Shown piece by piece: positions 1 through 64,000 of a stretch of 64,000 nucleotides of DNA. Numbering within the stretch: position 1 is the first letter of the stretch; each line of letters starts with the position of its first letter. The translations under genes were made by a program, and so were the position numbers. The notes below the pieces were generated by a model. The model was not told the DNA's origin. It worked only from the letters and a program-made list of their open reading frames with translations, and made no database searches. The DNA comes from Chloroflexota bacterium (GTDB lineage Bacteria > Chloroflexota > Anaerolineae > J036 > Brachytrichaceae): the NCBI GenBank assembly GCA_030550095.1, contig JAUQQA010000002.1, positions 62,001 through 126,000 of the forward strand, written 5' to 3'.

Positions 1-255
1 GACCGCGCAGCGCCCAAGCTGATCGACTTGCTGCAACTCGACCGCACGACGTTCAACCAGCGCTACAAACGCACGCCCCTGGCGCGCGCAAAGTGGCGCG
101 GGTTGATGCGCAACGCCTGCGTCGCAGCGGGCAACTGGGGCAGCCCTGAGGCGCTGCCCTACCTGCGCGCGCTTGCAGCGAGCGATGAGCCGCTGGTGCG
201 CGAACACGCAGCTTGGGCGATCGCGCGCATTTGCAACGGCGCATCCTCAGCGTAG
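1..255 (+). CDS. queG: Epoxyqueuosine reductase QueG, C-terminal fragment
   Basis: Frame 1 is open from the first base and stops at TAG 253-255, so this is the last 84 codons of a gene whose start lies outside the window. The visible part matches the HEAT-repeat tail of QueG: an RTPLxRAKWRGLxRN segment, then GNWGSPEALPYL and VREHAAWAIARI. QueG is the cobalamin and Fe-S enzyme that reduces epoxyqueuosine to queuosine in the tRNA wobble base. The cofactor-binding domains are not visible, so the assignment rests on the tail only, but that tail is distinctive. Confidence 0.85.
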   Translation, partial: DRAAPKLIDLLQLDRTTFNQRYKRTPLARAKWRGLMRNACVAAGNWGSPEALPYLRALAASDEPLVREHAAWAIARICNGASSA

Positions 256-269
256 CGAGGCGCGTCTGC

Positions 270-275
270 GACAAT
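270..275 (+). promoter_or_regulatory. -10 hexamer for thrC (leaderless type)
   Basis: GACAAT ends 7 bases before the thrC ATG at 283, which would put the transcript 5' end at or next to the start codon. No Shine-Dalgarno sequence is visible. It lies in the 27-base gap after queG. Confidence 0.5.
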
Positions 276-282
276 TTGGGCG

Positions 283-1545
283 ATGTCTTACCTGCTTGGC
301 TTCCGCTGTGCCACGTGTGGCGCCACCTTTCCCCCAGACGCCGTTACCTACACCTGCCCACACGACGGCAGCAACCTCGACGCCGTGTACGACTACGCGC
401 GCATGCAGCGGGAACTCGACCCGCGCTGGATCGCGCACGACACCGCGCGCGCCATCTGGCACTACGCGCCTCTTCTGCCCACTACCTTGCCAGAAGCAGT
501 CATGCAACAACCGACGCCGCTCAGCACGCTTGGCTGGACGCCGCTCTACCGCGCGCCGCGCCTCGAGCAGCGCCTGGGCATGCGCGCCTTGTGGCTGAAG
601 GACGACACGCGCCTACCCAGCAACTCGTTCAAAGATCGCGCAAGCGCTGTGGTGATCGCACAGGCGATGAAGATGGGCGTGCACACCATCGCGGTTGCTT
701 CAACAGGCAATGCTGCTGCTGCGCTGGCGACGCTCTGCGCGGGCACAGCGCTGCAAGCAGTGATCTTCGTCCCTCAAGGCACGCCCGAGGCAAAGCTCGC
801 CGGGATTCTGATTCACGGCGCGCGCGTGTTCGTTGTCGAGGGGAGCTACAACGATGCCGTTGCAATGGCAGCTGAGGCGTGCACGCGCTTCGGGTGGTAC
901 AACCGCAGCACGGGCTTTAACCCGTACACCCGCGAAGGCAAGAAAACCGCTGCCTACGAGATCGCAGAACAGCTCGCGCTGCACACGCCAACCCCAACGC
1001 GCTTCCGCGCGCCCGATGTGATCGTGGTGCCGGTTGGCGATGGCAACATCATCAGCGGCTTGCACAAGGGCTTCCGCGATCTCCACGCGTTGGGCTGGAT
1101 CGATCACATGCCGCGCTTCATCGGCGTCACGGCAGCGTTGGCCCCCTCGCTCTATCGCGCTTGGCGCGCTGGGCGCGAGGACTTTGAAACAATCCCCTCG
1201 CAAACCATCGCCAGCGGCATCAGCGTTGACCGCCCCTGCGACGGCGTGATGGCGCTGCGCGCAGTGCGCGAGACAGGCGGCGTGTTCGTCGAAGCCAGCG
1301 ACGAGGCAATGCTCACTGCGATACACACGCTTGCCGCCGAAGCAGGCGTCTTCGTGGAACCAGCCTGTGCAGCAGCGCTCGTGGGCCTTGAAGAAAGCCT
1401 GCGCCGAGGTTGGATCCAACCCGACGAGGAGGTTGTGCTGCAACTCACGGGCAGCGGCTTTAAAGATGTGCGCTCAGCACTGCGCGCTGCAAGGCAGCCA
1501 ACAGTCGTGCGCACATTGGAGGACGTCGCGCGCGCGCTCGTATGA
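283..1545 (+). CDS. thrC: Threonine synthase
   Basis: A 420-residue PLP-dependent fold-II enzyme that converts O-phospho-L-homoserine to threonine in the cytoplasm. The N-terminus has a small Cys-rich element (C9, C12, C25) common in long threonine synthases. The Schiff-base lysine is K117 in NSFKDRAS. The phosphate-binding loop is STGNAAAALA near residues 140-149, and a late LTGSGFKD motif closes the PLP site. The stop overlaps the start of the next gene by 4 bases (ATGA), so the two are probably translated together. Confidence 0.93.
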   Translation: MSYLLGFRCATCGATFPPDAVTYTCPHDGSNLDAVYDYARMQRELDPRWIAHDTARAIWHYAPLLPTTLPEAVMQQPTPLSTLGWTPLYRAPRLEQRLGMRALWLKDDTRLPSNSFKDRASAVVIAQAMKMGVHTIAVASTGNAAAALATLCAGTALQAVIFVPQGTPEAKLAGILIHGARVFVVEGSYNDAVAMAAEACTRFGWYNRSTGFNPYTREGKKTAAYEIAEQLALHTPTPTRFRAPDVIVVPVGDGNIISGLHKGFRDLHALGWIDHMPRFIGVTAALAPSLYRAWRAGREDFETIPSQTIASGISVDRPCDGVMALRAVRETGGVFVEASDEAMLTAIHTLAAEAGVFVEPACAAALVGLEESLRRGWIQPDEEVVLQLTGSGFKDVRSALRAARQPTVVRTLEDVARALV

Positions 1546-3917
1546 CGCTGATCGAAGCGCTCTTCCCACACGCCTTGGGGTGGTACATCGGGGCACAAGC
1601 GTTTGCCTTCGCCGGTAGCCTCATCGCAAGTAGCTGGCTGCGCCCTCTAGCCGATCGCGGCTATGCAGTGGGGAAAGCCTTGGGGCTGCTGTTCGGCGCG
1701 ATTATCTTCTGGCTAAGCCCGACGTTGGGCTTCGCCCACAACGATCGTGGCGCGGCGCTGGTGGCGCTTGCAGCGACGTGGAGCTTGGCGCTCGCGCTCC
1801 GTCGCCCATTCAAAATTGATTGGCGATGGGTGGTGTTGGTCGAGCTGATCTTCGCTGGCGCGTTCTTCGGTTGGGCTGCGGTGCGCGCCTACAGCCCCGA
1901 GGTGCTGCCCGCAGGCGGCGAGAAGTTCATGGAGCTGATGATGCTCAACGCCATCTTGCGCAGCAGCCACTTCCCGCCCAACGACGCTTGGCTTGCGGGC
2001 AACAGCCTCAGCTACTACTACCTGGGCTATCTGCTGCTGGCGTTGCTGGCGCAGTTAAGCGAAGTGCCCTCTGCCATCGCATTCAACCTCGGACACGCGC
2101 TCATCTTCGCGCTCACGCTCGTCGCTGCGATGGGCGTAGGGCATGCGCTCGGAGCAACCTTGTGGCGCACGCACACGCGCGCCGTAGCTACAGGCTTGCT
2201 TGCCGCTGCAATGGTCGGGCTGATGGGCAACCTCGGCGCGCTGCTCGGCGTGTTGCGTTGCACCAATGCGCTGCCGCAGACGTTTTGGGTTTGGCTGGAC
2301 GTGCGCGAGATCGCTACGCGCGAGTACGCCTGCCGCGGCGTCGTGCCGAGCGCTTTCTACGGCTGGTGGTGGGACTGGTCGCGCGTGATCCGCGACTACG
2401 CCCCTGACGGCACGCCGCAAGAGGTGATCACCGAGACCCCGATCTTCAGCTTCGTCCTCGGCGACAACCACCCACACGTGCTCAGCTTGCCGTTTGCCCT
2501 CGCCACGCTTGCGCTGGGGTTTGCCGCCATGCGCACCGGCATCGCCGACCCGCGGCGCTCTTGGCGCGGAGCGCTGCACTTCGGGCTGACGGCATTGACG
2601 CTTGGCGCGCTGGCATTCCTCAACACGTGGGATTTCCCTGTGTATGGCGCGGTCTTTTTGGCTGCGGTTGCGCTCGGCGCATGGGAACGCGGCACGCTTC
2701 GCGCTGAGCTGGTTAAAGCGGCGCTCGTGCTCGCAGGGGGCTATCTTGCCTACCTCCCTTGGCACATCACGCTCAGCTCACAAGTGCAGGGAATCGGCAT
2801 CAACCTTTTCAACGGCACGCAATTGCCGCAATGCTTCGTCATGTTCGCGCCGCTGATGGTGTTGTGGCTAGGGCTCGTGGCACGCACCATTGCCCATGAG
2901 GCGCAGCCTGCAAAGATAGCGCTCAAAGCTGCGCTGGGCGGCGCGCTGCTTTTAGTCAGCGCTGGAGCGTTTGCGCTTGTGTTGGCGCTTGTCGCGCCAG
3001 ACATGCGTGCCCTCATCAGCGAGATGCTCGCCTTTGGCGAGAGCATGGGGGTCACGCGCGCGCAGGTCGAGCAGCGGTTGCTGGCGCGTGTGCTCAACCC
3101 CTGGACTGCGATTGTGCTCGCTAGTGGTCTTGTCGCCACTGTGATGCTTCTCTTGCGCGTGCACGCACTCAACTTACCCACAACGCTGACGACGCGCTTC
3201 GTGCTCCTGCTCTTCAGCGCAGGTGCAGCGCTCACGCTCGCGGTGGAGTTTTTCTTCGTGCGCGATCTCTTCGGGACGCGCATGAACACCGTGTTTAAGT
3301 TCTACTATCAAGCCTGGGCGTTGTGGAGCGTCGCAGGAGCAGTGGCGCTGCTTGCGTTGCTGACGGGGCGAGGGTGGGAACGCGCGCTGGGGGCGCTTGC
3401 TGCGGTGTTCATCGGCGCAGGGCTGCTTTGGGCACCCATGGCGGTGCTCGCGCGCAGCGAATTCTTCACGCGCACCCCCACGCTCGATGGCGCCGCTTAC
3501 CTCCAACGCAGCGCGCCTGAAGACGCCGCGATCATCCGTTGGCTCAACGCCAACCTCGGTGGCGATCCCGTCATCCTTGAAGCGAGCACGCTCGGCGCGT
3601 ATCGTCAAGAAGGGCGCATTGCCGCGTTCACGGGGCTGCCGACCGTGCTGGGTTGGGGTGGACATCAGCACCAGTGGCGCGGCGACGCGCGCGAAGCCAT
3701 GCGCCGCCACGCCCTGGTGGAGCGCGCCTTTGCCACCGAGGATTGGACCGAAGCCCAAGCGATCTTGGAAGCGTTCCATGTGCGCTACGTGATCCTCGGC
3801 GAGATCGAGCGCGCTTCGTTCCCTGCCGCTGGGTTGGCGAAATTCGAGCGCGCTTGTGTGGCTGTGTTTCGCGCGGGGGCGAGCGGCGTGTACGACTGCG
3901 CTTCAGCAACACGGTGA
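1542..3917 (+). CDS. Chlor_Arch_YYY (DUF2298) polytopic membrane protein
   Basis: A 791-residue hydrophobic protein with many predicted membrane spans. The hallmark is NSLSYYYLGY near residue 155, after a region rich in W, H and P (SSHFPPNDAWLAG); this is the YYY signature of the DUF2298 family shared by Chloroflexota and archaea. The family is related in layout to GT-C glycosyltransferases, and a role in glycosylating envelope molecules is often assumed but unproven. The C-terminal soluble part (about residues 640-790) contains TGLPTVLGWGGHQHQWRG and is likely exposed outside. The ATG overlaps the thrC stop. Confidence 0.85.
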   Translation: MTLIEALFPHALGWYIGAQAFAFAGSLIASSWLRPLADRGYAVGKALGLLFGAIIFWLSPTLGFAHNDRGAALVALAATWSLALALRRPFKIDWRWVVLVELIFAGAFFGWAAVRAYSPEVLPAGGEKFMELMMLNAILRSSHFPPNDAWLAGNSLSYYYLGYLLLALLAQLSEVPSAIAFNLGHALIFALTLVAAMGVGHALGATLWRTHTRAVATGLLAAAMVGLMGNLGALLGVLRCTNALPQTFWVWLDVREIATREYACRGVVPSAFYGWWWDWSRVIRDYAPDGTPQEVITETPIFSFVLGDNHPHVLSLPFALATLALGFAAMRTGIADPRRSWRGALHFGLTALTLGALAFLNTWDFPVYGAVFLAAVALGAWERGTLRAELVKAALVLAGGYLAYLPWHITLSSQVQGIGINLFNGTQLPQCFVMFAPLMVLWLGLVARTIAHEAQPAKIALKAALGGALLLVSAGAFALVLALVAPDMRALISEMLAFGESMGVTRAQVEQRLLARVLNPWTAIVLASGLVATVMLLLRVHALNLPTTLTTRFVLLLFSAGAALTLAVEFFFVRDLFGTRMNTVFKFYYQAWALWSVAGAVALLALLTGRGWERALGALAAVFIGAGLLWAPMAVLARSEFFTRTPTLDGAAYLQRSAPEDAAIIRWLNANLGGDPVILEASTLGAYRQEGRIAAFTGLPTVLGWGGHQHQWRGDAREAMRRHALVERAFATEDWTEAQAILEAFHVRYVILGEIERASFPAAGLAKFERACVAVFRAGASGVYDCASATR

Positions 3918-3940
3918 TAAACTGGTTCACACGTCGCGCC

Positions 3941-5059
3941 ATGAGCATCTCATCGCCAGAGGGCGCCCAACAGCCCACACGCCGACGGCGCAATCGGGGT
4001 GTGCGCCGCGTCACCATTGCCGACATCGCGCGACAAGCGGGGGTGTCGAAAACGGCGGTCTCGTTTGCCTTCAACATGCCGCAGCGGCTCTCTGAGGAGA
4101 CCACGCGCCACATCCTCGAGGTCGCGCGGCAGATGGGCTACACGCCAAATCCCATTGCGCGCAGCCTGAACACGCGCCGCACAAACGCGGTCGGCGTGAT
4201 TATGCCGCAGGATATTCCCACCGTGCTGAGCAACCCTTTCTTCGCTGAGCTGCTGAGCGGCGTTGGCGAAGTATGCGACGCGGAAGGGCTTTCGCTCATG
4301 CTCATCCCACCATTGCGCGGCTCGCTCGTCGAAGCGACGTACGCGGCGCTGGTGGACGGCTGCATTGTGACGGGACTAGAGGCAAACGACAAAGCCGTGC
4401 GCGCGCTGCGCCTGCGCAAAATCCCGTTCGTGATGATTGACGTGGACGCGCCGCCAGACATCGCCTCGGTGAGCGTGGACGACTTCGGCGGCGCTTATGC
4501 TGTCATGCGCCACGTGCTCGAGCAAGGACACCGCCACATCGCCATCGTCTCGTTTACTTCGTTCAGCGGGCGCATCGAAGACTACACTGGCACGCTCAAG
4601 CATCGCTTCGATGGCTACCGGCGCGCGCTTGCTGAGTTCGGCTTGCAGCTACCTGATGCGACGGTGCACGTTTTGGAAAGCCCGTGTAACGTGCGCGGCG
4701 GACAAGCCGCGTTTCACCATCTCATCCAGCTTGAGCCGCGCCCCACTGCAGTCGTCGCGCTCAGCGACGTGCTCGCCTTCGGTGTGATTGACGCGGCGTT
4801 GGCGGCTGGTGTGCGCGTGCCCGATGACCTTGCCGTGGTGGGGTTCGACGACGTGGAGACCAGTCGCCTGCTGCGCCCTGCGCTCACCACAGTGCGCCAA
4901 CCCATCCGCGAGAAGGGACGCCGCGCCGCCGAGCTGTTCGTCAAGATGCTCCACGCAGAATCCGAGGAGCCGCCCGTGGAGCACATCGTGCTTCCTGTGG
5001 AGCTTGTGGTGCGTGAGTCCAGTGTGCGCGCTGGCGCGCTGGCTCAACACTCTGTTTAA
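3941..5059 (+). CDS. LacI-family transcriptional regulator
   Basis: 372 residues from the ATG at 3941; the frame is open further upstream, but that part overlaps the DUF2298 gene and has no domain. An Arg-rich lead is followed by a LacI helix-turn-helix (VTIADIARQAGVSKTAVSFA) and hinge helix (NPIARSLNTRRTNAVGVI), then a periplasmic-binding-protein-like sensor with VVGFDDVETSRLLRPALTTV. It would bind a small ligand, probably a sugar or metabolite, and repress or activate nearby genes. A TAAACT -10 candidate lies at 3918-3923. It converges with the GlpA-like gene and shares its stop region (TTAA), making that gene a possible target. Confidence 0.9.
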   Translation: MSISSPEGAQQPTRRRRNRGVRRVTIADIARQAGVSKTAVSFAFNMPQRLSEETTRHILEVARQMGYTPNPIARSLNTRRTNAVGVIMPQDIPTVLSNPFFAELLSGVGEVCDAEGLSLMLIPPLRGSLVEATYAALVDGCIVTGLEANDKAVRALRLRKIPFVMIDVDAPPDIASVSVDDFGGAYAVMRHVLEQGHRHIAIVSFTSFSGRIEDYTGTLKHRFDGYRRALAEFGLQLPDATVHVLESPCNVRGGQAAFHHLIQLEPRPTAVVALSDVLAFGVIDAALAAGVRVPDDLAVVGFDDVETSRLLRPALTTVRQPIREKGRRAAELFVKMLHAESEEPPVEHIVLPVELVVRESSVRAGALAQHSV

Positions 5060-6225
5060 GCGCTGCCGCGGTAGGCGCGGTGCGAGAGCAGCACCACATC
5101 GCGCGTGCGGCATTCCGCCTGCACGCCGAGCTTGCGACACACGAGGTCGCTCACCTTCTCCGCCATGGCGCGCGCTGTCGCCGTCTTGCCGCCCGTGATG
5201 GTGACGAAGCCCTCCACGCCCTCTTTAGCGTGGTCGAAGCTTTCGAAGGTGCGGCTGAGCGCGCGCCCATCGGCGACCTTCGCCGAGCCGATCAGCGGGC
5301 GCGCAGCAGCCCAAACGCCGCGCGGCGCGTAATGCTTCACCGCCGGGATCATCTGCGCAGTGAGTTCATACATGCGCTGCACGTGCTCGCGCGGGATGTC
5401 AATTGCATCGGGGTCGTCCACACGCCAAGAAGAGGTGCCCAGCAGCGAGGTCATGCGCTGGGGCACAAGGATGTCGCCGTCGCCGGGCAAGTGTAGCCGG
5501 TGGATCACCTTGCGGTTGAGGCGCGCGGGCACGCTCACCATCACCCCTGCCGTCGGCACCACGGGCACATCACAACCCGCCATGTGCGCCACTTCCCCGC
5601 ACCAAGGTCCTGCGGCGTTGATCACCATATCAGCGCCGATCACGCTCACGCGCCCATCGCGCCGCGAGCGCACCTGCACGCCCGTGATCGCGCTGCCGTT
5701 GCGCACAAAGCCAATCACCTCATGATGCGTCTTCACAACAGCACCATTGGATTGGGCTGTTGCGAGGAAGTTCAAGCAGAAGCGAAATGGCTCGAACACG
5801 CCATCGGGCACCTGCACCACCGCCTTAATGTTCGGGCTAAGGTTCGGTTCATGCGCGAACGCCTCAGCGAGGGGCACCTCGCGCGTGGGGATGCCGATCT
5901 CCGCGCAGGCATCGAGAAACGTCTCTTTAAAGGCGTAGTCGGCCTCGTCCACGGCAACCATGTAGCCATCGTTTAATTCCAAGCCATCGGGCATGATGCG
6001 CCGCAAGATGAAGTTCTCCTCGATGCACTCGCGCGCTGAGACGGGATCGTTCACGGCGTAGCGCGCGCCGCTGTGCAGCAGGCAATGGTTGCGCCCAGTG
6101 GTGCCGCTGGCGACTTCGCCGCGCTCAATCACAGTGACGCGAAAGCCGCGCAACGCGAGATCATGCGCTGTTGCTGCGCCTGTGGACCCTGCACCGATGA
6201 TCACGACATGGAACGGCTGTGGCAT
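5056..6225 (-). CDS. FAD-dependent glycerol-3-phosphate dehydrogenase-like protein (GlpA type)
   Basis: 389 residues from ATG 6225. The N-terminal dinucleotide fold is clear (VVIIGAGSTGAATAHDLALRGF), followed by EVASGTTGRNHCLLHSGARY, which is typical of GlpA/GlpD enzymes oxidising sn-glycerol-3-phosphate to dihydroxyacetone phosphate. A C-terminal TGGKTATARAMAEKV segment is also family-like. GlpA proteins usually run past 500 residues with a BFD-type [2Fe-2S]-binding end; that part is missing, and no GlpB or GlpC partner is next to it. The substrate could therefore differ. A TAAACT -10 box ends 7 bases before the start. Confidence 0.75.
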   Translation of the reverse strand: MPQPFHVVIIGAGSTGAATAHDLALRGFRVTVIERGEVASGTTGRNHCLLHSGARYAVNDPVSARECIEENFILRRIMPDGLELNDGYMVAVDEADYAFKETFLDACAEIGIPTREVPLAEAFAHEPNLSPNIKAVVQVPDGVFEPFRFCLNFLATAQSNGAVVKTHHEVIGFVRNGSAITGVQVRSRRDGRVSVIGADMVINAAGPWCGEVAHMAGCDVPVVPTAGVMVSVPARLNRKVIHRLHLPGDGDILVPQRMTSLLGTSSWRVDDPDAIDIPREHVQRMYELTAQMIPAVKHYAPRGVWAAARPLIGSAKVADGRALSRTFESFDHAKEGVEGFVTITGGKTATARAMAEKVSDLVCRKLGVQAECRTRDVVLLSHRAYRGSA

Positions 6226-6232
6226 CACATGG

Positions 6233-6238
6233 AGTTTA
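6233..6238 (-). promoter_or_regulatory. -10 hexamer for the GlpA-like gene (leaderless type)
   Basis: On the minus strand TAAACT ends 7 bases before ATG 6225. No ribosome-binding sequence fits in that gap. Confidence 0.45.
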
Positions 6239-6336
6239 GCGCGCCTTCTCGCCTTTGCACACGCGCCACCTGCAATGTGCCTCAGCGCATACAATCGTTC
6301 TAACGCTGGACGCAACCAAAGCCGAGGTTAAGACCG

Positions 6337-7350
6337 ATGAGCACTTCTGAACTGCGGCGCGTCGCCTTGTATCTGCAGGACGCTCACCCCATCCGCGACG
6401 GCATGCGCTACGCGCAGTATGCCGAACAGCGTGGTTTTGAAGCAGTTTGGCAAGCAGAGAGCCGCCTTGTGCGTGATGCCATCGTGCCCATGGCTGCGTT
6501 TGCGGCGGTCACTGAGCGCATCAAGATCGGCAGCGGCGTGATCAACAACTGGACGCGCAACATCGGCTTGCTCGCTGCGACCTTTCTCACCCTCGACGAT
6601 CTCGCGCCGAACCGCATCATCTGCGGTATCGGCGCGTGGTGGGACCCGCTCGCGCGCAACGTCGGCATCGAGCGCCGCAAGCCGCTCACGGCGATGCGCG
6701 AGACGGTTGAGCTTCTGCGTCGGCTGCTGCGCATGGAGCGCGTCACGTTCCACGGCGAGTTTCATCACCTTGAGGGCGTTGAGCTAGACGTGGTGCACGG
6801 TCGGCGCGAGCCGCGCAACGTGCCGATCTACATCGGCGCCACAGGCGACCAGATGATGGAGCTTGCTGGCGAGATTGCCGATGGCGTGGTGCTCAACTAT
6901 TGCGTGCCGCCTGAATACAACGACCACGCGATGGAGATGCTGGAGAAGGGCGCTAAGAAAGCGGGGCGCAAGCTCGAGGATATTGACCGCCCGCAGCTGA
7001 TCGTGTGCGCGGTGAACTACGACCGCAAGCAAGCCATTGAAGACGCTAAGGCGTTGCTCACGCAGTACCTTGCGCAACAACCGCACATCGCCAAAGCCAG
7101 CGGCGTGAGCGAGGAAATCGTGAAGAAAGTGCAATCCATCCTCGGCTGGCCTGCAACCAAAGAACAAGTGCACGAGGCGATGCAGTACGTGCCTGATGAG
7201 TTCGTGTTGCGCATCAGCGCCACGGGCACGCCCGAGGAGGCGCGTGCGAAAGTGATGGAGTACGTGCGCCGCGGGTGCACATGCCCCATCCTCTACCCGA
7301 TCAGCGATCCCATCCTGATGATCGACACATTTGCGCCCAACGGCGCCTGA
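6337..7350 (+). CDS. LLM-class flavin-dependent oxidoreductase
   Basis: 337 residues with the bacterial-luciferase (TIM-barrel) pattern: [23 protein letters not shown] near the start, [25 protein letters not shown], and [28 protein letters not shown]. Proteins of this subgroup resemble F420-dependent methylene-tetrahydromethanopterin reductase, but the substrate cannot be told from sequence. A TACAAT element (about 6294) and an AG-rich leader lie upstream, giving a leader of about 35 bases. It is transcribed alone, divergent from the GlpA-like gene. Confidence 0.87.
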
Positions 7351-7370
7351 GCGAACGCAGAACAGGCGGC

Positions 7371-7376
7371 TACAAT
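7371..7376 (+). promoter_or_regulatory. -10 hexamer for the M28-like membrane protein gene (leaderless type)
   Basis: TACAAT ends 7 bases before ATG 7384. The intervening CGCGCGC holds no ribosome-binding site. Confidence 0.55.
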
Positions 7377-7383
7377 CGCGCGC

Positions 7384-8427
7384 ATGACGAGCGGGGCATC
7401 ATCGCACACCGCAGGTCACCCCTCGCAGCTTGAGGCAGCGCAGGCGCTCTTTGCAGCACTGCGCGCGCACGCGCCCGCTTACCAAGAGCGCAACGTGCTC
7501 TGTGCGGTGCACGGCTTGTTGCCCGTCACACTGAGCGGGGGGATTACGCTTCTTGCTGTTGCGCTTTTCTGGCTCCCTCAGCCAGTCGGCGCTGCTGCCG
7601 CAGCGCTGCTCATGCTTGCTGGCGCGATCGCGTTTGCGCTGGAGCTGCTCGGGCACGACAACCCGCTACGGTGGATGCTCCCTGAGCAAGAAAGCACGCT
7701 CGCGCACGCCTGTTGGCGTGAGGCGTCGTCGCCTGCTACGATCATTGTCGCTGCTGCGCTGCGCGCGTTTGCATCGCCGCCCGTGCCGCTTCCTGCGTGG
7801 CGATGGGCGCTGGGGCTTTCGCTCGGCGCGCAGCTCGTGCTATTTGCGCTCTTTGCGGGAGGCATCATCGCGCCAGAACGCGCGTTGCGCACTGCAGCGT
7901 TGGGAGTTGCAGTTATTCCGGCTCTCACGGGCGCGCTGGCAGGCGTGAGCGCGTGGCAGACGCAACGCGCTTCTCAACACACAACCACCGCCGCTGCTGA
8001 AGTGCTCATCGCGTTGGCGCGTCAACTTGCAGCAGAGCCCCCTCAGCGTCACGCAGTGTGCCTTGTGCTCAGCAGCGCGCCAGCGTGTTTGCTCGCTGAT
8101 GTCCTCGCGCCAGAGGTCAGCGCGGTTCACGCGCAGCTTCTCTTGCTTGAGCCAAGCGAGGCCAGTGCACCCGCACTCACCGTTGCCACCCAAACAGGCT
8201 GGCTGCGCGCGCAACTCAGCGACCTCACGCTGCTGACGTTAGCGCGGCGCGTCGCGGAATCAGAACCTGCCCTTGCGCTGCGTTTCGCGCCATTGCCGCT
8301 CCCCAGTGTTCCGTCGAACTCCCTCGCGATCCAAGTGAGCGCGCCCGATGCAGCGGCATCCTCTTCGCCTGCGCTCATCTTCACTCAGCGCATGGTCCAG
8401 GCGCTAGACGCCATGAGCAACGGATGA
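7384..8427 (+). CDS. Membrane protein resembling an M28 peptidase without metal ligands
   Basis: 347 residues. About four hydrophobic segments are visible, near residues 46-65, 70-90, 140-165 and 168-190. The order of blocks recalls membrane-anchored M28 aminopeptidases: DNPLRWMLPEQES where they have NPLRxxLPxGESxN, a strand TIIVAAALRAFASP where they have VVLVGHxDTxRxP, then AAAEVLIALARQLAAEPPQRHAVCLVLSSA where they have AAAVLALAExLAxEPLxxTxVxxxFTGxEE. The zinc ligands (H, D, E-E, D, H) are replaced, so if the homology is real this is a non-catalytic relative. The similarity is judged by eye. Its stop overlaps the next start by 4 bases (ATGA), suggesting a functional pair. Confidence 0.5.
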   Translation: MTSGASSHTAGHPSQLEAAQALFAALRAHAPAYQERNVLCAVHGLLPVTLSGGITLLAVALFWLPQPVGAAAAALLMLAGAIAFALELLGHDNPLRWMLPEQESTLAHACWREASSPATIIVAAALRAFASPPVPLPAWRWALGLSLGAQLVLFALFAGGIIAPERALRTAALGVAVIPALTGALAGVSAWQTQRASQHTTTAAAEVLIALARQLAAEPPQRHAVCLVLSSAPACLLADVLAPEVSAVHAQLLLLEPSEASAPALTVATQTGWLRAQLSDLTLLTLARRVAESEPALALRFAPLPLPSVPSNSLAIQVSAPDAAASSSPALIFTQRMVQALDAMSNG

Positions 8428-9257
8428 GACGAACGCGCGCTCTTCTCCTTAGCCTGGTGCTCGCCGCGGTGCTCTCCGCCTGCTCGCGCGTGGAGCCACC
8501 GCGCACGACGCCGACCCCGCGCCAGTACTTCCTCGTCGCTGATGCGACAGCCGCGCCGCTGCTGCGCGCACTCGCTGAGGCGTACACGCGCGCAAACCCA
8601 CATCTCACATTCATCATCGAGCTGGGCGACGCCGCGCTCATCGAGGCGCGGCTGCGCAACGTGCGCACAGGGCTTGCCGCAACCACGCTGCTCCCACCAC
8701 CGCCCGCTCCCAACGTGAACTGGTGGTTTGTGGACGCTGCAATAGACGCCGTTGCGGTCATCGTGCACAAGGACAACCCGGTGCAGAGCTTGCCGTTGCC
8801 CGCAGTGCGCGCGATCTTTGCAGGTGAGCGCAACCACTGGGCTGAGTACGGCGCTGCGCCGCTTGGCGACATCAAGGTTGCTGTGCGCGAATCGGGCGAG
8901 AGCACGCGCTTGCTGTTCGATCAGCTCGTCATGGGCGATGTGCGCCTCACCCTCGAGGCAGTGGTGATGCCCACTCCCGAAACAATGATGAGCTACGTCG
9001 CGCTCAACCCCAGCGCCATTGGCTATGCGCCTGGGGCGCTCGTGGCACGCACCACCCTCCCGATTCGCGCTCTTGCCCTCGACGGCGTGCTCCCCAACCC
9101 AGAGACCCTTGCCGACGGCACCTACCCATTAGTGCACACGGTGTACTTTGTCGCCGCGCGGGAGCCGACAGACGACCTGCGCGCCTTTGTCCTTTGGGCG
9201 CTCAGCGCTGAGGGAAGGCAGGTCGCAGCAGAACAAGGCTACGCCGCGCTGCGCTGA
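8424..9257 (+). CDS. PstS-like substrate-binding lipoprotein
   Basis: 277 residues. A lipoprotein signal ends in VLSAC (Cys about 20) and is followed by a short TPTP linker. The mature part resembles PstS/ModA-like binding proteins: a periplasmic-binding N-lobe, AVIVHKDNPVQSLPLPAVRAIFAGERNHW, RESGESTRLLFDQLVMG and GTYPLVHTVYFVA. It would sit outside the membrane and bind an oxyanion such as phosphate, or serve as a signalling receptor. No PstC, PstA or PstB genes are adjacent, so a transport role is not supported by context. It is translationally coupled to the membrane protein upstream. Confidence 0.78.
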   Translation: MRRTRALLLSLVLAAVLSACSRVEPPRTTPTPRQYFLVADATAAPLLRALAEAYTRANPHLTFIIELGDAALIEARLRNVRTGLAATTLLPPPPAPNVNWWFVDAAIDAVAVIVHKDNPVQSLPLPAVRAIFAGERNHWAEYGAAPLGDIKVAVRESGESTRLLFDQLVMGDVRLTLEAVVMPTPETMMSYVALNPSAIGYAPGALVARTTLPIRALALDGVLPNPETLADGTYPLVHTVYFVAAREPTDDLRAFVLWALSAEGRQVAAEQGYAALR

Positions 9258-9260
9258 CTT

Positions 9261-9266
9261 TACAAT
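9261..9266 (+). promoter_or_regulatory. -10 hexamer for gcvT
   Basis: TACAAT ends 9 bases before ATG 9276, in the 18-base gap between the lipoprotein stop and gcvT. Confidence 0.5.
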
Positions 9267-9275
9267 GCGCCTGCG

Positions 9276-10523
9276 ATGAGCGAACTCAAACGCACCGTGC
9301 TCTACGAAACCCACCGCCAACTGGGTGCGCGCATGGCCCCGTTTGGGGGGTGGGAAATGCCGCTTTGGTACGCCTCGACGCGCGAAGAGCATCGCGCAGT
9401 GCGCAGCGCAGCGGGTCTGTTCGATGTGGCACACATGGGTATCTTCGAGATCAGCGGTGATCAAGCCGCTGCGTTCCTCGACCGCGTGAGCACCAACGAC
9501 GTGAGCCGCCTGGCGGTGGGGCGCGCGCAATATAGTTTCATGCTGAACGATGTCGGCGATGTCATTGACGACATCATGATCTACCGCCTCGAGCCAGAGC
9601 GCTACATGGTCGTGGTCAACGCTGCGAACACAGAGAAGGATTGGGCTTGGCTACAAGCGCAGCGCGAGCGCCTTTCACCTGCACTCACCTTACGCGACTT
9701 GAAGCACCCAAGCAGCGGCGATGCCCAGCGCGTGGACCTTGCCTTGCAAGGGCCGCAAGCCTTGAACCTTCTCACCCGCCTACTCGACGCTTCAACACCG
9801 CTCGCCGATCTGCCCTACACAGGCGTGATGCGCGCCTCGCTGGCCGGGCACGATGTGTTCATCGCGCGCACCGGCTACACCGGCGAACGCATTGCCTACG
9901 AGCTGTTCGTTCACCCCGACCACGCCGCTGCGTTGTGGCAGTTGTTGCTCGCGACAGGCGCCGATTTGGGCGTGCGCCCGTGCGGTTTAGCCGCGCGCGA
10001 CAGCCTGCGCACCGAAGCAGGCCTGCCGCTTTACGGCCACGAACTCGGTGGGCCGCTCAACCTCGCGCCGTATCACATTGGCTTCGACAACTTCGTAAAA
10101 CTGGACAAGCCCAGCCCGTTCATTGGGCGCGAAGCTTATGCGGAGAAAGCCGCACGCAACACTTTGGGCATGGTGCGGTTCCGCGTGAACGAGCGCGGCG
10201 TGCGCCCACCCAAGCTCGGCGACCCTGTGCTCGACCGACGCGGCCGCGTGGTCGGCACGGTTACCTCGTGCGCTGCCGATGGCGAGGGCGTGCTTATCGG
10301 GATGGCGGTGGTGGAGCGCGCGTTCACCAGCGAAGGCACCACGCTCTACGTCGTGCCTTTGCCCGAGCCGATGCCCGAGCCACTCAAGCCCTTCGCGCCG
10401 ATCGGCAACCGCGCGCTCATGCCCGAGCCGATCACCGTGCTGCCGCGCTTCCCCATGCGCCCCAAGCCGCAAGCAAGCCCACAACACGCAGCTGCCCCCT
10501 CCCACCGTGCATCACCCTTATAA
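9276..10523 (+). CDS. gcvT: Aminomethyltransferase (glycine cleavage T protein)
   Basis: 415 residues. GcvT moves the methylene group of aminomethylated H protein to tetrahydrofolate. Family marks: TVLYETHRQLGARMAPFGGWEMPLWY at the start, AAGLFDVAHMG, GDVIDDIMIYRL, ARTGYTGERIAYELF and GLAARDSLRTEAGLPLYGHEL. Most GcvT proteins end near 365 residues; this one carries about 50 extra residues rich in Pro (PLPEPMPEPLKPFAP, then RFPMRPKPQASPQH). The H and P genes are not in the window. The tail looks disordered and its purpose is unknown. Confidence 0.92.
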   Translation: MSELKRTVLYETHRQLGARMAPFGGWEMPLWYASTREEHRAVRSAAGLFDVAHMGIFEISGDQAAAFLDRVSTNDVSRLAVGRAQYSFMLNDVGDVIDDIMIYRLEPERYMVVVNAANTEKDWAWLQAQRERLSPALTLRDLKHPSSGDAQRVDLALQGPQALNLLTRLLDASTPLADLPYTGVMRASLAGHDVFIARTGYTGERIAYELFVHPDHAAALWQLLLATGADLGVRPCGLAARDSLRTEAGLPLYGHELGGPLNLAPYHIGFDNFVKLDKPSPFIGREAYAEKAARNTLGMVRFRVNERGVRPPKLGDPVLDRRGRVVGTVTSCAADGEGVLIGMAVVERAFTSEGTTLYVVPLPEPMPEPLKPFAPIGNRALMPEPITVLPRFPMRPKPQASPQHAAAPSHRASPL

Positions 10524-10565
10524 TCGCCCACGCAAACCACCATAGCCTTGAGTTCGCACAGAGGA
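10519..10565 (+). promoter_or_regulatory. Promoter and ribosome-binding site of the acidic protein gene
   Basis: TATAAT at 10519-10524 overlaps the gcvT stop codon (10521-10523) and is followed by a leader of about 40 bases that ends with AGAGGA (10560-10565) 7 bases before ATG 10573. Unlike most genes here, this one has a normal leader and Shine-Dalgarno sequence. Confidence 0.55.
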
Positions 10566-10572
10566 TTTCCCT

Positions 10573-11031
10573 ATGGACATGCAAGCCCTGCTCGACACCA
10601 ACATGCTCCTCAGCATGAACGCATCGTCGCCCCTCCATCACCTCAGCACCAACCACACCTCCCCAAAGCCGCGCCTCTTCGACGTCGCCGGCCCACGCGA
10701 AGAGGATGAGGACGAAGAAACCTTCGACCTCGAAGATGAAGACACCTTTGACGAGTTCGACGAAGAGGAATTCGATGAGGAGTTCGACGAGGAAGATTTC
10801 GAGGAGGATGAGGAGGTGTTTGAGGACGAAGACTTCGAGGACGAAGAGGAAGAGGACTTCGACGACGAGGACTTTGAGCTGCAAGACCTAGACGACGAAG
10901 AATTCGAAGACGAAGAAGACGAAGATTTCGAGGAGGACGAGGAGGACTTCGAGTTCGACGACGAGGAGGAAGAAGAATTCCTCTGGGAGGACGAAGAAGA
11001 GGAAATCGAGGAGGAAGACGAAGAAGCCTGA
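10573..11031 (+). CDS. Extremely acidic low-complexity protein
   Basis: 152 residues. The first 42 are ordinary (MDMQALLDTNMLLS, PKPRLFDVAGPR). The remaining 110 contain about 84 Asp/Glu, about 15 evenly scattered Phe, a single Trp and no Lys or Arg. The pattern is a loose repeat of DEEF/EDEDF. No known domain is recognisable. It has a good promoter and ribosome-binding site, so it is likely expressed. Possible roles are a disordered chaperone, cation or histone-like-protein buffer, or a DNA mimic; none is shown. The coding strand is a purine-rich tract of more than 300 bases. It ends in a hairpin shared with the convergent glycosyltransferase gene. Confidence 0.75.
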   Translation: MDMQALLDTNMLLSMNASSPLHHLSTNHTSPKPRLFDVAGPREEDEDEETFDLEDEDTFDEFDEEEFDEEFDEEDFEEDEEVFEDEDFEDEEEEDFDDEDFELQDLDDEEFEDEEDEDFEEDEEDFEFDDEEEEEFLWEDEEEEIEEEDEEA

Positions 11032-11041
11032 GCGCGTGTCT

Positions 11042-11080
11042 TGCTTCCGCAGGGCGCCTGCTCAGCGCTCTGCGGAAGCA
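11042..11080. terminator. Hairpin between the convergent acidic-protein and glycosyltransferase genes
   Basis: TGCTTCCGCAG (11042-11052) and its exact reverse complement CTGCGGAAGCA (11070-11080) form an 11-bp stem with a 17-base loop. There is no T-tract. The right arm lies in the last codons of the minus-strand gene. It could end transcription from both sides. Confidence 0.5.
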
Positions 11081-12231
11081 GAGGGGACGTTTGCGCCGTT
11101 GGCGCGCGCGCGCTCCCAAACACCCACCGCGACTTCCGCGATCCGCAGTGCCGAGTCGGGCTGGGCAAGCCGCCGCGAAGCCTCGCGCACCTGAGCGAGC
11201 ACCTGCGGTGCGCTCAACCACTCTTTCACTTGGCGCACCACCGCCCACGGAAAAGGACACCACGCCCCTGCACCGTTTTTCACCACGTAATCCACGTTGC
11301 CGTCTTCTTGCCCAGGGACGGCATCATAGAGGATGATGGGCAGCCCAGCAATAAACGCCTCGCAGATCGTGCCTGGTCCTGCTTTGGTCACTAGAATGTC
11401 CGAGGCGCCCATTAGCTCTGGGATGTTGTTCACAAAGCCGAAAACTTTCATCGCTGGCACGCGCGGGTTGAGAAACTCCAGGTTCTCCTTGACGGTCTGA
11501 TTGCGCCCACACACCACCAACAACTGGATCGGCAGACCGCTAAGCGCAAGGTAGCGCGCGGTGATCTCAAGCCGCCCCATGCCATCACCTCCGCCGATCA
11601 CCAACACCGTGACCAGCGCGTCGTCAAGCCCAAGCGCTGCGCGCGTCTCCGCGCGCTTCTGGCAGCGCTCGGCGAAATCTGGCGCTACAGGCTGACCGCA
11701 AACGCTGATCTTCTCGGGCGGCACCAGGTTGCGAATCGCTTGCTGGCGCGCCTCTTCGGTCGGCACGATCAGATGATCCACCTCTGGCGTGTAGTGCGCT
11801 ACGTGCCCCGAGACCAAGTCTGTGACCACATGAACGATGGGCGCTGCGGATCGCAACCGGCGCAGCGCACCGGGCACGCTCTGCGCAAACAGCGGATGAC
11901 AGGAGATGTAAAGGTCAGCGGGGTTGTTCTCAACAATGGCATCAGCCGATTTCTCGCTCAGCGGATCGAGCACGTTGCGCAACGCAAGGATGCGCCGGCG
12001 GTCATTGGTCGCATGAAAGCCAAGCGCATACAGCACGCGCGCGTAGTTCACCCACATTGGGTAGGTTTCGGTGAACGCGTTGACGAAGAAAGGCGCATAA
12101 CGCAACCCGTTGACGAGCTCCGTCTCAAACCGTTCTGGATAGCGCAGGTGCAACGCTTGGGCGATGGCCTGAGCAGCGCTCCGATGACCGCCACCCGTAT
12201 CGCCGTAGAGGAGGACGACCTTTGGCTTCAT
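11062..12231 (-). CDS. GT28 / MGDG-synthase-like glycosyltransferase
   Basis: 389 residues. The N-terminus [23 protein letters not shown] is the signature of monogalactosyldiacylglycerol synthase-type and processive diacylglycerol glucosyltransferases (GT28), which move sugars from UDP- or similar donors onto lipid acceptors at the membrane. The C-terminal donor-binding lobe shows [43 protein letters not shown] and a PGQEDGN loop. It probably makes glycolipids; acceptor and sugar are not determinable. The start overlaps the DUF951 stop by 4 bases, so the two form an operon. Confidence 0.88.
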
Positions 12232-12467
12232 GGGGTTTCTGCGGAGGGCACATCACCGCTCGAAGGCTGCGCGCGGCGCACAACGCTTGCCAATCGGCGC
12301 TCGAACTCTCGGCGAGAAAGCAACACGCGCCGCTGACACTTCACGCAGCGCAAGCCAATATCCGCGCCAATGCGCACCACCACCCACTCGTCGCCGCCGC
12401 AGGGGTGTGGCTTGCGTAAGCGCACCACATCACCGAGCGCGATGGGCGTCAACGTGATCGGTGCCAT
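12228..12467 (-). CDS. DUF951 small protein
   Basis: 79 residues matching DUF951: [40 protein letters not shown], where a beta-rich fold with KPHPCG and CxxC (Cys-Val-Lys-Cys) is conserved. The family is widespread in Firmicutes and Chloroflexota, often near genome-maintenance or GTPase genes, and has no established function. The two-cysteine motif may bind metal or nucleic acid. The C-terminal 20 residues beyond the domain look disordered. It is the first gene of a two-gene operon with the glycosyltransferase. Confidence 0.85.
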
Positions 12468-12475
12468 CGCGGGCG

Positions 12476-12481
12476 ATTATA
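12476..12481 (-). promoter_or_regulatory. -10 hexamer for DUF951 (leaderless type)
   Basis: A perfect TATAAT on the minus strand ends 8 bases before ATG 12467. Confidence 0.6.
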
Positions 12482-12539
12482 GACAGGGCGAACCACCCCT
12501 AACAGGACAACCGCGCGCGGCTTCGAGTAGCATTGCCCC

Positions 12540-13595
12540 ATGCCCATTAAACACAGCGCTCGGATGCTCGGCTTTGTCGCCGTGCTGGTGCTCTTCGGCG
12601 CGGCTCCCCTGCCGACCGCAAGCGCGCAAACTGCCGACCGCCCGATGCCGCCGCGCCTCGTCCTCGCCAACTACTTCCCGTGGTACGACCCACACACATG
12701 GTCCACAGGATGCACCGTTGCCGATCAGCCGCGCGACGGCGTGTATCACTCCGACGATGCCGAGGTGATCGCGCGACACATCGCCCAGGCGCGCGCCGCG
12801 CGCATTGATGGCTTTGCCGTTCATTGGTTTGCGCCAGGCAACCGCACCGACGTTAACCTAGTGCAGGTGTTGGACCTTGCACCTGAGGGCTTCAGCGCTA
12901 CGGTGACTTTCCTCAACCACATCCTCCCCGAAACCAAGCAAGCCGATGTGCAAGCTGCGCTGCAATTTCTACTCGCGCGCCACGCCAACCATCCGCGCTT
13001 CTTGCGCATTGCAGGGCGCCCCGTGATTTTCTTCAGCGATTTGTATCGCGTGCCCGATGACGCTGGCAAGCGCTTGAACTCAGACCGAAATCCAACAGTC
13101 GCTGTGGAACGCTGGGCGCAAATTCGCCAAGCGGTGGACCCGCAGCGCACAACTTGGTGGATCGCCGAAGGGCTGCGTCCTGAGTATCTTGCCGTGTTCG
13201 ACGGCCTCTATGTTTACAAGGTGGACCACGCCTGTTGCCCAACGGCGTACCGCAGTGCCCCGCGTTGGGCAAAGTGGGTGCGCGATTGGGAGCAACGCAC
13301 GCAACAGCCCAAGCTGTGGGTTGGAACTGTCATGCCTGGCTGGGATGACCGTAACACCGCGCAGCCGCAATGCGCCGACCTGCGCGTGAGCAGCGCGCCG
13401 TTTGCCCGCGACCGCGAGCAAGGCGCGTATTACGCGCGCACGTGGGCGGCTGTGCTCCCCACTCAACCCGATTTGGTGATCATCCACTCGTTCAACGAAT
13501 GGCTGGAAGGTTCTTACATCGAACCCAGCCTCCGCTTCGGCGATTTCTACGTGCAGCTCACTGCGCAGTGGGTGAAGCGCTACAAGGGCGAGTAA
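12540..13595 (+). CDS. Secreted GH99-like (WbsX/endo-mannosidase type) protein
   Basis: 351 residues with a Sec signal peptide ending near ASAQT (residue 29). The mature part opens with [15 protein letters not shown] and has [22 protein letters not shown] and a final [15 protein letters not shown]. These are the conserved blocks of the GH99/GH71-like (glycoside hydrolase family 99-like) barrel. It is probably an exported alpha-mannan or related polysaccharide hydrolase, or a WbsX-like protein. A TAGCAT -10 candidate at 12528-12533 ends 6 bases before the ATG. It stands alone as a transcription unit. Confidence 0.82.
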
Positions 13596-13629
13596 CGGCT
13601 ATCGCTCCTTGCCCCAGCGCTGGGTGTCG

Positions 13630-13635
13630 TACACT
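13630..13635 (+). promoter_or_regulatory. -10 hexamer for the phosphatidyltransferase gene (leaderless type)
   Basis: TACACT ends 6 bases before ATG 13642. A perfect 12-base palindrome CCCAGCGCTGGG at 13613-13624 sits just upstream and could be an operator. Confidence 0.5.
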
Positions 13636-13641
13636 GCGCGC

Positions 13642-14244
13642 ATGTTCTCGCTTGAACGTTGGGCGCGCCAACATCTCGCCCCACAGCTTGACCCGCTCAT
13701 CAGCGCGGTGGCGCGCACGGGCATTTCGCCCGATGCGCTCACGGTGCTCGGCATGGCGCTGAACGTGCTCGCCGGCGCGATCATCGCGCTGGGGCAACCG
13801 TTCTGGGGAGGCGTGGTGATGGCGCTGATCGCCATGCCGCTGGACGTGCTCGACGGTGGTGTGGCGCGCAAGCGTGGCACACACAGCGCCTTCGGTGCGT
13901 TTCTCGATAGCACCGCCGATCGCCTCGCTGAGGGCGCGGTCTTGGGCGGCATCGCGGTGTTCTTCGCGGCGCAGCAGAACGTGATCGGGGTGACGTTGGC
14001 GTTTGCGGCGTTGGTCGGCTCCTACCTCGTGAGCTACACCCGCGCGCGCGCAGAAGGGCTCGGCTTGGAGTGCACGGTGGGCATTTTCGGGCGGCTCGGG
14101 CGCTTTGGGGTGCTGGTGCTTGGGCTTGGGCTCTCGGCGGTGTGGAGCAGTGCGCTGCTGGTGATGGTGGCGGTGCTTGCGCTCGCCTCGTTCTACACCG
14201 CAGGCGAGCGGGTGTGGCACGTCTATCGAATCACGCGCGCGTGA
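13642..14244 (+). CDS. CDP-alcohol phosphatidyltransferase family protein
   Basis: 200 residues from ATG 13642; an in-frame start 33 bases upstream is less likely because the -10 box would fall inside the gene. The full catalytic motif D-x2-DG-x2-AR-x8-G-x3-D-x3-D is present as DVLDGGVARKRGTHSAFGAF followed by LDSTADR. Several membrane spans surround it. The enzyme joins a CDP-linked lipid to an alcohol head group (glycerol-phosphate, inositol-phosphate or similar) in the inner membrane; the acceptor is not evident. It lies between a secreted hydrolase and an EF-G paralogue with no obvious operon link. Confidence 0.9.
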   Translation: MFSLERWARQHLAPQLDPLISAVARTGISPDALTVLGMALNVLAGAIIALGQPFWGGVVMALIAMPLDVLDGGVARKRGTHSAFGAFLDSTADRLAEGAVLGGIAVFFAAQQNVIGVTLAFAALVGSYLVSYTRARAEGLGLECTVGIFGRLGRFGVLVLGLGLSAVWSSALLVMVAVLALASFYTAGERVWHVYRITRA

Positions 14245-14314
14245 GGCGCCGCTTGCCAATCTGGAGTGAGCGGTATTAAATCTTCTTCATCCTGCGCATG
14301 GAGGCAGAGGTGCG

Positions 14315-16357
14315 ATGAAGGAGTATGCCACCGAGAAGCTGCGCAACGTCGCGCTGATCGGTCACAACAGCACAGGCAAAACAACGTTCACCGAGGCGTT
14401 GCTGTTCGCCAGCGGCAACATCAGCCGCATGGGCAGCGTCGAGGACGGCACAACCGTCTCGGACTACGACGACGAAGAGAAACGGCGCAAGCAGTCCGTG
14501 CGCCTCAGCGTGGTCCCCGTTGAGTGGAAAGACCACAAGATCAACCTGATTGATTGCCCTGGCTACACCGACTTTTACGGCGAGGTCAAAAGCGCCGTGC
14601 GCGTTGCCGACCTAGGGCTGATCTTCGTGGACGCGGTGAGTGGCGTCGAGGTCGGCACCGAGCTCGCCATGCAGGCGGTGGACGAGGCGCGCATCCCGCG
14701 CGCGGTGTTGATCAGCCGCATGGATCGCGAGAACGCCGACTTCAAGGGCGTGATGGAGCAACTGCACGAGGCATTCCACCAAGACATCGTGCCGCTCATG
14801 CTGCCCGTCGGCGCGCAAAGCAACTTTCAAGGCGTGATCGACCTCGTCAGCCGCCGCTACCTGAAAGGCGCCAACGGCGAAGTGGCGGAAGTGCCCGCCG
14901 AGATGCGCGACCTCGTCGAAGAGGCGCGCGCGCGGTTGATGGAAGCCGCTGCGGAGGGCGAAGACGACCTCATCGAGAAGTGGCTCGACACAGGCGAGCT
15001 GACCGACGAGGAGTTCGTGCGCGGCTTGCGCAGCGCGATCCGCAAGCGCACGTTCGTGCCTGTGTTTTGCGCCGCGCCTGCCCGCGGCATCGGCGCACAC
15101 GCCATGCTCTACGCGCTCGTGAATTACGCGCCCATGCCCTTCGACCTCGGCGCAGACCCCGACGACGGCGAGCACGGCACGGTGCTGTTCATCTTCAAGA
15201 CCATGGCGGACCCCTACGTAGGCAAGCTGAGCTACTTCCGCGTGATCGAGGGACCGGTGCGCGGCGGCGACACGCGCTTGGTCAACGCGCGCACCAACGA
15301 GGAGGAGCGCATCGCCACGCTGTTGGTGCCGCGCGGCAAGGAGCAATTCCCCGTGCCCATCTTGCACGTCGGCGATATCGGCGTGCTCCCCAAGCTGAGC
15401 AGCGCGCAAACTAGCGACGCGCTCTGCGACCGTGCCCACTGCGCTGCGCTGCCGCCGATCGAGTTCCCCAATCCGCTGTATGCCGTCGCGCTCTACCCGA
15501 AGAGCAAGAACGACGCCGCCAAGATCAGCACCGCGCTCGCGCGCCTGTGCGAGGAAGACCCCAGCCTGCGCCACGTGAACGACCCGAGCACCAAAGAGAC
15601 GTTGCTCCTCGGCTTAGGTCAAGCCCATGTGGACGTCGCCATTCATCACCTGCAAACGCACTTCGGCGTCGAGGTGGACGCCACCCTTCCGAAGATCAGC
15701 TACCGCGAGACGGTGACCAAGCGTGGGCAAGCGCGCTACCGCCACAAGAAGCAAACCGGCGGCGCAGGACAGTTCGCCGAGATCGAAATGATCGTCGAGC
15801 CGAGCACCCCCGGCGCAGGCTACGAGTTCGAATGGCAGGTGTTCGGCGGCGCGATCAGCAGCTCCTTCCAGCCGAGCATCGAGAAGGGCATTAAGCAGGT
15901 GATGGAGACCGGCGTACTCGCCGGATACCCCATCATTGACGTGAAGTGCATCGTGTTGGACGGCAAAGAGCACCCTGTGGACTCGAAGCCGATCGCGTTT
16001 GAGATCTGCGCGCGACACGTGTTCAAGATGGCGTTCGAGCAAGCAGGACCTGTGCTGCTGGAGCCGATCTACACCTTCACCATCGTCGTCCCCGAAGCGA
16101 ACCAGGGCGACGTGATGGCGAACCTCAAGACCAAACGCGCGCAGATCATCGGCATGGACCATCGCGGCAACAAGGCGATCATCGAGGCGCAGGCACCGCT
16201 CGCCGAGATGCAGCGCTACGGGAACGACCTGCGCAGCTTAACGCAAGGGCGCGGCTTCTACACCATGAAGTTCGACCACTACGCGCCCGTGCCGCCCAAC
16301 ATCGCCCAGGCAATCATCGCCAAGTATCGCGCCGAGCGCCACGCCGAGGAAGAGTGA
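14315..16357 (+). CDS. Elongation factor G-like GTPase (EF-G2 paralogue)
   Basis: 680 residues with the five-domain layout of EF-G. The P-loop is GHNSTGKT (residues 16-23). The G3 motif reads DCPGY (80-84) instead of DTPGH, and the G4 motif reads SRMD (134-137) instead of NKMD. The first part (MKEYATEKLRNVALIGH, VSDYDDEEKRRKQSV) is typical of the EF-G2 branch, not housekeeping FusA. The domain IV end shows RGFYTMKFDHYAPVP. Members of this branch are ribosome-associated, but their role is not settled. An AGAGG ribosome-binding site at 14306-14310 precedes the ATG. A hairpin follows the stop. Confidence 0.87.
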   Translation: MKEYATEKLRNVALIGHNSTGKTTFTEALLFASGNISRMGSVEDGTTVSDYDDEEKRRKQSVRLSVVPVEWKDHKINLIDCPGYTDFYGEVKSAVRVADLGLIFVDAVSGVEVGTELAMQAVDEARIPRAVLISRMDRENADFKGVMEQLHEAFHQDIVPLMLPVGAQSNFQGVIDLVSRRYLKGANGEVAEVPAEMRDLVEEARARLMEAAAEGEDDLIEKWLDTGELTDEEFVRGLRSAIRKRTFVPVFCAAPARGIGAHAMLYALVNYAPMPFDLGADPDDGEHGTVLFIFKTMADPYVGKLSYFRVIEGPVRGGDTRLVNARTNEEERIATLLVPRGKEQFPVPILHVGDIGVLPKLSSAQTSDALCDRAHCAALPPIEFPNPLYAVALYPKSKNDAAKISTALARLCEEDPSLRHVNDPSTKETLLLGLGQAHVDVAIHHLQTHFGVEVDATLPKISYRETVTKRGQARYRHKKQTGGAGQFAEIEMIVEPSTPGAGYEFEWQVFGGAISSSFQPSIEKGIKQVMETGVLAGYPIIDVKCIVLDGKEHPVDSKPIAFEICARHVFKMAFEQAGPVLLEPIYTFTIVVPEANQGDVMANLKTKRAQIIGMDHRGNKAIIEAQAPLAEMQRYGNDLRSLTQGRGFYTMKFDHYAPVPPNIAQAIIAKYRAERHAEEE

Positions 16358-16367
16358 GCGCGCTTTT

Positions 16368-16404
16368 CGCGCGGGGCAGGCGGTGCTTGCACTTGCCCCG
16401 CGCG
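16368..16404. terminator. Hairpin between the convergent EF-G2 and SDR genes
   Basis: CGCGCGGGGCA (16368-16378) pairs perfectly with TGCCCCGCGCG (16394-16404), giving an 11-bp GC stem with a 15-base loop and no T-tract. It resembles the hairpin at 11042-11080 in size and placement. Confidence 0.5.
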
Positions 16405-16408
16405 TTCG

Positions 16409-17134
16409 TCAAATGAACTGGTGGCTTTCGGGCTGGAGGACCAACTCGTTGAGCACGCCGTTGGGCGCAGCCTCGAGCGCATACACGATGGCGCGCGCCG
16501 CGTCGTCCACGCTGAGCATTTTGTCGCGCTGCACGCGCAAGTCAATCGTGTCCCAAAACGGCGAATCCACACCGCCGAAGTAGAGCAGCGAGATGCCGAT
16601 GCCGCTGCGCTGCCACTCCGTCGCCATGGCTTTGAGCGCGCCAACTGCGCCCCACTTGCTTGCGCTGTAGGCGACGCTACCGCGCATCACGTAGCGCCCC
16701 ATCGTGCCGACAGGCGTGACGATCTTGCCGCCGCCGTTTTTGAGCATCGCCGCGCCGACGGCCTGCGAGACGAGGATCACGCCCTTCGTGTTAACAGCAT
16801 AGAGGCGGTCAATGTCCTCAGCAGTGAGTTGCTCAATCGGCTTCAGTATCCCAACGCCTGCGCAGTTCACCAGCGCATCAACGCGCCCAAAGGTGGCTAG
16901 CACCTCGCTCACCAAGTCGTGCACTTGGTCAGGCTGAGTTACGTCTGTGGGCACGGCGATAGCTTGAGCACCGCGTTGGCGCACCTCGGCGGCAACCTCA
17001 GCGAGGCGCTCGGCGCGCCGCGCCGCGAGCGCAAGCCGCGCGCCCCGCTCGGCAAGCAACAGCGCAGCAGCGCGGCCGATGCCGCTGCTCGCGCCCGTGA
17101 TCACGATCACTTTGTCGCGCAAAATGTCGTTCAT
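16409..17134 (-). CDS. Short-chain dehydrogenase/reductase (SDR)
   Basis: 241 residues with the classical SDR pattern: nucleotide loop ITGASSGIGRAAALL, NCAGVG, catalytic YSASK with an upstream Ser/Thr region (TPVGTMGRY), and a final hydrophobic tail. It would reduce or oxidise a small carbonyl or alcohol with NAD(P)H; Arg residues after beta-2 (ARRAERL) favour NADP(H). The ATG overlaps the upstream SRPBCC stop by 4 bases, and the gene is the last of a run following the CarH-like regulator. Confidence 0.88.
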   Translation of the reverse strand: MNDILRDKVIVITGASSGIGRAAALLLAERGARLALAARRAERLAEVAAEVRQRGAQAIAVPTDVTQPDQVHDLVSEVLATFGRVDALVNCAGVGILKPIEQLTAEDIDRLYAVNTKGVILVSQAVGAAMLKNGGGKIVTPVGTMGRYVMRGSVAYSASKWGAVGALKAMATEWQRSGIGISLLYFGGVDSPFWDTIDLRVQRDKMLSVDDAARAIVYALEAAPNGVLNELVLQPESHQFI

Positions 17135-17592
17135 GGGTGTTGCTCCAGAAGAGACCGCGTGGCGGCTGCGCGCGCAGCAAACACCACGGGCAGAATCACG
17201 CGCGCCAAGATCCAGCTCACAACGCTGCCAAACAGACCGCCTGGCAGATCAAACGCCAACCGATCCACCACGCGCGTGTGCGCTTCGTCCAGCGCCTCGA
17301 AGCGGTGAAGATGCTCCCAGCGGCGAAAAGGACCCTCGCCAGCGATCTGCTCATCGGTGAACGCGTGTGGGGGATCGAACGCGCGCACGCGCAGGCGCCA
17401 TGCACGACACAGGGGCCCAAGCCGCAGCTCAATCGCAATGAAGCTGCCTACGCGCAGCGGCTGGTCCGCCTGCACAACGCGCACGCGCATCGGTCCGCGC
17501 ATCACTTTCGGCAGCGAGAAGGGGTCAGCGTGAAACGCCCACACCCGCGCCAGGGGCGCGCGCACGACGAAGGCGTGTTCAAATTGCGCCAT
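17131..17592 (-). CDS. SRPBCC (START-like) family protein
   Basis: 153 residues with the lipid- or hydrophobic-ligand-binding SRPBCC layout: FEHAFVVRAPLARVWAFHADPFSLPKVM at the N-terminus and GPFRRWEHLHRFEALDEAHTRVVDRLAFDLPGG in the middle. No catalytic residues can be named. It is translationally coupled to the SDR downstream and lies 14 bases from the NAD(P)-binding gene upstream. SRPBCC, SDR and CarH/LitR genes occur together in light-induced gene clusters of other bacteria, which suggests the same here. Confidence 0.82.
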   Translation of the reverse strand: MAQFEHAFVVRAPLARVWAFHADPFSLPKVMRGPMRVRVVQADQPLRVGSFIAIELRLGPLCRAWRLRVRAFDPPHAFTDEQIAGEGPFRRWEHLHRFEALDEAHTRVVDRLAFDLPGGLFGSVVSWILARVILPVVFAARAAATRSLLEQHP

Positions 17593-17606
17593 GCCGCAAG
17601 GCGCGC

Positions 17607-18551
17607 TTAGCGATACTCGGCGCGCCCAAGCGTGCGCGCGATGAACTTGCCGAGGGTCATCTCGTTCACAAAGCTGATCCCCTCGCGCAAGCGGATCGGG
17701 CGCAAGCCAAAGACTGTCTCCGTGGCGTTGTCGGTCGCCACGTTATCCACCCCTAACTGCGCGAGCAGGCTGGTGGTGACAGGCGGCTTGGGCAGCGTCG
17801 CCTCCATGAGCGCCACAGCAACGCGCAGCAGCGGCACGGGCATATACAGCTTGATGCGCTTGAGGCGCATCTCGTCAAGGATCGCGTCAATGATGCCCTC
17901 GAGCGTGATCACCTCGCTGCCGCAGATCTGCAACCGCTTGTTGATCACATCCTCGCGCTGGAGCGACTGGAGCACACAGCTCACCACGTCTTGGACGGCG
18001 ATCGGTTGGAAGCGCGTTTTCCCATCGCCGGGGACGATCATGAACGGCGGAATGCGCGCCAAGCCGGCAAGTGTGTTGATGAACTCGTCGCCGGGACCAA
18101 AGATGACCGACGCCTCGAGCACGGTGTACGGCACGCCGCTTGCCATGAGGTAATTCACGCCGCGCCCTTGGGTGTTCGCTAGCGGAAACGGGCGGTTCGG
18201 GTCGGCGCCAAGGCCGACAACCGTCACGATGTGCTTGACGCCAGCCGCCTTTGCCGCGTCCACCACGTTGATCGTGCCTTGCGCGTTAACGCGCTCCATG
18301 GTGATCTCGCCGCGGTCGCGGTTTACCGCTGCGAGATGCACCACCTTCTCCACGCCTTGCATGGCGCGCTGCACGGCATCGCGATCTGTGACATCGCCGA
18401 CGATTGGCTCTGCGCCCCACTGCTTCACTTTTGCCGCGCCCTGTTGCGTGCGCACCAAGGCGCGCACGCCCTGCGCGCTGAGCGGCGAGCGCTGCAACGC
18501 GCGCAGCGTGTGCCCACCGACGTAGCCGCTTGCTCCTGTGACGAGAATCAT
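17607..18551 (-). CDS. NAD(P)-binding protein, NDUFA9-like atypical SDR
   Basis: 314 residues from ATG 18551; the upstream open stretch overlaps the regulator gene and lacks domain signal. It begins MILVTGASGYVGGHTLRAL, the glycine-rich loop of extended/atypical SDRs, followed by VVHLAAVNRDRGE and a VLEASVIFGPGDEFIN segment typical of complex I NDUFA9-type proteins and epimerase-like reductases. The classical YxxxK is not preserved, as usual in this branch. A TACACT element (18573-18578) lies 21 bases upstream. It is the first gene after the CarH-like regulator. Confidence 0.82.
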   Translation of the reverse strand: MILVTGASGYVGGHTLRALQRSPLSAQGVRALVRTQQGAAKVKQWGAEPIVGDVTDRDAVQRAMQGVEKVVHLAAVNRDRGEITMERVNAQGTINVVDAAKAAGVKHIVTVVGLGADPNRPFPLANTQGRGVNYLMASGVPYTVLEASVIFGPGDEFINTLAGLARIPPFMIVPGDGKTRFQPIAVQDVVSCVLQSLQREDVINKRLQICGSEVITLEGIIDAILDEMRLKRIKLYMPVPLLRVAVALMEATLPKPPVTTSLLAQLGVDNVATDNATETVFGLRPIRLREGISFVNEMTLGKFIARTLGRAEYR

Positions 18552-18602
18552 GGTCTTGCTCCGAAGGCTTGCAGTGTATGGAGCAAAACTGAAACGCGGC
18601 TT

Positions 18603-18625
18603 AGCTTTGTCACACAGATGTGTGA
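18603..18625 (-). promoter_or_regulatory. Candidate operator: shared decamer plus inverted repeat
   Basis: On the minus strand TGACAAAGCT (18612-18603) repeats exactly the decamer in the carH promoter at 19986-19977. It overlaps an inverted repeat TCACACA-GA-TGTGTGA (18610-18625) that includes the carH stop codon. The site lies about 50 bases before the NDUFA9-like gene, so the regulator could also act here. Confidence 0.35.
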
Positions 18626-19947
18626 GGTTGCACAGCTGCGCGCAGCGCCACAAAGTAAGGCGCCAGCAGCTCAAACGCGGAAGTCGGTATGACCGCGCGC
18701 CAGCTCTCGGCGAGCAAGTCCGCAACCAGCGGTAAGGGGAGCGTGTGCAGGGTGGAGTCCTCGCGCCAACGCACAACGTCGAGATCGCGCAGCGCCTCTG
18801 GCAGGCGGAACCGCAGCGCAGCCAAGACAACCGCGTTCAACTCCTCGGCAACAGCTTGGAGCTGCGCGGTGGCGAGATGCGAGAGCGCAGCGGAAAGCGC
18901 AGCGGCCTGCACAAAGCGGCCCACCACTTGTGCGCGCTGCGCGTGAAGATGGGCGAGCAGGTCGCTGCCGTTGTGATGACCGTCTGTTTGCGGCGACGCG
19001 CCCGTCCATGTGGGTGGTGCTGCGAGCAGCGATTCGATCTGCGCCACGGCATCGCGCGCGCGCTCCGCGAGGTAAGCAGCCGGCACGCGCGATTGCAACG
19101 CTGGCACGCGGCTGAACACGCGCCCGCCGAAGGCAATCCGCAGGCGATAGCCGCTTGGCTGGGCGCGCAGCAACTCCACCGTGTCGAGCAGGTTAGCAGC
19201 CGAGACCAGCGTGCTTGCGGAAAGCAGCACGATCTCAGCATGCGTTTGTGCCACCGCGTCCGCAAGGCGCGCGCCAGGGGTGTCTTGCCCCAAGTAGAGC
19301 ACACCGTAGCCGCGCCGACGCAACAGCAGCGTGAGCAAGAGCAGCCCCACCTCGTGATACTCTTGCGGCGCGCAAGCGGCGATGATGCGCGCCTCGCGCA
19401 CGGGCGCAGGCGCAGCATTGATCAGCGCCATGAGCCGACGGCGGATGATGTTCGTGACGAAGTGCTCCATGCTTACGTCGAGCGCGCCGCTCGCCCACAG
19501 CGTGCCCACCGTGTGGAGCACGGGCTGCACCAACCCTTCACAAACATCTTCCACGGCAAACAAAGAGAACGCCTCGTTGAGGGCTTGGTCAATGCGCTCT
19601 TCATCGAACATGCGCGCGCCCGCCAAGATCGCTTCGTGCAGCCGCTGAAACGCGCGCGGAAGATCGGGCGCGGGAGCAGCCGGCTCACTCGGTGCGCTCG
19701 CCGCTTGTTGCGCGCGTAGCAGTTGGACCGCTTGGCTGATGCTCAAGCCGCTGTCCACCTGCGCCTTTAGCCAGCGGATGATGGCGATGTCGCGCGCGGA
19801 GTAGAGCCGATAGCCGCTCTCGGTGCGCGGCGGGTTGGGGACGCCGTAACGCCGTTCCCAAGCGCGCAACGTAGCCGCTGAGACACCCGTCTGGTGCACC
19901 ACCGCCTTCACGTTGAAGATCGGCTCGGTGCTGTAATGCTCGAACAT
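18610..19947 (-). CDS. CarH/LitR-type B12-dependent light-sensing MerR regulator
   Basis: 445 residues from ATG 19947. A MerR DNA-binding domain comes first (FNVKAVVHQTGVSAATLRAW, ERRYGVPNPPRTESGYRLYS). Next is a helical B12 cap with W151 followed by nine residues and E161-H162, the Wx9EH signature of adenosylcobalamin light sensors. A Rossmann B12-binding domain follows with H198 in QEYHEVGL as the likely lower axial ligand. In known CarH the dark tetramer represses and light breaks the cobalamin bond to free the promoter. About 140 C-terminal residues (after about 305) exceed the usual length and match nothing I recognise. The promoter lies at 19959-19987. Confidence 0.87.
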   Translation of the reverse strand: MFEHYSTEPIFNVKAVVHQTGVSAATLRAWERRYGVPNPPRTESGYRLYSARDIAIIRWLKAQVDSGLSISQAVQLLRAQQAASAPSEPAAPAPDLPRAFQRLHEAILAGARMFDEERIDQALNEAFSLFAVEDVCEGLVQPVLHTVGTLWASGALDVSMEHFVTNIIRRRLMALINAAPAPVREARIIAACAPQEYHEVGLLLLTLLLRRRGYGVLYLGQDTPGARLADAVAQTHAEIVLLSASTLVSAANLLDTVELLRAQPSGYRLRIAFGGRVFSRVPALQSRVPAAYLAERARDAVAQIESLLAAPPTWTGASPQTDGHHNGSDLLAHLHAQRAQVVGRFVQAAALSAALSHLATAQLQAVAEELNAVVLAALRFRLPEALRDLDVVRWREDSTLHTLPLPLVADLLAESWRAVIPTSAFELLAPYFVALRAAVQPHTSV

Positions 19948-19958
19948 ACCCGCTAACA

Positions 19959-19987
19959 AATCTAGCCACTCGTTTAAGCTTTGTCAA
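19959..19987 (-). promoter_or_regulatory. carH promoter with full -35/-10 and candidate CarH half-sites
   Basis: Minus strand: consensus TTGACA (19987-19982), 17-base spacer, then TAGATT (19964-19959), 11 bases before ATG 19947. The -35 overlaps the xylB stop codon. Two 8-base elements fitting nTnnACAn (second with ACG) start 11 bases apart across the -35, like the spaced direct repeats described for CarH operators. This suggests autoregulation by light. Confidence 0.6.
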
Positions 19988-21459
19988 ATGCCGTTGGTGG
20001 GTGTGTATAGCGGCGCAAGGGCGTGATATGCGGCTTGAAAGCGCGCGAAGGCTTCGGTGTAGCGCGCGTGATTCTCCGCGTTGGGCTCGATCACGCTTTG
20101 GATGCGCGTGCGTGCGCTGGCGATGGACCAATCGTGATATAGCCCGACGCCCACGCCGCCTGCCACCGCCGCGCCCCACGAGGTCGCCTCGGCGAGCAGC
20201 TCGGGGATCAGCAAGGGCACGCCGAGCACATCGGCAAGGATGTGCTGCCAAAGCACACTGCGCGCGCCACCGCCGATGAAGCGCAAGCTGCGCAGTGGCA
20301 TTTGTGTGCTCAGCGCTTCGAAGATGAGGCGCAGGTTGAAGGCGACGCCTTCGAGCACAGCGCGCTGCATAGCGGCTGCGTCGTGGCTCATGGTTAGCCC
20401 CACAAACGCCGCGCGCGCATGCGGATTCCACCACGGGCTGCGTTCGCCGATGAGGTAGGGCAAGAAGAGCAAACCATCGCAGCCAGGCGGCACGCGCGCG
20501 AGCGCTTCTTCGGGTTGCGCCTGCATCGCGCGGAGCAGCCACTCACGCGCGCCGCCTGCGGACTGCATCGTGCCCATTGGCACGTAGCGATCAGCTTGGA
20601 GGGCGTGGAAGGTGAAGGTGCGCTGCTGCGGATCGAGGAGGGGTTGTGGCGCCGTGAAAGCGATCCATGCGGAGGTGCCCAACACGCAGTAAGGCTCGCC
20701 ATCGGCAACACAGCCCGCGCCGACCGTTGCACATGCGCCATCGCCGCCGCCGATCACCACAGGCGTCCCCTCCGCCAACCCCGTGGCTTCGGCAGCTTCG
20801 CGCGTCACTGTGCCCACGACGCTCGATGAAGGATGCAGGGCTGGCAATTGGCTCCGCTCAAGCTCAAGCTGAGCAATGAAGTCCTCACACCACGTGCGCG
20901 TGTGCAAGTCGAACAAGTTCGTGCCCGAGGCGTCGGAATAATCCGTAACGTATTGCCCCGTGAGACGCAGCACCACGTAATCCTTAGCGGTGAGGAAACT
21001 GCGCGCTTGTTGAAACACCTCAGGCTGATGACGTTTAAGCCAGAGGATTTTTGCGGCGGAATATGCTGGGCTAATGCGATGGCCCGTGCGCTGGTACACC
21101 GCCTCTGGGGTACATCGTTCTGCGATGAAGGCAGCTTCTTCTGTGGCGCGCTGATCCGCCCAAATGATCGCCGTGCGCAAGGGCACGCCGCGGTTATCCA
21201 CTGCAACCACGCCCATCATCTGCCCGCTGAAGGTCACCGCAGCGATGTTGCGCGGAGCGACGTGAGTCTGCGCCAGCAACGCGCGCGTTGCATTGCACAC
21301 CGCGCGCCACCAATCGCTGGGGTCTTGTTCTGCCCAGCCGGGCTGAGGGTAATGCACGGGGTAAGGTTCAAGATGCCCTGCTACCCAATGCCCTTGCTCG
21401 TCGAAGAGGTTCGCCTTGTTGCCCGTCGTGCCGAGATCGTGTGCGAGGATGTAGCGCAT
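19984..21459 (-). CDS. xylB: Xylulokinase / FGGY-family carbohydrate kinase
   Basis: 491 residues. FGGY family kinases phosphorylate sugars or polyols with ATP; the closest fit is xylulokinase. Marks: phosphate loop LAHDLGTTGNKANLFD, the substrate loop QMMG, catalytic DQR context (AIIWADQRA), GGGDGACATVGAG, and FIGGGARSVLWQHILADVLG. Xylulose 5-phosphate would enter the pentose phosphate route encoded in this window. No xylose isomerase or transporter is adjacent, so another ketose or alditol is possible. A CATACT element (21467-21472) ends 7 bases before the ATG. Confidence 0.87.
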   Translation of the reverse strand: MRYILAHDLGTTGNKANLFDEQGHWVAGHLEPYPVHYPQPGWAEQDPSDWWRAVCNATRALLAQTHVAPRNIAAVTFSGQMMGVVAVDNRGVPLRTAIIWADQRATEEAAFIAERCTPEAVYQRTGHRISPAYSAAKILWLKRHQPEVFQQARSFLTAKDYVVLRLTGQYVTDYSDASGTNLFDLHTRTWCEDFIAQLELERSQLPALHPSSSVVGTVTREAAEATGLAEGTPVVIGGGDGACATVGAGCVADGEPYCVLGTSAWIAFTAPQPLLDPQQRTFTFHALQADRYVPMGTMQSAGGAREWLLRAMQAQPEEALARVPPGCDGLLFLPYLIGERSPWWNPHARAAFVGLTMSHDAAAMQRAVLEGVAFNLRLIFEALSTQMPLRSLRFIGGGARSVLWQHILADVLGVPLLIPELLAEATSWGAAVAGGVGVGLYHDWSIASARTRIQSVIEPNAENHARYTEAFARFQAAYHALAPLYTPTNGI

Positions 21460-21509
21460 GCACTGAAGTATGGCACGCCCAGGCGCGCCGCGGGTGAGGT
21501 GTTTGCATA

Positions 21510-22103
21510 TCAGGCGCGCGCTTTGCGCGACCGCGATGACTTGCGGCTGGATTGGCTTGTGCGCTTAGCTTTGCTGCTCGGGCTGCGCTTGCGCGCGCGG
21601 CCCATTGCCACCGTGCGCCGCGTGGTGGACTTGGATTCGGTGTTATCTTTGGCGCTCGTCTCAGCATCACCGGCTGTGGCGCCCTCGGCGCTCGCTGACG
21701 GAGCAAACTCATCGTCCTCCATGCCTTCTTCGCCGAAGAGGTCACCGAGTTCCTTCTCGATGCGCTCGGGGTCTTCGCCGCGTTCGAGCCGGGAGACGAT
21801 CTCCTCGAACTCAGGCCCCATGTCCTCGCCGGTTTCCTCCGCCATGCGGCGCATCAGCCGCCCAAGGGCACGAGGGTTGTTTTCGTCAATCCCTTCAAGC
21901 TCGTTCAGCAGGTCGTCGCTTAATCCGTCCTCGCTGCTGGTGCTGCCATGGCGCATGACGCGCACGCGCGAGACCAATCGCTTGAGCTTTCGGCTGCCGC
22001 AATACTCGCAGCGCGCCTCTGCCTCGTTCACTGCAGAAAGGCTGCGCCAGAAGATGCTCACCTTGCGCCCACAGTTCAAACAGCGATACTCGTAGATCGG
22101 CAT
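21510..22103 (-). CDS. FmdB-family zinc-ribbon protein
   Basis: 197 residues from ATG 22103. The N-terminus MPIYEYRCLNCGRKVSIFW with C8, C11 and later C32, C35 (CEYCGS) is the FmdB zinc ribbon. The middle is acidic and helical (SEDGLSDDLLNELEGIDE, EEIVSRLERGEDPERIEKEL), and the C-terminus is a basic Ser/Lys/Arg tail that may touch nucleic acid. FmdB proteins are called regulators on weak evidence. The start codon lies only 11 bases after the 3' end of tRNA-Gly, without a ribosome-binding site, so tRNA processing may create the mRNA 5' end. Confidence 0.85.
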   Translation of the reverse strand: MPIYEYRCLNCGRKVSIFWRSLSAVNEAEARCEYCGSRKLKRLVSRVRVMRHGSTSSEDGLSDDLLNELEGIDENNPRALGRLMRRMAEETGEDMGPEFEEIVSRLERGEDPERIEKELGDLFGEEGMEDDEFAPSASAEGATAGDAETSAKDNTESKSTTRRTVAMGRARKRSPSSKAKRTSQSSRKSSRSRKARA

Positions 22104-22114
22104 AGGCGGCTGAG

Positions 22115-22186
22115 AGCGGGCGACGGGATTTGAACCCGCGACCTTCTGCTTGGAAGGCAGACGTGCTACCCCTGCACCACGCCCGC
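22115..22186 (-). tRNA. tRNA-Gly(TCC)
   Basis: A complete cloverleaf of 72 bases reads on the minus strand: acceptor GCGGGCG/CGCCCGC, D-arm GTGC/GCAC, anticodon stem TCTGC/GCAGA with loop CTTCCAA (anticodon TCC, codon GGA), T-arm GCGGG-TTCAAAT-CCCGT and discriminator T. CCA is not encoded. A TACAAT box lies 16 bases upstream. Confidence 0.97.
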
Positions 22187-22202
22187 AGAGAACGCAACCC
22201 CC

Positions 22203-22208
22203 ATTGTA
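22203..22208 (-). promoter_or_regulatory. -10 hexamer of the tRNA-Gly / fmdB unit
   Basis: Minus-strand TACAAT ends 16 bases before the mature tRNA 5' end. A weak TGTTTC lies 17 bases further up. No other promoter is visible before fmdB. Confidence 0.5.
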
Positions 22209-22243
22209 CGCCAATCTGCGCGCGGGAAACACATCCGCGTTTC

Positions 22244-23179
22244 TCACTTGTCGAAGCGCTCTATCTGCGCACGTGCGCGTAAACGCGCCATCCACTCCTC
22301 AAGCGCAAGCTGCTGGGCATGCACCCAGTCTGCCTCGTCGAGCGGTCGTGTGGCACGCTCGATCACGGTGATGATGTGAAAGCCGACGGGGCTACGCACT
22401 ACGTCGCTGATCTCGCCAGGCTGAAGCGCGAAGGCGGCTTCTTCGATCTCAGACCACAGCACGGTTTGCCCGTTGCGCGTGAACCAGCCCAGGTCGCCCC
22501 CTGTTGCGCGCGTGCTCTCGTCGAGCGAAAGCGTGCGCGCGAGCGCATCGAAGCGCGCGCCGTTGCGCAGTTGTTGGAGCACGCGCCGCGCCTCAGCTTC
22601 GCTGCCAAGCAGGATGTGCGCCGCGTGCACATACTCCGCCGTGCGCGGGAGATCGGCAAGCACGCGCTCGCGCAGCGCGTTGGCGAGCAAGTCGAAGTAG
22701 ATGTGTCGGCGCAAGGCCTGCTCGGTGTAGCCGATGCTGCTCAGCCAAGCACGAAACGCAGCTACGCCACCGGCGCGCTCGCGGGCAAACGCAAGCTCCT
22801 CGTCCACCTGCTGCTCTGTGATGACAACGCCGAGCCGTTGCGCTTCTTGCTCAAGCAACGCCTCCTCGATCAGCGTCTCAAGCGCCGCCTCGCGCAATGC
22901 CGCCAACGTTTGCGCATCGGTCGGGTCTTCAAGCGCGAAGCGCGCGCGCTGCACTTCCGCCTCGAGCGCTTCGCGCGTGATCGGCTGTCCATTCACGCGC
23001 GCGATGATGTTGCTCGGCGTCGGCGTGAGTGTGGGTGCTGGCGTGGGCACGGGCGTTGGTTGCTGCAACACCAGCGTCAATTGCACGGTGGGCGTGGGAA
23101 CTGCACCAGGGCTTACAGTGCACGCGCTGAGCAACAGCCACGCTCCTCCCACGAACACAATGCGCCAACTGCGTAGCAT
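22244..23179 (-). CDS. PpiC/SurA-type peptidyl-prolyl isomerase lipoprotein
   Basis: 311 residues from ATG 23179. The lipoprotein signal ends WLLLSAC (Cys 20), followed by a Thr-Pro linker (QPTPVPTPAPTLTPTPS). A SurA-like N-terminal helical region begins IIARVNGQPITREALEAEV, and a parvulin domain follows: YVHAAHILLGSEAEARRVL, GGDLGWFTRNG, GEISDVVRSPVGFHIITVIE. It would fold proteins outside the membrane. The start lies 2 bases after the polA stop, so it is cotranscribed with polA; this pairing looks positional, not functional. Confidence 0.9.
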   Translation of the reverse strand: MLRSWRIVFVGGAWLLLSACTVSPGAVPTPTVQLTLVLQQPTPVPTPAPTLTPTPSNIIARVNGQPITREALEAEVQRARFALEDPTDAQTLAALREAALETLIEEALLEQEAQRLGVVITEQQVDEELAFARERAGGVAAFRAWLSSIGYTEQALRRHIYFDLLANALRERVLADLPRTAEYVHAAHILLGSEAEARRVLQQLRNGARFDALARTLSLDESTRATGGDLGWFTRNGQTVLWSEIEEAAFALQPGEISDVVRSPVGFHIITVIERATRPLDEADWVHAQQLALEEWMARLRARAQIERFDK

Positions 23180-23181
23180 CT

Positions 23182-26007
23182 TCACGTCACCTCGTCCCAA
23201 TTCGGCCCGCTGGCGACATCTGCCTTCAGCCGCACGCTGAGCGGGAACGCGCGCTCCATTTCTTCGCGGATCAGCGCCTTTGCAGCCTCAAGCTCGGTCG
23301 GCGGGCAATCGAACACAAGCTCGTCGTGCACTTGGAGCGTCATGCGGCATTGGAAGCCCTCCTCCTGAAGGCGGCGATGAATGCGGATCATGGCGATCTT
23401 GATGATGTCCGCGGCGCTGCCCTGCACAGGGTGATTGATCGCCTCGCGCTCGGCGCGGCGGCGCAACTGCTCGTTGGTGTCCTTGGCACGCAGCTCGGGG
23501 AAGTAACGCCGACGCCCAAGGACAGTCTCGACGTAGCCTTGCTCGGCAGCCATGCGCTTGGTGGCGTCGAGCCATTGCTTGACTTTAGGGAAACGCGCGA
23601 AGTAGCGATCAATAAAGGCTTGCGCCTCGCTCACGCTCATGCCTGTGTTTTGCGAGAGCGCATAGGCGCCCATGCCATAGGCGATGCCGAAGTTGATGCG
23701 CTTCGCGTTGTTGCGCTGCATCGGCGTCACCTCGCTCAGCGGGACACCGTAGATCACGCTCGCGGTAGCTGCGTGAATGTCTTCATCGCGCGCGAAGGCT
23801 GCCTTCAACGTGGGGTCGTCGGCGAGGTGCGCCAAGATGCGCAGCTCCACCTGCGAATAGTCGGCGCTGATCAGCCGCCAGCCTGGGCGCGGCACAAACG
23901 CCTTGCGCACACGGCGCCCCATCTCGGTCTTGACCGGGATGTTCTGAAGATTGGGGTTTGAGGAAGAAAGCCGCCCCGTGACGGTGCCCGTTTGGTTGAA
24001 ATCGGTGTGGATGCGCCCGGTGTGTGGGTTGACCAACTTCGGCAGCGCCTCGACGTAAGTGCCCAACAGCTTAGCGAGTTCGCGGTGCTCCAGCAGGTAG
24101 GGGATGATGGGATGTTTGTCGCGCAGCGCTTCAAGCACCTCGGCAGAGGTGGAGTAAGCGCCGCTACTCGTCTTCCAGGCGCCTTGCGTGGGCAAGCCGA
24201 GCTTGCCGAAGAGCACATCGCTGAGCTGCTTGGGCGAGTTGATGTTGAAGGCGACACCCGCGATCTCGAAGATCGTGCGCTCCAACTCGCGCAGGCGCAT
24301 CGTGATCTCCTGCGCCAGCGCCCCCAAGTAGCGCACGTCCACGGCAACGCCCGCCATCTCCATGTCCACTAACACGTGGATCAGCGGCACTTCCACCTCG
24401 TAGAACAGGCGCTCCTGATTGCGCTCGCGCAGCAACGGAGTGAGCACGTCCACGAGGCGAAACGTTGCGTCGGCGTCAGCAGCGGCGTATGGCGCAAGCA
24501 CCTCCAGCGGCACCTCAAGCATGGAGCGCTGTTGCTTGCCTCTGCCGATCAGCTCGGTGATCTCGGTCATTTGCCAGCCGAAGTAGCTGTATGCCAGCGA
24601 CTTCAGCCCCAAGCTGCGCCCGCCCGGCTCACACAGATGCTGCGCGATCATTGTGTCGAAGATCGGGCGCGGCAAGGCAACGCCAGCTTGTGCCAACGCC
24701 TCGAGGTCAAACTTGGCGTTGTGCGCTGCAAGCTGCACTTCAGGACGCATCAGCGCAAAGCGAATTGGCTCGAATTTTGGCGAGCGTGGGTCGAGCGTCC
24801 ACGCAGCGCCCTGCACGGGCACATACCATCCCTCGCCCGCGCGCACGCAGAACGAAAGCCCGATCAGTTCGCCGTTCAGCGGATCGGCGGCGCTGGTTTC
24901 GGTATCGAACGCGATGCGCTGCGCGTGATGCAGTGCAGCGAGGAGCGCGCGGTAGTCTTCATCGCTGCGCACAAGGCGCGCACGCGTGGGCGCGCCAGGC
25001 TTCGACAATGGCTGGCTGACCGCTAGCGCGCCGAACAAGCCCATTTGCTGCGGCTCTGCGTCTTGCGGTCTCGAAGCGGGCACGAGGCTACGGCGCAGCT
25101 CTTCAAAGCGCTTGGCGCTCGTGTTGAAGCTTAGCTCCTGAAAGAGGCGATTGATGCGATCGACGTTCAGGCGGCTCAGGTCCGCGCGACATGCTTCCCA
25201 GTCCACTGTGAGCGGCACGTCCGTTCTGATGGTCGCCAGGGCGCGGCTGAGATACGCGCTTTCACGCCCTTGTTCGAGCAGCGCGCGCACACGCTTGGGT
25301 TCAACTTGGTCGAGGTGCGCGTAGATGCCGTCGAGCGAGCCGAATTGCTGGAGCAATTGCTGCGCGGTCTTCTCGCCGATGCCGCGCACGCCGGGGATGT
25401 TGTCGCTGGCGTCGCCGACCAACGCCTTGAAATCCACCACTTGGTCTGGGCGCACGCCAAGCGCGGCTTGGACGCCGGCTTCGTCATAGAGCGTGGTGTC
25501 CTCGAAGCGCTGCCTCGAGGCGAGCACTTTGATTGCTGGGGAGACAAGTTGCAGCGCGTCGCGGTCGCCTGTGACGATGATCACCTCGAACCCCTCGCCG
25601 CTGGCGCGGCGCGCGAGCGTGCCGATCACGTCGTCGGCTTCGTAGCCCTCAGCAGTGAAAACGGGGATCTCGAAGGCGTTAACGATCTGCTGGATGCGGC
25701 GCATTTGCGCGGCGAGGTCATCGGGCATTTTGTCGCGCGTGGCTTTGTACTCGGCGTAGAGGTCATCGCGGAAACTGCGCCCGACGTCGAAGGCGATGGC
25801 GATGTAGTCGGGCTGAAGCTCGCGCCACACCTTGAGCAGCATGTTGGTGAAAGCGTACACCGCGCCGGTCAGCTCCACGCGCCCATCGGGATGCGTGACG
25901 GCAAGCGGCTCGCCCTTGGTGTTGAGCATGGCGTAGTAGGCGCGGTATGCCAGCGCGTGGCCGTCCAGCAGCACCAAACGGGGGCGCGTGCGTGAGAGCT
26001 CTGCCAT
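23182..26007 (-). CDS. polA: DNA polymerase I
   Basis: 941 residues with all three domains. The 5' nuclease begins LVLLDGHALAYRAYYAML and has VTGDRDALQLV and the helix-hairpin-helix GVRGIGEKTAQQLL. The 3'-5' proofreading domain looks active: FDTETSAAD, NAKFDLEAL, and YAAADADATF. The polymerase has DYSQVELRILAHLA, the O helix KRINFGIAYGMGAYAL and LQVHDELVFD. The phenylalanine at the F/Y selection site (RINFGIAYG) indicates normal discrimination against dideoxynucleotides. It begins 3 bases after the methyltransferase stop and is followed 2 bases on by the PpiC gene. Confidence 0.97.
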   Translation of the reverse strand: MAELSRTRPRLVLLDGHALAYRAYYAMLNTKGEPLAVTHPDGRVELTGAVYAFTNMLLKVWRELQPDYIAIAFDVGRSFRDDLYAEYKATRDKMPDDLAAQMRRIQQIVNAFEIPVFTAEGYEADDVIGTLARRASGEGFEVIIVTGDRDALQLVSPAIKVLASRQRFEDTTLYDEAGVQAALGVRPDQVVDFKALVGDASDNIPGVRGIGEKTAQQLLQQFGSLDGIYAHLDQVEPKRVRALLEQGRESAYLSRALATIRTDVPLTVDWEACRADLSRLNVDRINRLFQELSFNTSAKRFEELRRSLVPASRPQDAEPQQMGLFGALAVSQPLSKPGAPTRARLVRSDEDYRALLAALHHAQRIAFDTETSAADPLNGELIGLSFCVRAGEGWYVPVQGAAWTLDPRSPKFEPIRFALMRPEVQLAAHNAKFDLEALAQAGVALPRPIFDTMIAQHLCEPGGRSLGLKSLAYSYFGWQMTEITELIGRGKQQRSMLEVPLEVLAPYAAADADATFRLVDVLTPLLRERNQERLFYEVEVPLIHVLVDMEMAGVAVDVRYLGALAQEITMRLRELERTIFEIAGVAFNINSPKQLSDVLFGKLGLPTQGAWKTSSGAYSTSAEVLEALRDKHPIIPYLLEHRELAKLLGTYVEALPKLVNPHTGRIHTDFNQTGTVTGRLSSSNPNLQNIPVKTEMGRRVRKAFVPRPGWRLISADYSQVELRILAHLADDPTLKAAFARDEDIHAATASVIYGVPLSEVTPMQRNNAKRINFGIAYGMGAYALSQNTGMSVSEAQAFIDRYFARFPKVKQWLDATKRMAAEQGYVETVLGRRRYFPELRAKDTNEQLRRRAEREAINHPVQGSAADIIKIAMIRIHRRLQEEGFQCRMTLQVHDELVFDCPPTELEAAKALIREEMERAFPLSVRLKADVASGPNWDEVT

Positions 26008-26010
26008 CGT

Positions 26011-26817
26011 TCAGCGCGTGCCCACAGCGAACACCTCGCGCTGGAAGAACCACGCGAAGGGCAACCAGTTGAAAGCGATGTGGCGCAGGGCATTCAGCAC
26101 TACGCCCTCATCACGGTGTTGTGGCGGCGTGTCGAGCCATACGCGCACCTCACGGAAACCAGCGCGCTTGAGATAACGCCGCAGGCGCAGCATGTCTTGC
26201 TCGTTGACGTGCACCTCGGTGTTGATCGCGACGTTGAGCGCACGGGGGTTTTTGGGATAACGCGCGCCCTGCCCCATCAGCGTGCGCACCAAGCGAACGA
26301 CGGGGTAGGCATAGGCGTCGTACCAACGATTAGGCGCGGTGTGGATCACGATCTTGCCGCCTGGGCGCAACACGCGATGCGCCTCGCGCAAGCAGCGCTC
26401 CAGCTCCCACGGGTGCAAGTGCTCCACCACGTCGAAGAGCAACACGCGGTCAAAGCGCGCGTCGGCGAAGGGCAAGGCTTTGGCGTCGGCGCGCGCGATG
26501 CCGTAGCTGCCCTGTTCGTGCTGCATGATGCGTCGCGTGAGCTGGACAGCAGCGCGCGAGTAATCCACACCGAAGGCATGCGCGCCAAGCCGCGCCACAT
26601 GGCGCACGATCTCGCCACGCCCACAGCCGACATCGAGCACCCACATGCCTGGCTGCACTTCTGCAAAGGCAAAAGCTTGGCGCAACCGCCGCGAGAGATG
26701 TTCGCCCTCAGTTTTCAGAAACTCGTCGTAGCCCTCGCAGGCGGTAAGGAAATACGCTTCGTCGTACAAATCTGGCGGCAGGGGCGCCTGCTGTTGCGGC
26801 TGCCGTTCGCGCGTCAT
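26011..26817 (-). CDS. Class I SAM-dependent methyltransferase
   Basis: 268 residues from ATG 26817. The SAM-binding motif I is [20 protein letters not shown], followed by [45 protein letters not shown] and [19 protein letters not shown], as in Methyltransf_11/25 enzymes. The substrate is unknown. The C-terminus has an aromatic, hydrophobic end ([18 protein letters not shown]) that could contact membrane. TATACT (26831-26836) ends 13 bases upstream. It heads the methyltransferase-polA-ppiC transcription unit. Confidence 0.87.
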
Positions 26818-26883
26818 CAACTTGGGGTTGAGTATAGCGCGCGCGTTTTGCGCAGCGTCAAAGCAAGATCGCCATAATAGGCG

Positions 26884-26889
26884 TAGAAT
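26884..26889 (+). promoter_or_regulatory. -10 hexamer for rpiB
   Basis: TAGAAT ends 10 bases before ATG 26900, in the 82-base divergent region that also holds the TATACT of the minus-strand methyltransferase. Confidence 0.5.
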
Positions 26890-26899
26890 CTGCATCACA

Positions 26900-27352
26900 A
26901 TGCGCATCGCCATTGCAGCAGACCATGGCGGCTTTGCCCTCAAGACGCAGCTCGTCGAGCAGCTCCGCGCGGAGGGCTACGAGGTGCTCGACCTCGGCGC
27001 CTACAGCGCTGAGCGTTCTGATTACCCCGACTTCGCGCGCGCGGTGGGGCTTGCGCTTCAAGAGGGGCGCGCCGAGCGCGGCATCCTCATCTGCGGCAGT
27101 GGCGTCGGCGCGACGGTTGCAGCCAACAAAATGCGCGGCATCCGCGCCTGCGTGTGTCACGACACCTACTCCGCCCATCAAGGCGTCGAGCACGACGACA
27201 TGAATGTGCTCGTGCTCGGCGGGCGCGTGATCGGCATCGCTTTAGCCCTCGAGATCGCGCGCGCCTTCCTCAGCGCCCGCTTTAGCAACGTGGACCCGTA
27301 TCTTTCGCGGCTTCGCAAAGTCCAACAAATGGAAGCGGATCTCAAAACGTGA
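26900..27352 (+). CDS. rpiB: Ribose 5-phosphate isomerase B
   Basis: 150 residues from ATG 26900; the frame is open upstream but the RpiB N-terminus [15 protein letters not shown] begins here. Other marks are [38 protein letters not shown] and [10 protein letters not shown]. RpiB interconverts ribose 5-phosphate and ribulose 5-phosphate in the non-oxidative pentose phosphate pathway. It is first in a same-strand run of five sugar-phosphate genes (rpiB, tal-pgi, gnd, zwf, pgl), a full route from glucose 6-phosphate to ribose 5-phosphate. Confidence 0.95.
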
Positions 27353-27400
27353 GCCTGCGCGGAAGCCGCTTGTTTGAACCTTGTTGAGGGATGTGCGACC

Positions 27401-30232
27401 ATGAACGAGCAGAATCACAACCCCACGGTTGCCGTGCAACGCTACGGTCAAAGCCTGTGGTACGACAACATCCAGCGCAGCCTGATCACCAGCGGCGAAC
27501 TACAAACGCTGATCGACGAATATGGCGTGCTCGGCTTGACCTCAAACCCGACCATCTTTGAGCGCGCCATCACCACAACCACAGATTACGATGAGGCGAT
27601 CGCTCGCCTCGTCCAGCAAGGCGCCGACACCCAAACCATCTACGAGGCTCTCGCCATTGCGGATATCCAAGCGGCAGCAGATGTGCTCGAGCCGATCTTC
27701 GAGCAAACCAACGGCGTGGACGGCTATGTGAGCCTGGAGGTCTCGCCGTTGCTGGCGCACGACACCGAAGGCACCGTGCGCGAGGCTCAGCGCCTATTTC
27801 AAGCGGTTGGGCGCAAGAACTTGATGATCAAAGTGCCCGCCACCCGCGAGGGCCTGCCTGCGATCCAGCGCCTGATCGCCGAAGGGGTGAACGTCAACGT
27901 CACGTTGATCTTCTCGCTGGAGCGCTACGAAGCAGTGGCGCGCGCTTACCTCGCCGGGTTGAAGGAGCGCCTGGCACAAGGCAAGCCGTTGGATGTCGCC
28001 TCGGTGGCGTCGTTCTTCGTCAGCCGCGTGGATACGCTGGTGGATAAGCAGCTCGACGAGAAAATCGCCGCGCTGCCTGAGTCGGCGACCGAAGAACGCG
28101 CTCGCCTGCAAGCGCTGAAGGGAAAAGCCGCCATCGCTAACGCTAAGCTCGCCTACGCGATCTTCGAGCGCTTGTTCAACGAGCCAGAATTCCGCGAGCT
28201 TGCTGCACACGGCGCGCGCCCACAGCGCTTGCTCTGGGCAAGCACCAGCACTAAAAACCCCGCTTACAAAGACACCTATTACGTCGAGGCACTGATCGGC
28301 AAGGACACGGTGAACACCGTGCCGCCCGCAACCCTCAAAGCCTTCCGCGATCACGGCGTGGTCGCGCCCACACTACACGAGGGCTTAGATGAGGCGCGCC
28401 GCGTGATGGCGGAGCTGGAAGCCGTCGGCATCAACATGGCAGCGGTGATGGAAAAACTCGAAGCCGACGGCGTGCGCTTGTTCGCTGAGTCGTTCGAGTC
28501 GCTCTTCAAAGGCATCGAGCAGCGCCGCGCAGCGGTGCTCGCGCGCGGCGAAGCGAGCGGCATTAACTCGGCGCTCGGCTATGTCGAGGAGCTGGTCAAG
28601 ATGCACGCCGCAAGCCGCATCTGGCAGCGCGATGTGCAGTTTTGGACGAGCGAGCCAGACCACATCAAGATCATCGCCAACCGCCTAGGCTGGCTCTCCG
28701 TCGCAGAGACGATGCTGGGCAAAGTGGGCGAACTTGTCGCCTTCCGCGATGAGTTGCTCGCGCGTGGGTTGACCGACGCCGTGGTGCTCGGCATGGGCGG
28801 CAGCTCGCTCGCGCCCGATGTGCTGCGGGCGACGTTCGGCGCGCAGGAGCGCGGGTTGCGCATCCACGTGCTCGACACCACCGACCCCACCACCGTGCGC
28901 CTGCTGGAGCAGCAGCTCGATCTGAGCAAGACGCTCTTCATCGTCGCCAGCAAATCCGGCGGCACGCTCGAGGTGAACGCCTTCTACAAGTACTTCCGCG
29001 CGAAAGCCGACGAGCAACTGGGCGAAGCTGCTGGCACGCACTTCGTCGCCATCACCGACGAGGGCACCTCGCTAGAGCAACTCGCACAAGAAGAGAAATT
29101 CCTGCGCACCTTCATCAACCCCAGCGACATCGGCGGGCGCTACTCCGCGCTCTCCTACTTCGGGCTAGTGCCAGCAGCGCTGCAAGGGCTTGACGTGGAG
29201 CGCTTGCTCCGGCGTGGCGTCCAAATGATGCAGTGGTGCAAGCCAGATAGCGCGATCAACCCCGGGCTTTACCTCGGCGCGATCCTCGGCGGCATGGCGC
29301 TGAACGGGCGCGACAAGGTCACCTTCATCCTCTCGCCGCAAATCTACACTTTCGGCTACTGGCTGGAGCAGCTCCTTGCGGAGAGCACGGGCAAGCGCGA
29401 GCGCGGCATTGTGCCCGTTGAAAGCGACCTCACCTACAAGGGACATCCCGTCGTCGCGCCCGAAGCAGTGCCGATGCTCAGTGAGGATCGCCTGTTCGTG
29501 TACATCCGCCTCGCCGACGATCACACCAACGACGCACTGGTGGACGCCATCCGCCGCGCAGGGCGCCCGCTGATCGTGCTCACCCTCAACGACGCTTACG
29601 ACCTCGGCGCCGAGTTCTTCCGCTGGGAATTCGCCACTGCTGTTGCTGGCATGGTGATCGGCGTGGATCCGTTCGACGAGCCGAACGTCACCGAGAGCAA
29701 GATCAACACGCGCCGCTTGCTCGATGGCTACGAGAAAACCGGCGCCTTCGAGAACGAGCAGACAAGCCGTTCTCCGATGGCGCAGCTCAACAAGTTCCTG
29801 CGGCAAGCGCAACCAGGCGACTACGTGGCGATCCAAGCCTACCTGCCCTACACCGAAAGCGTGGCGGACATGCTGGCGCAGATTCGTGCGCGCATCCGCG
29901 AGCGCACAGGGGTACCTGTAACGCTTGGCTACGGTCCACGCTTCTTGCACAGCACAGGACAGCTGCATAAAGGCGGCGCCAACAACGTGCTCGCGCTCCA
30001 GCTCACCTACGACCCAAGCGAAGAGACGCTGATCGCAGGCGAGCCATTCTCCTTCGCCACCATCATTCGCGCCCAAGCGCTGGGTGATTTCGAGTCGCTT
30101 CAGGCACATGGGCGCCGCGTGATGCGCCTGCACCTCGGGCGCGATGTGGAAGCTGGCTTGCAAAAAGTGCTGCGCGCGCTCGGCGGCACAAGCAGTGCTT
30201 CAACGCCGCGCCGCCGCAGAAAAAGGGCATAA
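27401..30232 (+). CDS. Bifunctional transaldolase / glucose-6-phosphate isomerase
   Basis: 943 residues from ATG 27401, which has GAGGGA about 10 bases upstream; the earlier TTG has no such site. Residues 1 to about 370 are transaldolase ([13 protein letters not shown], Schiff-base Lys in [14 protein letters not shown]). The rest is glucose-6-phosphate isomerase: [51 protein letters not shown] and GQLHKGGAN. Such Tal-Pgi fusions are known in several phyla and join fructose 6-phosphate made by transaldolase directly to its isomerisation, allowing cycling through the oxidative pathway. It lies 48 bases after rpiB. Confidence 0.95.
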
Positions 30233-30315
30233 CCCTTAGCCCGCTTCCTTGCCTCACAACACCGAACACCCTTGAACGATCGCTTCAACCCCTGCTTAGC
30301 TAAGGAGCATCAATC

Positions 30316-31221
30316 ATGCAAATCGGTTTATTTGGTCTTGGACGCATGGGCGCCAACATGGCGCGCCGTTGGCATCGTGATGGACACGATGTTGTGGTCT
30401 GCAACCGCAGCCCTGGCCCCGTGGACCAGCTCAAAGCGGAAGGCATCCGCGGCGTCTACACACTCGAAGAGCTAGTGGCCGCGCTCACGCCGCCACGTGC
30501 TATCTGGGTCATGGTGCCGAGCGGCGAGCCAACAGAAACGGTAATCCGCCGTTTGCTCGATCTGCTCTCGCCAGACGACGTGATCGTGGACAGCGGCAAC
30601 AGCAACTGGAAAGACAGCAAGCGCCGCTACGAGGAATGCAAGGCGCGCGGCATTCACTTCATGGACCAAGGCACCAGCGGCGGCATCTGGGGCTTGCAGA
30701 ACGGCTACTGCCTGATGATCGGCGGCGACGAGCCGATCTTCCGCCGCCTCGAGCCAGCGTTCAAGTCCTTAGCGCCCGACGGCAAGCACTACTTGCACTG
30801 CGGACCTGCCGGCGCAGGGCACTTCGTCAAGATGGTGCACAACGGCATCGAATACGGCATGATGCAAGCCTACGCCGAGGGCTTCGAGATCATGGAGAAA
30901 AGCGAGTTCAACCTCAAGCTCGACCAGATCGCTTGGGTGTGGACGAAGGGCAGCGTGGTGCGCTCATGGCTGCTCGAGCTGCTCGCCGATGCACTCCGCG
31001 AAGACCCCAAGCTCGAGCGGGTGGTCGGCTACGTCGAAGACTCGGGTGAGGGACGCTGGACTGTGCAGGCAGCAATTGACGAAGATGTGCCCGCGCCGAC
31101 GATCACGCTGGCGCTGTACCAGCGTTTCATCTCGCGCCAAAAGGAATCGTTCGCCGCAAAAGTGCTTGCGATGATGCGCAAGGGCTTCGGCGGTCACGCG
31201 GTCAAGCTGCGCGAGTCGTGA
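30316..31221 (+). CDS. gnd: 6-phosphogluconate dehydrogenase (decarboxylating, short YqeC type)
   Basis: 301 residues, the short form of the enzyme that oxidises 6-phosphogluconate to ribulose 5-phosphate and CO2. The nucleotide loop is [14 protein letters not shown], the substrate region [11 protein letters not shown] and the catalytic block [21 protein letters not shown], with [16 protein letters not shown] containing the catalytic Lys. Cofactor preference is unclear; NRS after beta-2 could favour NADP. A strong AAGGAG site lies upstream at about 30302. It sits between tal-pgi and zwf in pathway context. Confidence 0.95.
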
Positions 31222-31240
31222 GCCGTTCATCTAAGCAGCC

Positions 31241-32731
31241 ATGTTCGGCAAGAAACCCGAGCCTTGCGTCATGGTGATCTTCGGCGCCTCAGGCGACCTC
31301 ACCTATCGCAAGCTCATCCCAGCGCTCTATGACCTCGTCGCGGATGAGCTGCTGCCGCCTGAGTTCGCCATGATCGGCTTCGCGCGCAAGCCGAAAACCG
31401 ACGAGTCCTTCCGGCAAGAGATGCGCGCGGCAGTGGCGGAGTTCTCGCGGCGCAAGCCCATTGACGACCGCACGTGGGAGCGCTTTGCACGGGCACTGCA
31501 CTACCAGCAGGGCGATTACGGCAACCCCGAGGACTATCGCGTGCTCTGCCAGCGGCTTGAAGCCATTGACCGCGCCCACGGCAGCCGCGGCAATCGCCTG
31601 TATTACCTCGCCACGCCGCCAGAGGTGTACAACACCATCATCGAGCACGTCGGCTCTACGCTTTGCCCAGAACGCGAAGGGAGCTGGGCGCGCATCATCG
31701 TCGAGAAGCCGTTCGGACACGACCTCGCCTCGGCGCGCGCGCTCAACGAGCACCTGCACCGCTGGTTCCGCGAGGATCAGATCTACCGCATTGACCACTA
31801 CCTCGGCAAAGAGACGGTGCAGAACATCTTGGTCTTCCGATTCGCCAACGGCATCTTCGAGCCGATCTGGGACCGGCGCTACGTGGACCACGTGCAAATC
31901 ACCGTGGCGGAGAGCATCGGCATCGGAAACCGCGGCTCGTACTACGAAAACGCGGGCGTGATCCGCGACATCATGCAGAACCACATGTTGCAGCTCGTCG
32001 CGCTAACGGCAATGGAGCCGCCAGCGGAGTTCACCGCAGACGCTGTGCGCAACGAGAAAGTCAAGGTGCTCAAAGCCCTGCGCGTGGACACCAGCCGCGG
32101 CGATGGTACGGTGCGCGGGCAGTATGGCCCCGGCGTTGTGAACGGGCAGTTCGTGCCCGGCTACACCCAAGAGGAAGGCGTCGCGCCAGACTCAACCACC
32201 GAGACCTACCTTGCTATGAAGCTGCTGATCGAGAACTGGCGCTGGGCGGGCGTGCCGTTTTACGTGCGCAGTGGCAAGCGATTGCCCAAGCGCGTCACCG
32301 AGATCGCCATTCAGTTCAAAATGCCACCGCTGCTCCTCTTCAGCCAGCGCACCGCAAGCGAGATTCAGCCCAACCTGCTGGTGCTCAACATCCAGCCCGA
32401 TGAGGGCATCTCGCTCCACTTCGGCGCGAAAGTGCCCGGCAGCGGCGAGAACATCCAGCAGGTGGTGATGGATTTCAAGTACGGCTCCTCGTTCAAAACG
32501 CCCGCGCCCGATGCTTACGAGCGCCTGCTGCTCGACGCGATGCTCGGCGACGGCACGCTCTTCACGCGCAGCGACGAGGTGGAAGCTGCATGGTCGCTCA
32601 TCACACCTGTGATCGAGCGCTGGCAGGCAGGCGGCGGCTCGTTCATCGAGCTGTATCGCGCCGGCACGTGGGGACCGAAGCAAGCCGATGACTTCATCGC
32701 TGCCGATGGGCGCGCGTGGCGCAAGCTATGA
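31241..32731 (+). CDS. zwf: Glucose-6-phosphate 1-dehydrogenase
   Basis: 496 residues of usual length. Marks: MVIFGASGDLTYRKLIPAL at the nucleotide site, VEKPFGHDLASARALN and the substrate motif RIDHYLGKETVQNILVFRFAN. It oxidises glucose 6-phosphate to 6-phosphogluconolactone with NAD(P). The gene starts 19 bases after gnd and its stop overlaps the pgl start by 4 bases (ATGA), so dehydrogenase and lactonase are translationally coupled. Confidence 0.97.
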   Translation: MFGKKPEPCVMVIFGASGDLTYRKLIPALYDLVADELLPPEFAMIGFARKPKTDESFRQEMRAAVAEFSRRKPIDDRTWERFARALHYQQGDYGNPEDYRVLCQRLEAIDRAHGSRGNRLYYLATPPEVYNTIIEHVGSTLCPEREGSWARIIVEKPFGHDLASARALNEHLHRWFREDQIYRIDHYLGKETVQNILVFRFANGIFEPIWDRRYVDHVQITVAESIGIGNRGSYYENAGVIRDIMQNHMLQLVALTAMEPPAEFTADAVRNEKVKVLKALRVDTSRGDGTVRGQYGPGVVNGQFVPGYTQEEGVAPDSTTETYLAMKLLIENWRWAGVPFYVRSGKRLPKRVTEIAIQFKMPPLLLFSQRTASEIQPNLLVLNIQPDEGISLHFGAKVPGSGENIQQVVMDFKYGSSFKTPAPDAYERLLLDAMLGDGTLFTRSDEVEAAWSLITPVIERWQAGGGSFIELYRAGTWGPKQADDFIAADGRAWRKL

Positions 32732-33585
32732 GCACAGTCTCCGCTCCGCTGGTCGTCTTCCTCAACGACGCGCAGACATACACACTGCACATTGTGCCTT
32801 CCGCCGAAGCGCTCGCTGAGCTTGCGGCGAAAGCGGTGGTCTTCACAGCGCAGAAAGCGCTTGAGCGGCGCGGGGTGTTCCACTGGGCGCTCAGCGGTGG
32901 GAGCACCCCGCGTGCCCTTTACGCGCGGCTCGCTCAAGCGCCGCTCGCCTCACAAGTTCCCTGGGAACACGTGCACGTGTGGTGGGGCGACGAGCGCAAC
33001 GTGCCCGCAGATCACGCCGAAAGCAACTACCGCATGGCGCACGAAGCGCTGCTTGCGCACGTGCCCATCCCGCAAGCACACGTGCATCGCGTGCACACCG
33101 AACTCGGCGCCGAACAAGCCGCTGACCATTACGAAGCAGAGTTGCGCGCTGTCTTCGGCTTGGACAAGGCCCCCTCCGAGCAAGCGCCTCACGAAGCCGC
33201 ACGACCGCGTTTTGACCTCATTTTGCTCGGCATGGGTGATGACGGTCATACTGCGTCGTTGTTCCCACGCACAGCAGCGCTGCATGAGCAAACGCGCTGG
33301 GTGGTCGCCAACCCTGTGCCCCAGCTCAACACCACGCGCATCACCTTCACGTATCCGCTCATCAACGCTGCCGACACAGTGATCTTCTTAGTGAGCGGAA
33401 CGAGCAAAGCGGCTGCCCTTCAGCGCGTGTTGCTCGGCGCGTGGCAGCCCGAAGACTTGCCCGCGCAGGGCGTAGCGCCTTTCACGGGCAAACTGATGTG
33501 GATGGTGGATGCCGCCGCAGCCGCGCCGCTCTCCAGCGATCCTTCAGCGCTGGCGCGCGAGGCTATTTATCGGCGATGGGGATAG
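32728..33585 (+). CDS. pgl: 6-phosphogluconolactonase
   Basis: 285 residues from ATG 32728, coupled to zwf by a 4-base overlap. Family marks: WALSGGSTPRALYARLA, VHVWWGDERNVPADHAESNYRM and FDLILLGMGDDGHTASLFP. It hydrolyses 6-phosphogluconolactone, completing the oxidative branch. Between SGGST and the end a Pro/Ala-rich insertion (DKAPSEQAPHEAARPRF) is longer than usual. The last 23 bases overlap the convergent DedA gene. Confidence 0.95.
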   Translation: MSTVSAPLVVFLNDAQTYTLHIVPSAEALAELAAKAVVFTAQKALERRGVFHWALSGGSTPRALYARLAQAPLASQVPWEHVHVWWGDERNVPADHAESNYRMAHEALLAHVPIPQAHVHRVHTELGAEQAADHYEAELRAVFGLDKAPSEQAPHEAARPRFDLILLGMGDDGHTASLFPRTAALHEQTRWVVANPVPQLNTTRITFTYPLINAADTVIFLVSGTSKAAALQRVLLGAWQPEDLPAQGVAPFTGKLMWMVDAAAAAPLSSDPSALAREAIYRRWG

Positions 33586-34234
33586 AGCGCGCCTCTCGCT
33601 GCGCGCGCATCAGCGCAGGACGCACGCGCCGCACCACAAACACAGCTGCGAAGGCGATGAAGCCAACGCCCAACGTGGCAAGGGTGAGGTTCTGGTAGGT
33701 CTTGAGGAACTCGACGACGAGCTGCCAATTCTGCCCAAGCATCATCCCCGCATACGCGAGCACGCCCGACCAAATCGCCGAGCCGCCCACAGTGAAGGCG
33801 AGGAAGCGCGCGAAGTGCATGCGGTGCATCCCTGCCGGGATGGAGATCAAGCTGCGGATCAGCGGGATCAACCGCCCAACGAAGACGATGATCTCGCCGT
33901 AGCGGTCGAACACGCTCAGCGCGCGGTGAATATCCTGCACCGAGATCCCGATCCAACGACCGTAGCGCTCGATGAAGCGCAACAGCACGGCTTGATTCAC
34001 CCAAAGCCCGATGTAGTAGAGCACAACAGCGCCGAGCACCGAGCCAAAGGTGCCCGCGATCCACACGCTGAAAAACTCAAATTTGCCCTCGCCCGCGAGA
34101 AAGCCGGCAAGTGGCATCACGACTTCAGAGGGGATGGGCGGGAAGACGTTCTCGATGAACATGATGAGGGCAATGCCCACGTACCCCAACCACAGCATCA
34201 CCTGCTCGATAAGTGTTGCTAACTGCTCCAACAT
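33563..34234 (-). CDS. DedA-family membrane protein
   Basis: 223 residues with about five hydrophobic segments. The family block MFIENVFPPIPSEVVMPLAGFLAG is followed by GSVLGAVVLYYIGLWVNQ, the motif FDRYGEIIVFVGRLIPLIRSLISIPAGMHRM and GGSAIWSGVLAYAGMMLGQ. DedA proteins act in membrane lipid flipping and membrane-potential maintenance; recent work links relatives to undecaprenyl phosphate transport. The 3' end overlaps pgl by 23 bases on the other strand. Confidence 0.92.
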   Translation of the reverse strand: MLEQLATLIEQVMLWLGYVGIALIMFIENVFPPIPSEVVMPLAGFLAGEGKFEFFSVWIAGTFGSVLGAVVLYYIGLWVNQAVLLRFIERYGRWIGISVQDIHRALSVFDRYGEIIVFVGRLIPLIRSLISIPAGMHRMHFARFLAFTVGGSAIWSGVLAYAGMMLGQNWQLVVEFLKTYQNLTLATLGVGFIAFAAVFVVRRVRPALMRAQREARSIPIADK

Positions 34235-34276
34235 GAAGCCCTCTCCTCAGAGCAAGCATACCACGCCGAGGGCGCA

Positions 34277-34906
34277 TCAGCCCGTGCCGAACTGGCGGTC
34301 GCCAGCATCGCCCAAGCCAGGCACGATGTAGCCCTTGTCGTTCAGCCGCTCATCGAGCGCCACGAGGAAGATCTGCACATCGGGATGCGCCTCGCTCAGC
34401 CGGCGCACTCCTTCCGGCGCGCCAATTAGCCCCACAAACTTGATGCGTTGCGCTCCCCAACGCTTGAGGATGTCCACAGTAGCAGCAGCACTGCCGCCTG
34501 TCGCAAGCATGGGGTCAAGCACGAGGCACACTTGGACCGTCGGGTGCACGGGGAGTTTGTTGTAGTACTCCACCGGGCGCAGGGTGCGCTCATCGCGGTA
34601 CAAGCCGATGTGCCACACTTCTGCCTGTGGCAACATCTCCAGCGCGCCCTCGACCATGCCCAGCCCAGCGCGCAGGATGGGGATCAAGCCAATGTTGTCC
34701 GCGAGCTTCTTGCCCACGGTTTCGCCGATGGGCGTGGTGATCGGCACGTCAATCGTGGGCAGGTCGGCAGTGGCTTCTACGACGAGCATGGCTGCCAACT
34801 CGCGCACCACTTCGCGGAACTTCTTCGGCTCGGTGGCTTGATTGCGGAGAATGGTGAGTTTGTGCTGCGCGAGGGGGTGCGAGAAGATGTGCAATTGCGG
34901 TACCAT
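34277..34906 (-). CDS. upp: Uracil phosphoribosyltransferase
   Basis: 209 residues, the standard length. Marks: [19 protein letters not shown] near the start, [41 protein letters not shown] (PRPP loop) and [17 protein letters not shown] at the end. It salvages uracil to UMP with PRPP. A minus-strand TACAAT (34936-34941) and an AGAGG about 9 bases before the ATG give a normal short leader. A 165-base intergenic region separates it from the divergent unknown gene. Confidence 0.97.
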
Positions 34907-35017
34907 GGTTGCGTCCTCTTGCGAGGGTTTTCAGCATTGTACTTGACGGCGCACCAAGCGTTCCCCCACACAACCTGTGAACGCTCATCTCGCCTGAAGG
35001 ATGCCCCTGCCCGCAGG

Positions 35018-35023
35018 CGTATA
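35018..35023 (+). promoter_or_regulatory. -10 hexamer for the 35072 unknown gene
   Basis: TATAAT, perfect consensus, 48 bases before the GTG start, followed by a leader with no strong ribosome-binding site (GCAGGGACC near 35056). Confidence 0.5.
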
Positions 35024-35071
35024 ATGCGCGCAGTCTAGGCAGAAAAACTCTCTTCGCAGGGACCACTTCGC

Positions 35072-36631
35072 GTGATACATCGGCAAACCCAAACGGCAGA
35101 ATACTGGAACGCTTTCGCGATCACCGCACAGGACATCGAGTTTATCTACGGCTACATCCTGGAGGCGAATCGCCCTGTTCCTGCGCAGGAGTTGGCGCTA
35201 GCGCTGATGCGCCACCGCGTGGAACAAGAGGCTGCGCAGATTCGCCGCCAGCTCAGCACGCACAGGATCTATCAGCCGAAGCAGACCTACGCCGAGGGCG
35301 AGTGGCTTGCTTTCCCAGCATTGCAATTCGCCATTGGGCGCGTGGTGCGCGTGCGTCGCGGCAACAACCCAGCGATCGGCGACTTCGACGTGATCGAAGT
35401 GGAGATGTCGAACGGGAAACGGCGCCAATTCGCTGCGCGCTACCCACGCACGCACCGCCTCAACGAGGAGGATTTCACAGTTCTGCTCGACGAAAAGCCG
35501 ATCAAGCCCCCCGAGGCGTTGTATCGCGCTTATGGCGAGCGCGTCACGGTGTTGCTGAACAACGCCCTCGCACAACATGCCGACTTCGTGCGCATTGGCG
35601 AGGGCTGGTTCTTGCGCGCGCTGCTTGTCGAGATCAGCGTGGGACACCTGAACCTCGCCGAAGCTCTCCTCGACATGATGGGCGGCGGCCCCCTTTCCAC
35701 CACCGAGATCCTGCGCGAGCTACAGTTGGCGGCTGATGCGCCGAAGAGCGTGCTAGAAGCATCGCTCAACGTCGCGCTCTACAGCGACGCGCGCTTCGTG
35801 GAGGTGGGCATTGGACGCAAGCCGATGTGGTTTTTGCGTCGGCTGCAACCCCGCGAGGTGAGTGAGCCACCACTAGTGCTGCGCCCCCTTGCGTTCGATG
35901 GCGCAGTCGCGCTTGACCCCGCGCTCGTGGCGCTGGCACGCGAGCTCGACGACGAGTGGGAGTTTCAGCCCGGCGAAGAACGCCCCGCAGAGCGCGCCAC
36001 GTTGATCCTCACCCCAGCACATCGCCTCGCAGGCACATTAGGATGGAATCGCAGCATGGCGGGGGTGCTCCCCAGCAGCACGAAGCCCTTTGCCGCCCTG
36101 CGCCTCATCGATCAAGCGACAGGCGAGTCGTTTACAGCCTGGCTCTCCCAAGAGGGGCGCTACCTTTGGGGATTGAGCCGCTGGTACGCCAAACATGATT
36201 TGCAACCAGGGGCTTACATCGAGTTGAAGCGCGGCAAATCGCCTGAGGAGTGGGTGTTGAGTTATCGCCAACAGCGTCCTCATCGCGAGTGGGTGCGCGT
36301 TGCAAGTATCCAGGACGGCCGCCTGGTGCTTGACACCGCCCAGCGCACCGTCAACAGCGAGCTAGACGACTTGATGACGGTATTCCTCGACGCGCCGCAG
36401 GCGATCCTCGAATGGCGGGCGACGCGCCGCTACACAGTGGCGCAAGCTGTGCAAGAAGCCTTCGCAGCGCTAAGCGCGCTGAGCGTGCAGGGCAACGTGC
36501 ACGCGCGCACGCTATACGCCGTGGTGAACCTCATGGTGCGCACCTCGCCGCGCAGCGTGTTTGCAGCCTTGAGCACTAACCCGCGCTATGCCCCTCTGGG
36601 GGATAACTACTGGCGCTACGTCGAGCGTTAA
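35072..36631 (+). CDS. Unknown protein with winged-helix-like regions
   Basis: 519 residues from GTG 35072. I do not recognise the family. Residues about 15-65 (DIEFIYGYILEANRPVPAQE, LMRHRVEQEAAQIRRQL) look like a winged-helix module. It is followed by a beta-rich barrel-like stretch (GRVVRVRRGNNPAIGDFDVI) that recalls nucleic-acid-binding folds. A second similar helical module lies near 190-255 (LLDMMGGGPLSTTEILRELQL, SLNVALYSDARFVEVGI), then a TLILTPAHRLAGTLGWNRSM beta region. No signal peptide or membrane span is visible. It forms an operon with the next small gene 19 bases on, ending in tRNA-Arg. A DNA- or RNA-binding role is an inference from layout only. Confidence 0.6.
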   Translation: MIHRQTQTAEYWNAFAITAQDIEFIYGYILEANRPVPAQELALALMRHRVEQEAAQIRRQLSTHRIYQPKQTYAEGEWLAFPALQFAIGRVVRVRRGNNPAIGDFDVIEVEMSNGKRRQFAARYPRTHRLNEEDFTVLLDEKPIKPPEALYRAYGERVTVLLNNALAQHADFVRIGEGWFLRALLVEISVGHLNLAEALLDMMGGGPLSTTEILRELQLAADAPKSVLEASLNVALYSDARFVEVGIGRKPMWFLRRLQPREVSEPPLVLRPLAFDGAVALDPALVALARELDDEWEFQPGEERPAERATLILTPAHRLAGTLGWNRSMAGVLPSSTKPFAALRLIDQATGESFTAWLSQEGRYLWGLSRWYAKHDLQPGAYIELKRGKSPEEWVLSYRQQRPHREWVRVASIQDGRLVLDTAQRTVNSELDDLMTVFLDAPQAILEWRATRRYTVAQAVQEAFAALSALSVQGNVHARTLYAVVNLMVRTSPRSVFAALSTNPRYAPLGDNYWRYVER

Positions 36632-36650
36632 CCTACAAAGGAGCATGCCC

Positions 36651-37064
36651 ATGAAGTTGACGCGCATCAGCGAAACAACGCGCTTCCAGGTCGATTTCGA
36701 CTGGTTCGCGCAGCAGGGGCAAGATGTGAGCGTGCTGCTGGCGCGTTATCTCCCTCCCGAGCAACAGGCCCAACTGGCTGCCGCCGCGATGGAGACGCTG
36801 GACTTCGTGGATGAGCGAACAGGCGAGGTGTACACTGTGCCGCGCGCTGTGCAGCTCGTGCGCGAGTATTGCGCCAACGATCCCACCTTCCTTCATGCCG
36901 GGCTGCCCATCACAGAAGCCGTGTTCCGGCTGTTCTTGCTCAACGCCAACCGCCCCATGAGCGCTGCTGAGATCGCTGCCTACATTGGGTGCAAGACCAG
37001 CGAGGTGATCGCGCGGTTTGGCGGGCGCGTTGTTTATAATGGGATCAAGCCCATTGCAGATTAA
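36651..37064 (+). CDS. Unknown small protein with C-terminal HTH-like region
   Basis: 137 residues. The start at 36651 is chosen because AAAGGAG (36637-36643) is 7 bases away; the ATG at 36645 is too close. The N-terminal half (RFQVDFDWFAQQGQDVSVLLARYLPPEQ) and middle (DFVDERTGEVYTVPRAVQLV) match no family I know. The end (NRPMSAAEIAAYIGCKTSEVIARFGG) looks like a winged helix. It is the partner of the 519-residue gene. Its stop codon TAA ends at 37064 and tRNA-Arg starts at 37065, so RNase P cleavage would trim the mRNA exactly after the stop. Confidence 0.65.
   Translation: MKLTRISETTRFQVDFDWFAQQGQDVSVLLARYLPPEQQAQLAAAAMETLDFVDERTGEVYTVPRAVQLVREYCANDPTFLHAGLPITEAVFRLFLLNANRPMSAAEIAAYIGCKTSEVIARFGGRVVYNGIKPIAD
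37035..37040 (+). promoter_or_regulatory. Internal -10 hexamer for tRNA-Arg
   Basis: TATAAT inside the last codons of the 137-residue gene, 24 bases before the tRNA 5' end. It would let the tRNA be made independently of the upstream operon. Confidence 0.5.
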
Positions 37065-37138
37065 GCCCCCGTAGCTCAACTGGATAGAGCGGAGCACTTC
37101 TAATGCTTGGGTTGTGAGTTCGAGTCTCGCCGGGGGCG
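37065..37138 (+). tRNA. tRNA-Arg(TCT)
   Basis: A 74-base cloverleaf: acceptor GCCCCCG/CGGGGGC, D-arm GCTC/GAGC, anticodon stem GAGCA/TGCTT with loop CTTCTAA (anticodon TCT, codon AGA), variable GGGTT, T-arm GTGAG-TTCGAGT-CTCGC, discriminator G. CCA is not encoded. A T-rich stretch (37139-37149) follows and may end transcription. It abuts the stop codon of the gene upstream with no gap. Confidence 0.96.
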
Positions 37139-37147
37139 TTTACTTTT

Positions 37148-38641
37148 TTAAGGCTGGGGCGTGGGGGTAAAGTGCGGCGTTGGGGTTGGCGTGGGCGAAC
37201 GCGCTGCCGCGCGGCGTGCCGCGCGCCAGTAGCACGGCTCAAAATCCGCGCCTGCAATGATGCGGTATCGCGGCCCCTCAGGGTTTGGCGCGCGCACAAT
37301 GTTCTCATCGCTCACACCCAACGCGCGCTGTAGCTGTGGCAACGCGCTCCCTTTCGCGCTCGTGGTGAAATCGTAGATCACCGTGCGCGAGTACACCTGC
37401 TCCGCTGGCTGCACGTGGACCACAGCGAAGCCAAGTTCGCGCAACCGCGCAGCCGCCACAACGCCAAAGTCGGCATAGCGCGTGCCATTCCATATCTCAA
37501 CCGTGGTCGGCATCACTTGTTGGTTTGCGGAGGCACCGAGCGCGCGTTCCACGAAGCGCGGCACAGCATCGCGGTCTGTGATCACAAGCACAGAGCCGAG
37601 CTGAGGCAAAGTTTTTGAGGTCATGCCGACCTCGTCGAGGTAAGCGCTGCGAATGGCAGCCTCATCAAACTTGCCCGCAAGTTGGGCTAGCGACAACATT
37701 TGCTCTATTGTGAGGTTTGTCTTGACGTTCGCGCCGAGCTGCGTGATGAGCGTCGGGAGGCGAGTGAGCAACGTGACGGGATCAGCAGCCGCTTTGCGAT
37801 AGAGCGCGCGGAGCAACTGCTGGGTGCGTCGTGTGCGGTCAAGGTCGCCACCAGGCACACCTGTGCGCGCACGCACGTAGGCCAGCGCCTGCAACCCGTT
37901 GAGGCGATACACTCCAGGACGCGGCAGGTTGATCGTCAAGGTCGGCACCGCTTGCCCCACTGCCCAAACCTCGCCCGTGAACGTGTTGGTGTACGGCGCA
38001 GTCACAGTGAAAGGCTGTGTCTCATCTGCGGGCACGTAGTAAGGATCAGCAGGGAAGACATGGTAGAGCGGACACGTCGCAACAACTTCCACACCGCCGA
38101 GCGCGTTCACCGCACGCACGAACCCGAAGAAGTTCACCACGACGTAGTAATCCACATCCACGCCGAAGTTGTAGCGCAGGGTTTGGCGGAAAGTGTCCCA
38201 GCCGCGCGCGAACGCAGTGTTCACCTTTGCCATCCCGCGCTCGGGGATGTACACCAGCGTGTCGCGCGGAATGGAGACCAGCGAAACAGCGGGCAGCTCA
38301 GGATAGAGCGCAGCAATGAGGATCACATCGGTGTTTGCTCCGCCGACACGCGGACGTGTGTCCACGCCTAGTAGAGCGATTTTCATCGCGCCGCGCGGTA
38401 AGCGCGCTGCTCGCACTGGCGGCGGCAGTGCTTCGCTGTCAGCAGGGGTGGACGTCTCAGAAGGTGCAGGTGTGCTCGTGCCAAGCACAGCAGTCGCAGC
38501 AGGCTCGCCATTGAGCATTGGCAAGCGCTGGACAGAACCAAAAGCACTCTCGCGTGTTTGCGCTTGGGCACGCGGGACGAGATGCCCTGTAAGTGTGAGC
38601 GCGAGGTAAAGCGCGCTTAGGAGTAGGCGGATTCGGCACAT
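37148..38641 (-). CDS. LytR-CpsA-Psr (LCP) family protein with LytR_C domain
   Basis: 497 residues. A signal peptide or anchor comes first (LLLSALYLALTLTGHLVP), then a Ser/Thr/Pro linker. The LCP domain opens IALLGVDTRPRVGGANTDVILIA and has LVSIPRDTLVYIPE, KVNTAFARGW, NALGGVEV and QALAYVRARTGVPGGDLDRTRRTQQ. A LytR_C domain follows (VEIWNGTRYADFGVVAAARLRELGF). LCP enzymes move glycopolymers from lipid carriers to the wall. The C-terminus is an unusual SPTPTPTPHFTPTPQP tail. Minus-strand TAGAAT (38700-38695) and GGAGG (38666-38662) lie upstream, the latter rather far (20 bases) from the ATG. Confidence 0.92.
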   Translation of the reverse strand: MCRIRLLLSALYLALTLTGHLVPRAQAQTRESAFGSVQRLPMLNGEPAATAVLGTSTPAPSETSTPADSEALPPPVRAARLPRGAMKIALLGVDTRPRVGGANTDVILIAALYPELPAVSLVSIPRDTLVYIPERGMAKVNTAFARGWDTFRQTLRYNFGVDVDYYVVVNFFGFVRAVNALGGVEVVATCPLYHVFPADPYYVPADETQPFTVTAPYTNTFTGEVWAVGQAVPTLTINLPRPGVYRLNGLQALAYVRARTGVPGGDLDRTRRTQQLLRALYRKAAADPVTLLTRLPTLITQLGANVKTNLTIEQMLSLAQLAGKFDEAAIRSAYLDEVGMTSKTLPQLGSVLVITDRDAVPRFVERALGASANQQVMPTTVEIWNGTRYADFGVVAAARLRELGFAVVHVQPAEQVYSRTVIYDFTTSAKGSALPQLQRALGVSDENIVRAPNPEGPRYRIIAGADFEPCYWRAARRAAARSPTPTPTPHFTPTPQP

Positions 38642-38824
38642 GGTGGTGATGTGTGTGTATTCCTCCCTAGAGGTTGCTACCCCGACCTCAGCGCATTCTA
38701 CTCACTCCAGCTCAAGCAGTAGGTCCGAGTGTCCTGCGCTGGAGAGGTTGGACACAACGCTCATCAGCGCTCCGCGCTCGGACAAAGCGAGTCTCCAGAA
38801 CAGCTTCCCTGCTGACGGGCGCAC

Positions 38825-38830
38825 TAGAAT
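38825..38830 (+). promoter_or_regulatory. -10 hexamer for the inositol monophosphatase gene
   Basis: TAGAAT ends 10 bases before ATG 38841. The 199-base region between this gene and the divergent LCP gene contains both promoters and a GTGTCC/GGACAC inverted repeat, and no other ORF I can support. Confidence 0.5.
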
Positions 38831-38840
38831 CCCATCCGCT

Positions 38841-39680
38841 ATGACCCTTTCAACTGCTGCACTGCTTCAGATTCTTGAGCAAGCCATCACCATCGCGCGC
38901 GGTGCTGGTGAACTGCTGCGCGAAGGCTATGCCGCCGTGACCCAAGCACGAGAGCAGCTCGAGGTGGACTATAAGCTGGCGGATGTGGATCCCGTCACCA
39001 GTTACGACCGCCAGAGCGAAGACTACATCGTGAACGCGCTGCGCGCAGCTTTCCCCGAGCATGCCATTGTTGGTGAGGAAGGGGGTGCGTATGCCATGAT
39101 GAACGGTCACCGCACCCCGTTCACATGGCAAGTGGACCCGCTGGACGGCACGGTGAACTTCGCACATGGCTTCCCAGTTTTCGCGGTGTCGTTGGGGTTG
39201 CTCTACGAGGATCGCCCGATCGTCGGCGTGGTGTACAACCCCGTGCTAGAGGAGCTATATGCCGCTGCTGAGGGGCTGGGCGCTACCTTGAACGGCAAGC
39301 CCATTCGTGCTTCCACGACGCCCACACTGGCACGCGCGCTCCTCAACACGGGATTTCCCTACGACGTACGCACGAGCGACGAGAACAACTTCGCACTTTT
39401 CACGCGCTTCCACAAGGAAGCCCAAGCGGTGCGCCGCGTCGGCTCGGCAGCGTTGGACCTATGCTGGGTTGCCTGCGGACGCATGGACGGCTACTGGGAG
39501 CTGAAGATCAAGCCGCACGACATCGCGGCAGGGGTTGTGATTGTGCGCGAGGCAGGCGGGCGTGTCACTGACTTCCAAGGCGGTGACCAAATGTTTGCGC
39601 GCGGCGAGGTGGTGGCAAGCAATGGGTGGATCCACGAGGCCATGCTTCAGGTGATCGCCTCGGAGCGCGTGCGTGCTTAG
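38841..39680 (+). CDS. Inositol-1-monophosphatase family protein
   Basis: 279 residues from ATG 38841, chosen because the domain and the -10 box fit that start. Metal-binding motifs: EEGG in AIVGEEGGAY, WQVDPLDGTVNFAHGFPVFAVS, and VGSAALDLCWVACGRMDGYWE. The family hydrolyses inositol phosphate or related sugar phosphates (SuhB, histidinol-phosphatase-like or fructose-bisphosphatase-like members exist). trpF begins at the very next base after the stop; the exact substrate cannot be inferred. Confidence 0.9.
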   Translation: MTLSTAALLQILEQAITIARGAGELLREGYAAVTQAREQLEVDYKLADVDPVTSYDRQSEDYIVNALRAAFPEHAIVGEEGGAYAMMNGHRTPFTWQVDPLDGTVNFAHGFPVFAVSLGLLYEDRPIVGVVYNPVLEELYAAAEGLGATLNGKPIRASTTPTLARALLNTGFPYDVRTSDENNFALFTRFHKEAQAVRRVGSAALDLCWVACGRMDGYWELKIKPHDIAAGVVIVREAGGRVTDFQGGDQMFARGEVVASNGWIHEAMLQVIASERVRA

Positions 39681-40304
39681 ATGCAGGTCAAAATCTGCGG
39701 CATTACCAACCTCGAGGATGCGCTGCTCGCGGCAGAGGCGGGCGCGGATTTTCTCGGCTTCATCTTCTACCCGCCAAGCCCACGCGCTGTAACGCCAGCG
39801 GTGGCGGCTGAGATCGTTGCAGCAGTGCGGCAAGCAGCGCCGCAGGTGCGCTGCGTGGGCGTGTTTGTGCAGCCCTCAGTGACGATGGTACAGCGTCTCC
39901 TTGACGAAGTGGGTCTTGACGCAGCGCAGCTGCACGGGGCAGATGCAAACATCGTGCGCGCGTTGGGCGGGCGCGCCTACTTGGCAGTGAAGACCTGGGA
40001 CGAGACAGCGCAAGCCGCAGCCACGCTGCCCAACGCCGATCTGCCTCAAGTGCTGCTGGATGCAGCACACCCTTCGCTTTGGGGCGGCACTGGGCTGCGC
40101 GCAGATGAGCATCTGGCGCGCGCGCTCGCGCGCACATGGCGGCTGCTTCTGGCGGGCGGGCTAACGCCCGAGAACGTCGCGGCGGTCGTGCAGCGTGTGC
40201 GCCCCTGGGGGGTTGATGTAGCAAGCGGCGTCGAATCTGCCCCTGGGCGCAAAGACGCGGCGCGTGTGCGCGCCTTTGTGCGGGCAGCAAAACAATGGGC
40301 ATGA
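39681..40304 (+). CDS. trpF: Phosphoribosylanthranilate isomerase
   Basis: 207 residues. Family marks: MQVKICGITNLEDALLAAEAGADFLGFIFYPPSPRAV at the start, VGVFVQPS, VGLDAAQLHG, LLDAAHPSLWGGTG and LLAGGLTPENVAAVVQRVRPWGVDVASGVE. It catalyses the Amadori step of tryptophan synthesis. No other trp genes are nearby, so the pathway is scattered. It starts directly after the monophosphatase stop (0-base gap) and overlaps the next gene by 4 bases. Confidence 0.96.
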   Translation: MQVKICGITNLEDALLAAEAGADFLGFIFYPPSPRAVTPAVAAEIVAAVRQAAPQVRCVGVFVQPSVTMVQRLLDEVGLDAAQLHGADANIVRALGGRAYLAVKTWDETAQAAATLPNADLPQVLLDAAHPSLWGGTGLRADEHLARALARTWRLLLAGGLTPENVAAVVQRVRPWGVDVASGVESAPGRKDAARVRAFVRAAKQWA

Positions 40305-42421
40305 GCTCCTCCCCCGCAGGACGCCCAACATTGCAGCGCGTGGGATCGCTCTTCAGTGATTGGCGGCGTTTGCTGATCAGCTTTGCATGGTTCTGTGGCG
40401 TAGCCAGTGTTTCGTTCCTCGTCGTTTTCAGCAGCACCCCTGCTGAATCATTTAGGCCTTCGGCGGAGCATTGGCTGCTAGCGGCGCTGGGGGTGCTCGT
40501 GCTTGCATGTGCGAACTTCGCGCTTGCGCCCCTTCTCATTTGGCTGCGCGCGCCGATTAATCCGTTCATCACTGGCAGCCTGGCGGTGTTGCTCAATGCT
40601 GGGTTGCTCGCCCTCAGCGCCGATGTTTGGTTCGACGGGCGTGTGGATGGTGAGCCGCATCCGCCGCTGTGGGTGCTTGCTACGCTCGCCTTTGGCAATG
40701 CGCTCGCCAACGGCGCGATTGCGCTGGATGATGACTACACGTTTCTCCAGTTTGTGCTTGCCTCGCTGCGCCAGCCCACTCGCGCGCCCGTCACTCAAGA
40801 GCGCGGGCTTGTTCTCATCGAGATTGACGGGCTTTCTTACTCGCACTTGCGCTGGGCAGTCGCGCTTGGCTTCATGCCGACGGTGGCAGAGCTATTGAGC
40901 ACCACGCATGCGCTGGCGCGTTACGATACAGGGCTTCCTTCGCAAACCTCAGCCGCACAAGCGGGGCTGTTCTACGGCGTGAACCACGACATCCCCGCGT
41001 TTCGCTGGTATGACCGCCGCAGCCGCCAGATGGTGGTCTCGAATCATCCGGAACACGCAGCGAAGATCGACGCGCGCCATAGCACAGGACACGGCTTGTT
41101 GCGCGGCGGCGTCTCCATCAACAACTTGCTAGACGGCGACGCCACACGCACCTTGTTGACGCTCAGCACCCTTGCGCCCAACACCCCCCGCGCAGCTGAG
41201 CATGCCTACGACGACCTCGTGGCGTTTTGGTTCAATCCTTACACGTTTGGCCGCACTGCGGTGCTGAGTTTGCTCGACCTTGCGCGCGAGGTCGCCCAAG
41301 CGCTGCGCGAGCGACTCACGCGCCGCCAGCCGCGTCTGGACCGGCGTTTCCCGAGCCGCTTCACGCTGCTGCGCATGGTGACTAACGTTTTCTTGCGCGA
41401 TCTCGCGTTTTTTGCAGTGATGCGCGAGATGCAGCGCGGCCAACCTATCATCTACGCCACTTTCGTCGGCTATGACGAAGTCGCGCACCACGCAGGACCT
41501 AACTCGCCTGATGCTCTCGCCACCCTGCGCGGCTTAGATCGCCACCTGCGACATGTGTTGAGCGTAGCACGGTTCTTCGCGCCTATTCCCTACGACCTGC
41601 TGCTGCTCTCCGATCACGGTCAGTCGAGCGGCGCAACGTTTCGCCAGCGCTATGGCTACACGCTGCGCGAGCTGGTGGATGCCTTAACTCGCGCCGAGGT
41701 GTATGTGGAGGAGCAACAGCCACGCGCAGCGGGGCAATCGTTCGTCAACGCGCTGCTCTCGGAGATGGACGCTGCTAGCGATCAACTGCGTGGCGTTTCC
41801 CAACGCCGCTGGCGACGTGCCACCATGCAGGTCGCCGTGCGCACGTTGCGCTCGCGCTTGAACGGCGCAGCAGAGCCAACCGCGCGCCGCTCCGACATTG
41901 TGGTTTGTGCTTCGGGTAATCTCGCACACATCTACTTTGACTTTGGCGACGGCCAACGCGCGACCCTCGAGCAGATCGACGCAGCGCATCCTGGGCTCAT
42001 TGAGTCCCTCGTGGCGCATCCGGGGATCGGTTTTGTGGTGGGCACAACGCGCGCCAATCACGTGTGGGTGCTTGGCAAGGAAGGACAGCGCGATTTAACC
42101 AGCGGCGCTGTCAAGGGCGAGGACCCGCTGCTGCCATTCGGCGATGTGGGCCTTCGCGCGCAGCAACTGTTGCAGCTAGCGCAGCTCCCCAGCGCAGGCG
42201 ATCTCATTGTGAACAGCACGCTTTACCCAGATGGGAGCGTGGCTTCGTTCGAGGAGCTGGTGGGCACACATGGCGGGCTTGGGGGAGAGCAAACAGAAGC
42301 GTTTGTGCTCTACCCACGCACGTTTCGCTTCCCAACGCGCCTGGTGAGCAGCGCACAAACGCTTCACCAGGTTCTGGCGCGTTGGCGCGAGATGGCGAAT
42401 GGAACGGCTGCAACGCGTTAG
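40301..42421 (+). CDS. Membrane-anchored alkaline-phosphatase-like phosphodiesterase
   Basis: 706 residues from ATG 40301 (ATGA overlap with trpF; an ATG at 40295 is possible). The N-terminal 150 residues hold about four membrane spans resembling phage-holin superfamily IV (SFAWFCGVASVSFLVVFSS, WLLAALGVLVLACANFALAPLL). The rest is an alkaline-phosphatase superfamily domain: LVLIEIDGLSYSHL, nucleophile Thr in GLPSQTSAAQAGL, ATFVGYDEVAHHAGP and LLLLSDHGQSSG. It probably cleaves phosphodiester or nucleotide substrates outside the cell. Such holin-AP fusions are common in Chloroflexota and Actinobacteria. The stop is shared with the convergent GT2 gene. Confidence 0.85.
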   Translation: MSSSPAGRPTLQRVGSLFSDWRRLLISFAWFCGVASVSFLVVFSSTPAESFRPSAEHWLLAALGVLVLACANFALAPLLIWLRAPINPFITGSLAVLLNAGLLALSADVWFDGRVDGEPHPPLWVLATLAFGNALANGAIALDDDYTFLQFVLASLRQPTRAPVTQERGLVLIEIDGLSYSHLRWAVALGFMPTVAELLSTTHALARYDTGLPSQTSAAQAGLFYGVNHDIPAFRWYDRRSRQMVVSNHPEHAAKIDARHSTGHGLLRGGVSINNLLDGDATRTLLTLSTLAPNTPRAAEHAYDDLVAFWFNPYTFGRTAVLSLLDLAREVAQALRERLTRRQPRLDRRFPSRFTLLRMVTNVFLRDLAFFAVMREMQRGQPIIYATFVGYDEVAHHAGPNSPDALATLRGLDRHLRHVLSVARFFAPIPYDLLLLSDHGQSSGATFRQRYGYTLRELVDALTRAEVYVEEQQPRAAGQSFVNALLSEMDAASDQLRGVSQRRWRRATMQVAVRTLRSRLNGAAEPTARRSDIVVCASGNLAHIYFDFGDGQRATLEQIDAAHPGLIESLVAHPGIGFVVGTTRANHVWVLGKEGQRDLTSGAVKGEDPLLPFGDVGLRAQQLLQLAQLPSAGDLIVNSTLYPDGSVASFEELVGTHGGLGGEQTEAFVLYPRTFRFPTRLVSSAQTLHQVLARWREMANGTAATR

Positions 42422-43095
42422 CCGCGCCAGTTGCGATATTTGAACAGAGCTTTGAGCGTGGGGAGACCGTCCAGCGGCGAGAGCTTCTTCTCCTCGTAGC
42501 GTGCCTGGTAATGAATGGGCACCTCGACGATGCGGTAACCGCGCCGGATGATCTTTGCGGTGATCTCCGCTTCAACATCGAAGCGCCGACATTCCAACTT
42601 CAATCCTTCCACAACCTCCCGCGCCATCGTCTTGTAGCATGTCTCCATGTCCCGCAGCTTCACACCGTAGAGCACATTGGTCACGAACGTGACAAAGCGA
42701 TTGCCGAGCGCCATGTACCAGCGTTGAGAGCTGAGGTCGCGCACGCCATACACCACCTTAGCCTCGCCGCGCACGATGGGCGCGATGAGACGCGCGTAGT
42801 CGTTGGGGTCATACTCCAGGTCGGCATCCTGGATGATCACAATGTCGCCAGTGATGTGCTGCAGCGCGGTTTGGATCGCTGCGCCTTTTCCACCGTTGAC
42901 CTCATGGGTGATCACGCGCAAGTTAGGGATGTGCGTCTGCTGGCGCAGGATTTCGGGGGTGGCGTCTTTTGAGCAGTCGTCCACCAGCACGATTTCTTTC
43001 TCAATGGGCGAAAGGTCCACACGCGCCACGCGATCGAGGATCTCAGCAATCGTCGCGGCTTCGTTGAAGACCGGCATGATGATGGAGAGTTTCAC
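42418..43095 (-). CDS. Glycosyltransferase family 2 (dolichyl-phosphate mannosyltransferase-like)
   Basis: 225 residues from GTG 43095. This start is chosen because the GT2 fold begins with KLSIIMPVFNEAATIAEIL and a TAAAAT -10 lies at 43126-43121; an upstream GTG at 43143 would put that box inside the gene. Motifs: IVLVDDCSKDATPEIL, VNGGKGAAIQTAL and VIIQDADLEYDPNDY, the donor and metal (DAD) sites. It has no C-terminal membrane domain. It likely makes a polyprenyl-phosphate sugar for envelope glycosylation. Confidence 0.88.
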   Translation of the reverse strand: MKLSIIMPVFNEAATIAEILDRVARVDLSPIEKEIVLVDDCSKDATPEILRQQTHIPNLRVITHEVNGGKGAAIQTALQHITGDIVIIQDADLEYDPNDYARLIAPIVRGEAKVVYGVRDLSSQRWYMALGNRFVTFVTNVLYGVKLRDMETCYKTMAREVVEGLKLECRRFDVEAEITAKIIRRGYRIVEVPIHYQARYEEKKLSPLDGLPTLKALFKYRNWRG

Positions 43096-43185
43096 GGCCG
43101 TTTGCGCAGCAAGTGGACTGATTTTAAAGCGTACTGGGCGCACCCCAGCAAGCGGCTGCGCTACACTTCAAACCCAACAATAGCC

Positions 43186-44694
43186 ATGCACCCGGAAACC
43201 CTAGCCGCCCGCTTTCACGAAGTCTTTGGCGCTCATGCAACCTTTTTGGCGCGTGCTCCAGGGCGCGTCAACCTCATTGGTGAGCACACCGACTACAACG
43301 AAGGCTTCGTGTTGCCTATGGCGATCGAGCGCGAGGTGCGCCTCGTAGGGCGCCCCCGCGAGGACGATTGGGTGCGCCTCTACTCGCTAAACTTCGAGGA
43401 GCACGCTGCCTTCCAGCTTTCTGGGCTTCACGCTTCGGATGTGCCGAGTTGGGCGGATTACTGCAAGGGCGTCGCCTGGGCAATGCAAGAAGCAGGCCAC
43501 ACGCTGCGCGGCTTTGAGGCTGTTATCCACGGCGACATACCCATCGGCAGCGGGCTTTCTTCCTCTGCTGCTCTTGAGCTGGCAATGGTGATGGCGTTTC
43601 AGGCAAGCACGCCTGCCCTCCAACTCGCCCCTTCGAGCGCAGCCTCCCTCGCTCATCGCGCCGAAAGCGGGTTCGTGGGCGTGCGCTGCGGCATCATGGA
43701 CCAGATGATCGCAGCGCTTGGGGTCAAGGGGCACGCCTTGTTCATTGATTGCCGCACGCTCGCACACGAAACTGTGCCCTTGCCTGAAGGCGTCGCTGTG
43801 GTGATCATAGACACGGGCGCACCACGCTCACTCGCAAGCAGCGCCTACAACGAACGCCGCGCTGAGTGTGAGTCCGCGGCTGCTCTCTTGGGCGTGCCCG
43901 CGCTGCGCGACCTGACCACCGAGGAGTTTGAAGCGCAGCGTGCTGTGCTGCCGCCCTTGCTCACACAGCGCGCGGAGCACGTGGTGCGCGAAAACGCCCG
44001 CGTTCTCGAAGCCGTTGAAGCCATGCGCGCTGGGGATGTGCAACGTTTGGGCGCGCTGATGACCGCTTCGCACGAGAGCCTGCGCGACCTCTTTGAGGTG
44101 AGCAGCCCCGCGCTTGATGCGGCGGTGGCGATTGCGCTGAGCACGCCAGGCGTGTACGGCGCGCGCATGACGGGTGCCGGCTTCGGCGGGTGCGCCATCG
44201 CATTGGTGGACGAAGCGCAAGTGAGCATGTTGGCGACGCGGATCCAGTTCGAGTATCCGCGCCGCACAGGGCTGACACCAAAAGTGTTCGTGAGCAACGC
44301 CAACGAGGGCGCAAGTTGGGAAAAGCTTACCCCACCCAACACGGCGCCAACCCACCGCGCGATCGCAGCGCATCACCCGTCTGTCGAGCCACCTCTGTGC
44401 GCGGAGCGCGGCGAGGCCATCCTGCGCGAGATCCCAGACGCAGAGTCACCGCGCTGGTGGTGGTGCCGCGACAAGCACGGGCGGCGCGGGCGTGTGCATG
44501 AGCACTTCTTCGAGGAAGAGGATTACCGCTTCGTCCTGCGCGACGACTTTTGTGCCCAGGAGTTGCCCCTCGTGGAAGGGGAGCGCGTTAGACTCCTCGA
44601 GGCCTACGATGGTTGGGCTTTGGTCGAAAACGCTCACGGCGAACGCGGCTGGGTGCCAGCGCGTGTTCTTGTCTCCCTAACAAGCGAGGGATAG
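43186..44694 (+). CDS. galK: Galactokinase fused to two SH3-like domains
   Basis: 502 residues from ATG 43186; a TACACT box (43162-43167) lies upstream. Residues 1 to about 375 are a complete galactokinase: ARAPGRVNLIGEHTDYNEGFVLP, GSGLSSSAALELA, GVRCGIMDQMIAALG and MTGAGFGGCAIAL. After a linker come about 100 residues that read as two SH3-like modules: GEAILREIPDAESPRWWWC with DKHGRRGRVHEHF, then ELPLVEGERVRLLEAYDGWA with NAHGERGWVPARVLV. Galactokinases normally end near residue 390. The frame is continuous, so this is a real fusion unless there is a sequence error. The added part may bind a partner protein. Confidence 0.85.
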   Translation: MHPETLAARFHEVFGAHATFLARAPGRVNLIGEHTDYNEGFVLPMAIEREVRLVGRPREDDWVRLYSLNFEEHAAFQLSGLHASDVPSWADYCKGVAWAMQEAGHTLRGFEAVIHGDIPIGSGLSSSAALELAMVMAFQASTPALQLAPSSAASLAHRAESGFVGVRCGIMDQMIAALGVKGHALFIDCRTLAHETVPLPEGVAVVIIDTGAPRSLASSAYNERRAECESAAALLGVPALRDLTTEEFEAQRAVLPPLLTQRAEHVVRENARVLEAVEAMRAGDVQRLGALMTASHESLRDLFEVSSPALDAAVAIALSTPGVYGARMTGAGFGGCAIALVDEAQVSMLATRIQFEYPRRTGLTPKVFVSNANEGASWEKLTPPNTAPTHRAIAAHHPSVEPPLCAERGEAILREIPDAESPRWWWCRDKHGRRGRVHEHFFEEEDYRFVLRDDFCAQELPLVEGERVRLLEAYDGWALVENAHGERGWVPARVLVSLTSEG

Positions 44695-44726
44695 ACGCAG
44701 AACCACACCAACGCATAGAAAGCCGA

Positions 44727-44756
44727 AAGCCCCAGCGCTTCTTCACGCCAGGGCTT
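44727..44756. terminator. Weak hairpin after galK
   Basis: AAGCCC (44727-44732) pairs with GGGCTT (44751-44756), with three further GC pairs inside after a two-base mismatch. There is no clear T-tract. It lies between galK and the convergent small gene; function uncertain. Confidence 0.3.
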
Positions 44757-44818
44757 CCGACCACCCGAGAATCCAACCCGGAGGGACCCAGGAGGAGGAA
44801 GTTAGCGAACCTAGAACA

Positions 44819-45034
44819 TCAATCTGCAACCCATCCGCGCTGCGCGACGTCGTAGTAGCGGAACGCCGCCCACGCTGCCGCCAAGCGCGCTGGCAGAGTC
44901 TTAAGCGCGTTGATCACGCGCTCTGTGGGGCTCGGGAGATACTCCACGTTTGGCCCCTTTGGCAGCGGCTTGCTCGCTGCGAGCAACTCCTCGTAGCGCA
45001 TCTGCGCTGCCAGCATTCGGTCGAAAGTCAGCAT
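44819..45034 (-). CDS. Small unknown protein (71 residues)
   Basis: 71 residues from ATG 45034, preceded by AGGAGG about 8 bases upstream, the best ribosome-binding site in this part of the window. The sequence begins MLTFDRMLAAQMRYEELLAA and ends FRYYDVAQRGWVAD; the middle (SPTERVINALKTLPARLAAA) is an amphipathic helix. There is no signal peptide and no family I recognise. It is divergent from the XRE-STAND regulator across a 173-base region full of repeats, and is thus a likely target of that regulator. Confidence 0.6.
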   Translation of the reverse strand: MLTFDRMLAAQMRYEELLAASKPLPKGPNVEYLPSPTERVINALKTLPARLAAAWAAFRYYDVAQRGWVAD

Positions 45035-45081
45035 CTTCGTGCCTCCTTGTGTTGGGCTTGTCCTCGCCTCAACACGCCTGA

Positions 45082-45138
45082 AAGTGTATAGCAAACACTT
45101 GTGGAAAAGTTGACTTTTCTTGCCAATTAACTTGCCAA
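45082..45138. promoter_or_regulatory. Operator-like repeat cluster
   Basis: Three repeat structures stand in 57 bases: inverted repeat AAGTGT-N7-ACACTT (45082-45100, containing a minus-strand TATACA), inverted repeat AAAAGT-TG-ACTTTT (45105-45118), and direct repeat CTTGCCAA (45119-45126 and 45131-45138, 12 bases apart). The segment is AT-rich against its surroundings. Confidence 0.5.
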
Positions 45139-45207
45139 ATTGTGACGAAAGGCGCAAACTCTGCCCAGGAGGGGATGGGTAGAATTCCCATAAAGCGAGC
45201 TTTTCTC

Positions 45208-47736
45208 ATGCAGGACTCATTGAGAGAAAAGGAGGCGCTTAGCTTCGGCGAGCTGTTGCGCCTGCTCCGTCGGCGGGCAGGCTTAACGCAGCGCGATTTA
45301 GGGATCGCAGTGGGCTACTCCGAGGCCCACATCGCGCGCTTAGAGAGCAACACGCGCACCCCTGATCCCGCGAGCGTGCAGGGGCGCTTCCTTGAGGCGC
45401 TCGGCATCGAAGGCACGCCGGAAGCCGAGCAATTAGTCGCGCTGGCCTACGCGGCGAAGGCGCGCGTGCGTCGGGGGCGTCGTCCTGCATCAGCAGAAAC
45501 GGCAAGGGAGGAACAACCGACAACACCGCTGCTCGCAAAGCCTGCGCTGATCTCGGCACCTACGACCTTGCCCGTGCCGTTGGCGCCGTTGGTGAACCGG
45601 CAGCGCGAGATGGAAGAGCTGCGCGCGTTGTTGCGCACGGCGCGCTTGCTCACCTTGCACGGCAGCGGTGGCGTGGGCAAAAGCCACTTGGCGCTGCACC
45701 TCGCTGTGGCGCTGGCGCCGCAGTTCCAACATGGTGCCTTCTGGGTAGAGCTAGCCTTGATCTCAGACGCGGGATTAGTGGGCGATGCCGTTGCCACGAC
45801 GCTAGGGCTGCGCCCAGCGGGCGCCGATTCACAACAAGAGCTGATCGAGTTCTTGCACAACAAACACGTGCTGCTCGTGCTGGATGGCTGCGAACGCGTT
45901 GTAAACGCGGTGGCCTCGCTTGCGCTGAGTTTGCTGCGCGCTTGCCCACGGCTCACAGTGTTGGTCACAAGCCGCGAGGTGCTCGGGGTGCCCGGCGAGG
46001 TCACCTACATGATCGAGGGGCTTGCAGCCGAGGACGCCGAAACGCTTTTCATAGCGCGCGCGCTCGCTGCGCGCCCTGATTTGGAGCTGAACGAGTCCGA
46101 CCGAGCGCTCATCCGCGAAATTTGCGAGCAGCTTGATGGGCTGCCGCTCGCCATTGAGCTTGCCGCCTCGCGGGTGCGCGCGCTCACTCTTGCGCAAATC
46201 GCGGAGCGACTTGCCGATCGGTTCCGCTTGCTGAGCGGCGGTACACGCCCAGACCTGCCGCATCATCAGACGTTGCGCACCCTCATTGACTGGAGCTACG
46301 ACTTGCTCAGCGAGCCAGAGCGCACCCTACTGCGGCGACTCAGCGTGTTCGTCGGTGGATGGGCGCTGGAGGCCGCTGAGGCGATATGCGCCGACGTAGC
46401 AGGAGAGGCAGAGCACAACGCCGCCGCGCCACAGCTCCCGCCAGAGAGCATCCTCGCTTTGTTGTTGCAGTTAGTCAACAAGTCGTTGGTAGTTGTGCGC
46501 GACGACGATGCCCAGCATCCGCGCTATTTCATGCTCAACACTTTGCGCCAGTATGCCTGGGAGCGCCTCGCGGAGGCGGGCGAAGAAAACACCCTGCGCA
46601 CGCGCCACATGCGCTACTACTTCGACCTTGCCGATCGCATCTTGCCCTTCTTGGGCACTGCGCAGCAGAAAGCTTGGTTGCTCCGCTTTGAACAGGAGAA
46701 GGAAAATTTTCGCGCTGCGCTGAGCTGGGTCGCAGCGGGGCACGGCAGCGAGATGCTGGAGCGCCCTTGGAATGGGCTTCATGCGTTTTGGGCGCGCTGT
46801 GGTTACTGGGCAGAGGGCTTCAAGTGGCTTTCGTTCCTTGCAGAGCACACGCCTTTGCCTACATTGCGCGCCGAGGCGATGTTCGGTGCGGGCTTCTTCG
46901 CGTGGCGCATAGGCGACTATGAACACGCACGTGTCTTGGCACGCGTCGGCAGCGATGCCGCCAAGCGCCTGAGCGACGCGCGCTTGATCGCCCTCTTTCA
47001 CATGCTCAACGGCATCCTCTCCACACACTATGACGAAGCTCGCGCTCATCTTGAAGAGGGACTGCGTGTTGCTCGGCAGGCAGGGCTGAACTCTGAAGCA
47101 GCAGGTCTTTTAGCGTGGTTGGCGAAGCGCACGCGCGTACATGCGGGCGATCTCGCTCAAGCTGAGCACTTCTGCCATGAAGGGCTGCAGCTCGCGCGAA
47201 GCGCCAAGGATCGCTACCGCGAGATTCACTGCCTTGGGGAGCTTGGTTTGGTGTTCATGGAGCGCGGCGACTATCCCACTGCACGCGCACACATCGAGCG
47301 CTGCGTGCAGTTCATGCGCGAGATGGGCGATTCCTCAGGCTTGGCAGATTGGATCATGCCCTTGAGCCAAATCGCGTTCTATCAGGGCGACTTCGAGACA
47401 GTGCGCGCGCTGGTGCGCGAGGGCATCGCACTTCAGCAACGCTTCAGCAGCGGTGAGCTGCTGCCACACTTCCTGATGCTCGCTGGGGTGCTAGCGCAGC
47501 AAGCAGGTCAACTGCACACGGCTGTGCATTTGCTTTCGCAGGCCTCTAAGCTGCGCGCTCACTTGACGCTGCACAACCTACTCGAGCCGCTGCGCTACCA
47601 AGAGCTACGCAGACGCCTCGATGCAGTACGCGCTGTGATGGACGAAGCAGCGTTTGATAGCGCGTGGTACGAAGGGCAGGAGATGAGCGTGTCTCAGGCG
47701 ATTGACGAGGCGCTTGGCGTGTTGGGCGCAGCTTAA
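45208..47736 (+). CDS. XRE-HTH / NB-ARC (STAND) ATPase / TPR regulator
   Basis: 842 residues from ATG 45208; TAGAAT lies at 45180-45185. An XRE helix-turn-helix comes first (FGELLRLLRRRAGLTQRDLG, HIARLESNTRTPDP). The NB-ARC ATPase follows with P-loop LHGSGGVGKSHLA (about 151-160), Walker B HVLLVLDGCERV, LVTSREVLG and the GLPLAIELAASRVRAL motif, then WSYDLLSEPERTLLRRLSVF. The last 350 residues are TPR-like helical repeats. STAND regulators switch on when a ligand binds the repeats and ATP exchanges. Its stop is shared with the convergent xseA (TTAA). Confidence 0.9.
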   Translation: MQDSLREKEALSFGELLRLLRRRAGLTQRDLGIAVGYSEAHIARLESNTRTPDPASVQGRFLEALGIEGTPEAEQLVALAYAAKARVRRGRRPASAETAREEQPTTPLLAKPALISAPTTLPVPLAPLVNRQREMEELRALLRTARLLTLHGSGGVGKSHLALHLAVALAPQFQHGAFWVELALISDAGLVGDAVATTLGLRPAGADSQQELIEFLHNKHVLLVLDGCERVVNAVASLALSLLRACPRLTVLVTSREVLGVPGEVTYMIEGLAAEDAETLFIARALAARPDLELNESDRALIREICEQLDGLPLAIELAASRVRALTLAQIAERLADRFRLLSGGTRPDLPHHQTLRTLIDWSYDLLSEPERTLLRRLSVFVGGWALEAAEAICADVAGEAEHNAAAPQLPPESILALLLQLVNKSLVVVRDDDAQHPRYFMLNTLRQYAWERLAEAGEENTLRTRHMRYYFDLADRILPFLGTAQQKAWLLRFEQEKENFRAALSWVAAGHGSEMLERPWNGLHAFWARCGYWAEGFKWLSFLAEHTPLPTLRAEAMFGAGFFAWRIGDYEHARVLARVGSDAAKRLSDARLIALFHMLNGILSTHYDEARAHLEEGLRVARQAGLNSEAAGLLAWLAKRTRVHAGDLAQAEHFCHEGLQLARSAKDRYREIHCLGELGLVFMERGDYPTARAHIERCVQFMREMGDSSGLADWIMPLSQIAFYQGDFETVRALVREGIALQQRFSSGELLPHFLMLAGVLAQQAGQLHTAVHLLSQASKLRAHLTLHNLLEPLRYQELRRRLDAVRAVMDEAAFDSAWYEGQEMSVSQAIDEALGVLGAA

Positions 47737-48971
47737 GACGCGCTGCGCTCCTCCACGAGGGCGATGAACTCGCCCGCATACACGACGATCTTCACCTTGG
47801 CGCCAAGCGGGACCTCGTGCGGCGCGCGCACAATGTGCCCATCCTCAACACGTCGCACGATGGCGTAGCCCCGCGCTAGCACGGCATGGGGCGAGAGGGC
47901 TTGGAGTCGCTGAGCAAGCGCATGCACTTCGAGGCGCTTGCGTTCAAGGTGGTGGTGCATGGCGCGGTCGAGTTGTGCGCGCAACTGCGCCAAGCGCATC
48001 CGCTGAGCCGCCAAGCGCGCCTCAGGACGCAACAGATGAAGCGCATGCGCGAGCTGTGTCCACCGTTGGCGGACTGCTCTAAGCTGCCGTTCGGCAGCGC
48101 TTTGCAAACGCGCAGCCAGCTCGTCCACCTGTTGGCGCAGTTCAGCAACGTCGGGCGTGAGCATTTCGGCAGCAGCCGAAGGTGTGGGTGCGCGCTGGTC
48201 AGCAGCGAAGTCGGTGAGCGTCACGTCAATCTCGTGCCCCACACCGCTGATCACAGGGATGTTCGATCGCGCCACCGCGCGCACCACATGCTCGTTGTTG
48301 AAGGCAGAGAGGTCCTCTGCGGAGCCACCGCCACGCGCGACGAGAATCACATCAGGACGCAGCTCACCCTGCAAGGCATTGAGCCGTTTCAGCGCGCGCA
48401 CAATCTGCGCTGGTGCCTCTTCGCCCTGCACCAACGTGGGCGCAAGCACCACCGTGAGGAGGGGGTATCGCCGACGCAGCACGTTGAGCACGTCCTGGAG
48501 CGCAGCGCCTGTGGGCGAAGTCACAATGCCGAGCACACGAGGGAAGGCGGGGAGCGGGCGCTTGCGCGCGGGGTCGAAAAGCCCTTCTGCGGCAAGTTGC
48601 TGCTTCAGCGTCTCGAGCGCGCTTTGCAGGGCACCCGCGCCTTGCAGCGCCATTGCGGTTGCATAGAGCTGATACTGCCCATCGCGCTCATACACGCCGA
48701 GGTTGCCGCGCACGATCACGGCGTCGCCCACTTTTGGCATGAAGCTCAAGCGCAGTGCCCAGTTGCGCCACATCACGCAACGGAGTTGGGCATGCGCGTC
48801 TTTGAGCGTGAAGTAAAGATGACCAGAGGTAGGGCGCGAGATTTGCGCGATCTCGCCTTGCACACGCACGTCGTAGAGTTCGGGGTCGCCTTCGAGCAAG
48901 GCCTTAACGTACTCCGTCAAAGCGGAGACGCTCCACGGCGGCTTTGGCGCCCACTCAAACGTCGTGTTCAT
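47733..48971 (-). CDS. xseA: Exodeoxyribonuclease VII large subunit
   Basis: 412 residues. An OB-fold N-terminus is seen (VSALTEYVKALLEGDPELYDVRVQGEIAQI, SGHLYFTLKDAHAQLRCVMWR), then the catalytic core with GIVTSPTGAALQDVLNVLRRRYP, RGGGSAEDLSAFNNEHVVRA and GVGHEIDVTLTDFAADQRAPTPSAAAE. It degrades single-stranded DNA together with XseB. The small-subunit gene usually follows xseA directly; here the 3' neighbour is convergent, so xseB lies elsewhere or is absent. It starts 4 bases inside the XdhC gene (ATGA). Confidence 0.95.
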   Translation of the reverse strand: MNTTFEWAPKPPWSVSALTEYVKALLEGDPELYDVRVQGEIAQISRPTSGHLYFTLKDAHAQLRCVMWRNWALRLSFMPKVGDAVIVRGNLGVYERDGQYQLYATAMALQGAGALQSALETLKQQLAAEGLFDPARKRPLPAFPRVLGIVTSPTGAALQDVLNVLRRRYPLLTVVLAPTLVQGEEAPAQIVRALKRLNALQGELRPDVILVARGGGSAEDLSAFNNEHVVRAVARSNIPVISGVGHEIDVTLTDFAADQRAPTPSAAAEMLTPDVAELRQQVDELAARLQSAAERQLRAVRQRWTQLAHALHLLRPEARLAAQRMRLAQLRAQLDRAMHHHLERKRLEVHALAQRLQALSPHAVLARGYAIVRRVEDGHIVRAPHEVPLGAKVKIVVYAGEFIALVEERSAS

Positions 48972-50011
48972 GCTTTGCCGTTGCGCGCGGCGACGATTTG
49001 CGCCATGGCGGCGAGCGCGATCTCCTCGGGAGTGCGCGCGCCGATGTCTAGCCCGAGCGGCGCGTGGATGCGCGCGACTTCTGCCTCGCTGAGCCCTGTG
49101 CGCAGCAAGCGCTCGCGGCGGGCGGCGTGGGTTTTTCGGCTGCCCAAAGCGCCCACGTAGAACGCAGGGCTGCGCAGCGCGATTTGCAAGGCAGGATCGT
49201 CGAATTTGCTGTCGTGCGTGAGCACAACGACGGCGGTGTTGCTGGTGAGCGCGATGCGCTGGAGCGCGTGCTTGGGGTGCTCCACAAGCAGCGCATCGGC
49301 ATGTGGGAAGCGCTCGCGGTTGCAGAACACGGCGCGCGGGTCGATCACCGTCACGCGGTAGCCCAGCGCCTTCGCAAGCGCGGTGAGCGCAATGGCGATG
49401 TGCACCGCGCCGATCACGACAAGGTGCGGCTGGGCAGGCGTGAGGTCGAGGAAGACGGTATGCGGCGCCTCGCCGATGAATACCTCTGTGCGGCGTGGCT
49501 GCGATGTCGCAAGCGCAGCGGCAGCGAGTTCTTGCAGCGCACTGCGTGCATCAGGGGGCAGAGCTGGATGCGCGAACCAAACCTCGTTCGGCTCTGCGAG
49601 CGCCAAACAAGAGCCTTGCAGCTCACCGTCGAGCAACATGACCATGACGAGCGCGCGATCTTCTTGCAGCGCGCGCGTCCACGCCTCTGCCAGCGCAGGA
49701 TGCAGTGGCTCAACGAGCACCTCGATCGTGCCGCCGCACGCCAAGCCAACCCGCTCAAAGGCGGTCTCATCGGCGACGCCAAAACGCAGCAACTGCGGCT
49801 GACCACTGGCGAGCACTGCAAGCCCGCTTTCGATCACCGCACTTTCCACACATCCGCCGCTCACTGAGCCGACCACGGCTTGATTGGCAGTGAGCGCAAG
49901 TTTCGCCCCTAACCCGCGAGGAGCAGACCCCCACGTAGCGACGACGGTGGCGAAGGCAACGCGCTCGCCTTTTGCCAGCCATTGCAACGCTTGGGGCGCA
50001 ATGTCGCGCAT
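48968..50011 (-). CDS. XdhC/CoxI-family protein
   Basis: 347 residues with the two-part XdhC pattern: an N-terminal XdhC_CoxI domain (VATWGSAPRGLGAKLALT, VVGSVSGGCVESAVI, LACGGTIEVLVEPL) and a C-terminal Rossmann domain (HLVVIGAVHIAIALTALAKALGYRVTVIDPRAVFCNRERFP, VVLTHDSKFDDPAL, YVGALGSRKTHAARRERL). Family members insert or sulfurate molybdenum cofactor for xanthine and CO dehydrogenases. No molybdoenzyme genes are in the window. It sits in a coupled run: peptidase, unknown, XdhC, xseA. Confidence 0.9.
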   Translation of the reverse strand: MRDIAPQALQWLAKGERVAFATVVATWGSAPRGLGAKLALTANQAVVGSVSGGCVESAVIESGLAVLASGQPQLLRFGVADETAFERVGLACGGTIEVLVEPLHPALAEAWTRALQEDRALVMVMLLDGELQGSCLALAEPNEVWFAHPALPPDARSALQELAAAALATSQPRRTEVFIGEAPHTVFLDLTPAQPHLVVIGAVHIAIALTALAKALGYRVTVIDPRAVFCNRERFPHADALLVEHPKHALQRIALTSNTAVVVLTHDSKFDDPALQIALRSPAFYVGALGSRKTHAARRERLLRTGLSEAEVARIHAPLGLDIGARTPEEIALAAMAQIVAARNGKA

Positions 50012-50014
50012 GGC

Positions 50015-50338
50015 TCAAGCCTCCGAACCTTGCGCCAGCAGCGCGGTCGCGATGTACTCCCACTCTGCTTCCAGGTCGCCTTGAAAAACGGGCTTCCGAG
50101 CGCGGCGATACCAGTAGCTAGCGTTGCTCATGTCGCCCTCTTTGCGATGGAGGTAAGCATGTACCCAAGCTCCATCTGCGTCGTCCTGTTGCTGAGCGCA
50201 GGCGTGTGCGCGATGCCAATCGCCTTTCGCATCCCACCATAGCGCTTGCAGAGCGAGGCTCAATGCAGGTGGTGGTTCCGCTTGGCTCAACGTTTGACGG
50301 AAAGCGTTCAGGTTCATGGTGTCGCGGAGGCTGTTCAC
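50015..50338 (-). CDS. Conserved small unknown protein
   Basis: 107 residues if GTG 50338 is used, which overlaps the peptidase stop by 4 bases (GTGA); ATG 50317 is the alternative start. The core (ALSLALQALWWDAKGDWHRA, GAWVHAYLHRKEGDMSNASY, WYRRARKPVFQGDLEAEWEY) is conserved in many bacteria as an unnamed short helical protein with a TPR-like feel. No signal or membrane segment. Its function is unknown; it is cotranscribed with the M20 peptidase and XdhC. Confidence 0.75.
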   Translation of the reverse strand: MNSLRDTMNLNAFRQTLSQAEPPPALSLALQALWWDAKGDWHRAHACAQQQDDADGAWVHAYLHRKEGDMSNASYWYRRARKPVFQGDLEAEWEYIATALLAQGSEA

Positions 50339-51714
50339 GGCAAACGCGCGAATTCGTCGATCAGCGCGCCGATGTAGCGCATGCCGTCATAGTAGTTTTG
50401 CAGGATTGCGTTTTCGTTAGGCGAGTGAGCACGCGAATCCGCGTGGGCGATCCCAGCGCACACCACAGGCACACCGCCAATAAACGACGAGAGCGAGTAC
50501 ATGGGGCCGCTGCCAGGGCTGAGCAACACCTTGACCGGCTGTTGACCATACACGCGCTGCGCCGCGCGCTCAGCCGCTTTCACCATTGGTGAGTTTACAT
50601 CGCTGATCTCAGCGCGGTAGCCGCCGAGGAAGTGGATCTCGACGTCGTTGAAGCCATGTCGGTCAAGGTGCTTGCGCAGCAAGTCGAGCACGATCTCGGG
50701 CGTAAGGTTGGGCACTAATCGAAAGTCGATCTTGGCGCTTGCCACGGCGGGAAGCACGGTCTTGACGCCAGTGCCTTGCCAGCCGCTGCTCAAACCGCAA
50801 ATAGTCGCTGTTGGCGCGAAGAAGAGCCGCTTCACAGCATCAAAGCCGCTCACGCCCGTCACGAACGATTGAATGCCCCACTTCGCCTTGATCTCTTCTT
50901 CCTCGAAAGGCATGGCGCGCAGCACTGCTTCTTCTTCGGGCGTGAGCGCGCGCACATGATCGTAATACCCCTCGATGAGGATGCGCTCGTCTGCGCTCTT
51001 GATGGTGTTCAACGCCCAAACCAGGCGCCAGGCTGCGTTGGGGGCGAGCGCTGCGTTGGAGGAATGCAAATCGTGGCTAACGCCGCGCACGCGCAGTTCC
51101 ACGTAGCAAATGCCCTTCACGCCCATAGTGAGCGTGAACCGTCCCTTTTCGTCGAAGCCGCCAAATTCCCACAAGCACCCGTCCATCGGACGACCGTCGG
51201 GCTTCATCAGCCATGGCTTGTGTTGCTCCACCCAGGCGTGAAGATGCGGGCTGCCGATTTCCTCCTCACCCTCGATGAGCCACTTGATCTTGAAGGGCAG
51301 TTTGCCTTGCGTGGCGAGCCACGCCTCAATCGCATGAATGCGCGTGACCAGCTCGCCTTTGTCATCGCTCGCGCCACGCGCGTAGATGCGTCCCTCGCGG
51401 ATGGTTGGCTCAAAAGGTGGCGACTCCCACAGCTCGAGCGGCTCAGGGGGTTGCACGTCGTAGTGGTTGTAGATGAGCAACTCTTTATCGCCCTCGCCCA
51501 GTTCTGCCCACACCACAGGAGGCGCATCACCTTCGGTGGGCACGATCTGCACGTTGGCGCCGAGCTCAGCAAGGCGCCGCGCAACCAGAGCTGCCATCTC
51601 GGCAATACCTTGACCCGTAGCTGCAACGCTGGGTTGGCGTAAGAAAGCCTTGAAGTCCTCAAGCAGGCGTTCGCGGTTAGCGAGAAGGTAAGCGTCGAAC
51701 GCTTGGGCGTCCAT
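50335..51714 (-). CDS. M20-family dipeptidase
   Basis: 459 residues from ATG 51714. The M20 metal-binding residues are visible: LLIYNHYDVQP, YARGASDDKGE, WLIEGEEEIGSPHL and a late AHADSRAHSPNENAIL. The dimerisation domain includes HDLHSSNAALAPNAAWRL. It matches the carboxypeptidase/dipeptidase group related to CNDP dipeptidases and would cleave short peptides or peptide-like compounds in the cytoplasm. Minus-strand TATCAT ends 7 bases before the ATG, so the mRNA is probably leaderless. It heads a four-gene operon running into xseA. Confidence 0.92.
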   Translation of the reverse strand: MDAQAFDAYLLANRERLLEDFKAFLRQPSVAATGQGIAEMAALVARRLAELGANVQIVPTEGDAPPVVWAELGEGDKELLIYNHYDVQPPEPLELWESPPFEPTIREGRIYARGASDDKGELVTRIHAIEAWLATQGKLPFKIKWLIEGEEEIGSPHLHAWVEQHKPWLMKPDGRPMDGCLWEFGGFDEKGRFTLTMGVKGICYVELRVRGVSHDLHSSNAALAPNAAWRLVWALNTIKSADERILIEGYYDHVRALTPEEEAVLRAMPFEEEEIKAKWGIQSFVTGVSGFDAVKRLFFAPTATICGLSSGWQGTGVKTVLPAVASAKIDFRLVPNLTPEIVLDLLRKHLDRHGFNDVEIHFLGGYRAEISDVNSPMVKAAERAAQRVYGQQPVKVLLSPGSGPMYSLSSFIGGVPVVCAGIAHADSRAHSPNENAILQNYYDGMRYIGALIDEFARLP

Positions 51715-51752
51715 GAGGGCAATGATACGAGCGAATGTGGTAGAACTCTTGT
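51715..51752. promoter_or_regulatory. Divergent leaderless promoters in 38 bases
   Basis: The gap between two divergent start codons holds minus-strand TATCAT (51727-51722; 7 bases before ATG 51714) and plus-strand TAGAAC (51741-51746; 6 bases before GTG 51753). The -35 regions must lie over each other or inside the opposite gene. Confidence 0.5.
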
Positions 51753-53447
51753 GTGTCGGAGCGAACCTCACCCACGACCAAGCGACCGCCCGAGCGAGAG
51801 CAGGCGCTACGCAAGGCTTTGCAGCGCACGCGCAAAGAGCTTGCTGCCCTGCGCGAGATTCTGCTCTCAGTAAACGCCACCGCCGACCTGCGCACCATCC
51901 TCAACCGCATTGCACAGACCACCACGCGCGTGATGCGCGTTAACTCCACATCTATTTACCTGCTCGACCACGCAACTCAACGCCTCATTCTGAAAGCCAC
52001 GACGGGCCTGTTCCCGCAGGCGGTGGACCACAGCTACTTGAACATGGGCGAGGGGTTGACTGGCTGGGCGGCGCAACACCGACAAGTCGTCGCCGTGCGA
52101 GATGCGCAGCGCGACCCGCGCTTTCACGAGATCCCCGATACGCGTGAACGCTCCTTCAAATCGCTCATGGCGGTGCCCCTGGTGAGCCAAGATCGCGTCA
52201 TTGGTGCGATGAACGTGCAGACCTACCGCCGCCACACCTGGACGCCCACCGAGATCGAGTTCGTCTCGCTGATCGGCGAAGTGGTGGCTGGATTGCTGGA
52301 GCGCGCCATGCTCCAAGAGGAAAGCGAGCGCAAAATGCGCGAGCTGCAAGCGGTTGCTGAGGTGAGCCGTGCTGTCATCTCGCCGCTTTACTTAGACGAC
52401 ACCTTGCGCGTCGTCGCGGAGATGGGCGCGCGCGCCGTGAATGCGCAGCGCTGCTCGGTGTTGTTGCTCGACGAGGCAACGCAAACATACCAGCCGCGTG
52501 CAGTTTGGGATGCGGAGACCCACGTGCCGCTAGAGCCAGCGTGGGCGCTCGGCGCCATGCCGCTTACAGAGGCGCAGCAGGCCTGCTTGCAGCGCGGCGA
52601 GCCGGTGCTTGTGGCGCGGGTCTCTGGGGCGCTCCAAAACGAGCTCGGTGAATGGGCAGCGCGTGCAGGCGTTCAAACGTTGCTGTGCGTGCCCATGCAG
52701 GTGCGCGAGCGCTTGATCGGCTTGCTCAACATGTGGGCGCGTGATGGTCGCAGCTTTGGTGAGGCGCAGATCGCGCTGTGCAGCACGCTGGCAAATCAGA
52801 TCGCGCTCGCTATTGAGAACGCCCACTTGATCGGTAACGCCGCCATCGTGCGTGAGATGAACCACCGCGTGAAGAACAACCTGCAGAACGTGGTGATGCT
52901 GCTCCAAATGCAGCTCCACGAAGCGGAGCACCGTCCCTCCGCAAAGGAGCTGCTGCAAGAGAGCATCAATCGCATCATGACCATCGCCGCAGTGCACGAT
53001 GCGCTTGCCCAGGAGGGATTGCGACTGGTGAACGTGAAAGACGTGCTTACGCGCGTAGCACAGCTCACGCGCGCCAACATGACGCGCCCTGACCTTGCGC
53101 TCAACGTCGAAGTGTGCGGCGACGCGCTGCGTCTAAGTTCGCGCGCGGCGACGGCGCTGGCACTGTGCGTCAATGAGTTGCTTCAGAACGCCATTGAGCA
53201 CGCCTTCCCTGGTCGGCAACAGGGCAGCATTGAGATTCGCTTGATAGACCTTGGCGGTGAGCTTGAAGTGGAAGTGCGCGACGATGGCGTGGGCATCAGC
53301 GAGCAGTTGCCCTCAAGCTTGGGGCTGAACATTGTGGAGATGTTGGTGCACGAGGACCTACGCGGCACGTTCACGCTGCGCCGTGATGCGCACGGCACTG
53401 TAGCGACCATCCGCGCGCCGTTTCGGCTTTTGGACGTGGGGGCTTAG
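51753..53447 (+). CDS. GAF-GAF sensor histidine kinase (HisKA_2 type)
   Basis: 564 residues from GTG 51753. A short coiled coil ([20 protein letters not shown]) leads into two GAF domains at about 45-195 and 210-360 ([39 protein letters not shown]). The HisKA_2 box has the phospho-acceptor at H371 in [16 protein letters not shown], then the ATPase with N-box [16 protein letters not shown] and G-box [21 protein letters not shown]. There are no membrane spans, so it senses a cytoplasmic signal. No response regulator lies next to it. The stop is shared with the ABC ATPase gene. Confidence 0.92.
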
Positions 53448-54172
53448 CGCGCGCTCAGCTCAGCAAGGCTGGCCTCAAGCCGCACGTCCTCGATCAGCTT
53501 GCCCTCGCGCAGGCGGAAGACGCGATCGGCAATGCCCACCATCTCCTCGCTATGCGTCACCATCACAAGATTCTTGCCCGCTTGGCGCGTCAGCGCATCG
53601 AGCAGTTGCAACACTTGCTGCCCTGTGTCGTAGTCAAGGTTGCCTGTCGGCTCATCGGCGAGCACCACGAGCGGATCGTTGATCAACGCGCGGGCGATTG
53701 CGACACGCTGTTGTTCGCCTCCACTCAGGCGCTCTGGGAAGGCATGCATGCGATGCGCAAGCCCCACCTGCTCGAGGAGCGCTTCAGCACGCTGCCGCGC
53801 CGTGTGCGTCGGTTGACCCCCTAGTTCTAACGGCAGCATCACGTTTTCGAGCGCAGTGAGCGTTGGGATCAGGTTGAACGCTTGAAAAACGAACCCGATG
53901 TTGCGCCTGCGGAAGAGCGTGCGCGCGTGATCGTCGAGGCGGTTGATGACCTGACCGCCTATGCGGATTTCACCTGCAGTGGGCGCATCAATGCCGCCGA
54001 TCAAGTTCAACAAGGTGCTTTTGCCGCTGCCGCTCTTGCCCAGAAGCACAACAAACTCGCCACGCTTGAACGATGCGCTAACTTCGTGCAGCACAGTGCG
54101 GCGTTGACCGCCTTCTTCGTAGGTCTTCGTCACACGCTCGAGCTGAATCATCACCTCTGGGTCGCCCATCAC
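53444..54172 (-). CDS. ABC transporter ATP-binding protein (LolD/MacB type)
   Basis: 242 residues counted from GTG 54172 (ATG 54169 is the alternative). Walker A is [19 protein letters not shown]-loop [18 protein letters not shown], signature [16 protein letters not shown], Walker [14 protein letters not shown] and the switch His in VMVTHSEE. The pattern fits LolD/MacB/FtsE-like ATPases that work with FtsX-type permeases for lipoprotein, peptide or toxin export. No permease gene is adjacent. Minus-strand TACAAT (54186-54181) ends 8 bases before the GTG. Confidence 0.92.
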
Positions 54173-54230
54173 GCGACGCGATTGTAGTCAGCGCAGAATA
54201 GAAAATGAGCTGCTTCCCAAAGGCCCTCCG

Positions 54231-54236
54231 TAAAAT
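54231..54236 (+). promoter_or_regulatory. -10 hexamer for the ProRS-like gene
   Basis: TAAAAT ends 9 bases before ATG 54246. Together with TACAAT on the minus strand at 54181-54186 it marks a divergent promoter pair. Confidence 0.5.
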
Positions 54237-54245
54237 GAAAGCCTC

Positions 54246-55757
54246 ATGCGGCTCTCGGCTTTGTTCTCTTCGACGCTGCGCGAGACACCAGCAGGAGTGA
54301 CGCATGAAGGCTTGCGCCTCCTTGTGCGCGCGGGGTACGTGCGCTTGCTTGAAGGTGGGCAACGCGCTTACCTCCCCCTCGGTCAGCGCGCATTGAGCAA
54401 GCTCGCGCGCCTTTTAGAGTCGGCGGTGTGCTCAATAGGCGCTCAACCTGTTGCTGTGCCCGAAGTGCACGCCTTCGCACCGCTTGCGCGCAGCGTGGTT
54501 CGCTCGTATCGCCAGCTTCCACAGATCGCTTACGCGCTCGAGCTTGGTGGCGCTGCACCCCGATTCCACCTATGGACGCTCACGCGCACGGCAGAAGAAG
54601 ACGCACGCCTGCACGACTCCGTTCTTCAGGCGCTGCGCTCAGCGTTTGAGCAGGCAGGTCTCGTCGTGCAGCAAACCGAGCACGGCCTAGCCCGCTTCAA
54701 CGACGCAGGCGAAGCGCTGCTTGCGAAGTGCGACACCTGTGGCTATCTCGATTTCGCGGACTGGGCACAGTTTGCACGCACTGCTGTTTCAAGCGCTGAA
54801 GCAAGGCTGCCATTGGAGCGTGTTTACACGCCCGCTTGCAAAACGATTGAAAGCCTCGCGCAGTTTTTGGGTATCCCCACCGCTGCAACGGCAAAGGCGT
54901 TGTTCTTCGTCGCTGCTTTCGAGCGCAACGAGCGGCTTGTGTTCGCTGTTGTGCGTGGGGATCTGCGGGTGAGCGAGGCAAAGCTGCGCAGCGCACTTGG
55001 CGCGCACGCGTTGCGCCCAGCGAGCGAGCTGGAGATCCGCAGCATCGGCGCTGAGCCAGGGTTTGCCTCACCGGTCGGTCTGGTGCGTGATGGGCGCTGG
55101 CTGCTGGTGGTGGACCCCAGCATCGTCGAGACACCCAACCTTGTTGCTGGCGCAAACGCGCCAGACTATCACTTGCGCAACACGAACTACGGGCGAGATT
55201 ACACGGCTGATCTCGTCGCAGAGATTGCGATGGCTCCAGAAGGAAGTCAATGTGCAAGATGTGGCGCACCGTTGCGTTGGGTGCGTGGCGATGCACTCGT
55301 GCATGAGCAGCAGCACGTCTATGAGGGGACATATCTCGACCCTGCGGGGAATGAGCGCACGCCTCTGCTACGGCTCTATAGCGCTGCACTCGATGACCTG
55401 CTCTGCGCGCTTGCTCTCACGTATCGCGATGAATTTGGCTTAACGCTACCCACTTCTGTAGCGCCGTATCATGTTCACTTGGTCGTGTTGGGCAAGGACG
55501 AAGCAACCTATCGGCAAGCCGAAACGCTCTACACCCAGCTCCTGCACCAGAACATCGAGGCACTCTTTGACGATCGCAGCGAATCGCCGGGCGTCAAGTT
55601 CAACGACGCCGATCTCATCGGCGCACCAGTGCGGCTCACAGTGAGCGCGCGATCGTTGCAAGCAGGTGGCGTCGAAATGCGCTTCCGTGCCAAGAAGGAG
55701 ACGATGCTCGTGCCCTTGGAGGCTGTGGTCGAGCGCGTAAGCGCAGCGCTTGCCTAG
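54246..55757 (+). CDS. ProRS-like protein with class II catalytic motifs lost
   Basis: 503 residues, against about 570 for bacterial prolyl-tRNA synthetase. The start (MRLSALFSSTLRETPAG, LLVRAGYVRLLEGG, YLPLGQRAL) and RSYRQLPQIAY are clearly ProRS. The segment carrying GPTHEE is deleted; motif 2 (FRDEIRPRFG) is replaced by ALELGGAAPRFHLW; motif 3 (MGCYGIGVSR) by LLRLYSAALDDLL. The INS editing domain (about 195-330, with AKALFFVA and GFASPVGL) and anticodon-binding domain (about 405-503, with SESPGVKFNDADLIGAPVR) remain. It probably cannot activate proline; a true ProRS must be elsewhere. It may edit or bind tRNA-Pro. Confidence 0.75.
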   Translation: MRLSALFSSTLRETPAGVTHEGLRLLVRAGYVRLLEGGQRAYLPLGQRALSKLARLLESAVCSIGAQPVAVPEVHAFAPLARSVVRSYRQLPQIAYALELGGAAPRFHLWTLTRTAEEDARLHDSVLQALRSAFEQAGLVVQQTEHGLARFNDAGEALLAKCDTCGYLDFADWAQFARTAVSSAEARLPLERVYTPACKTIESLAQFLGIPTAATAKALFFVAAFERNERLVFAVVRGDLRVSEAKLRSALGAHALRPASELEIRSIGAEPGFASPVGLVRDGRWLLVVDPSIVETPNLVAGANAPDYHLRNTNYGRDYTADLVAEIAMAPEGSQCARCGAPLRWVRGDALVHEQQHVYEGTYLDPAGNERTPLLRLYSAALDDLLCALALTYRDEFGLTLPTSVAPYHVHLVVLGKDEATYRQAETLYTQLLHQNIEALFDDRSESPGVKFNDADLIGAPVRLTVSARSLQAGGVEMRFRAKKETMLVPLEAVVERVSAALA

Positions 55758-56332
55758 CGGGCTGGTTGCCCTGCCAGCACCAGTTGCTCCCCACAGGGCG
55801 AGGCGCGTTCGCACCAATCCAACACAACGTGAAGCTCGCCAATCACCTGAGCATTTGCCATGCGCGCTAGGTTATAGAGCGTAGGTTTCATGTTTTTGAC
55901 CTCGTGCAAAGCGCCACGATCGGCGAGCCAGGTGAAGGGCCAAATTGCAGGCAGCGCGTAGAGCGGCACACGCATAAGGTGTGCCACAAGCGTAGCGCGC
56001 TCATCTACAGGGGTCAGCTCAAAGCCCCACAATTGCCCAAAAGGCGGCTTCTTGAAGCCAGGACCAGAAAGCCAAATGAAGCGATAGGGGGGCTCGTAAA
56101 CCTGAATGTAGGAGCGTGTCGGGTACTGATACCAGCCGAAACACTGCCGTGATTGGAAGCAGGAACCAACGCCTATAGGAGGTGGCGTTACCCAGCGCGT
56201 CTCCATGACCTCGCCGCTGCCTGCCAGCTCTGGATGGCGCAGCGGATCACTGACGATCTCAAATAACAGTTCACACGGCGCTGTGATCAGCGCCGTGACT
56301 GTTGCACTAGGAAATTTGATCCAACGACCCAC
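55754..56332 (-). CDS. SRPBCC-family protein
   Basis: 192 residues from GTG 56332. The N-terminus (ATVTALITAPCELLFEIVSDPLRHPELAGSG) and the later VYEPPYRFIWLSGPGFKKPPFG with WGFELTPVDERATLVAHLM fit polyketide-cyclase/dehydrase-like SRPBCC proteins that bind hydrophobic ligands. A C-terminal stretch (LYALPAIWPFTWLADRGALH) resembles that of SRPBCC proteins acting in membrane or lipid contexts. TATAAA abuts the GTG on the minus strand. Ligand unknown. The stop is shared with the convergent ProRS-like gene (CTAG). Confidence 0.75.
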   Translation of the reverse strand: MGRWIKFPSATVTALITAPCELLFEIVSDPLRHPELAGSGEVMETRWVTPPPIGVGSCFQSRQCFGWYQYPTRSYIQVYEPPYRFIWLSGPGFKKPPFGQLWGFELTPVDERATLVAHLMRVPLYALPAIWPFTWLADRGALHEVKNMKPTLYNLARMANAQVIGELHVVLDWCERASPCGEQLVLAGQPAR

Positions 56333-56667
56333 TTTATAAGCTCTACCTACAAGAGAATTCGGATGATCAGCGTGTAGATCCGCGATATAGGATTGTCAGA
56401 CAAACTCCTATGTTCTGCAAGAGACTGAGAGGAAACTGAAGTGCAACCAGGGAAGGGATAAATTCAACGACGTTTCCTTTAAGGAAGAATTTTCTGTGCT
56501 ACAATGTTCCAAGCCAGGACAAGCTACGGCATCAGCTCTTAATTCTGCAGAGTTCAGACCGCGCTCCTGACCTCTTGCGACTATTCGCTGTCAAGCCCGC
56601 AGTTTGTGCATGGTGAAGCTGGAGCAGTGCGCCTTATTCGCGCTGCGATCTTTGGAAGGAATGTCTG
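56333..56667 (+). promoter_or_regulatory. Intergenic region with promoter and long 5' UTR of the RRM gene
   Basis: 335 bases, less GC-rich than its surroundings. TACAAT at 56500-56505 is the best -10; the transcript would carry a leader of about 155 bases ending in GGAAGGA before ATG 56668. Upstream (56333-56499) I see AT-rich sequence with TTTCCTTTAAGGAAGAA (56473-56489), a short inverted repeat (TTTCCTT/AAGGAA), and no gene. A long leader is typical of cold-responsive RNA-binding-protein genes. Confidence 0.45.
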
Positions 56668-56994
56668 ATGAACACCAAACTGTATGTGGGCAATCTGCCC
56701 TTTTCGACTTCTGAGGCTGAATTGCGCGTCCTCTTTCAGCGTGTTGGCAATGTGCGGACCGTAACGATCCCTCTCGATCGTGAGACACAACGGCCGCGCG
56801 GCTTTGCTTTTGTTGAGATGGAAACCCCGGATGAGGCGAGCGCTGCAATTCGCGCGTTCAATGGCCATCTCATGAACGGTCGTCCTCTCACAGTGAATGC
56901 AGCGCGCCCGATGGAGCCGCGCGGTAACAGTTTTGGTCGAGAGCGCAATCCTGCACGCAACGGCGGCCATCGCCGCAACTCTAATCGCTGGTGA
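56668..56994 (+). CDS. RRM-domain RNA-binding protein
   Basis: 108 residues. One RNA-recognition motif fills residues 3-82: RNP2 KLYVGNLPF and RNP1 RPRGFAFVEM, with the linker VTIPLDRETQ. The tail is basic and Gly/Asn/Arg-rich (GRERNPARNGGHRRNSNRW). It is the Rbp type found in cyanobacteria and other bacteria, which binds single-stranded RNA and is often cold-induced. The long leader supports post-transcriptional control. Its last 14 bases overlap the convergent substrate-binding gene. Confidence 0.93.
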   Translation: MNTKLYVGNLPFSTSEAELRVLFQRVGNVRTVTIPLDRETQRPRGFAFVEMETPDEASAAIRAFNGHLMNGRPLTVNAARPMEPRGNSFGRERNPARNGGHRRNSNRW

Positions 56995-57790
56995 TCGTTT
57001 CACGAAACCAACGCTTGGCAGTTTCTGCTAACACGCCTGCCTGATCCAAGTCATCGAGTGCGTGGTTGATCGCCTCGAGCAGGCGTGTCTCAGAGCGCGG
57101 GACAGCAATCACGTAAGGGATCGGGTTTGGTGAGAAGCAGTTAGCGCTTTCAGCGGGGCTGACAGGTGGACACCCTGCTGCAACAGCAAGTTCCGCAGGG
57201 AGGAGAGCAGCATCAGTCAGCCCCGTTTTGCTTGCAGCTAGTGCTTGCGCATGGCTCTCGAAAGGCACGCGGACAAGGCGGGGGATGCGACGCTCAAAGT
57301 GGCGCGCGAGACGATCCGCCTCGCTGCCACGAGCGACGGCAAGACGCCATCCGCGCAAGTCATCCACCGAGCGCAGGGGCGTGCGCGTCGTGTAGATGCG
57401 AAAGCCGGCGTCGAAGTAAGGGCGCGAGTACGCGAAATCAGCTGTGCGCAAAGGGTCGGGCGAAAGCATGGACATTGAGGCATCCACATAGCCCGCCGTG
57501 ATAGCATCGTAGAAACCGTCAAAGCCGACGGGGATCGCTTCAAGTTGAACGCCAAGCTTTGCCACGAGGTGACGTGCGATGTCTGCCTCAAAGCCCTCCC
57601 AGCCCTTGGCACCGAAGAAGGAAAATGGGCGCACACTTGGATCGATCCCAAGGCGCAGCACGCCGCGCGCCCGGAATGCCTGCCACCCCTGCTCAGCGAG
57701 CATCGCGGGTCTGATCACCGCCAAAGCGATCCAAAGCGCGACACCGATACCCAATGCTACAAAGCGCGTGCGCCGACGAAAGACGTTCAC
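56981..57790 (-). CDS. Membrane-anchored amino-acid-type substrate-binding protein
   Basis: 269 residues from GTG 57790, which overlaps the L,D-transpeptidase stop by 4 bases (GTGA). An N-terminal membrane anchor (FVALGIGVALWIALAVI) precedes an SBP_bac_3 domain: VLRLGIDPSVRPFSFFGAKGWEGFEADIARHLVAKLG, YVDASMSMLSPDPLRTADFAYSRPYFDAG and LRGWRLAVARGSEADRLA. Ligand probably an amino acid or related compound. No ABC permease or ATPase lies next to it, so it may instead serve a sensor or lone receptor. It closes the envelope gene run. Confidence 0.87.
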   Translation of the reverse strand: MNVFRRRTRFVALGIGVALWIALAVIRPAMLAEQGWQAFRARGVLRLGIDPSVRPFSFFGAKGWEGFEADIARHLVAKLGVQLEAIPVGFDGFYDAITAGYVDASMSMLSPDPLRTADFAYSRPYFDAGFRIYTTRTPLRSVDDLRGWRLAVARGSEADRLARHFERRIPRLVRVPFESHAQALAASKTGLTDAALLPAELAVAAGCPPVSPAESANCFSPNPIPYVIAVPRSETRLLEAINHALDDLDQAGVLAETAKRWFRETITSD

Positions 57791-58242
57791 TGGATGATCA
57801 CAGGCGTACCGAGCGGTGCCCATCGGTAGAGCCATGCGGCTTCACCGACGGGCAAATTAACGCAGCCATGGCTCATGGGTTGACCGAAGTTGTTGTGCCA
57901 ATACGTGCCATGAATGGCATAGCCTCCTGCGCGGAAAAACATCACGTAAGGCACATTGGGCAGATCGTAACCGGGTCCGCGCATCCGCACGCGCAGGTAC
58001 TTGCGATAGATGCGAAATCGTCCTCTTGGGGTGGGCGTGCGCGGTTTGCCTGTGGAGACGGCAGTTGAGCGCACCATGCGGTTGCCTTCCCAAGCAATGA
58101 GCCGTTGCTGCCGCAGAAGAACTTGTATCCACTTCTTGCCCTGCTGCTGAGAGGCAGCGCGTACTGGAGAGGCGCATAGGCTTGTGGCAGCGCCGAGCAC
58201 TAGCTTGAGAAACGCACGTCGGTTAATGGGAAAGCGATTCAT
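57787..58242 (-). CDS. L,D-transpeptidase (YkuD family)
   Basis: 151 residues. A twin-arginine-like signal (NRRAFLKLVLGAATSLCAS) is followed by a compact YkuD domain: WIQVLLRQQRLIAWEG, TPTPRGRFRIYRKY, YAIHGTYWH and catalytic SHGCVNL. It would form 3-3 cross-links in peptidoglycan or attach proteins to it. The start lies inside the amidase gene (20-base overlap), and the stop overlaps the substrate-binding gene, so the three are coupled. Confidence 0.93.
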   Translation of the reverse strand: MNRFPINRRAFLKLVLGAATSLCASPVRAASQQQGKKWIQVLLRQQRLIAWEGNRMVRSTAVSTGKPRTPTPRGRFRIYRKYLRVRMRGPGYDLPNVPYVMFFRAGGYAIHGTYWHNNFGQPMSHGCVNLPVGEAAWLYRWAPLGTPVIIQ

Positions 58243-59020
58243 TGCCCTGCAAGAAACACAGAATACCGTTGGCGATCCCTCTTGCCACTCGGTCTGCGTG
58301 GCGAGTCAGCACATCGCGGTCGAGATACATGAACCCTGTCTCGATGATCACCGCGGGGGTGTTTGGATCGATCTCGCGGAAGGTGTGGTAGTGGGTCATG
58401 TCGCGAGTGATGCTATTCGCATGGAAGCGCAACCCTGTTGCCTCGGCGTAGTGTTTCACAAGGCATTCGACAAGATGATCGTCGCGCCCAGGAGGTCGGT
58501 GAGCAGCCCGTGCTACTTTGAAGCCAGTGGCAAAGTCGTTGATGTAGGTGCAAGAGTCAGCGTGGATGCTAACCAGAGCTGCTGCTCTGTAGCCCTCTAA
58601 GCGGGGATCGAATTCGTCGAGGATGTCCACCAGAAACCCCTGCGCGCGCAGCAGCCCTGCAATGCGCTGGGCATGTGATGAATTGAGCTGAGCTTCGGTC
58701 AGCCCATCGGGGCATACAGCCCCGCTATCGCTACCTCGGTGCCCACTCACAAGCCCAATGCGTGGCGGTCGGGCCCCATCATCAGGGGCTTGTTCCGCTC
58801 CCGTTACGTCTTGAAGCAACAGCGAACGCCATCGCGCGCTACTTGCGCCGAGCAGGATAACTGCGAGGAGCACACCCGAAGCGAGAGCAACAAGCACTAT
58901 CCAGCGCGTCACAGAGGAGAGCACGCCAAGAAGGAGCAATGTGTGCGCTGGAGGCATGAAACGCCGCGCCTCGGGACGGTGCGGTTTGCTCGGCTTAGAG
59001 GAGATCTTGGTGTGTCTCAT
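58223..59020 (-). CDS. N-acetylmuramoyl-L-alanine amidase (Amidase_3)
   Basis: 265 residues from ATG 59020 (ATGA overlap with the GNAT stop). A membrane anchor (WIVLVALASGVLLAVILLGA) precedes the zinc amidase: GLVSGHRGSDSGAVCPDGLTE with the first His, ALVSIHADSC with another His, and AVIIETGFMYLD with the catalytic Glu. It cleaves the bond between MurNAc and the stem peptide. It starts a wall-remodelling pair with the L,D-transpeptidase. Confidence 0.9.
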   Translation of the reverse strand: MRHTKISSKPSKPHRPEARRFMPPAHTLLLLGVLSSVTRWIVLVALASGVLLAVILLGASSARWRSLLLQDVTGAEQAPDDGARPPRIGLVSGHRGSDSGAVCPDGLTEAQLNSSHAQRIAGLLRAQGFLVDILDEFDPRLEGYRAAALVSIHADSCTYINDFATGFKVARAAHRPPGRDDHLVECLVKHYAEATGLRFHANSITRDMTHYHTFREIDPNTPAVIIETGFMYLDRDVLTRHADRVARGIANGILCFLQGNESLSH

Positions 59021-59880
59021 GGCATAAGCGGCTTTTGCCAAACCCAAGCAGGCGTTCGCGTTGCCTTGAAGCCAAGTGCTGCATAGAGTTTGCGCGCGGC
59101 GTAATTGCCCTCCATTGTGTTGAGCGAGACGATGCGCACGCCTTGCCGCGCTAATTGCCACTGTGCCTCTAGGAGCAATGCCGTGCCGATGCCGCGACGG
59201 CGATACGCAGGGTCAACAGCTAAGCGGACGATGTGCACGCTCTCTGCATCATCGGATTGCTGAATGGCGCATAAGTAGCCCACCACTTCTGTTTCCACTT
59301 CCACTACCAGTGTGAGCCTCGAGCAAGCGAGCAGCCGCCGCAGATCAGCATTCCCCAGGCGCCAAGGCTCAGCAAAGGCGCGCGTATCGAGGCTGAGCAG
59401 CGAAGCAGTGTCGTCCGCTTGAAACTCGCGCACGCGCCAAGGAGTGAGCAATCGCTGAGGCGCAATCAGCGTCTTACGCAAGGTGATTAGTGTCTCGACA
59501 CGCGAAAATCCCAAAGTTTCAAGCAAGGCCCGCGAAGGCCATTCTGCAGGCAGAGAAAGGGTCCATAAACGATGCACGCCGCTTGCGCGCAGCGCTTCTT
59601 CCGCTTGGGTAAGGGCAAAGCGCAAGTGCTTGGTCTCAGATTTGCCATCTGCAATTGCCCACCAACGTATCCAACCACTCTCGTCATTCGCACACTCTGC
59701 CCCATCTTCAGGCGCACAACCTGTCGGTATCGCAATCACGGCAGCCGCTGAACTACGAAAACACCAACGGCTCTTCTCCCACTCTGCAGGCGCCCACCAA
59801 TACAGCCAATCCGCAACGCGTCGCTGATGCTCTAAGTGGAAGAGCGAAATCCTCTCTCGGAAAGCCTCTTGAACTGACAT
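59017..59880 (-). CDS. GNAT acetyltransferase with two GNAT-like halves
   Basis: 287 residues from ATG 59880, overlapping the RdgB stop by one base (TGATG). The C-terminal half is a standard GNAT domain: VREFQADDTASLLSLDTRAFAEPW, IVRLAVDPAYRRRGIGTALLLEAQWQL (acetyl-CoA loop) and NYAARKLYAALGF. The N-terminal half (ALTQAEEALRASGVHRLWTLSLPAEWPSRALLETLGF) looks like a degenerate second GNAT copy. The C-terminal half resembles RimI. Substrate unknown. Confidence 0.85.
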   Translation of the reverse strand: MSVQEAFRERISLFHLEHQRRVADWLYWWAPAEWEKSRWCFRSSAAAVIAIPTGCAPEDGAECANDESGWIRWWAIADGKSETKHLRFALTQAEEALRASGVHRLWTLSLPAEWPSRALLETLGFSRVETLITLRKTLIAPQRLLTPWRVREFQADDTASLLSLDTRAFAEPWRLGNADLRRLLACSRLTLVVEVETEVVGYLCAIQQSDDAESVHIVRLAVDPAYRRRGIGTALLLEAQWQLARQGVRIVSLNTMEGNYAARKLYAALGFKATRTPAWVWQKPLMP

Positions 59881-60494
59881 CAGCGTCCTGTTTGCGATCT
59901 TAGCCAAAGCAGTAAGGCTTGCATAGCAAGCCCGCGGTGGCTTAGCGCGTGTTTCTCTTCTGGGCGCATTTCCGCGAAGGTGCGCCGTTCACCATCGGGG
60001 ATAAAGACAGGATCAAAGCCGAAGCCCAAGAGTCCTCGCTTCTCCGTCGCAATGTATCCGCTACATGTGCCCTCAAACACGAAAATGTTCTCCTCTGGGC
60101 TCACAAGCACGAGCACGCATCGGAAGCGGGCTTTTCGCTGTGTTGGAGGAACTGCAGCTAGCGCTTCGAGCAGTGCTGCACATCCATCTCCGTTTGGTGC
60201 TTGCTGGTGATAACGAGCAGAGTGGATGCCTGGCTTGCCACCCAGCGCATCTACCTCAAGACCAGAATCATCGGCAAGCACCCAAATCCCACGCTGCAAC
60301 GCTTCTCGAAGTGCGAGTGCTTTCTGCAAGGCGTTGTCGCGATAAGTAAGCGCTGTCTCAGCAGCCTCGAACATCAGGCCGAGATCGCGAGGAAGATGCC
60401 AACGCAGAACTTCTTCTCCCCCAAACAAAGCAGCAATTTGCTGCACTTCTTTGATCTTGTGCGCGTTGTTTGTAGCGAGAGCGATCTCGATCAT
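59880..60494 (-). CDS. rdgB: Non-canonical purine NTP pyrophosphatase (RdgB/HAM1)
   Basis: 204 residues. Marks: IALATNNAHKIKEVQQI at the N-terminus (the family SxNxxK), LADDSGLEVDALGGKPGIHSARY, GFGFDPVFIPDG and KHALSHRGLAMQALL. It removes ITP, dITP and XTP from the nucleotide pool. It lies 6 bases after metF and just before the GNAT gene. Confidence 0.95.
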   Translation of the reverse strand: MIEIALATNNAHKIKEVQQIAALFGGEEVLRWHLPRDLGLMFEAAETALTYRDNALQKALALREALQRGIWVLADDSGLEVDALGGKPGIHSARYHQQAPNGDGCAALLEALAAVPPTQRKARFRCVLVLVSPEENIFVFEGTCSGYIATEKRGLLGFGFDPVFIPDGERRTFAEMRPEEKHALSHRGLAMQALLLWLRSQTGR

Positions 60495-60500
60495 TGGGCT

Positions 60501-61412
60501 TTAGGAATTGTTGAGCGGAGAGGACGCTGGTGCACCGTTAGCACGGCGCCACCCGACCACTTCGTAAATCTTCAGCGTCGGTTTAGAGCGATTCAAGGTG
60601 TAGAAGTGCACACCAGCCACGTTGTGCTCTAGTAGGTCGAATACCTGCTGAGTTGCCCAGTGGATGCCGATCGCCTCAACAGCACTGTCATCTTGTGCTT
60701 GAAGCACAGCACGCAGCAAGGGTGCAGGGATGCGTGAACCGAGCGCAAGCTCAGCCATGCGAATCATGCCTTGCTTCGAGGTGATCGGCATGATCCCAGC
60801 GATGATGGGCACACGTATTCCGACGATCTCGCAGCGCTCACAGAAGTCGTAGAAGTCGCGGTTGTCAAAGAAGAGCTGAGTGCAGATGTAGTCGGCGCCG
60901 CTGTCCACTTTGGCTTTGAGGTACTCCAGTTCCTTCAGGCGATTAGGCGTTTCCGGGTGCCCTTCGGGAAAACCAGCAACACCAATGCCGAAATGAGGAA
61001 AATGCTTTTTCACATAAGCAACGATCTCAGCTGCATACTTGAACCCCTCTGGATGTGGGGTGAAATTAGCAACGCCGCGTGGCGGATCCCCGCGCAGGAC
61101 CATGAGGTTTTGCACGCCTGCCTGGGCGTAATCCTCAAGCAGACGGTGGATCTCCGCGCGGCTTGCGCCGATCGCGGTGATATGCGCGACAACAGTGAGT
61201 TGCGTCTCGCGCTGGAGACGAATGACAAGATCGCGCGTCAACTCGCGCGTGCTTCCGCCTGCCCCGTAAGTTACGCTCACAAAAGAAGGCCTCAAAGGAA
61301 CGAGATCGCGAATGGTTTGGAAAAGCTGCTCTGCACCTTCGGGCGTCTTCGGAGGGAAGAACTCAAAACTGAAGTGAGGACCTGGCTGGCGTAAGACTTC
61401 TGCAATGTGCAT
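60501..61412 (-). CDS. metF: 5,10-methylenetetrahydrofolate reductase
   Basis: 303 residues from ATG 61412; a GTG at 61421 is possible. Marks: FSFEFFPPKTPEGAEQLF at the start, PSFVSVTYGAGGSTRE, NLMVLRGDPPRG, ADYICTQLFFDNRDFYDFCERC and IIAGIMPITS. It makes 5-methyl-THF for methionine synthesis. It leads a minus-strand run metF-rdgB-GNAT-amidase-transpeptidase-SBP, all close or overlapping. Confidence 0.96.
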   Translation of the reverse strand: MHIAEVLRQPGPHFSFEFFPPKTPEGAEQLFQTIRDLVPLRPSFVSVTYGAGGSTRELTRDLVIRLQRETQLTVVAHITAIGASRAEIHRLLEDYAQAGVQNLMVLRGDPPRGVANFTPHPEGFKYAAEIVAYVKKHFPHFGIGVAGFPEGHPETPNRLKELEYLKAKVDSGADYICTQLFFDNRDFYDFCERCEIVGIRVPIIAGIMPITSKQGMIRMAELALGSRIPAPLLRAVLQAQDDSAVEAIGIHWATQQVFDLLEHNVAGVHFYTLNRSKPTLKIYEVVGWRRANGAPASSPLNNS

Positions 61413-61445
61413 AGCTATCACATAAGTTTGGTTCGTGATTCTTAC

Positions 61446-61451
61446 TACAAT
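61446..61451 (+). promoter_or_regulatory. -10 hexamer of the 34-residue peptide / ridA unit (leaderless type)
   Basis: TACAAT ends 6 bases before ATG 61458 and is divergent from metF. Confidence 0.55.
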
Positions 61452-61457
61452 ACCAGC

Positions 61458-61562
61458 ATGCGCACGCGAGATCGGCGCATTGCGGCAATACTAGGTGTAG
61501 TGCTTGTAACAGCGATGCTGCTCAGCATGGTGGCTTCTGTCATCCTACCCGTTGCTCCTTAA
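61458..61562 (+). CDS. 34-residue single-span membrane peptide
   Basis: A short reading frame: [19 protein letters not shown] continues to [15 protein letters not shown] and a TAA stop. A basic N-terminus (four Arg) is followed by one hydrophobic helix, the usual layout of small membrane proteins. It has a leaderless-type promoter and lies 14 bases before ridA, so it is probably cotranscribed. I know no family for it; similar short Arg-rich one-span peptides are easily missed by gene finders. Confidence 0.6.
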
Positions 61563-61576
61563 CATTGGAGGCTGAG

Positions 61577-61963
61577 ATGAGCGACAAGCTTGTAATTCAA
61601 ACACCTAATGCTCCGAAGGCAATTGGTCCATATTCCCAAGCCATAGTGGTAGGTGGTTGGGTCTTCTGCTCTGGTCAGATCCCCATTGATCCTGCTACTG
61701 GTGAAGTGGTCGAAGGGGGGATTGAGGCGCAAACCCACCGCGTGCTTCAGAACCTCAAGGCTGTATTGGAAGCAGCTGGTTCGAGCTTGGAGAAAGTGGT
61801 GAAGACCACCGTGTTTTTGCAAGATATCGATGACTTTGCACTGATGAACAACGTGTACGCTTCATACTTCCCTCACGATCCTCCAGCACGTTCTACAGTT
61901 GAAGTAGCGCGTCTGCCCCGAGGGGTGCTTGTTGAGATTGAGTGCATTGCCTCCGTTGGGTAG
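61577..61963 (+). CDS. ridA: RidA-family enamine/imine deaminase
   Basis: 128 residues from ATG 61577, with TTGGAGG (61565-61571) 5 bases upstream. Marks: [93 protein letters not shown] with the conserved Arg and the terminal Glu. RidA removes reactive 2-aminoacrylate made by PLP enzymes such as threonine dehydratase. It lies between the small membrane peptide and the SH3 lipoprotein. Confidence 0.95.
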
Positions 61964-61977
61964 CCTCTCCCGTAACC

Positions 61978-63069
61978 GTGCACTCGTTTCTACGCCCGCT
62001 GCTAGTTTCTGCTGCTCTAGCGAGTTTCATCGCAGGCACGGCTTGTTCGCCCACGACTGCAGAACGAGCGAACCGTGCCGCAGAGCGATTGCTCACGGCG
62101 GTCGCTTCTGCAACCGCAACCTCCCTCGATGCCTCCCCCTCTGCACGTCTTGAAGAGACTCAGCCCTCTCAAGGAGCTACGCCGACTCCTGATTTGCCTC
62201 CTATCTTCGCGCGGTGCATCACGCGGGCAGCGCTCGTGATGTACATAGAGCCTAGCACTACTGCGGATGTTGTGACACAACTTAAAGCGCGCGAGGTGTT
62301 CACAGCGTATGGGCGGACCCGCAACGCGAAGTGGGTGATTGGTTGGACGACCAACCGCGATTATGGCTGGGTCAGCACAGAAAGGGTTGGCTGCTCGGTC
62401 CCGATTATTGAATTGAAGCCAACCGACCCCCAACTACTTGTTCGCATAACACCAACGCCTGAAGTCGTTGCCATGGCAGAGCGTCCAACAGCAACAACAT
62501 TGCCCTCCCCAAGCACTGAGGAGCCGAGTCCACCTTCGGCAGCATCCTCTCCCTCGCTGGCATTGATATCTGAGACGCCTTTGCCCACCCCTGAAAGCGT
62601 AGCGACCTCTACTTCGACCCCTATTCCTGTGAGCGGAGATGAGCAGGATAAGCCTAGCTTCACGAAGGCCACTGCTCCGCCGGCGACTGAAGTTAGTCTA
62701 TCCACCTCACCATTGCGCCTAGTTTTACGCACGGGTGAGCCGTTTACCTTGCAATTGAGCATTGAGGGCACGCCTTATCTTTTGACCCTTCTACTCGAAC
62801 CTCAACCTCGCATCACCCCTACACCACAACCTTTCGGGTTCCTTATCTGCCGTGTGAGCAGCACCTCTAACGTGAACGTACGCGCAGCACCTTCGCGCGA
62901 AGCGGCGCGCGTGAGCACCTTAGCTCCTGGCAGATTAGTCCAGACCTTCGGACAATCAGCGGATGGGAGCTGGCTTCTTGTGCGCCTAGATGGTGTAAGA
63001 GGGTGGGTGATTGCAGAAGCGTTGCAGTGTGAGGGGGATAGGGCTCTATTGCCCATAAACACCCCCTAG
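61978..63069 (+). CDS. Secreted protein with two bacterial SH3 domains
   Basis: 363 residues from GTG 61978, 14 bases after ridA. A signal peptide ends FIAGTAC (Cys 23), a lipoprotein-like but imperfect lipobox. The first SH3-like domain covers about 75-140 (CITRAALVMYIEPSTTADVV, WTTNRDYGWVSTERVGC). A long Pro/Ser/Thr linker follows, with TPTP runs. A typical SH3_3 domain closes the protein (CRVSSTSNVNVRAAPSREAA, LAPGRLVQTFGQSADGSWLL, GWVIAEALQC). It likely binds cell wall outside the membrane. Confidence 0.82.
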   Translation: MHSFLRPLLVSAALASFIAGTACSPTTAERANRAAERLLTAVASATATSLDASPSARLEETQPSQGATPTPDLPPIFARCITRAALVMYIEPSTTADVVTQLKAREVFTAYGRTRNAKWVIGWTTNRDYGWVSTERVGCSVPIIELKPTDPQLLVRITPTPEVVAMAERPTATTLPSPSTEEPSPPSAASSPSLALISETPLPTPESVATSTSTPIPVSGDEQDKPSFTKATAPPATEVSLSTSPLRLVLRTGEPFTLQLSIEGTPYLLTLLLEPQPRITPTPQPFGFLICRVSSTSNVNVRAAPSREAARVSTLAPGRLVQTFGQSADGSWLLVRLDGVRGWVIAEALQCEGDRALLPINTP

Positions 63070-63075
63070 CGCCAC

Positions 63076-64000
63076 TCACTGACATCGGCTGCTTATCAAG
63101 CGCCCCGTGTAAGCATAGATGCGGAAACGGTCGTCGGTTTTCCGAAGCCAGTACTGGTAGTCTCGGGTTTCACAGAGGCGTACTCTGTTGACTTCGGTTG
63201 TGTACTCCCAATACTCTCGCGCGGAGACAACCACCTCATTCTTGCTTGCAACCTCATCGAGGAGAGCAGGAGGCTTCACATATGACATCTGAACGCGCAG
63301 AGCACTGCGCTGGTTCGGAGCAAGGCGCATCAGGCGCATCAAGCGCACGCCTGCAAAGTTGCTTAACTGCTCTACCAGGTCAGGTTCCCAATAGGCTTCA
63401 AGGGCGCGAATATCTTCTTGTCCCTGGAAGAAGCCTTTGAGCTGCTCGTTTGCTTGATAGATCACGTCAACGGCAGGGTGTGCAGCGAGCGTTGGCACAA
63501 CAGGAGGCATAGCATCACTTGCGCTAGTCTGTGCCGCTGGTTCTGGCGTTGCAACGAGCAGGGATGACGAGGAGGAAGAAGGGAGGTCAGGAGTGGCTGT
63601 CTCTAGAACAAGAGGCATCGCTGTTGAGAGCGGCTCTGCTACCTCTGGAGCGCGTAGATTTTTTCCCTCTTGTTGTGATGTTGTTGCAGCAGAAGATGCT
63701 TCCGAAAGGGACGTAGATGTTGAGCGAAAGGTCAAGGGGAGGAGAAGAAAAACAATGACCACAACCCCAATGCCTACAAGAAGCGCAAAGAAGGAGGACA
63801 AAGTTCGACGAGAGGAACTTGATTGCCTTCTCCGGGTAGTGATGTGTTTGGTGTGAAGATCGAGGGGTTCCTCCTCGCTTGCAAAACCAGCCTGGAAGTA
63901 GGCGAGGGGTCTCAGATCTCGTACGCGTCTCTGTAGCAGTCGTAGCTTTCCTCTCGAACGTGCTTCCTCAATGAGGGCTCTCGTCTTGCCGAAGAGTCCT
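63076..64000 (-). CDS. Single-pass membrane protein, 5' end outside the window
   Basis: The frame is open from the window edge (first full codon at 63999) to the stop at 63076, so the N-terminus is missing; starts such as the TTG at 63801 are internal. The cytoplasmic part reads GLFGKTRALIEEARSRGKLR and later FASEEEPLDLHTKHITTRRR. Then come one membrane span (FFALLVGIGVVVIVFLLLPL), a Ser/Thr/Pro linker and a C-terminal domain of about 110 residues (AVDVIYQANEQLKGFFQGQE to YTGRLISSRC). That end recalls the IMS/ARC6-like NTF2-type fold in its WxYxxxxxRxxL layout, but this is a guess. Confidence 0.7.
   Translation of the reverse strand, partial: GLFGKTRALIEEARSRGKLRLLQRRVRDLRPLAYFQAGFASEEEPLDLHTKHITTRRRQSSSSRRTLSSFFALLVGIGVVVIVFLLLPLTFRSTSTSLSEASSAATTSQQEGKNLRAPEVAEPLSTAMPLVLETATPDLPSSSSSSLLVATPEPAAQTSASDAMPPVVPTLAAHPAVDVIYQANEQLKGFFQGQEDIRALEAYWEPDLVEQLSNFAGVRLMRLMRLAPNQRSALRVQMSYVKPPALLDEVASKNEVVVSAREYWEYTTEVNRVRLCETRDYQYWLRKTDDRFRIYAYTGRLISSRCQ

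Follow-up and report, generated by a model that had tools for sequence, protein, structure and literature searches.

A prolyl-tRNA synthetase relative without a class II active site in Chloroflexota: a candidate free-standing editing factor for tRNAPro

Aminoacyl-tRNA synthetase paralogues are often repurposed as regulators or tRNA-binding proteins, and in Sulfolobus-type archaea the editing protein ThrRS-ed is split from a separate ThrRS. Judged by analogy of arrangement, ThrRS-ed appears to be the closest functional analogue of the protein described here, since in both a free-standing protein combines an editing domain with an anticodon-binding domain (ABD) and charging is left to a separate enzyme (PMC11295145), and ThrRS-ed has been listed as a trans-editing factor (PMC4787780). 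The two differ in that ThrRS-ed serves another amino acid through an unrelated editing domain, whereas our protein keeps a core remnant and an N-terminal block and belongs to a set of apparently recurrent conversions. Duplicated synthetases, including Anabaena apo-T1 ThrRS, likewise act as trans-editors for a partner enzyme (PMC4787780); T1, however, retains a conditional synthetic site, and in our protein that site is permanently lost.

For proline, the INS editing domain of Escherichia coli ProRS has no tRNA selectivity itself and depends for editing on reading of G35/G36 by the ABD and not on the acceptor stem (PMC3973320; PMC11295145), and a K279A substitution leaves the enzyme editing-defective (PMC3973320). 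INS is absent from ProRS of the Thermus type, and many bacteria without a functional editing domain in their ProRS depend on ProXp-ala (PMC3973320). Outside ProRS, the members of the INS superfamily have been described as single-domain proteins, and trans-editors generally lack RNA-binding domains (PMC11295145). ProXp-ala, YbaK, ProXp-x, and ProXp-ST share the hydrolase fold and active-site lysine of our protein; however, they are single-domain, which our protein with its ABD and N-terminal block is not, and ProXp-ala recognizes the acceptor stem (PMC3973320) where our protein has kept its ABD.

The window, by which we mean the whole 64,000-nucleotide stretch analyzed here, comes from a 2.35-Mb assembly (97% complete) whose closest named relatives are Chloroflexota (Thermoflexales, Candidatus Roseilinea). 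One of its open reading frames encodes a bacterial-type ProRS that lacks the class II active site while INS and ABD are intact. Its features are as follows, with "invariant" denoting residues at least 95% conserved in intact relatives.

54246–55757, + strand: core-eroded bacterial-type ProRS gene (INS-ABD protein, 503 aa), from the open reading frame, Pfam, NCBIfam, E. coli ProS alignment, and structure model
54246–54470, + strand: N-terminal ProRS block, residues 1–75 (motif 1 region), 13/16 invariant residues kept
54471–54692, + strand: collapsed class II core, residues 76–149, with the TxE loop deleted and the motif 2 Arg and acidic residue lost, 8/38 invariants kept
54729–54740, + strand: first Cys pair (Cys162-x2-Cys165) of a probable zinc knuckle on either side of INS, invariant in 16 relatives
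54828–55187, + strand: INS/tRNA_edit domain, residues 195–314, from Pfam PF04073 and the invariant-residue count
54894–54896, + strand: Lys217, aligned with K279 of E. coli ProRS, the INS editing lysine
55170–55172, + strand: His309, aligned with E. coli H369, kept in all eroded proteins
55251–55262, + strand: second Cys pair (Cys336-x2-Cys339) of that probable zinc knuckle
55374–55403, + strand: motif 3 remnant LYSAALDDLL replacing (C/S)YGIGxxRLL, from the E. coli ProS alignment
55473–55742, + strand: ABD, residues 410–499, with the DDRxExPGVKFNDADLIG block intact, 21/22 invariants kept

An earlier reading of the sequence alone had described a continuous 503-codon frame, recognizable ProRS blocks at both ends, erosion of all three catalytic motifs, and intact INS and ABD; alignment and modeling bear out each of these points. 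The frame is uninterrupted, and its ATG lines up with the ProRS N-terminus. In the alignment against E. coli ProS, a gap took the place of the GPTHEE (TxE) segment, the motif 2 Arg-Asp-Glu (with R140 and E142) was absent together with the SHEF block, and SAALDD stood in place of GIGVTR in motif 3, leaving the protein without any of the features that define a class II ProRS (TxE loop, motif 2 Arg/acidic pair, motif 3 GxGxxR). A Pfam search matched only tRNA_edit (195–314) and HGTP_anticodon (410–499) and recognized no class II core family, and the NCBIfam proS model (proline--tRNA ligase) reached 264 bits, short of its 558-bit cut-off. The second of the two core parts retains 4/18 invariant residues and INS 29/33. 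The N-terminal block is still conserved, and part of it persists in related forms of only 400 aa. The solved structures nearest to the protein are bacterial ProRS enzymes. Its AlphaFold model is confident (mean pLDDT, 94; pTM, 0.88) and matches the full Enterococcus faecalis ProRS (2j3l) with a TM score of 0.81 on the query. The N-terminal block, INS, and ABD, common to this protein, E. coli ProS, and 2j3l, establish descent from a bacterial-type ProRS, and PF04073 with the catalytic lysine and the conserved Asp/His places it in the INS superfamily; unlike in those two enzymes, the TxE loop, motif 2, and motif 3 have been destroyed. Inferred from these losses and without biochemical data, the protein cannot be a synthetase by known chemistry.

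A search of the genome for a complete proS, as the sequence-only reading had advised, returned a single complete ProRS, of the archaeal type (type I; TIGR00408, 522 bits), which lacks INS and keeps its own catalytic motifs (RPTSE, RWEKRTKPFLRTMEF, and WGMSWRL). The window gene is thus not the only proS of its genome, which removes the main refutation that had been foreseen. PF04073 had one match in the genome, the window gene itself; the eroded gene is also the sole match in a second genome of the genus (G002) and in several other eroded genomes, and in G001 the matches are two fragments of the eroded gene at contig ends. The three tRNAPro genes all carry C1:G72 and A73 and have the anticodons UGG, GGG, and CGG, so that G35 and G36 are present. 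The arrangement therefore matches the ThrRS-ed mode (editing domain with ABD, no functional core, and a separate charger without that domain), but not the ThrRS-ed family proper, which has a DTD-like archaeal ThrRS editing domain; the only editing-domain match here is PF04073.

We consider it quite likely that the window protein is a free-standing editing factor derived from a bacterial-type ProRS, clearing tRNAPro mischarged by the type I enzyme, with tRNA binding, hydrolysis, and specificity all inferred. The two components on which INS-type editing depends, INS itself and the ABD, are precisely those that the window protein has retained. In the mechanism we propose, type I ProRS without INS would charge tRNAPro, a role that is itself inferred, and would be expected to yield some Ala- (or Cys-) tRNAPro. 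The released tRNA would be bound by the ABD of the window protein through anticodon bases G35/G36, and its 3' end would then be placed in the INS site, where the wrong aminoacyl ester may be hydrolyzed; synthesis of prolyl-adenylate by the window protein itself should be impossible. Ala is most likely the amino acid removed, an inference from the type of INS that no biochemical data yet support, and Ala-tRNAPro is also the substrate of ProXp-ala in cells whose ProRS lacks INS (PMC3973320). The earlier reading had left open a deacylase or a regulator; the deacylase is favored because the relevant residues are retained, the genome has no other tRNA_edit domain, and erosion recurs under an archaeal-type ProRS, whereas nothing supports a regulator resembling HisZ or PoxA.

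If correct, this proposal would extend the proline fidelity system by a new and widespread trans-editing factor with its own tRNA-reading domain, and the homologues would show in natural stages how an essential enzyme, once replaced, persists as the proofreader of its successor. INS-ABD editing would be separated from aminoacylation in proteins of as few as 400 residues, in which the coupling of anticodon reading to an editing site about 70 Å away, left open previously (PMC3973320), could be studied. Core-eroded genes are also easily misannotated as proline-tRNA ligases. The earlier reading knew of no family combining INS and ABD with a dead core; we likewise found no published description of this architecture, of such a ProRS in Chloroflexi/Anaerolineae, or of the Asgard case below in the open-access literature.

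Genome G002 encodes the same eroded protein at 64–65% identity, which rules out a sequencing error or frameshift as the source of the lost motifs. Between the two genes dN was 0.28 and dS 1.71, a ratio that is only rough because dS is near saturation; taken together, the homologue and these rates indicate that the window gene is not a decaying pseudogene either, in agreement with the earlier reading. Other close eroded pairs gave dN/dS values of about 0.1 to 0.35, with purifying selection on all parts of the genes and INS the most constrained in most pairs. Among the strongly eroded proteins (n = 50), retention of residues at least 95% conserved in 128 intact enzymes was 95% for the ABD and 90% for INS, fell to 61% for the N-terminal block, and was lowest in the motif 3 (29%) and TxE/motif 2 (22%) parts. 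The K279 equivalent was present in all 215 proteins covering that position.

Going beyond the earlier reading, the window gene is a member of a recurrent family that reaches into the Asgard archaea. We searched 396 genomes of the class: a bacterial-type INS-ABD protein is encoded in 296, and type I ProRS was matched at E ≤ 1e-70 in 253 (250 above the cut-off). Bacterial-type open reading frames numbered 216, and the 211 without 5' truncation were scored at six catalytic positions. Scores of 0 to 4, taken as eroded, were obtained for 69/211 genes (68 once G056 is left out of the count, since a fault in the assembly seems to break its frame), all in genomes with type I; the remaining 142/211 were intact or nearly so (score 5 to 6), and 66 of these 142 lie in genomes without type I. 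Fisher's test on the uncorrected table, which ignores kinship, gave a P value of about 7e-15 for the association, and a tree-aware paired test found no significant link because sister groups mostly share type I. In G023 (91% complete), a partly eroded gene (score 5, TxE lost) occurs with no type I found. Erosion is graded across the class. In family f27 the core is almost wholly gone; what remains, about 400 aa, comprises INS, the ABD, and some 50 residues of the N-terminus, and the model of such a protein (pLDDT 91) still matches ProRS. A conserved N-terminal block of f27, TQREFPNNARTxGFxWLVRAGYLTREN (G053 C1:4001248–4002186 and other f27 genomes), has no assigned role.

On the INS+ABD tree, about 20 switches between eroded and intact states were counted, at least 11 of them on well-supported branches; a smaller IQ-TREE tree required 20, of which no fewer than 9 were forced. 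Across the class, genomes have the bacterial type only, both types, or type I only (f14 and most of f38 versus f10 and f19), a mosaic suggesting that the archaeal-type enzyme was gained or lost repeatedly. The pattern fits an arrival of type I followed by erosion, an order that is undated. In eight genomes from three families, the type I and bacterial-type genes are same-strand neighbors about 0.4 to 2.9 kb apart (G184 C19, G366 C108, G386 C36, G288 C16, G183 C76, G365 C41, G038 C814, and G073 C245). The reverse of the window case was seen in G130 and G237 (L268 and L269; f46), both also with type I: the core is intact and INS is broken, with Asp at the H369 position and GYASP changed to GYVHS.

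Outside the class, a contig titled Heimdallarchaeota carries an eroded homologue (L076:1640–3325) in a genome that also has type I ProRS. Full INS-ABD matches were found in 5/227 genomes of the phylum of L076 (loci L373–L377 in G396, G429, G434, G433, and G430). All five proteins lack the class II motifs and keep the INS and ABD signatures, and they group together within the bacterial tree as a single clade (94% support); a contig end truncates one protein, and there is one long branch. L076 is placed by its contig title, and the others only by the phylum assignment of their genomes. The flanks of the Asgard loci yielded no informative Pfam families. On balance we think it reasonably probable that replacement by a foreign synthetase has repeatedly turned the old one into a stand-alone editor, with some 10 to 20 independent ProRS conversions to INS-ABD trans-editors in one bacterial class and a separate Asgard clade, at stages from point erosion of motifs to near-complete removal of the core.

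Other readings of these proteins must be considered. That the substrate is not Ala-tRNAPro but Cys-, Abu-, azetidine-, or another analogue-tRNAPro remains possible, if unlikely: amino acid specificity varies among INS-family enzymes (YbaK, ProXp-x, and ProXp-ST; PMC11295145), yet the domain here is a ProRS INS with all diagnostic residues and not of the YbaK or ProXp-x type. Alternatively, the protein may serve only as an editing subunit, in complex with type I ProRS (or with tRNAPro and EF-Tu) and not independently. YbaK does act within a ternary complex that includes ProRS (PMC3973320), the motif 1 block is retained, and the two genes adjoin in the eight genomes listed above. However, the bacterial-type gene is intact or nearly so in 7/8 of those pairs, the window genome has the two genes on different contigs (C34 and C49), and the protein, made specific for its tRNA by the retained ABD, needs no partner; we regard obligate partnership as rather improbable.

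A non-editing role, whether in regulation as a HisZ-like subunit or in sensing uncharged tRNA, draws on the frequent reuse of synthetase paralogues for such purposes and seems to us very unlikely. A pure binder needs no INS catalytic residues, yet these are fully constrained in about 68 eroded genes, and the window gene lies beside an ABC ATPase gene and an SRPBCC-like gene and in no biosynthetic operon, without the linkage to a regulated biosynthetic gene that HisZ has with hisG. Graded erosion across the class might also be read as slow decay of a displaced ProRS, a reading we find scarcely credible given that the frames are open, dN lies well below dS in every domain, INS and ABD are constrained, the fold is confident, and the same end-point was reached repeatedly. 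We therefore retain the free-standing editing factor as the preferred reading, with two qualifications. INS editing is not always needed, because a tRNA_edit domain is entirely missing from nine of the type I genomes sampled (G098, G161, G215, G234, G280, G325, G337, G361, and G391), which apparently do without INS-type proofreading of tRNAPro. The INS-ABD factor can also be redundant, because many other eroded genomes additionally encode stand-alone INS proteins, sometimes several. Mandatory complementarity with stand-alone INS proteins is ruled out by these same two sets of genomes.

Around the window gene itself, the promoter that had been attributed to it was not recovered: no sigma-70-like site was found in 54000–56400. 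No conserved operon was found either; at locus L007 the downstream SRPBCC-like gene is retained and the upstream side is not. In the window, this SRPBCC-like gene (55754–56332, − strand) is convergent with the ProRS-like gene and overlaps its end by 4 bases, and at L007, where the two also adjoin, it is 95% identical to its window counterpart, compared with 64% for the ProRS-like gene.
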